From Actinomycetota bacterium (GTDB lineage Bacteria; Actinomycetota; Acidimicrobiia; IMCC26256; PALSA-610): 34,517 bases of DNA. Below are positions 1 to 34,517 of this stretch, piece by piece. The notes below the pieces were generated by a model that saw nothing but the letters and a program-made list of their open reading frames with translations, made no database searches and was not told where the DNA came from. Position 1 is the first letter of the stretch; each line of letters begins with the position of its first letter. The stretch covers positions 253,618 through 288,134 of the forward strand of contig PLBO01000151.1 in assembly GCA_003134555.1 (NCBI GenBank), given 5' to 3'. The position numbers were made by a program, and so were the translations under genes.

Positions 1-735
1 GAGGCGCGTCGCGGCGCCCCGCCGGTAGAGCGCCGCCGGACGGCCGTCGGTCGGCGCGGTGCCGCCGGTCGGTTCCACGAATCCCGGGGTCGAGAGCACC
101 TTGCGCCGGAAGTTGCCCTCGTGCAGCACCTCGCCCCACACGGCCTCGTATACGCGGCGCAGCTCACCGAGTGTGAAGGGCTCGTCGAGGAAATCCGTCG
201 CGAGCGTCGTGTACTCGAGCTTGGCGCGTGAACGCTCGATGCCGTCGGCGATGATCTGCGCGTGATCGAAGGCGAGAGGTACTCCGTCGTCGCTCCCGAA
301 GCCGGGTATCGCGAGGTCGTCGATCGCCCAGAGCCGGACGTCGGTCGCGTCGGAGCCCGCGACCGCGGGCTCGTTGTGCGCGGTGAAGCCGACGTACGCG
401 ACCGACACCACCCGCATGCGCGGGTCGCGATCCGGCGTGCCGTAGGAGCGGAGCTGCTCGATGTGTCCCAGCGCGACCGACTCGCCGCCTCCCGAGACGA
501 GGACACCCGTTTCCTCCTCGAGCTCGCGGCGGGCGGCGCCGTCGAGGTCGTCGTCGGGCTCGACGAACCCGCCCGGGAGCGCCCAGCGCCCGCGGAACGG
601 ATGCCCGCGGCGCTGCACGAGCAGTACGGAAAGCCGCCCCGAGCGCACGGTGAGGAGCACCACGTCGACCGTGACCGCGACGGGCGGGTACCGGGCCGGC
701 TCGTACTGCTCGAGGAACTCGGCCTCGTTGCTCAC
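1..735 (-). CDS. Nudix hydrolase with C-terminal winged helix (NrtR-like), 3' end cut by window edge
   Basis: The reading frame runs from a GTG at 735 to the left edge without a stop, so the C-terminus is missing. The Nudix domain covers about residues 18-150, with a Nudix box at residues 56-78 (G-F-V-E-P then R-R-E-L-E-E-E-T-G-V). The position that is usually the first Glu of GX5EX7REUXEEXGU reads Asp (residue 62). After about residue 165 the protein continues with a segment typical of the winged-helix end of NrtR/COG4111-type proteins (F-T-L-G-E-L-R-R-V-Y-E, then N-F-R-R-K-V). Such proteins are either ADP-ribose/NAD-related hydrolases or NAD-biosynthesis repressors that bind a Nudix ligand without cleaving it. 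No NAD gene is visible here, so the target is unknown. GGGAGG lies just upstream of the GTG, rather close to it. Confidence 0.85.
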   Translation of the reverse strand, partial: MSNEAEFLEQYEPARYPPVAVTVDVVLLTVRSGRLSVLLVQRRGHPFRGRWALPGGFVEPDDDLDGAARRELEEETGVLVSGGGESVALGHIEQLRSYGTPDRDPRMRVVSVAYVGFTAHNEPAVAGSDATDVRLWAIDDLAIPGFGSDDGVPLAFDHAQIIADGIERSRAKLEYTTLATDFLDEPFTLGELRRVYEAVWGEVLHEGNFRRKVLSTPGFVEPTGGTAPTDGRPAALYRRGAATRL

Positions 736-883
736 GCCTCCCTTGTACTCGCGGTGAGCATAAGGAGCAACCGACTGCGGACCGCCGCAGGACGCGATCC
801 AGGGCGCGAGCCCGGGAAGTAGCGCACGTTTTCGCCCGGGTTGCCGATGAGCCCTACGAGATGCCCAACCGTGTGGAGGAACC

Positions 884-2149
884 ATGACTGCCCCGGCTGC
901 GCCCTACGAAGCGGATGCGCTCGACCCGAATCTGTATGTGCGCGGCGTCGCGCACGACCTCTTCCGGTGGATGCGCGAGAACGACCCCGTGCACCGCGAC
1001 GAGCGGAACGGGATATGGGTCGTGTCGACGTACCAAGACGTGTCGTACGTCGAACGGCAACCCGAGTTGTTCTGCAGCGCGCAGGGTGTGCGTCCGAAGG
1101 GCGGCGGCGCCGACGCGTTGTCGATCGTGTCGATGGACGACCCCGAGCACGCGCGGCAGCGTCGCCTGATCAGCCGCGGGTTCACCGGAGCTCGGATCAC
1201 GTATCTGACAGATCACATTCGCGAGGTCGCACGCGGGCTCGTCGACGACGTGGCCGCGCGACGCGAATGCGACTTCGTCGAAGACATCGCCAAGCCGCTG
1301 CCCCTGATCGTGATTGCGGGCATGCTCGGCCTCGCCGTCGAAGACCGCGAGCGCCTCGCACATTGGTCCGACACGATGATGGCCGGTGAAGGTTCCGAGG
1401 CCGACGATCCGCGCCAGGCGGCCGCGGGCGAGGCGTGGGCCGAGTACATCACCTACCTCGTCGGTCTGCTCGAAGACCGGCGCACCCACCCGCGTGACGA
1501 CCTCATCTCGGTGTTGCTCTCGTCGGCCGACGCGGGGGAGATCTCGTTCGACGAGGAGGCGCTCCACAGCCGCGTGCACGAGGGCGATCTCGCGGGCGCG
1601 AGCCTCGGCCTGGGCTCCGACGACCTCCTCTCGTTCTTGGTGTTGTTGCTTGTCGCGGGAAACGAGACGACTCGAAACGCCCTGTCGGGCGGGATGCTCG
1701 CGCTGTCGAACTTCCCCACCGAGCGCGCCAAGCTCGTGGGCGATCTCGGCCTCGTGAACAGCGCTACCGAGGAAATCCTGCGTTACGTGTCACCCGTGAT
1801 CAGTTTCTCGCGCACGGTCACCCGCGACACGGAGCTCCGTGGCCGCGCGCTGACCACGGGCGACGTGCTGCTCAACGTCTACCCCAGCGCGAATCGCGAC
1901 GCCGACGTGTTCGACGATCCCGACGCGTTCCACGTCGATCGATCGCCCAACCTTCACCTCGCGTTCGGCACGGGACCGCATTTCTGCCTCGGCGCGAACC
2001 TGGCCCGCACCGAGATCAGGATCCTGCTCGAAGAGTTGCTGACGCGCTTACCCGACATCCACGTTCCGGATGGCGTCGACGCCGAACGCGGCGCCAACGC
2101 CCTCGTCACCACGATCCAGCATCTCCCCGTGGAGTTCACGCCGACGTAG
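884..2149 (+). CDS. Cytochrome P450
   Basis: A complete 421-residue bacterial class I P450. The landmarks are clear: the I-helix oxygen-activation motif A258-G-N-E-T-T, the K-helix ExxR at E297-R300, and the heme loop F-G-T-G-P-H-F-C-L-G with Cys368 as thiolate ligand. The A-G-N-E-T-T-R-N-A I-helix is common in actinobacterial CYP124/125/142-type enzymes that oxidise sterol or branched lipid chains, but substrate cannot be read from sequence. It is soluble and needs external ferredoxin and reductase, neither of which is next to it. The Rieske gene 1.7 kb away is on the opposite strand. The ATG has a good ribosome site (GGAGGA, 3 nt before the start). The last 14 bp overlap the convergent thioesterase-like gene. 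The leader (736-883) carries two CCCGGG boxes about 22 nt apart and no other gene. Confidence 0.95.
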   Translation: MTAPAAPYEADALDPNLYVRGVAHDLFRWMRENDPVHRDERNGIWVVSTYQDVSYVERQPELFCSAQGVRPKGGGADALSIVSMDDPEHARQRRLISRGFTGARITYLTDHIREVARGLVDDVAARRECDFVEDIAKPLPLIVIAGMLGLAVEDRERLAHWSDTMMAGEGSEADDPRQAAAGEAWAEYITYLVGLLEDRRTHPRDDLISVLLSSADAGEISFDEEALHSRVHEGDLAGASLGLGSDDLLSFLVLLLVAGNETTRNALSGGMLALSNFPTERAKLVGDLGLVNSATEEILRYVSPVISFSRTVTRDTELRGRALTTGDVLLNVYPSANRDADVFDDPDAFHVDRSPNLHLAFGTGPHFCLGANLARTEIRILLEELLTRLPDIHVPDGVDAERGANALVTTIQHLPVEFTPT

Positions 2150-2936
2150 CGCACGTCACGATCGCGAGCGCGGTCGTGCGCGCGGCACCTTCGTCGCGGA
2201 CCTCCACCCGTAACACGTGTCCGTCTGTACGCCGGCCGAGCACGCGTGCGCTCGCGCGCACGGGACCGACGCGATTGGGTGCAAGGAAATGGAGCACGAC
2301 GTCGGTCGTCCAACCGCCGCCGGTGGCGTGCTCGGCCGCGAGGTCGACGAGCGTCGCGACGACCCCGCCGTGGAGGATGCCCCACGGATTCCGGAGCTCG
2401 GCGGCGAGGTCGATCTCGACGGAGCGATCGCCGACCGGGCGGACGCCGAGCCACTCGGGAATCGGCGGCAGATCGGGCGTGGCGTCGAAGAGGGGCTCGA
2501 GCACGAGCGGACGGCTCCACTGGGGCGGACCGTTCTCGGGAACGAGGATCGCGGACGTGAGCACGCCGCTCGCGACCAGCGCGCCTCGCGTGCCTTCGTC
2601 GCGGATCTGCACGCTCGTGACGACGTTGTTGCGGCCGCGGCGCAACAACCCGGAATCGATGCGCAACGGCCCGACGTGCGAGAGCGCGACGACGCGCGCG
2701 GCGAGGTTCGTCGACACGACCCACCCGTCCGGCAGCGCCGCGAGGCCGCCGGTGAGGCCGCCGACGTTGTCGAGCATCGTCAGGAGTGCGCCCGTGCGGA
2801 CGCCACCGGCCGGACCGCGCAGGTGGGGCGCGACCGCGGCGTGCCCGACGAGGTGCAGTTCCTCGACCTCGCGCATCGTGACGCCCATGTAGCGCCCGAC
2901 GTGATGCCCCGCTTCGGGGCGCTCGTGGCTGTTCAC
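2136..2936 (-). CDS. Double-hotdog acyl-CoA thioesterase-like protein (second of two)
   Basis: A 266-residue protein starting at a GTG whose GTGA overlaps the stop of the upstream gene. A longer open frame continues upstream but is only the shadow of that gene. It contains two PaaI-type hotdog folds: an N-terminal one around residues 25-125 (H-L-R-G-P-A-G-G-V-R-T-G-A-L-L-T-M-L-D) and a C-terminal one around 165-260 (N-P-W-G-I-L-H-G-G-V-V-A-T-L-V-D). The second has the H-G-G-V helix that lines the CoA pocket and is probably the active half. The likely role is hydrolysis or binding of an acyl-CoA. It is the last gene of the operon that starts with the YqgE-like gene at 4963, and ends convergently against the P450. 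Substrate unknown. Confidence 0.85.
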   Translation of the reverse strand: MNSHERPEAGHHVGRYMGVTMREVEELHLVGHAAVAPHLRGPAGGVRTGALLTMLDNVGGLTGGLAALPDGWVVSTNLAARVVALSHVGPLRIDSGLLRRGRNNVVTSVQIRDEGTRGALVASGVLTSAILVPENGPPQWSRPLVLEPLFDATPDLPPIPEWLGVRPVGDRSVEIDLAAELRNPWGILHGGVVATLVDLAAEHATGGGWTTDVVLHFLAPNRVGPVRASARVLGRRTDGHVLRVEVRDEGAARTTALAIVTCATSA

Positions 2937-3814
2937 GTGAGGGCCCGGGTCGCGACCGCGTGCACGACCGTCATCTGCCGGCTCTCGGCACCGGCATCGA
3001 CGAGCTCGACGCGGGCGGAGCCGTGGCCGGCACCGGATCCGAGCACGTCGACCGCGGTGCGGACGGGCCCGACCCGGCCGAACCCGAGGTAGGTCACCTG
3101 GAGATCGGCGACGACGAGCTGCTCGTTCGTTGCCGCGCGGAGCGCGGTCTCCGCTGCGACCTCCGCCACCGTCGCGACGACTCCGCCCTGCATCGCGCCC
3201 ATCGAATTGCGCGACCAGTCGGTGACGGGGACGTCGATCACGCCGCGCGCCGCGTCGCGCACACGCACACCCAGTTCGTCGAGCAGCGGTCGGTCGAGTC
3301 GCGAGCTCGCCGTCGCCATCGTCGAGGGGCTGTCGCGCACCCGGTCGACCTCGGGGTTCGTCTCGCGCCGGGGGAGCACCGAGAAGCTCATCGTGGCCGT
3401 GCCGATGTTCCGCTCGTGCTCGTCGACGAGCGCGACTTCGATGACGACCGTCGTCCGCCCCGCGCGCAGTACCTCGGCGCGAGCCTCGACGACCGATCCC
3501 GGGCGCGCCGCGCCGACGAGATGCAGGGTGAGGTCGGCCGTCGCGATCCAGCCGGGCGCGGCCGCGCTCGCCGCCAAGCCGCCGCCGATCACGTCGACGA
3601 GGGTGGCGAGTGCTCCCGCCCGCGCGTGGCCGAGATCGGTGCACAGCTCGGGGACCACTGGCATCCACGCGCGGCTTCGGCGTGCGTCCGCGTCGTGGTC
3701 GAACGAGAAGCGCAGGTCGCGCAGGAGATGGTGGTCGGGCGGATAAACGGCCGTCATGGGAACCGGGACGGTACCGAATGGGCGCGCGGCCGCGCCGTTC
3801 GGGGAGGACGTCAA
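2933..3814 (-). CDS. Double-hotdog acyl-CoA thioesterase-like protein (first of two)
   Basis: A 293-residue protein with the same two-hotdog layout as its downstream neighbour. The N-terminal fold (about residues 40-150) has G-H-A-R-A-G-A-L-A-T-L-V-D-V-I; the C-terminal fold (about 175-290) has N-S-M-G-A-M-Q-G-G-V-V-A-T-V-A-E. Here Gln-Gly-Gly replaces the His-Gly-Gly seen in the neighbour, so the two copies may differ in activity. The start is a TTG whose TTGA overlaps the stop of the Rieske gene. An internal ATG 19 codons on (M-T-A-V-Y-P-P-D-H) is a possible alternative, and neither has a strong ribosome site. The pair looks like a tandem duplication that diverged, perhaps giving a heteromer. 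Confidence 0.85.
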   Translation of the reverse strand: MTSSPNGAAARPFGTVPVPMTAVYPPDHHLLRDLRFSFDHDADARRSRAWMPVVPELCTDLGHARAGALATLVDVIGGGLAASAAAPGWIATADLTLHLVGAARPGSVVEARAEVLRAGRTTVVIEVALVDEHERNIGTATMSFSVLPRRETNPEVDRVRDSPSTMATASSRLDRPLLDELGVRVRDAARGVIDVPVTDWSRNSMGAMQGGVVATVAEVAAETALRAATNEQLVVADLQVTYLGFGRVGPVRTAVDVLGSGAGHGSARVELVDAGAESRQMTVVHAVATRALT

Positions 3815-4125
3815 CTCAGTTCGAGCACGACCGTTCCGTCATCCTCGCGGATAACCAGCGTCGCGACCGAGCCCTTGGGATCGATCCGGCCGAACTCGTT
3901 TCGCTTGTACGCGTTGCCGTCGCCGTCGAACGCCCAGGCATGACCCGGACACACGAGCTCCTCGTTGGAGACGTGGCCCTCGGCGAGGTCGTGATCTAGG
4001 TGCGGACACCACCGGGGCGTGCTGCGGAGGCGTCCGTCCATTCCCCGCCACAGCACGTATTCCTCGCCTGCGACGTCGATCGGGCGCACCTCACCCGGCG
4101 CGATCCCAGAGGCCGCAAGCTGCAC
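3811..4125 (-). CDS. Small Rieske [2Fe-2S] protein
   Basis: A 104-residue single-domain Rieske protein. Cluster ligands are visible as C40-P-H42 and C59-P-G-H62, 16 residues apart, followed by the usual A-W-A-F-D strand. There is no signal peptide, membrane segment or oxygenase domain, so it is a cytoplasmic ferredoxin-type electron carrier. The GTG start overlaps the stop of the DUF6457 gene (TAGTG), and its own TGA overlaps the next TTG start, so translation through the operon looks coupled. A longer open frame reaching 4767 is the antisense shadow of neighbouring genes. Whether it delivers electrons to an enzyme made here, or elsewhere, is not shown. Confidence 0.88.
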   Translation of the reverse strand: MQLAASGIAPGEVRPIDVAGEEYVLWRGMDGRLRSTPRWCPHLDHDLAEGHVSNEELVCPGHAWAFDGDGNAYKRNEFGRIDPKGSVATLVIREDDGTVVLELS

Positions 4126-4367
4126 TACGCGTCGCCCGCGAAGTCGTGGACGGCGCGAGCACAATCGTCGAGGGTGGCGCCGCGCGCGATCGCTCGGCCG
4201 AGGACGTGACACAGCAGCGGCGCATTCGTGCGGTCGCCGGACGTGTGCGCCGCGATACCGGCGAGGTCGAGCAATGTCTCCTTGGCGTCGGCGTCGAGCA
4301 ACAGATCGGCCGCGTCGAGCTTGGTCGCGCTCGCGAGGTGCAGCGTCATCTCGGTGATCCAGTCCAT
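4125..4367 (-). CDS. DUF6457 small helical protein
   Basis: An 80-residue helical protein beginning M-D-W-I-T-E and ending in a V-H-D-F-A segment, matching the small actinobacterial DUF6457 family as I recall it. Relatives are often found near, or fused to, molybdenum-cofactor genes, but no such gene is visible in this window. Function unknown. The ATG is preceded by an AGGGA ribosome site. It lies 38 bp after the YqgE-like gene and its TAG overlaps the GTG of the Rieske gene. Confidence 0.7.
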   Translation of the reverse strand: MDWITEMTLHLASATKLDAADLLLDADAKETLLDLAGIAAHTSGDRTNAPLLCHVLGRAIARGATLDDCARAVHDFAGDA

Positions 4368-4405
4368 CGTGGCCGTCCCTTCGCGCGCGTTGCGCTTGCC
4401 CACTG

Positions 4406-4963
4406 CTAATTGACCGATGCGTCCTCGGGATAGTTGGAGAAGAGGGCAAGCCGTCCGCGCTGGCGCCGCAAGACGTCTCGCCACAGGAACTCGGGCGTGC
4501 CGACGAACGGATCGCCCGGCTCCGAAGCGACCACGAACCACGCCCCCTCTTCGAGCTCGGCTTCGAGCTGACCGGGTGACCAACCGGCGTAGCCCGCGAA
4601 TACGCGCAGCGACGCGAGTGACGCGCCGACGTCGAGCGGGTCGTCCGCGAGGTCGACGGTGCCGAGGTCGTCGAGGATCTGGACGAAGCCTCCGAGCTCG
4701 TCGTGACGGCGTCGAGCGAGTGCAATGACCGCGCCGGTCGACACTGGACCGCCGACGAAGACGACATCGGGCGGCGACACGAGCTCGAACCATTCCGGGA
4801 AGACGTCGTCGATGGCCGTCTCGCTGCGGCGATTCAACACGATGCCGAGGCCGCCGTCGTCACCGTGTTCCAGCATCAACACGACCGTCCGGTCGAAGTT
4901 GGGGTCGACGAGGGGCGGTGCCGCTACGAGCAACCGTCCGCGGAGCGATCGCTGCCCGGGCAC
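4406..4963 (-). CDS. YqgE/AlgH family protein (UPF0301)
   Basis: A 185-residue member of the YqgE/AlgH family, with the N-terminal R-G-R-L-L-V-A-A-P-P-L motif, the following V-L-M-L-E-H and G-L-G-I-V-L-N-R-R, the central F-V-G-G-P-V segment, and Y-A-G-W-S-P-G-Q-L-E-A-E. The family is widespread; its biochemical role is not settled, although AlgH has been linked to regulation of alginate in Pseudomonas. I chose the GTG at 4963 because it gives the usual family length. An in-frame ATG at 5008 adds 15 residues and would leave only 8 bp to the divergent oxidase gene. It is the first gene of the minus-strand operon. Confidence 0.9.
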   Translation of the reverse strand: MPGQRSLRGRLLVAAPPLVDPNFDRTVVLMLEHGDDGGLGIVLNRRSETAIDDVFPEWFELVSPPDVVFVGGPVSTGAVIALARRRHDELGGFVQILDDLGTVDLADDPLDVGASLASLRVFAGYAGWSPGQLEAELEEGAWFVVASEPGDPFVGTPEFLWRDVLRRQRGRLALFSNYPEDASVN

Positions 4964-5016
4964 GCCCCGATCTTCGCACGCGGAGCCGTGTGCCCACAGC
5001 CGTAGCATCGTCCGCG

Positions 5017-6396
5017 ATGAGCGTCTCGTCCGGTTTGCTCGCGGCGTTGCGCGACACGGTTGGGGCTGCGCACGTGCGCACCGATCCCGATGTCGTCGCC
5101 GCGAACGTCGTCGACTGGACCGGCCGGTTCCGTGGTGCGACCCCCGCGGTCGTGCGCCCGGGCACGGTCGACGAGGTCGCGACCGTGCTTCGTCTGTGCA
5201 ATGCAGAGAGAACGGCCGTCGTGCCCCAGGGCGGCAACACCGGGCTCGTCGGCGGCGCGGTGCCGCTGCACGGGGAGCTCGTCCTCGACGTCCGGCGGCT
5301 CGATGCGATCGGGCCCGTCGACGCGCGCACCGGGCAGGTCACCGCACAGGCCGGCGCGACCCTGGCGCGCCTGCAACGTCAGGCGCGCGACGCGGGTTGG
5401 CAGTACGGCATCGACCTCGGAGCCCGCGACGTCGCGACCGTCGGCGGCATGGTCGCGACCAACGCCGGCGGAGTGCACGTGTTGCGCTACGGGCCGACGC
5501 GCCGCCAGCTCGTCGGCATCGAGGCCGTGCTGGCCGACGGGCGCGTGATCCGCCGGCTCGACGGTCTCGAGAAGGACAACTCCGGCTTCGACCTGGCCGG
5601 ACTGTTGTGCGGGAGCGAAGGGACGCTCGCCGTGGTCACTGCCGCGCGACTGCGCCTGCACGCACCGACTCGTTCTCGGGTCGTGGCGTTGTGCGCGTTC
5701 GACGACGTCGACGCGGCGCTCGACTCCGTCGGGGTACTCCGGCGTGAGCTCGACTGCGTGAACGCGATCGAGCTGTTCTTCGAAAAGGGGCTCGAGCTCG
5801 TATGCGACCGCCTGGGCCTCGCGCGTCCGTTCGCCGCGTCGCATGCCGCCTACGTGCTCGTCGAAGCGGCCGCCAACACCGACCCGACCGAATCCCTCGG
5901 ACGGGCCGTCGATCTGTGCGTCGACGTGGCGGATGTCGCGGTCGCGACCGACGAAGCCGCGGCGCGCGCGCTCTGGCGCTACCGCGAGGGACATCCGGAG
6001 GTGATCAACCTCTTGGGTGCGCCGCTCAAGCTCGACGTGTCGCTTCCCGCCGACCGGCTCGGGGAATTCATCCATACGGTCCCGGGGTGTATCGCCGCGA
6101 TCGCGCCCGACGCGTCGGTATGGATGTTCGGCCACGCCGCCGACGGAAACGTCCACGTCAACGTCACGGGTGTCCCGGCCGACGACGAGCGCGTCACCGA
6201 AGCGGTGTTCGAGTTCGTAGCCAGTTTGCACGGCTCGATCAGTGCCGAGCACGGGATCGGGAGCGCCAAGCGCCGGTACCTGCATCTGGTGCGCAGCGCG
6301 GTCGAGATCGAGACGTATCGCGCGATCAAGCGGGCGCTCGATCCGTTCGGGATCCTGAATCCGCACGTCCTGCTACCCGACGAGCGGAGCCCTTGA
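5017..6396 (+). CDS. FAD-binding oxidase, D-2-hydroxyacid dehydrogenase / GlcD type
   Basis: A 459-residue VAO/PCMH-fold flavoprotein. The N-terminal FAD domain has the PP-loop P70-Q-G-G-N-T-G-L-V-G-G and the second FAD segment T-V-G-G-M-V-A-T-N-A-G-G (141-152). The C-terminal FAD-oxidase domain has H373-A-A-D-G-N-V-H380 and S-A-E-H412-G, which supply metal and substrate ligands in D-2-hydroxyglutarate and D-lactate dehydrogenases. It ends with the typical D-P-x-G-I-L-N-P-H. The expected reaction is oxidation of a D-2-hydroxyacid to a 2-oxoacid with electrons passed to an acceptor; the exact substrate cannot be told. I start it at the ATG at 5017. A longer upstream frame overlaps the divergent gene and is not used. 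Confidence 0.9.
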   Translation: MSVSSGLLAALRDTVGAAHVRTDPDVVAANVVDWTGRFRGATPAVVRPGTVDEVATVLRLCNAERTAVVPQGGNTGLVGGAVPLHGELVLDVRRLDAIGPVDARTGQVTAQAGATLARLQRQARDAGWQYGIDLGARDVATVGGMVATNAGGVHVLRYGPTRRQLVGIEAVLADGRVIRRLDGLEKDNSGFDLAGLLCGSEGTLAVVTAARLRLHAPTRSRVVALCAFDDVDAALDSVGVLRRELDCVNAIELFFEKGLELVCDRLGLARPFAASHAAYVLVEAAANTDPTESLGRAVDLCVDVADVAVATDEAAARALWRYREGHPEVINLLGAPLKLDVSLPADRLGEFIHTVPGCIAAIAPDASVWMFGHAADGNVHVNVTGVPADDERVTEAVFEFVASLHGSISAEHGIGSAKRRYLHLVRSAVEIETYRAIKRALDPFGILNPHVLLPDERSP

Positions 6397-6468
6397 CAAC
6401 GGGTCGCATCTGGCAAGACTGTGGCCCGTTGGTCGCATCGGCGTGCGGCGCCGCCCGCGGGTGTGGCT

Positions 6469-6528
6469 GGCTCGGGTCGTCGCTCGGACGGACCGCCCGC
6501 CGCCGCCCGGCGACCCGAGCCTCTTCTC
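6469..6528 (+). terminator. Probable terminator after the FAD oxidase
   Basis: GGCTCGGGTCG (6469-6479) and CGACCCGAGCC (6511-6521) are perfect 11-bp complements, separated by a 31-nt GC-rich loop and followed by TCTTCTC. The T-tract is poor and the loop long, but the position between convergent genes fits a terminator. Confidence 0.5.
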
Positions 6529-7150
6529 AGATGAGCGGTTCGGCCGCGCGTGCCGGATCGCTTTCGGGCAGGTAATCCTGCGCCCACGTCATGCGCTTCC
6601 AATCGGGGATCGGCGCTTCGACGTTGTTCTTCGGCACGAACTTCGAGCGTTCGACGAGTTGCATCTTGTGGATGTAACGCGAACAGTTCGGGAACACCTG
6701 CGCGGTTCGCACCCGGACGACGAGCGTCGCGCCGGTCATCTCGGCGCGGAGTGGATCGTCGAGATCGACGGTCGCGACGCCGTTGACGCGAACGCGGTTC
6801 GGCTGTTCGAAGTCGATGAACAGCATGCCGACGTTGGCGTGGGCGCGGATGTTGCCGAGCGAGAGGAACATTCCGTTGCCGTCGTAGACGGGGAAGGCAA
6901 GAGTGCGGTCGTCGACCACACGAACGAAACCGGGGTCGCCGCCCTTGTAGGAGCACTGCGGGTTGCCGTCGGCATCACAGGTCGCGAGGAAGAACATGTC
7001 GCGCGACTCGATGAACGCCTTGGCGTTGTCGTCGATGCGTTCACTTACGAGCAGCTCGTCGATCCGGTCGGCGACGCGACGGGTGTCGAAGCGATCCTGC
7101 CAATAGCGCTGGTCGTCGTTGAAGGTGGCCACCCCGCCATCGTCGCGCAC
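6527..7150 (-). CDS. Pyridoxamine 5'-phosphate oxidase family FMN-binding protein
   Basis: A 207-residue split-barrel flavoprotein. The core runs from about residue 42 (K-A-F-I-E-S-R-D-M-F-F-L-A-T) through G-N-P-Q-C-S-Y-K-G-G-D-P-G-F-V to the R-V-N-G-V-A-T-V strand. These are typical of PPOX-like proteins of the COG3576 type that bind FMN or F420 and reduce small molecules. The C-terminal half (F-P-N-C-S-R-Y-I-H-K-M) is conserved in this subgroup as I know it. The substrate is unknown. The start is a GTG 9 bp after the stop of the transporter gene, so the two are probably co-transcribed. An internal GTG six codons on is a possible alternative. Confidence 0.85.
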   Translation of the reverse strand: MRDDGGVATFNDDQRYWQDRFDTRRVADRIDELLVSERIDDNAKAFIESRDMFFLATCDADGNPQCSYKGGDPGFVRVVDDRTLAFPVYDGNGMFLSLGNIRAHANVGMLFIDFEQPNRVRVNGVATVDLDDPLRAEMTGATLVVRVRTAQVFPNCSRYIHKMQLVERSKFVPKNNVEAPIPDWKRMTWAQDYLPESDPARAAEPLI

Positions 7151-7159
7151 CCCGGACGA

Positions 7160-9571
7160 TTAGCGAAGCTCGTATAGCGGGTTGACGATCGCGAGCCGAC
7201 CGCGGTGGTCGATCGCCATGCCTTCGACGGTGATGGTGGCACCGATCGTGATCCCCTCGATCTGGCGTCGACCGAAGAACACGATCGAGACCCCGCCGGT
7301 CTCGTCGACAACCGTGCACTCGAGGCTGGGGCTGCCGCCGAGCGGCTCGACGCGCACCGCCTGCACCCGACCGTGCACCTTCACGTGCTGACGGCAGCGC
7401 ACCTCGCCGATCGGCGTGGTGCCGGCGGGCCGGACGATCGGCACGGTATCGGTGAGCACCTTGGTGGCGGCCTTGACCTTGCCATTGCCATTGCCATTGC
7501 CATTGCTTCTGCTGTCGTTGCCGTTCGTGTTCGGCGGGGTGCCGCCGTCGGCGACAGAGATCTCTCCGCGGTCGTCGAAATGGAACGGCACGATCGTCAC
7601 GTTCGCGTGGGGCAGCCGTGAGATCTCGCGCGACAGCGACTCGGCGGTCTGGTCGTGGAGGATGCGGTGCCACGCGCCGTTGAACTTGCGCTCGGGCAAC
7701 AAGACACACACCTCGGAATCGCCGGAGCTCAGCTCGTGCGCGACGGTCTCGACCGCGGAGCGCGTGAGCCGTCGATCCGGGCAATCGATCAGCTCGAGCC
7801 CGAGATTGGTCAGACCATGTTCCCGCCACTCTGCCGCGAGCTCGTCGGCTTGGTGCTGGTCGATCACGAAGTGGACGGCTCGAAGCTCATCGGGTCGGAG
7901 TGCGCGTCCGAACTGAATCGCCCGGGCAACCGCGAGATCGAGGCGGTCGACGAACACCATCACGACCAGCCGCTTACGCACCGGCGCGGCGACGGCCTTC
8001 GGCACGTCGTGCGCGAGGGCTTCGTCCTCTGTCTTGTACTGATTGGCGAGGCGCATGAGGAAGAAGACCATGACCGGTACGAAGATGATGACCGCCCACG
8101 CACCGCCCTCGAACTTCGTGATCGCGATGACGATGTCGACGACGAGCGAGAGGATCGCGCCCATGCCGTTGACGAAGAGGCCCCAGCGCCAACCCTTCTC
8201 CTTCTCGCGGATGTGGTGCTTGGCCATCCCGGCCTGCGAGAGGGTGAATGACGTGAACACGCCGATGGCATAGAGCGGGATGAGGCGGGCGACCTTCGCA
8301 TCGGTCGCCACGAGCATCGCGATGGCGGCAGCGGCCAGGAAAATGATGCCGTTCGAGAACACGAGGCGGTGGCCGCGCTTGGTCAACTGGCGGGGCATGA
8401 AGTTGTCGCCCGCGTGGAACGACGCGAGCCGGGGGAAGTCGGCGAAGCTCGTATTCGCCGCGAGCACGAGGATGAGCATCGTGCCGCCCTGGAGGCAGTA
8501 GTAGAGGATGTTGCCGAGCAGTCCGCCGCCGTAGGCGAACTTGCCGATCTGCGAGATGACGGTCGGCGTGCCGTTGAGGAACGGCGCGACGTGCATCTTG
8601 CTGTCCATCCACGACAGACCGAAGAACATCGCGCCGAGCAACGAACCCATGATCACGAGGGTCTGCCGCGCGTTCTTCCATGCGGGCTTCTTGAACGCGG
8701 GCACACCGTTGGAGATGGCCTCGACGCCGGTGACCGCCGCGCCGCCCGAGGCGAACGACTTCAGCACGATGTAGAGCGCGGCTCCCATGAATAGGCCATC
8801 GCCCGGATGGCCGAACTTGACCAGGTCGTGCGTTTGTTGGGTGCTGTAGACGGCGTGTCCGAGGCCACCGAACATCGCTTTGAAGACGCCGACGCCGAGC
8901 AGGATCGCCATGTTGACGATGAAGAAGTAGGTCGGGACCGCGAAGATCTTGCCCGACTCGCGAACACCACGCAGGTTGCCGTAGGCGATGATGATGATGA
9001 ACGCGATCGAGATGGGCAGGATCCAGCGGTCGAATATCGGGAACGCCGATGCCAGTGCCGCCGTTCCGGCGGCCACCGATACGGAGACGGTCAGGACGTA
9101 GTCGGTGAGGAGCGCGACCCCCGCCACCTGCGCGGGCATCAGACCGAAGTTGTCGCGGGTCACCATGTAGGCGCCACCCGCAGTCGGGTACGCCTTGATC
9201 GTCTGGCGGTAGGAGAGGATCAAGAAGCCGAGCACGACGAGGAGTGCCATCGTGACCGGTAGGACCAGCGCGAACGCGGCGACGCCGATCGCGGGGAGAA
9301 GTACGCGCAGGATCTCCTCGGTTGCGTACGCCGAGGACGACAGGTTGTCCGACGCGAAAACGGCCAGCGCGGTGGGCTTGCCCAAACGCTCGTCGTCAAG
9401 CTGCTCGGTGTGGAGCGGCCGGCCGAGCAGCTTGTTCTTCAGCCGGTAGCGCGCGCTGTCGGGCGGAAGCTCGAGACCCGGGACGATCGGCACGGGCATG
9501 GGCCGAGCACGGGTGTCGCCTCCCACGGCGGGAGCCGTCTCGGTCGTCGGCGTCGGCTGCTCGGTCAGCAA
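7160..9571 (-). CDS. KimA-like APC-superfamily potassium/amino-acid transporter fused to a C-terminal OB-fold
   Basis: An 803-residue membrane protein. After a 60-residue cytosolic lead come about 12 membrane segments (roughly 65-525). The motifs A-S-D-N-L-S-S-S-A-Y-A-T-E-E and A-Y-P-T-A-G-G-A-Y match the KimA/YdaO branch, whose B. subtilis member is a K+/H+ symporter controlled by cyclic di-AMP. A cytosolic segment of about 140 residues (545-680) resembles a universal-stress-type fold. A low-complexity Asn-Gly linker (about 680-697) leads to an OB-fold-like end (about 715-803: H-V-K-V-H-G-R-V, C-T-V-V-D-E-T-G-G-V). The fusion is unusual. It starts at TTG with GGGAG 7 nt upstream; ATG at 9499 would give 779 residues. 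The protein is upstream of the PPOX gene in one unit. The transported solute is inferred only from family. Confidence 0.85.
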   Translation of the reverse strand: MLTEQPTPTTETAPAVGGDTRARPMPVPIVPGLELPPDSARYRLKNKLLGRPLHTEQLDDERLGKPTALAVFASDNLSSSAYATEEILRVLLPAIGVAAFALVLPVTMALLVVLGFLILSYRQTIKAYPTAGGAYMVTRDNFGLMPAQVAGVALLTDYVLTVSVSVAAGTAALASAFPIFDRWILPISIAFIIIIAYGNLRGVRESGKIFAVPTYFFIVNMAILLGVGVFKAMFGGLGHAVYSTQQTHDLVKFGHPGDGLFMGAALYIVLKSFASGGAAVTGVEAISNGVPAFKKPAWKNARQTLVIMGSLLGAMFFGLSWMDSKMHVAPFLNGTPTVISQIGKFAYGGGLLGNILYYCLQGGTMLILVLAANTSFADFPRLASFHAGDNFMPRQLTKRGHRLVFSNGIIFLAAAAIAMLVATDAKVARLIPLYAIGVFTSFTLSQAGMAKHHIREKEKGWRWGLFVNGMGAILSLVVDIVIAITKFEGGAWAVIIFVPVMVFFLMRLANQYKTEDEALAHDVPKAVAAPVRKRLVVMVFVDRLDLAVARAIQFGRALRPDELRAVHFVIDQHQADELAAEWREHGLTNLGLELIDCPDRRLTRSAVETVAHELSSGDSEVCVLLPERKFNGAWHRILHDQTAESLSREISRLPHANVTIVPFHFDDRGEISVADGGTPPNTNGNDSRSNGNGNGNGKVKAATKVLTDTVPIVRPAGTTPIGEVRCRQHVKVHGRVQAVRVEPLGGSPSLECTVVDETGGVSIVFFGRRQIEGITIGATITVEGMAIDHRGRLAIVNPLYELR
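7479..7506 (-). repeat. Hexanucleotide repeat (GCCATT on plus strand), over four copies, in the transporter linker
   Basis: Four perfect tandem GCCATT units (7481-7504), flanked by partial copies, encode alternating Asn-Gly on the minus strand. Because the unit is six bases, slippage would change linker length by two residues per unit without shifting the frame. Confidence 0.9.
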
Positions 9572-9592
9572 GGTGTCTCCCGCGATGTGCGC

Positions 9593-9608
9593 GCGGCCGG
9601 TCGGCCGC
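9593..9608 (-). other. Palindromic hairpin in the transporter leader
   Basis: GCGGCC-GGTC-GGCCGC is a perfect 6-bp stem with a 4-nt loop, 21 nt before the TTG start of the transporter gene. No T-tract follows on the minus strand, so it is not a clear terminator. It could affect translation or be chance in GC-rich DNA. The rest of 9572-9663 holds no gene that I can see. Confidence 0.35.
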
Positions 9609-9663
9609 CTTTCATCACACCAGGAGACCCGTCAATGCGGTATCAGGAACGCATCGGGGACCG

Positions 9664-10293
9664 TCAAGAAGATGTCAAAAGGGTCGGGACCGCCGCCTCC
9701 GAGGGAGCGATCTCGGCGCGGGGAGAACCGATCGCGTGGGCGCGGCGGCGTGGCGCCAGAACGCGGAACGCCACCAGGAGGAATACGAACAACCCGCCGG
9801 TGAGGGCCACCCACTGCACGGCGAGGTTCTTGTTGTCGGCGCCGGAGGTGAAGCCGTGCACGGTCGCGAACCCGAACATCGGGATGCTCATGAGGTGCAC
9901 GGAATGCCACACCTTCCGCGGCAACCTCTTCATCGCCCACGACGTCAGTTGGATCGCGACGAGCAGGTAGGTCGCCGCGATTCCCCACGCGACCGCGCTG
10001 GTTCGCCAATGCGAAGCGAGGGGCACGAACAGCTCGCGCGGACCGAAGTACACGAAGTTGTCGGCCCAGAGTGCGACCACGTGCACACCGACGAAGACGA
10101 GGGAGAGCGTGCCGAGGAACTTGTGCAGGTCGAGCAACCAAGCGGGCACGCCTTTGCGACGGACGAGGCGCGTCGACAGCGCGAGACCCCAGAGGATGCT
10201 CGCGGTCACGACTGCCCAGGCGATCAGCCCCGAGGCGCGCGCCGCGTACCAGGAGAGCTTCGCGTTCAGCTCGCCGAGCATTGTCACCGTCAC
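9664..10293 (-). CDS. Ferric-reductase-like transmembrane cytochrome b
   Basis: A 209-residue integral membrane protein with about six hydrophobic spans. Histidines are spaced as in ferric-reductase-like domains: H57 and H71 in one helix pair (L-H-K-F-L-G then V-G-V-H-V-V) and H130/H133 and H146 (W-H-S-V-H-L then A-T-V-H-G). They could bind two stacked b-hemes that carry electrons across the membrane. It lacks the cytosolic FAD/NAD domain of full ferric reductases, so another protein must feed or take the electrons. The GTG start overlaps the stop of apbE (GTGA), tying it tightly to flavin attachment. The basic C-terminal tail is cytosolic. MsrQ-like function is an alternative, but no MsrP partner is present. 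Confidence 0.85.
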   Translation of the reverse strand: MTVTMLGELNAKLSWYAARASGLIAWAVVTASILWGLALSTRLVRRKGVPAWLLDLHKFLGTLSLVFVGVHVVALWADNFVYFGPRELFVPLASHWRTSAVAWGIAATYLLVAIQLTSWAMKRLPRKVWHSVHLMSIPMFGFATVHGFTSGADNKNLAVQWVALTGGLFVFLLVAFRVLAPRRRAHAIGSPRAEIAPSEAAVPTLLTSS

Positions 10294-11255
10294 TGTTCAG
10301 AGCCGGCCTCGAGCACGCGCCCGTCGTCGAGGAAGAGCCACGCCCGGACGCCCGCATCGCGCACGAGGTGCCCACCGGCGGCGGCCCCTCCGATGACGAC
10401 CGCCTTCGCGATCCCCTCCGCCCACCACGCGTCGCGTCCCGCGCAGACAACGGCAGTGACTCCCGTTCGGGCCGAATCGCCGGTCGCCGGGTCGACCAGG
10501 TGGTGGTAGCTGCGACCGTCACGCCTCCAGCAGCGCATGCGTGTGGTGCTGGTGACGATCGCGCCGTCGACGAGGGGAAAGCGAAAGGCGACGCGCGAGT
10601 CGTCGAACGGGTCGAGCACGGGAATGTCCCACCAACCGTCGGGCGGGGGTTCGCCGCGTGCGCGCAGGTCGCCGCCGAGGCCGACGAGCGCGCTCCGGGC
10701 TCCGCGATCGACGAGGCCGCGCGCGACGAGATCGGCCGCGAGGCCCTTGCCCACACCGCCGAGATCGACGCGTGCGCCGTGGGGGAGGCGCACGCGCGAG
10801 CGCGCGGTGTCGATGTCGACCCGCGCGAAGCCGGGGACCGCACGCGAGTGAGGCTCGGCGCCGGCGCCGATGTGCGACTCGCACCCGGTCGTGATCGACT
10901 CGAACGTTCGGTCGTAACCCGCGCGTTCGAGCGCGTCGAGGATCGTCGGGTCGAATCGTCCCGAGGTGGCGCGGTGCAGGTCGGCCGCGCAGGTGAGCGC
11001 GAGCAGCATCGACGCGCCGACGTCTGTCCACGCGCCCGCATTCGCGTTGAGGTGCGACAGCTCGCTGTCGGGCCGGAACCGGCTCCAGCACTGCTCCAGC
11101 CGCTCGAGCTCCGTTGTCGCCCAGTCGACGACGCCCTCGGGCGCGTCGCCGGCGATGATGTGCGCGCGGCTGCCCATGACTCGGGCGAGACGACGTTCCG
11201 ACCAATACGCGTCGCCGGTGTCGATCGACACCGTGTCGATCACCGGCTCGCTCAC
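10290..11255 (-). CDS. apbE: FAD:protein FMN transferase (ApbE)
   Basis: A 321-residue ApbE-family enzyme, which moves FMN from FAD to a Ser/Thr of a target protein. Visible family motifs are the N-terminal M-G-S-R-A-H-I, S-G-R-F-D-P-T-I (98-105), D-L-G-G-V-G-K-G-L-A-A-D (164-175) and H-H-L-V-D-P-A-T-G (251-259). The usual T-S-G before the last motif reads T-S-T-T. I choose the GTG at 11255 because its GTGA overlaps the stop of the upstream gene; an ATG at 11276 would add seven residues. Neither start gives a signal peptide or lipobox, so export to the outer face is not obvious. Its GTGA end overlaps the cytochrome b gene. Targets are likely in the same operon. Confidence 0.9.
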   Translation of the reverse strand: MSEPVIDTVSIDTGDAYWSERRLARVMGSRAHIIAGDAPEGVVDWATTELERLEQCWSRFRPDSELSHLNANAGAWTDVGASMLLALTCAADLHRATSGRFDPTILDALERAGYDRTFESITTGCESHIGAGAEPHSRAVPGFARVDIDTARSRVRLPHGARVDLGGVGKGLAADLVARGLVDRGARSALVGLGGDLRARGEPPPDGWWDIPVLDPFDDSRVAFRFPLVDGAIVTSTTRMRCWRRDGRSYHHLVDPATGDSARTGVTAVVCAGRDAWWAEGIAKAVVIGGAAAGGHLVRDAGVRAWLFLDDGRVLEAGSEQ

Positions 11256-11959
11256 GGGCACCTGGTGCCGCTGCATGCAGGCGGCGGCGGGGGCGGCGGC
11301 GCGAAGACGGTGGTCGGCGGGGAGGTGCTCGGCGGGGCAGTGGTCGGCGTCGGCACGCGGACGGTCGTCGGGGTCGGCTGCGAGGTGGGAGGCAAGAGCG
11401 TCGTTGCCGGGGGAGTGGCGGGAGTCGCGGTCGTCGGTACGTTCGGCGCGGGCGACATGGTCTGCGGCGGAGCCCACGGCGTGCCGACCGCGGGCGTGCC
11501 CGCGCCGCCGGGCTTCGGCGACGCGCCGGCGGGTTGACTCGGTAGCGGCGTGACGACGGCGCCCTTCGGCAGCGACGTCGGCGCGATCGGGTGCCCGAGC
11601 CGGTCGACGTACAGCGAGTGGGGCACGACCTTGACGACCACCTTCGGACGAGGCGCGGATCGCGTCGTCGGCGGGCCTGCGGTCGCCGCGCGCGCGAGGG
11701 GCGGTGCGGCGCCGGCGTTCGTCGACGCACCTGACGCCGTCGCCTGCGCGCCGAGCGCTCCGACCAACGAGAAGAACGCCGACGACGACAATCCCAAGCT
11801 GAGAATTCGCCCGGCGGCCGCCGGATGCTTGCGCCGCTTCCGCGCGCGCTTCGCCGTCGCACCGCTCGACGCGCCGCTCGGCGTGGCGATGCCGGTGGTG
11901 GTCTTGCGCGCCGCGAGCCGTGCGAGCCGCTCGTCGAGATGGGTGACAGGTTCGGTCAT
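11252..11959 (-). CDS. Membrane-anchored Pro/Thr-rich protein, candidate ApbE partner (protein B)
   Basis: A 235-residue protein of no family I recognise. It has a basic cytosolic N-terminus (residues 1-50) holding P28-S-G-A-S-S-G-A-T, one membrane segment (about 51-72), then A-S-G-A-S-T (75-80), a short conserved-looking stretch K-V-V-V-K-V-V-P-H-S-L-Y-V-D (107-119), and a long Pro/Thr-rich tail ending in C229-S-G-T-R-C234-P. The tail would lie outside the membrane. S-G-A-[S/T] resembles the core of the ApbE flavinylation site, though the preceding Asp of that consensus is absent. The ATG has a GAGG site overlapping the previous stop, 9 bp away, and its own TGA overlaps apbE. Operon position suggests a role in the same electron path. 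Confidence 0.75.
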   Translation of the reverse strand: MTEPVTHLDERLARLAARKTTTGIATPSGASSGATAKRARKRRKHPAAAGRILSLGLSSSAFFSLVGALGAQATASGASTNAGAAPPLARAATAGPPTTRSAPRPKVVVKVVPHSLYVDRLGHPIAPTSLPKGAVVTPLPSQPAGASPKPGGAGTPAVGTPWAPPQTMSPAPNVPTTATPATPPATTLLPPTSQPTPTTVRVPTPTTAPPSTSPPTTVFAPPPPPPPACSGTRCP

Positions 11960-11968
11960 GGCCGTACC

Positions 11969-12559
11969 TCAGTCGTCGCTCTGGCAGTTCCACACGCCGT
12001 TCAGCTCGAGCTGCGGCTGGCGACAGTTCGTCGGCATCGGCGGGATCGGCCGGTCCGCTGGCCAATCGTGCGGAACGCCCGGCGGGAAGGTCGTGGGCGT
12101 CGGCGTGGTCGGGACAGTCGTCGTCGGGATCGCCGGCGGAACCGTGGTTGGAACGGAGGGCGGCGTCCCCGACGCCCCGGGAGTGGTCGTCGGGCTCGTA
12201 CGCGGCGCTTCCGGCTGCTTTGCCGGAGGAACGGTCGCAGACGTCGGCGTCGGTGTCGTGGGATCAGTGCCGGCCGTCGCGCGTGGGCCCGGTGTCGCCG
12301 TCGCCGACCCTGCCGACGCGAGCCCCACGCCGGCGCCGGTGTCGACGACATAACGGTCGTAGACGTCACGGGAGCGGAAGATGACGCGACGCTTCGCGCT
12401 CGCGTTGCCGGCGCTCGCGGCGAACGAGCCCGAGCCGTGCGTCGACGCGCCGCCGAACCCGAGCAGCGACGTGCCGCTGACGGCGGCCGCGGCCACGATG
12501 GCGCTTCCGAGCAAGATCGTCGCCGCGCTCGCGACGGCAAGCGCCTTCGTCCGTTCCAT
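11969..12559 (-). CDS. Membrane-anchored Pro/Thr-rich protein, paralogue-like first gene of the apbE operon (protein A)
   Basis: A 196-residue protein, not assigned to a family. An N-terminal signal-anchor (about 7-28) is followed by F-G-G-A-S-T (35-40), a basic stretch K-R-R-V-I-F-R-S-R-D-V-Y-D-R-Y-V-V-D (56-73), a Pro/Thr-rich linker, and a C-terminal segment with C179 and C192 twelve residues apart. The order of parts (anchor, GAST, V/Y-rich stretch, Pro/Thr tail, two Cys) is the same as in the next gene, so the two may be distant paralogues. The ATG has a strong ribosome site (GGAGGGGAG). It opens the operon that continues into apbE and the cytochrome b gene. Confidence 0.75.
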   Translation of the reverse strand: MERTKALAVASAATILLGSAIVAAAAVSGTSLLGFGGASTHGSGSFAASAGNASAKRRVIFRSRDVYDRYVVDTGAGVGLASAGSATATPGPRATAGTDPTTPTPTSATVPPAKQPEAPRTSPTTTPGASGTPPSVPTTVPPAIPTTTVPTTPTPTTFPPGVPHDWPADRPIPPMPTNCRQPQLELNGVWNCQSDD

Positions 12560-12602
12560 CGGCTCCCCTCCGAGCAGCGTCCGAGGGATTGTCGGCGTTT
12601 CG

Positions 12603-12621
12603 GGCGCTCGGCTCGAGCGCC
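12603..12621 (-). terminator. Possible hairpin terminator after the F420-ligase-like gene
   Basis: GGCGCTCG-GCT-CGAGCGCC forms a perfect 8-bp stem 16 bp after the stop of the upstream minus-strand gene and before the start of the next. No T-tract follows, so it is only a weak call. Confidence 0.35.
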
Positions 12622-12637
12622 GTGGCGAATCTTTGGC

Positions 12638-13315
12638 CTAGCCGACGCGTCGTACGACGATGATGGGCGTGAGCTCGTCGTTCTGGCCGAGGGGGTTGTC
12701 GAGCAGCACCTCGCGGACGACCGACCGATCGGTGGTGAACCCCGGGCTCGTGCCGAGGACCTCGACGTTGATGTTGTTGGCGTCGACGATGGCGACCGGC
12801 ACGCCGCCCATATGGGCGGAGATGTCCGCGGCCGCGGCGTCGGGATTCGCCGGTCCGAGCATCGCGAACTCGTCGAAGGGTTTCACCGTGGCCGGGCTGA
12901 AGCCGTCGATCTCGGAGATGCGGTGACCGGCGACGCGATAGAAGTCGCCGCGCCGGCGAAGCACGAGCCGGCTGGTCGCGCCGATGATCATCGCGAACAG
13001 CATGCGCCACCACCCGGCCTGCATGATCGCGACCTGCATCTTTCGCGGATCGGAGTAGCCGACGTCGTCGGGGTGCTTGGTGACGCCCTTGACGAGCAGC
13101 TTGGCGAGCACGCCGGGTCGTACGACCGAGTGATGGATCACCCGGCCCTGCGAGATCGTCACGAACTTCTCCGACACCGCGAGCCAATCTCCCGGCTGCA
13201 GCACCGGCTTCACGTACTCGTCGAAGACGGGCTCGAGCGGTTCCTTGATGTGGATCAGGTGCGTCTGCACCGCGATCCGCTCGTAGTCGATCCCCTGCGC
13301 GCGCCGGATCGTCAT
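12638..13315 (-). CDS. Coenzyme F420:L-glutamate ligase-like protein (CofE/FbiB fold)
   Basis: A 225-residue protein with the start of a CofE-type ligase: a glycine-flanked G-D-W-L-A-V-S-E-K-F-V-T-I-S-Q-G-R (residues 42-58) and, near the C-terminus, V-A-I-V-D-A-N-N-I-N and a T-D-R segment. True CofE adds glutamates to F420-0 with GTP. This protein differs by having a hydrophobic stretch around residues 101-118 and no attached nitroreductase domain, so I call it only ligase-like. Its ATG overlaps the stop of the asparagine synthase gene (ATGA), which points to a joint amide- or glutamate-ligation task rather than F420 itself. No other F420 gene is visible in the window. Confidence 0.75.
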   Translation of the reverse strand: MTIRRAQGIDYERIAVQTHLIHIKEPLEPVFDEYVKPVLQPGDWLAVSEKFVTISQGRVIHHSVVRPGVLAKLLVKGVTKHPDDVGYSDPRKMQVAIMQAGWWRMLFAMIIGATSRLVLRRRGDFYRVAGHRISEIDGFSPATVKPFDEFAMLGPANPDAAAADISAHMGGVPVAIVDANNINVEVLGTSPGFTTDRSVVREVLLDNPLGQNDELTPIIVVRRVG

Positions 13316-15138
13316 ACCGCCACCGCCTGATCCATGTACCGACGCATCCACAACTCGGTGACGAGCACGCGCCAAAAGACGAGACCGTCACCCGGACGGC
13401 CCGCGAGGTACTCGTCCCACGCGGTCACGAGCTGCGCGGGGTTGTAGAGGTCGCGCGACGTGAGCTCGGGCGACGAGAAGATCGCGCGGATCTCGGGCGC
13501 CTTCTCCTTCATCCAGGCGATGTCCGGGTTCGTGAAGCCGATCTTCGAGCGGCGCAGCCGGTTCTTCTCCGGCATGCGCCCCTTCATCGCGTTGCGGTAC
13601 ACCGCGCGGTTCCAGCCGCCTTTGATCTTCTGGTCGATCGGCAGGGAGAAGATGAATTCGACCAGCTCGTGGTCGAGGAACGGAACCCGGGCCTCGATCG
13701 AGAATGCCATCGAGTTCTTGTCCTCGTAACGCAGGAGATCGGGCGTCGAGTACTGCAGCACGTCGCTCGCGAGGCGCTCGTTGAGATTTTTGTGCGCGCT
13801 GAAGTGCGCGGTCGTCAGCGCCGATCCGGGCTCGAGCAACTCACGAGGGTTCACCGGGTTCGCGGTCCGTCCGGGCAGCTTCGAGCGGAACAACTCGCCC
13901 GCATACTTCTTGTAGAGGTCGCGGCCCTTGACGATCTCGCGCGCGGCCGCGAGATAGTGGCGCTGCGCGATCGCCGAGCTGAGATAGGTGCGGAAATAGG
14001 GGATGTAACCGGCGAGCAACTCGTCGCCTCCGTTACCGCTCACCATGACCTTCACGTGCTCGCTCGCGAGCCGGTACACCGAGTAGTAGGCGTAGGGCGC
14101 CGACGCGATCGTGGGTTCCTCCTGGTACCAGATCCATTCGTCGATCTCGTTCCAGAAGTCGTCGAGCTTGGGGTACACGTAGTGCGGAATGCTGCCGACC
14201 GCGTGCTCGACCTCGCGGATGTACTCGCTCTCGTCGATGCTCTGGCCCGGATACAGCGCGGAGAAGGTGTAGAGGCCGGCGGTGTGCAGGTCGGTGCCGC
14301 TCGACATGAGCCGTGCCATGGTCGACACGACCCCGCTGGAGTCGAGCCCGCCGGAGAGCGGGACGCCGACGGGCACGTCGGAGATGAGATGCCGTTTCAC
14401 GACGTCGTCGAAGCGGCTCGCGAACTCCTGCGCGTAGTCGTCGTCGGCTCGACTCGACGCGAACTCCGGATTCACCGGCGGATTCCAGTAGCGCTCGATC
14501 TTCACGATGCCGTCGGGCCGGACGAGCATCGAGTGCGCGGGAAGCAAACGCTTCACCCCGTCGAAGAAGGTGTCCTCGCCGTCGTCGTGCACACGGAACA
14601 GGAGAAAGCGCCGCAGCGCGTCGACTGCGGGGCGGCGCGCCACGCGCGCGTCCTGGAAGAGCGCCTTCAGCTCGGACGCGAACGCGAAGCCGGTCGGACC
14701 GTCGACGTAGTAGAGCGGCTTGATACCGAGGCGGTCGCGCGCGAGGAAGAGCTCGCCGCGTTCGTGATCCGAGATCGCAAAGGCGAACATTCCGGTCAGA
14801 TGGTCGACGACGTTGCGACCCCACTCCTCGAAGCCGCGCAGGATGACCTCGCTGTCGGAATGGTGGGTGACGAACCGTCGACCTCGCTGCTCGAGCTCCC
14901 GGCGCAGCTCGGCGTGGTTGTAGATCTCGCCGTTGAACACGAGTGCGAGGTTGTGGTCGTCGCTGTAGATCGGTTGGTCGCCGGTCGCGACGTCGATGAT
15001 CGCGAGCCGGCGCATCCCGATCGAGAAGTGCGTCCCGACGTCGGTGCCCTGTCCGTCGGGCCCACGGTGGACGATCGAGCGCAACATCTGCTCCAGCAGC
15101 TCGGGATCCGAGCCGGCGAACCCGACGATGCCACACAT
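13312..15138 (-). CDS. asnB: Glutamine-hydrolysing asparagine synthase family protein
   Basis: A 608-residue two-domain enzyme. The start is fixed by M-C-G-I-V-G, since Cys2 must be the N-terminal nucleophile after Met removal. The glutaminase domain (1-200) has H-R-G-P-D-G and F-N-G-E-I-Y-N-H. The synthase domain has the PPi loop S-G-G-L-D-S-S (about 264-270) and S-G-N-G-G-D-E-L (about 365). It amidates Asp, or in paralogues other carboxylates, using glutamine and ATP. The much longer open frame to 15801 upstream is antisense or out-of-frame shadow. The coupling to the ligase-like gene makes a special-purpose paralogue possible. Confidence 0.93.
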   Translation of the reverse strand: MCGIVGFAGSDPELLEQMLRSIVHRGPDGQGTDVGTHFSIGMRRLAIIDVATGDQPIYSDDHNLALVFNGEIYNHAELRRELEQRGRRFVTHHSDSEVILRGFEEWGRNVVDHLTGMFAFAISDHERGELFLARDRLGIKPLYYVDGPTGFAFASELKALFQDARVARRPAVDALRRFLLFRVHDDGEDTFFDGVKRLLPAHSMLVRPDGIVKIERYWNPPVNPEFASSRADDDYAQEFASRFDDVVKRHLISDVPVGVPLSGGLDSSGVVSTMARLMSSGTDLHTAGLYTFSALYPGQSIDESEYIREVEHAVGSIPHYVYPKLDDFWNEIDEWIWYQEEPTIASAPYAYYSVYRLASEHVKVMVSGNGGDELLAGYIPYFRTYLSSAIAQRHYLAAAREIVKGRDLYKKYAGELFRSKLPGRTANPVNPRELLEPGSALTTAHFSAHKNLNERLASDVLQYSTPDLLRYEDKNSMAFSIEARVPFLDHELVEFIFSLPIDQKIKGGWNRAVYRNAMKGRMPEKNRLRRSKIGFTNPDIAWMKEKAPEIRAIFSSPELTSRDLYNPAQLVTAWDEYLAGRPGDGLVFWRVLVTELWMRRYMDQAVAV

Positions 15139-15212
15139 TGCGAGGCAGCCTACGGGGCCGCGTCGGATGCCCACGCGCGCTCGTCGCCGAATTCGGCGTG
15201 CCGGGAGAGTGA

Positions 15213-15875
15213 TCAGTCGGGCTCGGGCGGAGCCAGAGTGCTCGGACCGACGTGGCGGTCGAGCCATCGGTTCACCGGCGCGGCGTCGCGCCACGCCGTG
15301 ACGATGCGTTCCGAAGCAGCCTTGGTGTGCAGCCAGCGGGGCGCGTCGAACACGCGACCCACGTGCATGCCCTTCATGCGTAACAACTCGGCGCGCGGAT
15401 GGTCGGGATCGATTCCCCGAGGAACGCGCTTCAGTGCTTCGCGTGCCGCGACCTCGTACTTCTTCTTGCGCAGCGCGTCGACCGCGGCTGCGAGCTTCGG
15501 CCCGGTTCGCGTGTCGACCACCGCGTCGCGGAATCGCTGCAGCTGGTCGCTCGCCAACATGTAGTACCCGCTGCCGGCGTACAACCCCTCGGCCGAGATC
15601 TGTACGTAGTACGCGGCGCCGCCTTCGCCTTCGGTCACCGCGGCCGCGGCGGTTTTGTACGGAGATTTGTCCTTGGAGAAACGCGTGTCGCGGTTGGGCC
15701 GGAACAAGTGCAGCGGTCCGAACTCCTTGCCGATCAGCGCCGACAGCTCGCGGAATGGCGCCTTGACGCACTCGTCGTAGGTCATGCGGTGCGCATGCCA
15801 ATACGCCTTCGAGTTGTCGGCCTCCAGGCCGACGTAGAACTCGAGCGCGGCGTCCGGCCAGCCCTTGAACGTCAC
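15213..15875 (-). CDS. DUF2461 family protein
   Basis: A 220-residue protein matching the DUF2461 (TIGR02453) family: N-terminal A-L-E-F-Y-V-G-L-E-A-D-N-S-K-A-Y-W-H-A-H-R, central F-R-P-N-R-D-T-R-F-S-K-D-K-S-P-Y-K-T, and Y-Y-V-Q-I-S-A-E-G-L-Y-A-G-S-G-Y-Y. The family is common in bacteria and has no known activity. The start is ATG at 15875. It sits 34 bp after the LigD polymerase gene on the same strand, so may be read with it. Confidence 0.88.
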   Translation of the reverse strand: MTFKGWPDAALEFYVGLEADNSKAYWHAHRMTYDECVKAPFRELSALIGKEFGPLHLFRPNRDTRFSKDKSPYKTAAAAVTEGEGGAAYYVQISAEGLYAGSGYYMLASDQLQRFRDAVVDTRTGPKLAAAVDALRKKKYEVAAREALKRVPRGIDPDHPRAELLRMKGMHVGRVFDAPRWLHTKAASERIVTAWRDAAPVNRWLDRHVGPSTLAPPEPD

Positions 15876-15909
15876 GCTCGGAGCCTACGCGGGTGTCCCT
15901 GAGCGGGTG

Positions 15910-16932
15910 TCACGTGTCCTTCTTGCGGGCGCGACTGGGCGCGACCCGCGGCGGCTCGCCCGGCATCTTCGGGTAGACGGGCGGCCACGGGGCGTCCTGG
16001 AGCCCGCCCGCGAGATCGCGCTCCGACATCGCCAGCAACGGCTCGATCGACTGCGGCTCCAATGGCATGTCGGCCCACGGGTCGCCGAGCTCTTCCACGC
16101 GAGCCGGCACGGTCGCGATCGTCTGCGCATCGGGGTCGATCGTGTCGAGCTCGCTCCAGGCGAACGGCGTCGACACCTGCCCGCCTTCACGTGCGCGCAC
16201 ACACCAGGCGCCGAACACCGTCTTGTGGGGCGCGTTCTGGTTGAAGTCGACGAAGATCCGCTCGCCGCGCTCTTCCTTCCACCACGCGTCGGTGATGAGC
16301 GCGGGATTTCGCCGCGCGAGCTCGCGCGCCACCGCGACCGCGGCGGCGCGCACCTGGATGGGATCCCAGCGCGGGAGGAGTCGCACGTACACGTGGATGC
16401 CGCGGTTGCCCGTGGTCTTCGGGCGCCCGACGATTCCGAGCTCGTCGAACAACGCCCGGACGTCGGCGGCCGCGGCGCGAGCCTCGTCGAAGGTGGTGCC
16501 CGGTTGCGGATCGAGATCGATGCGCAGCTCGTCGGCGTGCTCGGGATCTGCCGCGTGCGCGGGCCACACGTGGAACCCGAGACATCCGAGGTTCACCGCC
16601 CACGCGATGTGTGCGAGGTCGGCGGCGACGAGCGCACGTGACGTCGTGCCGTTCGGGGTGCTGACGATCGTCGTCTCGAGCCATTCGGGCGCGTTGTCGG
16701 GCACGCGCTTTTGAAAGAACGACGAGCCGGTCGCCCCGTGGGGGTACCGCTGCATGAGCACGGGTCGGCCGCCCATCGCGCGCATGATCGGCTCGGCGAC
16801 CGCGAGGTAGTAGCGCACGAGGTCGAGCTTGGTCTCGCCGCGCTCCGGGAACAGCACCTTGCCCGGGCTCGTGACGCGTACCGGATGCCCGTCGATCTCG
16901 AGCTCGATCGCGTCGTCGTCGCCCTTCGCCAC
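15910..16932 (-). CDS. LigD-type polymerase/primase domain protein (NHEJ)
   Basis: A 340-residue stand-alone polymerase of the LigD PolDom/AEP primase type. Visible are Y-P-H-G (63-66), S-F-F-Q-K (71-75), G-F-H-V-W (119-123), the metal-binding D139-x-D141 in R-I-D-L-D-P, and G-N-R-G-I-H-V-Y-V. These enzymes fill gaps with ribonucleotides at double-strand breaks during Ku-dependent end joining. The ATP-ligase and nuclease domains of full LigD are absent, and no Ku gene is in the window. The GTG start lies 8 nt after a TATCGT -10 box (minus strand), so the mRNA is probably leaderless. It is divergent from the nucleotidyltransferase module with only 44 bp between starts. Confidence 0.92.
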   Translation of the reverse strand: MAKGDDDAIELEIDGHPVRVTSPGKVLFPERGETKLDLVRYYLAVAEPIMRAMGGRPVLMQRYPHGATGSSFFQKRVPDNAPEWLETTIVSTPNGTTSRALVAADLAHIAWAVNLGCLGFHVWPAHAADPEHADELRIDLDPQPGTTFDEARAAAADVRALFDELGIVGRPKTTGNRGIHVYVRLLPRWDPIQVRAAAVAVARELARRNPALITDAWWKEERGERIFVDFNQNAPHKTVFGAWCVRAREGGQVSTPFAWSELDTIDPDAQTIATVPARVEELGDPWADMPLEPQSIEPLLAMSERDLAGGLQDAPWPPVYPKMPGEPPRVAPSRARKKDT

Positions 16933-16940
16933 GGGGTTGG

Positions 16941-16946
16941 ACGATA
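16941..16946 (-). promoter_or_regulatory. -10 box for leaderless LigD-polymerase mRNA
   Basis: TATCGT on the minus strand, 8 nt before the GTG at 16932, fits the actinobacterial TAnnnT leaderless pattern. The inverted repeat at 16957-16978 lies where its -35 region would be. Confidence 0.45.
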
Positions 16947-16956
16947 TCGCCCCTGA

Positions 16957-16978
16957 ATAGTGGTAATATGCCCACTAT
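16957..16978. promoter_or_regulatory. Inverted-repeat operator with embedded -10 box
   Basis: ATAGTGG (16957-16963) and CCACTAT (16972-16978) are perfect 7-bp inverted arms 8 bp apart. Between them lies TAATAT (16964-16969), exactly 7 nt before the ATG at 16977, a typical leaderless -10 box. A further TAGTGG lies just inside the gene. A protein on the repeat would block the promoter, as expected for self-regulated toxin-antitoxin operons. Confidence 0.6.
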
Positions 16979-17483
16979 GGCGTACGTAGTGGCTCGTCCC
17001 GCCAATCGGCCCGACGGTCGGGGAGCGTCGAGATACGAGATTCGAGAATCCGTGAGCACTCCGGCCGGCCCGCGAGCGCGAACGCTTGCGACTTTTCGGG
17101 TCCTGACTGCGAACGTGATCGCAGAAGCGGCCGGCCGGGCTCGCCGACCATTCGACGCCGGAAAAGTCCGGGCCCGAGCCGCCGCGCTCGGCGCACCACA
17201 GCGCTCGAACGATGCGGCCGCGAGCGCGACCGCACTCCTCACGCAGCTCCGCAACGGTGAGCCCTTGCCGCCGGCGCTCGTCACGGAACTTCGGCGCGCC
17301 CTGCCCCGGAGGAAGCCCGAGTTGCCCGACAGCTTGGAGTCGGCCGTCGAGTGGATTGGCGTCGACGATGCCACGAGGGGTCGGGCATTGCGCGATCTCC
17401 TCGACGTCGCGAGCCGCATTCCGTCGCGACCGCGTCCGCCTACCTCATCGTTTCCTCGTGTGTCTTCGAGCGGGCGCCGATGA
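16977..17483 (+). CDS. Unknown basic helical protein, putative antitoxin/regulator partner of the nucleotidyltransferase
   Basis: A 168-residue Arg/Ala-rich protein. The N-terminal part has R-Y-E-I-R-E-S (19-25) and G-P-R-A-R-T-L-A-T-F-R-V-L-T (31-44), a pattern I loosely associate with the DNA-binding ends of actinobacterial proteins; the rest is predicted helices and a Pro/Ser-rich tail. I cannot name its family. I choose the ATG at 16977 over the ATG at 16968 because the TAATAT box lies 7 nt before it, leaving a leaderless mRNA. Its stop TGA overlaps the ATG of the nucleotidyltransferase (ATGA). The pairing, overlap and operator suggest an antitoxin or regulator, but this is inference. Confidence 0.65.
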   Translation: MAYVVARPANRPDGRGASRYEIRESVSTPAGPRARTLATFRVLTANVIAEAAGRARRPFDAGKVRARAAALGAPQRSNDAAASATALLTQLRNGEPLPPALVTELRRALPRRKPELPDSLESAVEWIGVDDATRGRALRDLLDVASRIPSRPRPPTSSFPRVSSSGRR

Positions 17484-18052
17484 CTGCGCCGGAGCCATCG
17501 CTGAGCGAAAAGATCAGCGCATTGTCTCGAGTGCTCGAGGCATCCGACGTGCCGTTCGCCTTCGGTGGTGCTCTGGCGCTCGCTTACTACGCAGAGCCCC
17601 GCGCGACCGTCGATGTCGACGTGAACGTATTTGTCGCGCCCGCAGAGGTAGACCGCGTGGCCGAGGTTCTCGGCTCGCTCGGTATTCGCACCTCCGCGGC
17701 CGACCGGCGCCTCGTTCTACGTGACGGTCAAGTTCGCCTGCATTGGGGGCTCACACCCGTCGATCTCTTCTTCGCGTACGACGCATTCCACTATCACGCG
17801 GCGCAGCGAGTTCGGCAGGTCCCATTCGGCAGTGAAACGATCCTCGTCCTTGCGCCGGAAGACCTCCTCGTCTGCAAGGTGGTCTTCAATCGGCGCAAGG
17901 ACTGGATCGACATCGAGCAGATGTTGCTGCTGACCGCCGGGACCCTCGATCTCGACGACGTCCGGCGCTGGATCGTTGCGATCGTCGGCGCGGACGACAA
18001 TCGCTGTCACCGCTTCGAACGCGCCGTCCGAGAGGTGCTCGGCGATCAGTAA
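17480..18052 (+). CDS. AbiEii-like nucleotidyltransferase-fold protein (putative toxin)
   Basis: A 190-residue nucleotidyltransferase-fold protein. Motifs are G29-G-A-L-A-L-A-Y-Y (nucleotide-binding turn), R41-A-T-V-D45-V-D47-V (metal pair), a third acidic residue D95 in L-T-P-V-D-L-F-F, and the late A-P-E-D-L-L-V-C-K ... R-R-K-D-W-I-D helix. This matches AbiEii/DUF6036-type proteins, some of which act as toxins that add nucleotides to tRNA or protein. Translation starts inside the stop of the upstream gene. It ends directly against the convergent mycothiol-isomerase-like gene, with no gap. A housekeeping nucleotidyltransferase role cannot be excluded. A longer upstream frame to 17351 overlaps the first gene and is not used. 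Confidence 0.8.
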   Translation: MTAPEPSLSEKISALSRVLEASDVPFAFGGALALAYYAEPRATVDVDVNVFVAPAEVDRVAEVLGSLGIRTSAADRRLVLRDGQVRLHWGLTPVDLFFAYDAFHYHAAQRVRQVPFGSETILVLAPEDLLVCKVVFNRRKDWIDIEQMLLLTAGTLDLDDVRRWIVAIVGADDNRCHRFERAVREVLGDQ

Positions 18053-18706
18053 TTAGTAGATGTTGACGTCGGGATCGAGGCCGATGGTCGAGGCGTCCGC
18101 GCGGCCGGTCGCCACGAGTGCGAACTGCAACGCGTCGCCGGTGATCTCCGGCCCGCCGCCGCTCACGTCGTGGCGGCCGACTTCGTCGAGCGCCAGCGTC
18201 GCCGGACCCCAGTTCTTCGCGGTGAGCCGACCCGCGAGATACGCGATCGTCGCGTCGAGACCCGGGCCTCGCTCGGACGTGCGACCGATCGCGGCGCGGA
18301 TGTCGTCGGCGTGGACGTAGGTGTCGTACCAAAGCGTCAGTACACCCTCGCCGAGCGTGAGGTCGGGAACGCCGCTCGGCCCGTTCCACACGTCGTCGTC
18401 GATCGCGTCGAGCAACGCGCGCAGTGTCGCGGTCGCAGCCCGCAGGCGCGCCGCGGCACCGGCGGGCGACTCGTGACGGACCGAAGCCGCCTCTTCTTCG
18501 GAGTTGCGGCTTCCGGGCACCCCGGCGGCCGTGTCTTCGGCGAGGCCGATGACGTGGCCGGCTGTGTCGCGGGCCTGCCAGCCGATGCATCGGGTGGCGG
18601 CGTTCCATTCGTTTTCGTTCAAGCCTGCGACCAGATCGGCGAAGGCTTCGTATTCGGTCAGGCATCCGTCGGATACGTGCGTGCGGGAGAGCATCGTTGT
18701 CGTCAT
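18053..18706 (-). CDS. Mycothiol-dependent maleylpyruvate isomerase N-domain (DinB-like) protein
   Basis: A 217-residue DinB-like four-helix protein of the MDMPI_N/TIGR03083-TIGR03086 type. The N-terminal half shows C-I-G-W-Q-A-R-D-T-A-G-H-V-I-G, where the His is the usual metal ligand position, followed by a pair of later helices with W-Y-D-T-Y-V-H-A-D-D-I-R. Members bind mycothiol or related thiols; most substrates are unknown. I start at ATG 18706 (M-T-T-T-M); a longer frame to 18814 overlaps the divergent gene and is rejected. The divergent XRE regulator gene starts 86 bp away, which suggests that it controls this gene. Confidence 0.8.
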   Translation of the reverse strand: MTTTMLSRTHVSDGCLTEYEAFADLVAGLNENEWNAATRCIGWQARDTAGHVIGLAEDTAAGVPGSRNSEEEAASVRHESPAGAAARLRAATATLRALLDAIDDDVWNGPSGVPDLTLGEGVLTLWYDTYVHADDIRAAIGRTSERGPGLDATIAYLAGRLTAKNWGPATLALDEVGRHDVSGGGPEITGDALQFALVATGRADASTIGLDPDVNIY

Positions 18707-18779
18707 GGTGCGAGTGTGAGCGGCCGTGCGACGCGCGTCGATTCCCTCCGAGGTAATGGCCTTGGCGCGCGCCCGTCGG

Positions 18780-18785
18780 TACGGT
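18780..18785 (+). promoter_or_regulatory. -10 box for a leaderless XRE regulator mRNA
   Basis: TACGGT, 7 nt before the ATG at 18793, fits the TAnnnT-N7-start pattern and decides between this ATG and the in-frame GTG at 18784. Confidence 0.45.
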
Positions 18786-18792
18786 GATCCCG

Positions 18793-19614
18793 ATGCTCGA
18801 TTCATCTTCAACATCGGCCGCGGCGCCGGCGGGACAGCTGCTGCGCGACTGGCGCGTCCGCCGCCGGATGAGCCAACTCGAGCTGGCCTCGACCGCCGGC
18901 ATCTCGGCCCGTCACCTGAGCTTCGTCGAGACCGGTCGCTCGCGGCCGAGCCGGGCGATGCTGTTGCGTCTCGCGGAGAACCTCGACGTCCCGCTGCGCG
19001 AACGCAATCCGTTGCTCATCGCCGGCGGATACGCGCCCACCTATCACGCCACCGATTTCGATGCGCCGGAGATGCAGTCGGTGCGCGACGCGGTCGAGCG
19101 CATCCTGGCGGCGCACGAGCCGTATCCGGCGATCCTCGTCGATCGCCGGTGGCAGCTGGTCAGTGCGAACCGCGCCGCGACGGTGCTCGTCGACGGCGTC
19201 GCGCCCGAGCTCCTGGCGCCGACCTGCAACGTCTTGCGCGCGAGCCTGCATCCGGAAGGTCTCGCGCCGCGCATCGAAAACCTCGCACAGTGGGGTGCGC
19301 ACATCGTCGACAATCTCCGACGACAGATCGCGGTCACCGGTGACGACGAACTGCGCGAGCTCGAACGCGAACTGGTCGGTTACGCGGACGACATGGGTGT
19401 CGCGTTGCCACCTTCGGTCGAGGCGCCGCGCGCGATCGCGATGCCCATGCGGCTGCGGACCGACGGAGGCGTGCTGGCTCTCATGACGATGATCGCCACG
19501 TTCGGTACCGCGCTTGATATCACACTCGCGGAGCTGTCGCTAGAGACATTCTTGCCGGCCGATGCCGCGACCGCTTCCGCGCTCTTCGCGCGCATGGAGA
19601 CTGTCACTGCGTGA
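18793..19614 (+). CDS. XRE-family regulator with MmyB-like ligand-binding domain
   Basis: A 273-residue regulator. Residues about 14-70 form the helix-turn-helix (R-R-R-M-S-Q-L-E-L-A-S-T-A-G-I-S-A-R-H-L); the rest is an MmyB-type ligand pocket, with Y-P-A-I-L-V-D-R-R-W-Q-L-V-S-A-N-R-A and a later F-G-T-A-L-D-I-T-L-A-E-L-S-L-E-T-F. In Streptomyces, relatives act on antibiotic or lipid-responsive genes; the ligand here is unknown. The divergent mycothiol-isomerase-like gene is the natural target. Start as above. Confidence 0.88.
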   Translation: MLDSSSTSAAAPAGQLLRDWRVRRRMSQLELASTAGISARHLSFVETGRSRPSRAMLLRLAENLDVPLRERNPLLIAGGYAPTYHATDFDAPEMQSVRDAVERILAAHEPYPAILVDRRWQLVSANRAATVLVDGVAPELLAPTCNVLRASLHPEGLAPRIENLAQWGAHIVDNLRRQIAVTGDDELRELERELVGYADDMGVALPPSVEAPRAIAMPMRLRTDGGVLALMTMIATFGTALDITLAELSLETFLPADAATASALFARMETVTA

Positions 19615-19688
19615 CCGTTTGACCCCCTGGTCCGGACCCGTTGTCGCCGGTACGCTTGTGGCTCTGCGGCGGCGGGTAAGGGGGCCTC

Positions 19689-19979
19689 ATGGCTTTGCAG
19701 ACCGATCTCCCGACGATCCAACCGTTGATCGAATCTTCGATCGAGTCCGTTCCCGACACACGTGCGCGGTGTCTGTGCCGGTTCGACGACGGTGCGGTGT
19801 TCGCGTATGCCGAGCGAGGACACGAATTCGTTCGCGCGAGCGACCGCGAACTTTGGGCCGTCGAGCGTGACGACGCGCTCGTGTCGGTGCGTTCCGGTCT
19901 CGTGCTCGCGTACCGGCGCGGCCGCGTGTACTTCGCGCAGGAGAACGGCGAGCCGGTGTACTACGAGCGCGCGGTCTGA
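19689..19979 (+). CDS. Small protein of unknown function
   Basis: A 96-residue protein that I do not recognise. It has a compact, mostly beta look (C-R-F-D-D-G-A-V-F-A-Y, V-S-V-R-S-G-L-V-L-A-Y, G-R-V-Y-F-A) and no signal or membrane part. The ATG follows an AAGGGGG ribosome site. A TACGCT box (19651-19656) upstream may be its -10. The end overlaps the convergent TetR gene by 19 bp. Codon use is like its neighbours. Confidence 0.65.
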   Translation: MALQTDLPTIQPLIESSIESVPDTRARCLCRFDDGAVFAYAERGHEFVRASDRELWAVERDDALVSVRSGLVLAYRRGRVYFAQENGEPVYYERAV

Positions 19980-20578
19980 CGAACTCCGGCGCGCGGCGAA
20001 TCCGGGTCGAGCAGGAAAGCGATCGCATCCGCCAGGTCGTCGGAAACAGCCGTGATCGATATCCGGCCTGCGATCCACGATCGCAGGCGCGCCGCGAGAA
20101 CGGCGTCGATCACCCCGACGACGCGCTGCGCGGTGTCGCGGTCGACATCTTGGATCGCTTCGAGGTAGATGTCGTTGGTCGTCTGGGCGAGGCGGGCGAG
20201 GATCTCGGTGGCGAATGGGTCGGCCGACGTCTCGAGCGTCGCGACGAGCCGCGCCAACGAGGGTTGCCGCTGGAAGGCTCGGACCGATCGGTTGATCACC
20301 TGCGTGAGGCGCTGTGTGTCGGTCGGACCACGCAGGGGATTTCGGGAGATGTTCGTGCGCAACGTCCCGGCCCACCGGACGAGGACCTCGGCGAAGAGGT
20401 GCTCCTTCGACGAGAAGTAGTGGTAGAGCGTGCCCAGCGCGACGCTTGCTTCCTCGGCGACGTCCTTGACCTGGATCTTGTCGTAGTCGCGCTCGGCCAG
20501 CAGCGCGAGGCCGGCCTCGACGATGCGGTCGCGGCGGGCTTGTTGAGCGTGGGTAAGAGACGACTTGGCTTCGGGCAT
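19961..20578 (-). CDS. TetR-family regulator (of the adjacent amidohydrolase)
   Basis: A 205-residue TetR protein. The DNA-binding helices lie at residues 15-60 (R-D-R-I-V-E-A-G ... V-K-D-V-A-E-E-A-S-V-A-L-G-T-L-Y-H-Y-F-S-S-K-E-H-L), the rest is the ligand-binding helical body. The ATG lies 8 nt after a TATAGT -10 box, which abuts a perfect operator at 20592-20610, so the gene is probably autoregulated and leaderless. The divergent amidohydrolase starts 59 bp away and shares the operator, so it is a likely target. The effector is unknown. It overlaps the small convergent gene by 19 bp. Confidence 0.92.
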   Translation of the reverse strand: MPEAKSSLTHAQQARRDRIVEAGLALLAERDYDKIQVKDVAEEASVALGTLYHYFSSKEHLFAEVLVRWAGTLRTNISRNPLRGPTDTQRLTQVINRSVRAFQRQPSLARLVATLETSADPFATEILARLAQTTNDIYLEAIQDVDRDTAQRVVGVIDAVLAARLRSWIAGRISITAVSDDLADAIAFLLDPDSPRAGVRQTARS

Positions 20579-20586
20579 CGAATTTC

Positions 20587-20592
20587 ACTATA
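20587..20592 (-). promoter_or_regulatory. -10 box for the leaderless tetR mRNA
   Basis: TATAGT on the minus strand, 8 nt before the ATG at 20578, touching the operator. Confidence 0.55.
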
Positions 20593-20610
20593 CTAGAATC
20601 GAATTCTAGT
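20592..20610. promoter_or_regulatory. TetR operator between the divergent genes
   Basis: ACTAGAAT-CGA-ATTCTAGT is a perfect 8-bp inverted repeat with a 3-bp centre, AT-rich in a GC-rich setting. It overlaps the last base of the tetR -10 box and lies upstream of the amidohydrolase start, so one dimer could control both. Confidence 0.7.
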
Positions 20611-20627
20611 TACAGGCGCAAGCTTGC

Positions 20628-20633
20628 AGGAGG
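20628..20633 (+). promoter_or_regulatory. Ribosome binding site deciding the GTG start of the amidohydrolase
   Basis: A full AGGAGG four bases before the GTG at 20638, one of the strongest ribosome sites in the window. Confidence 0.75.
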
Positions 20634-20637
20634 ACTC

Positions 20638-21864
20638 GTGTCGTCAGCGACCGATCAGCACTACACGATCATCTCGTCCGACACGCACGCGGGCGGGAGT
20701 CACGCGCAGTACCGCGAGTTTCTCGAGTCGAAGTATCTCGACGACTTCGACGCCTGGCGCGCGAAGTACAAGAACCCGTTCAAGGACCTGGGCGACCAGC
20801 GTCGTTGGCGCAACTGGGACAACGACATGCGCAACGGCCAGCAAGATGCCGACGGCATCGTCGGCGAAGTCATCTTCCCGAACACCGTGCCGCCGTTCTT
20901 CCCGAGCTTCGTGTTGTTCGCGGCGCCGCCGACGCCGGATCAATACGAGCACCGGATCGCGGGCGTGCGCGCACACAACCGCTGGCTCGAAGACTTCTGC
21001 GGCCAGTTCCCCGAGCGTCGTGCCGGTATCGGCCAGATATTCGTGAACGACATCGACGACGCGATCGAAGACGTCAAGTGGATCAAGGAGCACGGATTGC
21101 GCGGCGGTGCGTTGCTGCCGTCGGTACCGCCCGACGCGACGTGGCTGAAGCCGCTGAACCATCCCGACTACGACCGGCTCTGGGCCGTCTGCGAAGACCT
21201 CGAGGTGCCGCTCAACTGTCACGGCGGCGTCGGCGGCCCGTCCTACCTGCCGCACCCTTCGTCCGCGCTGATCCAGATCACCGAGCTGGGTAACTACTCT
21301 CGGCGCCCGCTGATCTTCATGTTGCTATCGGGCGTTTTCGAGCGCTTCCCGAAGCTCAAATTCGTCATGACCGAGCAGGGTTGCGCGTGGATCCCGTCCT
21401 TTTTGTCTCAGATGGACGACGTGCTCAAGCGCGTGAAGAAGGACGGCGCGATCGGCGAGTTGCGCTTCAAGCCCGAGCACATCCTTCCGAAGTCGGCGAC
21501 CGAGTACTTCCAGCAGAACGTGTGGCTCGGAGTCAGCTTCCCCGGCCCCGCCGATGCGCGCGCGGCGAAGGACACGGTTGGGCTCGACAAGTTCATGTGG
21601 GGTTCCGATTACCCGCACGACGAGGGCACCTACCCGTTCTCGCGCGAGGCGTTGCGCCAGGTCTTCTCCGATTGGAGCCCGGCCGACATGCAACGCATCC
21701 TCACCGACAACGTCGCGAAGCTGTACGAATTCGACGTCGCGGCGTTGAAGCCGCTCGGGGACGAGTTCGGGCCGACCCGGGCCGAGCTCGCGCAACCGTT
21801 GCTCGAGCTGCCGGAGAGCCCGAACGAGGCGCTGCTGCGCGCGCGGGCGGTGCCCGCGGCCTGA
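20638..21864 (+). CDS. Amidohydrolase-family TIM-barrel metal-dependent hydrolase (COG2159)
   Basis: A 408-residue Amidohydro_2-family enzyme. The N-terminal metal site appears as S-S-D-T-H-A-G-G, the barrel continues with N-C-H-G-G-V-G-G (His ligand), a F-V-M-T-E-Q-G-C-A-W segment, and the late W-G-S-D-Y-P-H-D-E-G with its catalytic Asp. The family includes decarboxylases and hydratases such as ACMSD and 2-hydroxyacid or aromatic-ring lyases, so the reaction cannot be fixed. The GTG start is set by the AGGAGG. The tetR gene and shared operator suggest induction by a substrate or its product. Confidence 0.9.
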   Translation: MSSATDQHYTIISSDTHAGGSHAQYREFLESKYLDDFDAWRAKYKNPFKDLGDQRRWRNWDNDMRNGQQDADGIVGEVIFPNTVPPFFPSFVLFAAPPTPDQYEHRIAGVRAHNRWLEDFCGQFPERRAGIGQIFVNDIDDAIEDVKWIKEHGLRGGALLPSVPPDATWLKPLNHPDYDRLWAVCEDLEVPLNCHGGVGGPSYLPHPSSALIQITELGNYSRRPLIFMLLSGVFERFPKLKFVMTEQGCAWIPSFLSQMDDVLKRVKKDGAIGELRFKPEHILPKSATEYFQQNVWLGVSFPGPADARAAKDTVGLDKFMWGSDYPHDEGTYPFSREALRQVFSDWSPADMQRILTDNVAKLYEFDVAALKPLGDEFGPTRAELAQPLLELPESPNEALLRARAVPAA

Positions 21865-21879
21865 TCGCAAGCGGTCGAT

Positions 21880-22326
21880 CTACGGGTCGAGTGTGCGTTC
21901 GCGCTTCTCGATCTCGCGCTCACGCAAGGAGAGCTCGCGCTCACGCAGTTCCGTTTCGCGTCGGTCGAGCTCGGCCTTCTTGAGGCGCTGTTCGGCCTCC
22001 CAATCGTCGAGACGACGGTCGAGCTCCTCGGAGCGACGGTCGGTGATCTCGGGCGTCGCGCTGTAGCGCGGATGGTCCTCGTACGCGATCGGGCGGCGAG
22101 GCGCGGAGTAGTCGGTCGATCCCGGCTTCCAGCTTCCTTTCTCCGGTCGACCCAGCAGGAGCCAGGCGATCGACCCGATATCGGCGAGGACCAACACGAG
22201 GATCAGCCAGACGACCTTGGGCAGGTTCCGGCAGAGTTCCGCTTCCGTCGCGATGACGTCGAGGATCGCCCAGATCCAGAAGGCGAACAGGACCAGAAAT
22301 ACGACACCCTCGGCTTCGAACAGCAC
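21880..22326 (-). CDS. PLDc_N-domain membrane protein with charged coiled-coil tail
   Basis: A 148-residue membrane protein. The N-terminal 60 residues have two hydrophobic helices separated by a short loop, as in the PLDc_N domain ([19 protein letters not shown], then [16 protein letters not shown]). The tail is very charged, with Arg/Glu-rich heptad-like repeats predicted to form a coiled coil (about 95-148). PLDc_N is the N-terminal piece of cardiolipin synthases but is also found alone; function unknown. I choose the GTG at 22326; a TTG at 22395 would add 23 residues without a good ribosome site. Confidence 0.75.
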
Positions 22327-22459
22327 CGGCGCCCCCCGAGCGGTCTCCTGCACACTGCAAAGCGAGGCAAGGCTAGCGGTCGACGGGCCTTCCAATACAC
22401 TGCTCTACGGCGAGCCGGTCGAATTGGTCGGTCGGTCGCGTATCAGAAACGAGTATGTA

Positions 22460-22660
22460 GTGGCACAAGGTACGGTCAAGTTCTTCAATGCCGAAAAGGG
22501 TTACGGCTTCATCTCCCGCGAGCAAGGCGAAGACGTGTTCGTTCACTTCTCCGCAATTCAGGGTGACGGATACAAGACCCTCGACGAAGGCCAGCGCGTC
22601 GAGTTCGATGTCGCGCAGGGCCGCAAGGGCCAAGAGGCCCAGAACGTCCGAGTCATCTGA
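22460..22660 (+). CDS. csp: Cold-shock domain protein
   Basis: A 66-residue cold-shock protein of normal length. RNP1 is K-G-Y-G-F-I and RNP2 is V-F-V-H-F, both intact, so it should bind single-stranded RNA and DNA as a chaperone. The start is a GTG; there is no strong ribosome site close to it, and a TACACT box (22396-22401) about 58 nt upstream may be the -10, giving a leader of the kind common for csp genes. It is followed by a clean terminator. The gene is divergent from the PLDc_N gene. Confidence 0.95.
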
Positions 22661-22678
22661 CGTCGAGTCACTTCGCGG

Positions 22679-22710
22679 GAGCCGCCGGTGCAAGATGCCG
22701 GCGGCTCTTT
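22679..22710 (+). terminator. Intrinsic terminator after csp
   Basis: GAGCCGCCGG and CCGGCGGCTC form a perfect 10-bp stem around a 9-nt loop, followed by TTT. It is placed 18 bp after the csp stop and before the convergent deacetylase end. Confidence 0.85.
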
Positions 22711-22714
22711 CGCG

Positions 22715-23947
22715 TCAGCAACTCTGGTAGTCGCCGGTGCCGAGCAAACGGTCGAGGCGGACTGCCGAAAGACCTTTGTCGCGCAGGCCCTGGAGGATGA
22801 GCGGCAGGGCTTTTACGAGAACGTCGCGGTTGGCCGACGGGTTGCCGTCGAGGCCGTCGTGCAGCAGGAGGATCGCGCCGGGGTGCGCGCCCGCGAGGAT
22901 GCGGCGCGCGACGAGCCGGGAGTCGTTCGTCGCCCAATCGCCGGCTGATGCACTCCACAGCACCATGCGCATGTGGTGATCGCGCACCACCTGCGCGAGG
23001 AACGGTGTGCGGTCGCCGTGCGGCGGTCGGTAGAGAACCGGGCACGTTCCGATCGCGCGGCGGAACGCGTCCTGCGTCCGCTGCAACTCGGGATAGCGGG
23101 GATCGAGCCAACGCCACTGGTCGTGGTTGTACGAGTGGTTGCCGAGGAGATGGCCGTCGTCGTATAGCGCGCGCGTGATCTGCGGATCGGCGTCGATGGC
23201 TTTGCCGACCTCGAAGAACGTTCCCTTGACGTCGTGCGCGTCGAGGATCGCCATGATCTTCCTGGTCGCGCCGAGGTTGGGTCCGTCGTCGAACGTCAGC
23301 GCGACCTCGCCGGTGTCGACCGGCCCGTGCACGGTGCCGCCGCCGAACCACGTCGCGCCGGGAGTCTCCGCGCCGACGTATCCGGTGAAGACGAGCATCG
23401 TCGCAACCAGGACCGTGCCGAATACGACGGCCCGTCCCCGGCGCGGCCTGCGAGTGGGGAACCGACCGGCCACCGTCGCCGCGGTCGCCGCTGCGACGAC
23501 GCACACCACGACGATGAGCAGAGTCTTTTGGGAGACCGTGAACCGGAGCGCGAACATCGCGATCAGCCCGGCGAGCAGCCCGAGTTGGGTCGAGCGCGAC
23601 GGCGGCGGCGGCTCGACTGCGATGCCTGCGCCCAGCGCGAACAAGACGGCGAGGATCACCGCGGCGGCCACATCGTCGCGTTGGGGGAGGAGCCACGCCG
23701 CGGTCACGGCGACCACGCCACCCACGACCGCAAGGGTGCGGTTGGCCGGGAGGCGGCGAGCGGCCAGGAGGCCGGCTCCCAAGGCGAGCACGATGAGCAA
23801 CCGGGCGCCGACGCCGACCGTGTCGGGTTTGGACATTGCGGCGAGCCCGAAACCGATCGCCACGGTCGTGGCTGCCGCTCGGGTGGCGAGCCAAAGCCGG
23901 CCGGGCCCCGCGCCGGCGCGGTCGAGTCGGTCCATCGTCGCCATCAT
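22715..23947 (-). CDS. Membrane-bound polysaccharide deacetylase (NodB homology domain)
   Basis: A 410-residue protein with about seven N-terminal membrane spans (roughly 26-192) and an outside NodB domain. The NodB motifs are T-F-D-D-G-P (218-223, with the catalytic base Asp and metal Asp), H271-S-Y-N-H275 (metal His pair), R-P-P-H-G and L-L-H-D-G. It should remove acetyl groups from cell-wall sugars at the outer face. The long membrane part is unlike a simple signal-anchored deacetylase; it might move or sense a lipid-linked substrate. I start it at ATG 23947 (M-M-A-T-M). The longer frame to 24193 lies over the divergent gene. It is divergent from the zinc-type operon and shares the 64-bp interval with the Zur-like box. 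Confidence 0.88.
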   Translation of the reverse strand: MMATMDRLDRAGAGPGRLWLATRAAATTVAIGFGLAAMSKPDTVGVGARLLIVLALGAGLLAARRLPANRTLAVVGGVVAVTAAWLLPQRDDVAAAVILAVLFALGAGIAVEPPPPSRSTQLGLLAGLIAMFALRFTVSQKTLLIVVVCVVAAATAATVAGRFPTRRPRRGRAVVFGTVLVATMLVFTGYVGAETPGATWFGGGTVHGPVDTGEVALTFDDGPNLGATRKIMAILDAHDVKGTFFEVGKAIDADPQITRALYDDGHLLGNHSYNHDQWRWLDPRYPELQRTQDAFRRAIGTCPVLYRPPHGDRTPFLAQVVRDHHMRMVLWSASAGDWATNDSRLVARRILAGAHPGAILLLHDGLDGNPSANRDVLVKALPLILQGLRDKGLSAVRLDRLLGTGDYQSC

Positions 23948-23974
23948 GGCGCGTCGGTCTCGGGGACGGTCGAT

Positions 23975-24004
23975 TTGACAATGAGAACGAGAACCGTTCT
24001 CATT
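23975..24004 (+). promoter_or_regulatory. Zur-like palindrome overlapping a promoter
   Basis: AATGAGAACG (23980-23989) and CGTTCTCATT (23995-24004) are perfect 10-bp inverted arms with a 5-bp centre. A consensus TTGACA -35 box (23975-23980) runs into the left arm, and the -10 region falls within the right arm. The TGAnAA-type core resembles Zur/Fur-family sites. It sits just before the metal-binding lipoprotein start (24012) and would repress the operon when metal is plentiful. Zur itself is not in the window. Confidence 0.65.
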
Positions 24005-24011
24005 ATGGGTA

Positions 24012-24911
24012 ATGCAGCAGCTCTCCAAGATTTCTTCGATCGTCGTCCTGATTGCCGTGGTCGCGTCCGGGTGCGGCAGCGGATCTCCTGCGACGAGGTC
24101 GAGCGGCGGCGTCAAGGTCGTCGCGGCCGAGAACTTCTGGGGTGACATCGCGGGCCAGATCGGCGGTAGCCGTATCGAGGTGACGTCGATCATCAGTGAT
24201 CCGACCGCCGACCCGCATCAGTACGAGTCGGATGCGCGCGACGCCGCCGCGATCGCGGGCGCGCGGCTCGCGATTGTGAACGGGGCGGGCTACGACGACT
24301 TCGTCACCAAGCTGCTGTCGGCTACGTCGAACCGCGGGCGCGTCGTGCTCACCGTTGCCGAAGTTCTGAAGGCCGGGGGGACCGACGTGAACCCGCACCT
24401 CTGGTACGACCTGCCGCGGATTCCCGAGGTGGCCCGTGCAATCGAGTCCGAGCTCGCGTCCGCCGATCCCGCCGACCAAGCGTCGTTCGCCGCGAACCTG
24501 AAGACGTTCCTCGACTCGCTCGCCCCGCTCGACCGGCTCGTCACCGAGATCAAGACCAAGTACCCGCATGCGCCGGTCGCGTATACCGAGCGCGTTCCCG
24601 GCTATCTCCTCGATGCCGCGGGCCTCACCGTCGCGTCACCTCCGGGATTCGCGCAGGCGATCGAGGACGGCAACGAACCGAGTGCGGGAGATACCAAGGC
24701 CATGAACGATCTGGTGTCCGGGCGTCGGGTCCGCGTGCTGCTGTACAACGCCCAGGCGACGAGCCCGGTGACGCAGCACGTGCGCGATCTGGCCCGGAAG
24801 GCCGGGATACCCGTCGTCGCGGTCACCGAGACGCAACCAGAGAATGAGCCGAGTTACCAGGCTTGGCAGCAGCATCAGCTCGAAGCGTTGCTCACGGCGC
24901 TCGGGGGTTGA
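24012..24911 (+). CDS. Metal (zinc-type) ABC transporter substrate-binding lipoprotein
   Basis: A 299-residue cluster A-I substrate-binding lipoprotein. The N-terminal hydrophobic segment ends in the lipobox V-A-S-G-C21. Likely metal ligands are H69 in D-P-H-Q-Y-E, H129 in N-P-H-L-W-Y and E273 in V-T-E-T-Q-P-E-N. Where many ZnuA proteins have a third His the sequence reads Y-T-E193-R-V-P, so a Glu may take that place. The His-rich loop of ZnuA is missing here, but an equivalent His tail appears on the ATPase. The upstream palindrome and the gene order support a zinc or manganese importer; zinc is the better guess. The ATG is used. Confidence 0.9.
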   Translation: MQQLSKISSIVVLIAVVASGCGSGSPATRSSGGVKVVAAENFWGDIAGQIGGSRIEVTSIISDPTADPHQYESDARDAAAIAGARLAIVNGAGYDDFVTKLLSATSNRGRVVLTVAEVLKAGGTDVNPHLWYDLPRIPEVARAIESELASADPADQASFAANLKTFLDSLAPLDRLVTEIKTKYPHAPVAYTERVPGYLLDAAGLTVASPPGFAQAIEDGNEPSAGDTKAMNDLVSGRRVRVLLYNAQATSPVTQHVRDLARKAGIPVVAVTETQPENEPSYQAWQQHQLEALLTALGG

Positions 24912-24913
24912 CG

Positions 24914-25750
24914 GTGTCGATCGTCCGGTTGCGCGACGCGTCGATGCGTTTCGACACGCGCGTCTTGTTCGAGCATCTCGACCTCGACATCGCGCCCGGT
25001 GAATTCCTCGCGGTGCTCGGCCCGAACGGCTCGGGGAAGACGACGCTCCTGCGCATCCTGCTCGGGCTGACGCGGTTGTCGAGCGGCGAAGTCGAGATCG
25101 ACGGCCGGGCACCCAGGCGCGGGAGCCACGACGTCGGATACGTGCCGCAACAACGTGCCTTCGATCGCGATCTGCCAATCCGCGGTCGTGATCTCGTGCG
25201 GTTCGGGCTCGACGGTCACCGTCGCGGTCTCCCGTTTGCGACCGCGCGCAGCCGTGCGCTCGTCGATGCCGCGGTCCGATCGGTCGGCGCGGAGGGCTAC
25301 GCGGGCGCCCCGATCGGGCTCCTCTCCGGAGGAGAGCAGCAGCGCTTGCGGGTCGCCCAGGCGCTGATCGGCAACCCTCGCGTGCTGTTGTGCGACGAGC
25401 CGTTGCTCTCGCTCGACCTCTCACACCAGCAGGCCGTCACCGAGCTCATCGACGCCCGACGAGACGACGCCGGCACCGCGGTCGTGTTCGTCACGCACGA
25501 GATCAATCCGATCCTCCCCTACGTCGATCGTGTTCTCTATCTCGTCGGCGGGCGCTGGGCCGTCGGAACGCCGGACGAGGTCCTCACGAGCGAAGGGCTC
25601 AGCGATCTGTACGGGACCGATGTCGACGTGTTGCACGTGCGGGGCCGCATCATCGTCGTCGGTTCCGACGACAGCGCGCCGACGGAGCCGGGCGGTCATC
25701 ATCACCATCATCACGACCACCAGCACCATCACATACCGGGGTCGCATTGA
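24914..25750 (+). CDS. Metal ABC transporter ATP-binding protein with histidine-rich tail
   Basis: A 278-residue ABC ATPase with Walker A G36-P-N-G-S-G-K-T, Q-loop V-P-Q-Q, signature L137-S-G-G-E, Walker B V-L-L-C-D-E-P (157-163) and H-loop T-H-E. The last 18 residues have 11 histidines (H262-267, H269, H271-273, H278), an obvious metal-binding tail on the cytosolic side. It drives uptake with the lipoprotein before and permease after it. I choose the GTG at 24914, 2 bp after the lipoprotein stop and preceded by GGGGG; a TTG at 24908 overlapping that stop (TTGA) is possible. Confidence 0.93.
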   Translation: MSIVRLRDASMRFDTRVLFEHLDLDIAPGEFLAVLGPNGSGKTTLLRILLGLTRLSSGEVEIDGRAPRRGSHDVGYVPQQRAFDRDLPIRGRDLVRFGLDGHRRGLPFATARSRALVDAAVRSVGAEGYAGAPIGLLSGGEQQRLRVAQALIGNPRVLLCDEPLLSLDLSHQQAVTELIDARRDDAGTAVVFVTHEINPILPYVDRVLYLVGGRWAVGTPDEVLTSEGLSDLYGTDVDVLHVRGRIIVVGSDDSAPTEPGGHHHHHHDHQHHHIPGSH

Positions 25751-26598
25751 CGGGCGTGCTCTACCTCTCGCAGCCGTTCGCGCAGCATGCGCTGATCGCG
25801 GGCGCGCTGGTCGCGGTCACGTGCGGCCTGATCGGACCATTCGTCGTGACCCGCGGGATGGCGTTCGCGGTGCACGGTACGAGCGAGCTCGCGTTCACGG
25901 GTGCGGCCGCGGGGTTGTTGGTCGACAACAACCCGATCGGTGGCGCCCTGATCGGGGCGCTCGTCGTGGCGGCGGTGATCGGCGCACTCGGGGTGCGCGA
26001 GCGCGAGCGCGACTCCGCCATCGGCGTCATCCTCGCGTTCGGGCTCGGTGTCGGTGTGCTGCTTCTCGGCTACTACCACGGCTACGCGACGGCCGCGACC
26101 AACATCTTGTTCGGCAACGTCTTCGGCGTGAGCAACGACCAGCTGCTCGCTCTCGTCGCGATCGGGGTCGGTGTGGTGGCCGTCATGGTGGTCGTCTACC
26201 GGCCGCTGTTGTTCGCGTCTGTCGATGCCGACGTCGCGACCGCGCGCGGCATTCCCGTCCGGCGGCTCGGTCTCGTGTTCCTACTCGTCCTCGCGCTCAC
26301 GGTCACCGCGGCCGCCCAGGTCGTCGGAACGCTGCTCGTGCTCAGTCTCGCGATCACGCCGGCCGCGGCGGCTCAGCGCTGGTCGCCGAATCCCTTGACT
26401 GTCACGGGTCTGTCAATCGTCTTCGCGCTCATCGCGGCCGACGGCGGGATACTCGCGAGCCTGGCGAGCACGACGATCAAACCGAGCGTTTTCGTGACCT
26501 CGATCAGTTTCGGGATCTATCTCGTGTCGAGATTGCTGGGTCCGCGCGTGTCCCGTCGTCGACGACGGCCGGTTGCCGATATGGTCGCGAGCGCGTGA
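25747..26598 (+). CDS. Metal ABC transporter permease (ABC-3 / ZnuB-like)
   Basis: A 283-residue permease with about eight membrane helices and the family landmarks P-F-V-V-T-R-G-M-A-F, H-G-T-S-E-L-A-F-T-G-A-A, a F-A-S-V-D-A-D-V-A loop and a G-T-L-L-V-L-S-L-A-I-T-P-A-A-A stretch. It forms the channel of the importer. I use the TTG at 25747, whose TTGA overlaps the ATPase stop and which has CGGGG before it; GTG at 25756 is the alternative. The stop overlaps the next gene's GTG (GTGA). Confidence 0.92.
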   Translation: MTGVLYLSQPFAQHALIAGALVAVTCGLIGPFVVTRGMAFAVHGTSELAFTGAAAGLLVDNNPIGGALIGALVVAAVIGALGVRERERDSAIGVILAFGLGVGVLLLGYYHGYATAATNILFGNVFGVSNDQLLALVAIGVGVVAVMVVVYRPLLFASVDADVATARGIPVRRLGLVFLLVLALTVTAAAQVVGTLLVLSLAITPAAAAQRWSPNPLTVTGLSIVFALIAADGGILASLASTTIKPSVFVTSISFGIYLVSRLLGPRVSRRRRRPVADMVASA

Positions 26599-27680
26599 CC
26601 AACGACGAAGAGCGCATCGCACTGTTCCTCGACTACGAGAACCTCGCGATCGGTGCGCGGGAACAGCTTCATCTCAACGTGTTCGACTTCCGGCCCGTCG
26701 CCGATGCGCTGGCCGAGCGCGGCCGGGTCGTCGTGCGCCGCGCGTATGCAGACTGGTCGCGGTTCGACGAAGACCGGCGCATGCTCACCCGCCACCACGT
26801 CGAGTTGATCGAGATCCCGCAGCGGATGGGAGCGGTCCGCAAGAACGCGGCCGACATCAAGATGGCCGTCGACGCGATCGAGCTCTGTTTCGAGCGCGAC
26901 TACATCACCACCTTCGTCCTGGGTACCGGCGACAGCGACTTCACGCCTTTGGTCCACAAGCTGCGCGAGCTCAACCGGCGGGTCATCGGCATCGGCGTCG
27001 AGGCGTCCACGTCGACGCTGCTCCCGCCGGCGTGCGACGAGTTCCTGTTCTACGAGCGACTCGAGGGAGTCGAGCCGGTCGAAGTGCGGCGCGGCTCGGG
27101 CCGCTCGGCTCGCTCCAAACGGCCGACGGCGGTCGACGAAGAGCCGATCGCCGACGAGGAACAGCCCGCGCCGCGAGCCGAGGAGGCCGATCTCGGAGTC
27201 CTCGTCACGCAGACGCTGTCGGGGCTGTCCCGCAGCGCCGGTGGCCCGGTGCTCGCCTCGATGCTGAAGCGCGCGATCCTGCGCAAGGACCCGACGTTCA
27301 GCGAGACGACGTACGGGTTCCGCGGATTCTCGGAGCTGCTGCGGCACCTCGAGGAGCAAGGCCTCGTCACGTTGTCGCCGGGTCCCGGGCAGGGCGACCC
27401 CGAGGTGAGCTTTCCGACCGAGGCCCGCGACGAGCAGGCGGCGTTCGCGTTGCTCCGATCCGTGGTCGTACAGCTCACGGAGAAGTCGGGTCGTGCGCCG
27501 CATCTGTCGGGCCTGAAGACCCAGCTGCGCAAGGTCGAGCCCGATTTCAGCGAGAAGCGCTTCGGCTACGGCGGATTCCTGCAGTTCTGCAAGGCCGCCC
27601 GGGCTCGGGGCCTGATCGAGATGGAATGGGACGACGAAGCCGACGACTACATCGTGCGGCCCGGACCGGTCGAGGCCTGA
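26595..27680 (+). CDS. NYN-domain putative RNase with two LOTUS/OST-HTH domains
   Basis: A 361-residue protein. The NYN/PIN-like domain (residues 6-155) has the acidic metal-site residues D13 (F-L-D-Y-E-N), D87 (A-A-D-I-K-M) and D113/D115 (T-G-D-S-D-F), as in LabA-like and DUF88 proteins. After an acidic linker (about 160-198) come two winged-helix LOTUS domains, about 198-260 and 282-344, each with a R/K-x-x-P-x-F-S-E ... G-F/G-G-F segment; these bind RNA, in some cases G-quadruplexes. It probably cleaves or binds specific RNA in the cytosol. The GTG start overlaps the stop of the metal permease, so it is translated with the importer. Confidence 0.88.
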   Translation: MTNDEERIALFLDYENLAIGAREQLHLNVFDFRPVADALAERGRVVVRRAYADWSRFDEDRRMLTRHHVELIEIPQRMGAVRKNAADIKMAVDAIELCFERDYITTFVLGTGDSDFTPLVHKLRELNRRVIGIGVEASTSTLLPPACDEFLFYERLEGVEPVEVRRGSGRSARSKRPTAVDEEPIADEEQPAPRAEEADLGVLVTQTLSGLSRSAGGPVLASMLKRAILRKDPTFSETTYGFRGFSELLRHLEEQGLVTLSPGPGQGDPEVSFPTEARDEQAAFALLRSVVVQLTEKSGRAPHLSGLKTQLRKVEPDFSEKRFGYGGFLQFCKAARARGLIEMEWDDEADDYIVRPGPVEA

Positions 27681-27719
27681 CCCGTCCGTCGGTGCCGGAC
27701 CGGCCTGGGGCCTGGAACG

Positions 27720-27875
27720 TCAGCCCTTGCCACCCCGTGCGGGACCGCTCTTGCGGGGATGTTCGTCTTCGCCGGCCCGGTCGCGAGCGCGTTGGCGGGC
27801 GGCCGCGGCCTCGAGATCGGTGGGACGTTTGGGTGGCGCGCCGGCTGTACGAGCCGGCTTGCGAGAAACTGCCAT
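27720..27875 (-). CDS. Small basic/acidic 51-residue protein of unknown function
   Basis: A short gene encoding 51 residues: M-A-V-S-R-K-P at the start, then a run of Ala/Arg (L-E-A-A-A-A-R-Q-R-A-R-D-R) and a G-K-G end. It is highly charged and probably disordered or a single helix. No family is recognised. A TATGTT -10 box (27882-27887, minus strand) lies 6 nt before the ATG, a leaderless arrangement. The codon third positions are GC-rich as in real genes here. It lies downstream of the convergent NYN gene. Confidence 0.5.
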   Translation of the reverse strand: MAVSRKPARTAGAPPKRPTDLEAAAARQRARDRAGEDEHPRKSGPARGGKG

Positions 27876-27929
27876 GTCGGAAACATAGAGGCCCGGACCA
27901 CTCCCGGGCGAAAACCGCCCGGAAAGTGC

Positions 27930-29612
27930 CTAGCCGGAGCGCTGCCGGTCTCGCTCGCGGTGCCGTTGCCGGTCGCGCTCGAGCTCTCGTTCCTCGTCGC
28001 GTTGCTCGTCGGCGAAAATCGGGGGGACGCCGCCGAGACCCATGGCCGCGACCTCTTCGAGTGCCTCGACCGGACTGTGGAGGGCGCCTTCCTGGGCGAG
28101 GGTGTGCGGGAGGTTGCGCCACACGATTCCGGCGCTGATCACGGCGAGCGTCGCGCCGACGATAACCGCGAGATGGATGCCGTTGACGAACGCGTGCTGC
28201 GCGGCGAAGACGAGCTGGTCGCGCGCGCCGGCCGGCAGTGACGACGCAACGTGCAGTGCCCCGGCGATCGATGTGCGAGCACTGGTCTGGTCGGCAGGGC
28301 TGAGGCCGCGCAGCGCGGGTGCGACGGAACCGGCGTAGCGCGACGCGGCGACGCTGCCGAGTACGGCGATCCCCAGCGCGGCTCCCAGTTCGCGCGTCGC
28401 GTCGTTCATGGCGGAGCCGGCACCGGCGCGTGAAGGTGGAACCGCGGACATGATCGACGCGGTCATCGGCGACATCGAGAGCGCGATGCCGGTCGTCAGA
28501 GGCACTACGCACAGCACGACGTACGCGTACGCGGTATGCGTGGACAGACCCGTGAACAACAACAGACCGGTGGCGATGCAGAGCATGCCGACGCCGACCG
28601 TCCGGTGCGCGCCGAAGCGCGCGCTCAGCCGCGGAGTAAGAGGCGCGACGACGAGCATGATCATCGCGATCGGCATGAGTCGGAGAGCGGCCGACAGGGG
28701 GCTGTAGCCGAGCACGAGTTGGAAGTATTGAGTGATGAGGAACATCACGCCGTACATCGCGACGAACACGAGGATCATGCCGCCGGTACCCGTGCTGAAG
28801 GCCGGTCGGCGGAAGTAATGCATGTCGAGCATCGGTTCCGGCGCGTGCAGCTCCCACGCGACGAACAGCGAGAGGACGACGAGCGCGACGACGAAGGCGG
28901 CGAGTGTCCCGACGCTCATCCAGCCTTTGTCGGGCGCTTCGATGAGCCCGTACACGAGCGCCACGATGCCGATGATCGAGAGCACCGCGCCGAGGGGGTC
29001 GAACTGCGACTCCTCGGGATCGCGCGACTTGGGAACGACGAACTTCCCGGCGACGAGGGCGACGATGATGATCGGCACGTTGACGAGGAACACCGAGCCG
29101 AACCCGAAGTGGCCGAGCAGGAAGCCGCTCGCGACGGGACCCAGCGCGCCCGCCGCACCCGTGACGCTCGCCCAGATCGCGATCGCCTTCGGGCGTTCGT
29201 GCCCGGGGAAGATGTTGATGATGATCGACAACGTCGACGGCATGATCAGCGCGCCCGCCACACCCATCACGGCGCGGCACGCGATCAGTTGGCCCATCCC
29301 GGTCGACATCGACGCGAGGACGGCGCCGATCAGGAACAGCAGCAGCCCGAGCTGTAACGCGCCCTTTCGTCCGAAGCGGTCGCCCAGGGCGCCGGTGGAG
29401 AACAACAACCCGGCGAAGACGAGCGAATAGATCGCGACGACCCACTGCAGCTGCGACTCCGTGGCGTGCAATTCGCGCGAGAGAGTCGGGATCGCGACGT
29501 TGAGACTCGAGTTGCCGACGAACACGATGAGCAAGCTCAGGCAGAGCACCGCGAGCGTCCACCAACGGCGATCGAACGCGAGATCGTCCGGGCTCTTCGT
29601 CTCGGCTGTCAT
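27930..29612 (-). CDS. DHA2-family (EmrB/QacA-type) MFS drug exporter
   Basis: A 560-residue 14-span exporter. Motifs include N-S-S-L-N-V-A-I-P-T-L near helix 1, W-V-V-A-I-Y-S-L, and L-G-D-R-F-G-R-K between helices 2 and 3. A strongly charged cytosolic tail (E-L-E-R-D-R-Q-R-H) ends it. Proton-driven export of hydrophobic drugs or dyes is likely. I start at ATG 29612, with GGAG five bases upstream; GTG at 29618 is possible. The divergent tetR gene at 29732 lies 119 bp away with two operator-like sites between. Confidence 0.93.
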   Translation of the reverse strand: MTAETKSPDDLAFDRRWWTLAVLCLSLLIVFVGNSSLNVAIPTLSRELHATESQLQWVVAIYSLVFAGLLFSTGALGDRFGRKGALQLGLLLFLIGAVLASMSTGMGQLIACRAVMGVAGALIMPSTLSIIINIFPGHERPKAIAIWASVTGAAGALGPVASGFLLGHFGFGSVFLVNVPIIIVALVAGKFVVPKSRDPEESQFDPLGAVLSIIGIVALVYGLIEAPDKGWMSVGTLAAFVVALVVLSLFVAWELHAPEPMLDMHYFRRPAFSTGTGGMILVFVAMYGVMFLITQYFQLVLGYSPLSAALRLMPIAMIMLVVAPLTPRLSARFGAHRTVGVGMLCIATGLLLFTGLSTHTAYAYVVLCVVPLTTGIALSMSPMTASIMSAVPPSRAGAGSAMNDATRELGAALGIAVLGSVAASRYAGSVAPALRGLSPADQTSARTSIAGALHVASSLPAGARDQLVFAAQHAFVNGIHLAVIVGATLAVISAGIVWRNLPHTLAQEGALHSPVEALEEVAAMGLGGVPPIFADEQRDEERELERDRQRHRERDRQRSG

Positions 29613-29694
29613 GTTCACTCCGGGGGACTCGAGATCGAGAGGCTTGGGTCGGTCGGGTCGGTCGGACGGGCAAGCGCGCCGCGCGCCCGGAAGT

Positions 29695-29739
29695 GGAATA
29701 CCGATTCCGGATCCCCACTATAATCGGAATCATGGTTCC
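29695..29739. promoter_or_regulatory. Two GGAA-N6-TTCC operator-like sites flanking a -10 box
   Basis: Two GGAA-N6-TTCC palindromes, at 29695-29708 and 29726-29739, are 31 bp apart centre to centre (about three helical turns). Between them is TATAAT (29719-29724), 7 nt before the ATG at 29732. Also GATTCCG (29703-29709) and CGGAATC (29725-29731) are complementary. The layout would let two TetR dimers cover the promoter. Confidence 0.6.
29719..29724 (+). promoter_or_regulatory. Consensus -10 box for the leaderless tetR mRNA
   Basis: Perfect TATAAT, 7 nt before the ATG at 29732. Confidence 0.7.
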
Positions 29740-30418
29740 GCTTGAAGCGAAAAGCGCCAAAGCCCGAGATCCGCGTGACGCCGCGGCGACCGACGGACCT
29801 CGGCGCGCCGACGCGCGCCGGAATCGGGAGCGCGTTCTGGAGGCCGCCGAGGCCGTCTTCGGCGAGTCGGGTCTGAAGGCCCCGATCGAGGATGTGGCGC
29901 GCCGAGCGGGCGTCGGCGTGGGCACGGTGTGCCGCAATTTCCCGACCAAGCAGGCGCTCGTAGAAGCGGTTGTCGGTTCGATGTACGAGACATTGCTGCA
30001 CGAGGCCGAGCAAGCGCTGGCCGACCCCGACCCCGCCCATGCCTTCGAGCGGTTTGTCGTCGGGTTGCCCGATTTCCAGGCGCGCCACCGCGCGCTCGCC
30101 GATCAGATGGCGAGCGAGAACATGCTCGCATCGGCCGCGTCGCCGCGCGAGAAGTTGCTACGCGCGGTCTCCGAGCTGGTCGCTCGGGCCCAGGCCGCGG
30201 GCGCGATCCGCGCCGACATCGGTCCGGGCGACGTCTCGATGCTGTTCTCGGGCGTCGCGCACGCGACGGCAATCGTGGACGACCTTCAACCGGTCATGCG
30301 CGAACGATACGTGCGCATCATCCTCGACGGCCTGCGCGCCCGGGACGCCACCGCGCTTCCCGGTCGTCCGCTCGACTTCGCGCAGCTTCGCCGGATGAGG
30401 CAAAAGCACGCGAAGTGA
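29732..30418 (+). CDS. TetR-family regulator of the flanking exporters
   Basis: A 228-residue TetR protein. After a 25-residue basic lead, the DNA-binding domain (about 28-75) shows R-N-R-E-R-V-L-E-A-A, then I-E-D-V-A-R-R-A-G-V-G-V-G-T-V-C-R-N-F-P-T-K-Q-A-L; the rest is the ligand domain. The gene is leaderless from a TATAAT and overlaps the GTG of the downstream exporter. With the divergent exporter and two operator sites it is the probable repressor of both exporters and of itself. Confidence 0.92.
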   Translation: MVPLEAKSAKARDPRDAAATDGPRRADARRNRERVLEAAEAVFGESGLKAPIEDVARRAGVGVGTVCRNFPTKQALVEAVVGSMYETLLHEAEQALADPDPAHAFERFVVGLPDFQARHRALADQMASENMLASAASPREKLLRAVSELVARAQAAGAIRADIGPGDVSMLFSGVAHATAIVDDLQPVMRERYVRIILDGLRARDATALPGRPLDFAQLRRMRQKHAK

Positions 30419-32100
30419 TCGTCGACGAAGCGCGCGTCGCCGAGTCCGAGCACCTCGATCCGCGGCGGTGGGTCGCGCTCCTCGTCGTTCTCATGGCCGC
30501 GTTCATCGTGGTGCTCGACAACACCGTGCTCAACGTCGCGATCCCGACGATCCGCGCCGAGTTCCACACGACCCTTCCGTCACTCCTCTGGGTGGTTACG
30601 GGCTACGCGCTCACCTTCGCGACGCTGCTGATCATCGGCGGACGACTCGGCGATATCTACGGTCACCGGCGCATCTTCGTGATCGGCGCCGCGCTCTTCG
30701 GTGTGGGATCGCTGGTCGCGTCCGTGTCGACGTCGGTACCCCAGCTCGTCGTCGGCGAGGCGATCATCGAAGGTATCGGTGCGTCGCTCATGTTGCCGTC
30801 GACGCTCGCGATCCTCTCGACGACCTTCAAGGGTCGCGAGCGGGCCACTGCATTCGCGGCATGGGGCGCGACCGCGGGCGTGGCCGCCGCGTTCGGACCG
30901 GTCGTCGGCGGCTTCCTGACGTCGAACTACTCGTGGCGTTGGTCGTTTCGCATCAACGTGATCATCGCCCCGCTCGCGATCATCGGCGCGCTCTTGTTCA
31001 TGCGGCGCGGCGAGCGGACCGAGCGCCGGATCCCACTCGATCTGCTCGGCGCGGCGTTGATTGCGGTGGGCATGTTCCTGTTGGTGTTCGCGCTCAGCGA
31101 GGGCAGCACATACGGCTGGGGGACGCCGCTGAAGGATTTCTCGCTGTTCGAGCTCGTCGTGTGGCCGGTCACGAGGCCGATCTCGATCATGCCGATCGTG
31201 CTTGCGGTAGCGATCGGGGTCCTGATCGCGTTCTACTTTGCCGAGCGCGCGAAGGAGCGGCGTGACGCCTACCCACTGTTCCCGTTCGCGCACCTGCGGA
31301 TCAAGACGTACCGCTATGGCCTCCTCACCGGCCTCGTGCTCGCGATGGGCCAGTTCGGCCTGAGCTTCGTGCTCCCGGTGTTCCTGCAGGGTGCGCGGCT
31401 CCTGACTCCGCAACAGAACGGTTGGTGGCAGTTCCCGACGGGCGTGTTCATCATCCTGGGTGCGCAGATCGGCGGCCGGCTCATCCGGGCGGTGGGAACG
31501 ACCGTCGTCGTTCGGCTCGGGTTGTTCTCGTACGTGGCCGGATTAGTGCTGATCTTCCACGCGGTGTCACTCGAGATCACCGTGTGGCGACTCCTGCCCG
31601 GTCTCGCGTTCTACGGGGTCGGCATCGGCTTCGCCGGCGCGCAGCTCACGAACGTCGTGATGTCGGAGGTGCCGGCGGAAAGCTCCGGAGTAGCGAGCGG
31701 AGCCAACACGACAGTTCGCCAGGTCGGCGCCGCGTTGGGTGTCGCCATGATCGGCTCGTTGCTCAGCGTGCAGATCCTGAGCCAGGCGGTGACCCGGATC
31801 CGCGCGGCCGCGCTCCCGGTCGCGGTGAAGGCCCAGGCGTTGGCAGGCGTGCACGCCCAGGGCGCGTTCTACAAGCCGCCGGCATCGACGAGCCCGCACG
31901 ACACCACGATCCTGCAGCACGCGTTGCGCACGAGCGTTGTCGACGGAGCGCGCGTCGCACTCCTCTTCGCGGTGGTGGTCGTCGCAGTGGGGGCGCTGCT
32001 CTCGTTCCTCATTCCGCGGGTCGCGGCCCCGACGGCGCGGGCCGCCGATCGTCTCGAACCCCTCGAACCCCTCGACGTCGACCCGGCCCTCCTCGCCTGA
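30415..32100 (+). CDS. DHA2-family MFS drug exporter, co-translated with tetR
   Basis: A 561-residue 14-span exporter with D-N-T-V-L-N-V-A-I-P-T-I at helix 1, W-V-V-T-G-Y-A-L, and G-G-R-L-G-D-I-Y-G-H-R-R. It differs from the divergent exporter enough to have its own substrate range. I choose the GTG at 30415, whose GTGA overlaps the tetR stop; a longer frame to 29929 is a shadow of the tetR gene. Likely induced together with the divergent exporter when the repressor binds drug. Confidence 0.92.
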   Translation: MIVDEARVAESEHLDPRRWVALLVVLMAAFIVVLDNTVLNVAIPTIRAEFHTTLPSLLWVVTGYALTFATLLIIGGRLGDIYGHRRIFVIGAALFGVGSLVASVSTSVPQLVVGEAIIEGIGASLMLPSTLAILSTTFKGRERATAFAAWGATAGVAAAFGPVVGGFLTSNYSWRWSFRINVIIAPLAIIGALLFMRRGERTERRIPLDLLGAALIAVGMFLLVFALSEGSTYGWGTPLKDFSLFELVVWPVTRPISIMPIVLAVAIGVLIAFYFAERAKERRDAYPLFPFAHLRIKTYRYGLLTGLVLAMGQFGLSFVLPVFLQGARLLTPQQNGWWQFPTGVFIILGAQIGGRLIRAVGTTVVVRLGLFSYVAGLVLIFHAVSLEITVWRLLPGLAFYGVGIGFAGAQLTNVVMSEVPAESSGVASGANTTVRQVGAALGVAMIGSLLSVQILSQAVTRIRAAALPVAVKAQALAGVHAQGAFYKPPASTSPHDTTILQHALRTSVVDGARVALLFAVVVVAVGALLSFLIPRVAAPTARAADRLEPLEPLDVDPALLA

Positions 32101-32104
32101 CCCA

Positions 32105-32171
32105 TTCGCGCCCAACTGTTGGGTGCAAAAACGGGCGCGTGGGACCGGTTTCGCGCCCAACTGTTGGTGCA
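32105..32171. repeat. Twin palindromic repeat (two copies)
   Basis: Two near-identical copies of TTCGCGCCCAACTGTTGG(G) followed by TGCA, at 32105-32127 and 32150-32171. Each contains the palindrome CCCAACTGTTGG(G) and can fold into a short hairpin. The first is followed by a run of A on this strand (T on the other). They lie right after the exporter stop, in a 144-bp interval before the next gene. Confidence 0.75.
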
Positions 32172-32244
32172 GGTCTGGGTGGGGGGAAGTGAGGAATGCG
32201 GCAAGCGGCTCATCCGGGTCGGGTTTGGGCCGATTCTGGACGGG

Positions 32245-34517
32245 ATGGTTGCGCGGAACCGGCGGTCGGTGGTGGCGGCGACTTCGACGGTGTTCGTCCT
32301 CGTCACGTTCATCTTGCTCGGATTTAGCGAACGCGGCGCGGCCGCGGTCGACGCCAACGCTCCCGTCCTCGCGTCGCTCGCGATCACGCCGACGACGGTC
32401 GACACGTCCGCGGGTCCGGCGGTCGTCACGATGACCGCGCGTCTCACCGACGAGACGAGTCCCTCGATCGGCGGCGCCGCGCCCCTCAGCCGGATCGTTC
32501 TCACCGGACCGGGTGGTCAGCAGCAGGCGATCGCCTACCTGTCGCAGGCGCAACGGATCTCGGGGACGGCGGCCGATGGCGTCTACCGCTCGACGTTGAC
32601 CATCCCGTGGCACGCGGAACCGGGCCGGTGGAGCGCCTCGGCCGTCCTCGTCGACATATCCGGCAACACGCGGTCGATGAGCACGGCCAATCTCGCCGCC
32701 GCGGGCTTTCCTGCGGCGGTCGACCAGACCGGCGCGGGCGACACCACCGCGCCGCAGCTCGTCGCGCTCGGGCTCTCGCCCGCCGGCGTCGACACCTCGC
32801 TGCAGTCCGCGACGATCACGGTGAGCGTGCACGCCGTCGATGACCTGAGTGGTGTGTCCGACGGCGTTGCGAAGGCCGCGAGCCAGGTCGTGCTTCGGGG
32901 GCCGAGCGGTGCGCACCACGCGCGGGCGACGCTCAGTGTCGACCATCGCACGGCGGGCGATGCCCTGGACGCGACGTTCGTGGTCGCGGTCACCCTGCCG
33001 CGCTGGTCGGAGCAAGGCGTGTGGACGGTGGAGGGCGTGACGCTCGTCGACCAGGTCGGAAACAACCAGACGTGGACCGCGCCCGGCGTGTCGTTCACGC
33101 AGACCGGCATCGGTGACACGTCGGCGCCACAGATCCGTTCCTTCTCCATGGCGACGACGACCGCCGACGTGCGCGCGACCTCGGCTTCGATCGTGATGCA
33201 GGGTCGTATCGTCGACGACATCTCCGGCGCGGCCGACGGACTCGTCGACTCGCCGACCTCGGTCGTGTTCGCGTCACCCTCGGGACGGCAGCGGCTGACC
33301 GTGCCGTTCGGCGCCGCGCAGCGCGTGTCAGGTAACGGACTCGACGGCAACTACTCGATCACCGCGACGGTGGCGGCCCATGCCGAACCCGGCGTGTGGA
33401 CGATGGCGGACGCATGGCCGACGGACCGGGCCGGAAACGTCGGTCACCTCACGGCGGCGGACTGGGCCGCGAAGACCTTCGGTGGCTCCTTCACGGTCGT
33501 GTCCGATACGCCCCCCGACACCGGCCCGACGGTTCCCCCCACTCCGACGACGACGACGACCTCGTTCGATCCGTCGACCACGACGACAACCTCGTTCGAT
33601 CCGTCGACCACGACGACGACGGACGCGGGCGCCACGACGACCACACTCGATCCTTCGTCCACCACGACGACCTCGTTCGATCCGCTCGGCTCGACGACGT
33701 CGACGGACGCGGGCGCCACGACAACGACGCTCGGCGCGTCGACCTCGACGACGACGCTCGATCCGTCGACTACCACCACCGCCCCGGATCCGACCACGAC
33801 GGTCCCCGGCGAGAGCACCACGACGACGTCGGCAGGGGACACGACCTCGACGTCGGCGCCGGACGAGACGACGACGACCGTGACGACGCCGGCCTCCACG
33901 TCGACGTCGACCTCCACGTCGGAGTCGACGTCAACATCGACTTCGACCGTCGCGGTCGGAACGACGACCAGCACGGTCACGCCCGCAACCACGACAACCA
34001 CGACCACCACGACGGTCCCGATCCACACGGATTCGAACGGTCCGCCGCACGTTCGACGAGCGAACGGCTACTGGTTCGCGACCACAACCGGCCAGGTCGT
34101 CGGCTTCGGCGCCGCCGCGCGTTCGAGCGTCGCGACCGGCAGCGTCGGCTGGACCGATCGCGTCGTCGGGATCGCCACCACTCCTTCGGGCAACGGTTAC
34201 TGGCTGGCGACGGCGCAGGGTGACATTCGGTCGTACGGCGACGCGCGTTCCTTCGGCTCGATGTTCGGCCGACCGCTCGCCAAGCCCATCGTCGGGATCG
34301 CGGCAACGCCGAACGGGAACGGGTACTGGCTCGTCGCGACCGACGGTGGGATCTTCAGTTTCGGCAACGCGCGCTTCTACGGGTCGACGGGCGCCATCCA
34401 TCTGAACCAGCCGATCGTGGGCATGACGTCTACCCCGAGCGGCCGCGGCTACTGGTTCGTCGCCGCCGACGGCGGCCTGTTCAGCTACGGCGATGCCCGC
34501 TTCCTCGGCTCGATGGG
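32245..34517 (+). CDS. Large secreted repeat protein with Ig-like domains, Thr/Ser linker and GYW(L/F) repeats (3' end cut)
   Basis: An open frame of at least 757 residues that runs off the window. A signal peptide has R-N-R-R then a hydrophobic stretch and an A-A-A cleavage region (about 1-34). Three related beta-sandwich-like units follow (about 40-145, 165-280, 290-405), each with a D-x-S-G or D-x-x-G-N loop. A 170-residue Thr/Ser-rich linker (about 422-592) includes a 30-bp tandem repeat. From residue 608, four N-G-Y-W-L/F units at 42-43 residue spacing each hold a G-(D/N)-A-R-x-x-G-S ending. I recall this repeat from Acidimicrobiia surface proteins. The function may be surface binding. 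The ATG fits the signal peptide; GTG at 32179 is in frame upstream. Confidence 0.85.
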   Translation, partial: MVARNRRSVVAATSTVFVLVTFILLGFSERGAAAVDANAPVLASLAITPTTVDTSAGPAVVTMTARLTDETSPSIGGAAPLSRIVLTGPGGQQQAIAYLSQAQRISGTAADGVYRSTLTIPWHAEPGRWSASAVLVDISGNTRSMSTANLAAAGFPAAVDQTGAGDTTAPQLVALGLSPAGVDTSLQSATITVSVHAVDDLSGVSDGVAKAASQVVLRGPSGAHHARATLSVDHRTAGDALDATFVVAVTLPRWSEQGVWTVEGVTLVDQVGNNQTWTAPGVSFTQTGIGDTSAPQIRSFSMATTTADVRATSASIVMQGRIVDDISGAADGLVDSPTSVVFASPSGRQRLTVPFGAAQRVSGNGLDGNYSITATVAAHAEPGVWTMADAWPTDRAGNVGHLTAADWAAKTFGGSFTVVSDTPPDTGPTVPPTPTTTTTSFDPSTTTTTSFDPSTTTTTDAGATTTTLDPSSTTTTSFDPLGSTTSTDAGATTTTLGASTSTTTLDPSTTTTAPDPTTTVPGESTTTTSAGDTTSTSAPDETTTTVTTPASTSTSTSTSESTSTSTSTVAVGTTTSTVTPATTTTTTTTTVPIHTDSNGPPHVRRANGYWFATTTGQVVGFGAAARSSVATGSVGWTDRVVGIATTPSGNGYWLATAQGDIRSYGDARSFGSMFGRPLAKPIVGIAATPNGNGYWLVATDGGIFSFGNARFYGSTGAIHLNQPIVGMTSTPSGRGYWFVAADGGLFSYGDARFLGSM
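33551..33610 (+). repeat. 30-bp tandem repeat (two copies) in the Thr/Ser linker
   Basis: 33551-33580 and 33581-33610 differ at only one base and encode a repeated T-T-x-S-F-D-P-S-T unit. Further degenerate copies follow to about 33700, which suggests expansion and contraction in the linker. Confidence 0.9.

Follow-up and report, generated by a model that had tools for sequence, protein, structure and literature searches.

The window, i.e., the whole stretch of 34,517 nucleotides that was analysed, carries on its minus strand four consecutive genes in the order companion A, companion B, apbE, and cytochrome b. As listed in Table 1, the genes are tightly packed: companion B and apbE share a GTGA overlap of four bases, as do apbE and the cytochrome b gene, and the gap between the two companions is 9 bases. 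The initial annotation had described a four-gene operon with two GTGA overlaps, and the genes, both overlaps, and the Pfam identities are borne out. Directly upstream of companion A lies a gene for an F420-0 gamma-glutamyl ligase-like protein (positions 12638 to 13375, minus strand; PF01996, 2e-6), and a gene of the same kind lies upstream of companion B at L090 and L092, which come from two genomes of the genus that seem to be missing A. Positions 7160 to 9571 of the minus strand encode an amino acid permease family protein (PF13520) that has a weak C-terminal match to an OB-fold (PF01336), below the curated cut-off.

Table 1. Genes and features of the apbE operon (positions are those of the window)
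Feature	Position	Strand	Description
Companion A	11969-12559	(-)	196 aa, with an N-terminal anchor and a stretch rich in Pro and Thr; NCRQPQLELNGVWNCQSDD at the C-terminus
GAST of A, residues 37-40	12440-12451	(-)	not conserved
Two-Cys C-terminal segment of A, Cys179-Cys192	11984-12025	(-)	kept in G010 (GCREPHLEDDGTWNCQH)
Companion B	11252-11959	(-)	235 aa; proposed flavin-carrying tether
Membrane helix of B, residues 52-70	11750-11806	(-)	preceded by RARKRRKHPAAAGR; assigned from hydropathy and the N-terminal profile
GAST of B, residues 77-80	11720-11731	(-)	not conserved
C-terminal tail of B, CSGTRCP, residues 229-235	11255-11275	(-)	predicted FMN acceptor Thr232
apbE	10290-11255	(-)	FAD:protein FMN transferase without signal peptide; PF02424, 7e-47
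Cytochrome b	9664-10293	(-)	MsrQ-like/ferric-reductase-like, 209 aa; Ferric_reduct PF01794, 1.2e-6

The ApbE of the window scores 160.6 bits against PF02424 (curated cut-off, 25.6), and the best match among its relatives of solved structure is 1vrm (2.1e-23), with 6nxi at 6e-17. The PF02424 domain begins at residue 27, and no hydrophobic N-terminus was found on the protein; i.e., neither the signal peptide nor the lipidation site of the extracytosolic type is present. The cytochrome b scores 29.0 bits against PF01794 (cut-off, 28) and is devoid of an NAD-binding domain. Its His57/His71 and His133/His146 form two heme-ligand pairs, which are nearly invariant (95 to 100%) in an alignment with 87 homologues. 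When the proteins of the operon and of two neighbouring genes were scanned against Pfam, no FMN-binding domain of the kind that accompanies typical MsrQ-like flavinylation was found.

Companion B consists of a basic cytosolic N-terminus, a single membrane helix, a linker of approximately 165 residues rich in Ala, Pro, Thr, and Ser, and the C-terminal peptide CSGTRCP. No Pfam family matched A or B up to E = 1, FMN_bind (PF04205) included, and no convincing Pfam or NCBIfam family was found for either companion or for ten other A/B proteins. In the AlphaFold model of B, which was computed from the single sequence, the region beyond the helix is mostly low-confidence coil. The N-terminal flank of the helix is the more positive one in 97% of 66 family members, which points to an N-in, C-out topology for the B family. 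The median number of residues after the helix is 80 in the family and 165 in the B of the window. The Tat export consensus was not found in B, though RR is frequent.

Relatives of B that were retrieved with its N-terminal part are neighbours of apbE, of a cytochrome of this kind, or of both, and share a conserved terminal peptide (SHAS, THGS, SSGS, SRGS, or SGGS). A profile that covers the N-terminus and helix alone was applied to 296 genomes of the phylum, and its matches were compared with the positions of ApbE; most of the convincing ones are located within 1.5 kb of apbE, and the tails of the new members include VTKSRAS, VTRSGGS, VTRSDGS, VTTSHAS, TTRTFAS, and DASSHGS. The B of the window matches the B N-terminal profile at E = 3e-42, a value to be read with the window being part of the seed, and it combines Arg before one helix, a low-complexity linker, an acceptor-like tail in its Cys variant, and an adjoining apbE. 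When the 45 N-terminal residues of B were searched over named genomes, none of the 591 pattern matches was confirmed by tblastn; relatives in named genomes were sought through the ApbE alignment instead, and tail-tether genes are present in Nocardia salmonicida and Streptomyces iakyrus. A comparison with plasmid records gave no match for the tail protein of the latter. B is a member of an undescribed family that is found across many actinobacteria; no published description of it was found in the open-access literature, subscription papers and preprints being outside the scope of the search. At one locus (L144:1222-1800 and 1790-2566), two different tail-tether genes stand in tandem before one apbE and end in VTTSHAS and TTRTFAS, respectively. 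Two further tail-tether genes (L224:2656-2976(-), HSTTRAS; L225:2831-3190(-), DASSHGS) have neither apbE nor the cytochrome nearby, and apbE is encoded elsewhere in the genome.

The C-terminal peptide was examined in 101 genes selected by position, i.e., genes just upstream of a signal-less ApbE that encode one hydrophobic segment and a low-complexity linker, with the ends of the proteins disregarded in the selection. The motif [ST]x[GA]S stands exactly at the C-terminus in 47 of the 101 and within two residues of it in 66, compared with 1.1% of positions inside the same linkers; the P value of the C-terminal excess (2e-63) is, like the others given here, indicative, since the survey sequences are related, and the loci span many families. 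Among loci that were added once the motif was already defined, 32 of 74 carry it exactly at the C-terminus (P = 4e-43), and opposite-strand open reading frames of the same look, which served as a control, have it in 4 of 79 cases. A looser form of the tail pattern occurs in 16 of 18 held-out members that were found by the N-terminus-only profile and are linked to apbE or the cytochrome. About a third of the position-defined neighbours miss the strict motif, and many of these have near-variants of it, such as TKTS, TRSS, and SGQS.

The tail is also associated with a particular kind of ApbE. A tail-like neighbour accompanies 68 of 144 signal-less ApbEs and none of 31 with a signal peptide or N-terminal helix, a contrast that is partly one of lineage, as the latter control comes largely from other lineages. 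The cytochrome adjoins 60 of 65 tail loci and none of 32 loci of signal-peptide ApbEs. The association of the companion with apbE, which the initial annotation had proposed to check, holds: apbE is present in all 16 independent B-positive genomes outside the seed and in 123 of 278 others (P = 4e-6).

The known ApbE acceptor is [S/T]GA[S/T], in which FMN is attached to the last residue (PMC8238504), and a seven-residue artificial tag is labelled best by ApbE at the N- or C-terminus of a protein, with a minor effect of changing its Asp to Ala (PMC12052999). The tail motif has the same spacing, with a small residue at -1, Ser/Thr at -3, and sometimes Asp at -6; the Asp of the 7-mer D-x-x-[S/T]-G-A-[S/T] is present in members such as DTSSHAS and DASSHGS. 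In its relaxed form, [STC]-x-[GA]-[ST], the tail is conserved at the C-terminus beside apbE. We therefore consider that the tails of B-type proteins are probably flavin acceptors of ApbE, and we read B as a putative natural flavin tag on a tether, which would be a new class of ApbE substrate.

The tail could instead be recognised by ApbE, the cytochrome, or an export factor as a conserved signal for docking, processing, or localisation, without being flavinylated itself, and some other protein would be the ApbE substrate. Short C-terminal motifs frequently act in recognition, two tail genes are found at a distance from apbE, and the tail tolerates both residues after the Ser (SGSR, SGGSGG, and CSGTRCP) and changes of Gly to Ser. 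However, the occurrence beside apbE of a motif with the spacing of an ApbE acceptor would then be a coincidence, and FMN_bind, DUF2271, and DUF3570 are missing in most of the sampled genomes that carry the tail, which makes this alternative unlikely. No FMN_bind domain was found in 13 of the 18 B-positive genomes of the phylum sample, nor in G010, which has seven ApbE matches; apbE is present and FMN_bind absent in 14 tail-carrying genomes. Among the 15 genomes tested, DUF2271 and DUF3570 were not found, and NqrB/RnfD gave three weak matches only. In carrier genomes without FMN_bind, DUF2271, and DUF3570, the tail protein appears to be the best candidate substrate of ApbE.

The genome of the window does contain FMN_bind, and its strongest match is located on another contig, adjoining its own apbE (G000 contig 139, L128:5226-6538). 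In this canonical pair, the FMN_bind protein is anchored at its N-terminus and its ApbE is signal-less, so that the addition of flavin before export seems to be usual here. The acceptor of the FMN_bind protein, NIIGGAS, likewise has neither the Asp nor a Ser/Thr at -3. Such a gene would fit a second alternative, in which A and B, whose linkers are of low complexity, are ordinary wall-spanning anchors that scaffold the cytochrome and the ApbE of the operon serves an FMN_bind protein encoded elsewhere. We regard it as improbable, as an ApbE is already paired with the FMN_bind gene, FMN_bind is lacking altogether in 14 relatives that have tail proteins, and a scaffold role leaves the conserved extreme C-terminus of B unexplained.

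The initial annotation had taken both companions as flavin carriers of a new type and had placed the acceptor at a GAST beside the membrane anchor of each. This motif is indeed present in both proteins; within SGAST of B, the stretch SGAS fits [S/T]GA[S/T], though not the Asp of the full consensus, and the three B-containing genomes of the window's genus all have GAST. However, by the orthologue check that the initial annotation had asked for, GAST is not conserved, being replaced by GFAN in G010 and WSSS in G007, the nearest orthologues outside the genus, and by AATR in the same-genome paralogue, it occurs in only 6 of the 101 equivalent upstream genes (3 of the 6 in the window's own genus), its site adjoins the membrane helix, and the sharing between A and B is at chance level (7 common tetrapeptides versus 4.6 in shuffles, P = 0.19), as expected from proteins that are both rich in Ala, Ser, Thr, Gly, and Pro, so that on the orthologues and shuffles we reject GAST as the FMN acceptor, a reading with very little chance of being right. 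The idea of a flavin carrier thus survives for B, probably with the C-terminal tail as its site, and is unsupported for A.

No sign of homology between A and B was found. B fits the B N-terminal profile strongly, and A scores weakly with the A N-terminal set; the two Cys of A are residues 179 and 192, and those of B are residues 229 and 234. The pattern YVDxxGxP in the V/Y-rich stretch was rejected as a general motif, as, in the form searched, it occurs in only 2 of the 101 neighbours and does not match the B of the window. At about 45 loci, the gene upstream of B (e.g., L148:1791-2750(-), L142:786-1469, and L247:3164-3619) encodes an anchored protein with a hyperacidic C-terminus that is often rich in Asp and His. 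A small all-beta domain is predicted in some of these proteins (AlphaFold pLDDT about 85 to 90), and no significant PDB match was obtained when the beta-domain of one relative of A was used in a fold search. The A of the window occupies the same position but is without the hyperacidic tail and ends in the two-Cys segment. As a speculation, the Asp/His-rich tails of the relatives could hold metal ions.

The tail of the window belongs to a Cys-bracketed variant that also occurs elsewhere in the genus and in a few relatives from the same family (CSGTRCP, CQGSRCG, CSGSKCP, and CKGSKCP). In this variant, the Ser/Thr position is kept, Cys takes the place of Ser/Thr at -3, and a second Cys follows two residues after the acceptor. 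In relatives with [ST]-x-[GA]-S tails, the residue aligned with Thr232 is the terminal Ser. Compared with the full 7-mer, the sequence of the window, P-P-A-C-S-G-T, fits fully at the acceptor only; it has no Asp, Cys is at -3, and Ser and Gly are in place of the consensus Gly and Ala. In the ApbE tree, the Cys-tail loci fall into one group of seven rows with a support of 99, four of which were labelled Cys-tail by the script; L015, with the tail CKGSKCP, is in the same group. Cys-flanked tails were also observed in the unrelated L195, L196, and L140 (VCTSAPSGQTTCD, HCYTNASGTFQGCW, and KCSPWSHQQGKC), possibly an independent Cys-bracketed version. The tail of the window is likewise a plausible ApbE acceptor, held with somewhat less assurance than the tails of the family at large, and it is our guess that the Cys pair closes a disulfide ring around the acceptor in the window's clade.

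Taken as a whole, the operon probably encodes a compact transmembrane system for electron export of the ApbE/MsrQ-like kind, in which a bare peptide replaces the folded FMN-binding domain. B would be anchored by its one helix in the N-in, C-out orientation, with a long linker and a terminal peptide recognised by ApbE. The signal-less ApbE would move FMN from cytosolic FAD to a Ser or Thr at or near the C-terminus of B, Thr232 in the window; since the enzyme has no signal peptide and the tail is expected outside, FMN would have to be added before export. Electrons from a cytosolic or quinol donor would then pass through the two hemes of the cytochrome b and reach the FMN carried at the far end of B, a direction of flow that we infer, and the mobile FMN would swing through the extracytosolic space and reduce an acceptor, for which iron is a speculative candidate. 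The complete proposal, namely a widespread actinobacterial class of ApbE substrates without a flavin-binding fold, with FMN attached inside before export to the C-terminal residue of a disordered tether that acts as a swinging arm for a two-heme cytochrome, and with a Cys pair that may form a flavin-disulfide unit in the window's clade, appears to us evenly poised between right and wrong.

In the ApbE substrates known to us, the acceptor is within a folded domain or extends from one. If the proposal is true, a natural terminal flavin tag explains many orphan signal-less ApbEs in Actinomycetota, including those of Streptomyces and Nocardia, a flavin can serve as an electron carrier without a binding domain, and the family provides tags that protein engineers could use as they are. 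According to the survey of Meheust et al. (2021; PMC8238504), orphan apbE genes still have unidentified substrates; a cluster was retained in that survey only if a target gene carried a signal peptide or lipidation site, a filter by which operons like that of the window would be missed.

The MsrQ-like flavinylation systems of that survey resemble the operon in combining ApbE with a PF01794 cytochrome that has two His pairs, in their occurrence in Actinobacteria, and in their proposed role in extracytosolic electron transfer (PMC8238504), whereas the operon of the window has no FMN_bind protein and its ApbE has no signal peptide. The DUF2271 and DUF3570 substrates were found, much as here, through a conserved [S/T]GA[S/T] in proteins beside orphan apbE genes (PMC8238504), but they have folded domains, and neither occurs in the 15 genomes tested. 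Carriers with FMN_bind (PF04205) share with B an N-terminal anchor, a linker, and a Ser/Thr acceptor for ApbE, as in the same-genome protein P0005 (GGAS); B differs in having no recognisable folded domain and, as proposed, in using the C-terminus itself as the acceptor. FMN_red proteins with a C-terminal flavinylation extension also bear the acceptor motif on an unstructured extension, which lies near the flavin-binding site of the enzyme domain (PMC11334425), whereas B has no such domain. The closest likeness in form is to the Flavin-tag of the Fraaije group, in which a short terminal acceptor peptide is enough for ApbE (PMC12052999); that tag is engineered, and B would be its natural counterpart, with relaxed Gly and Ala positions and usually without Asp.
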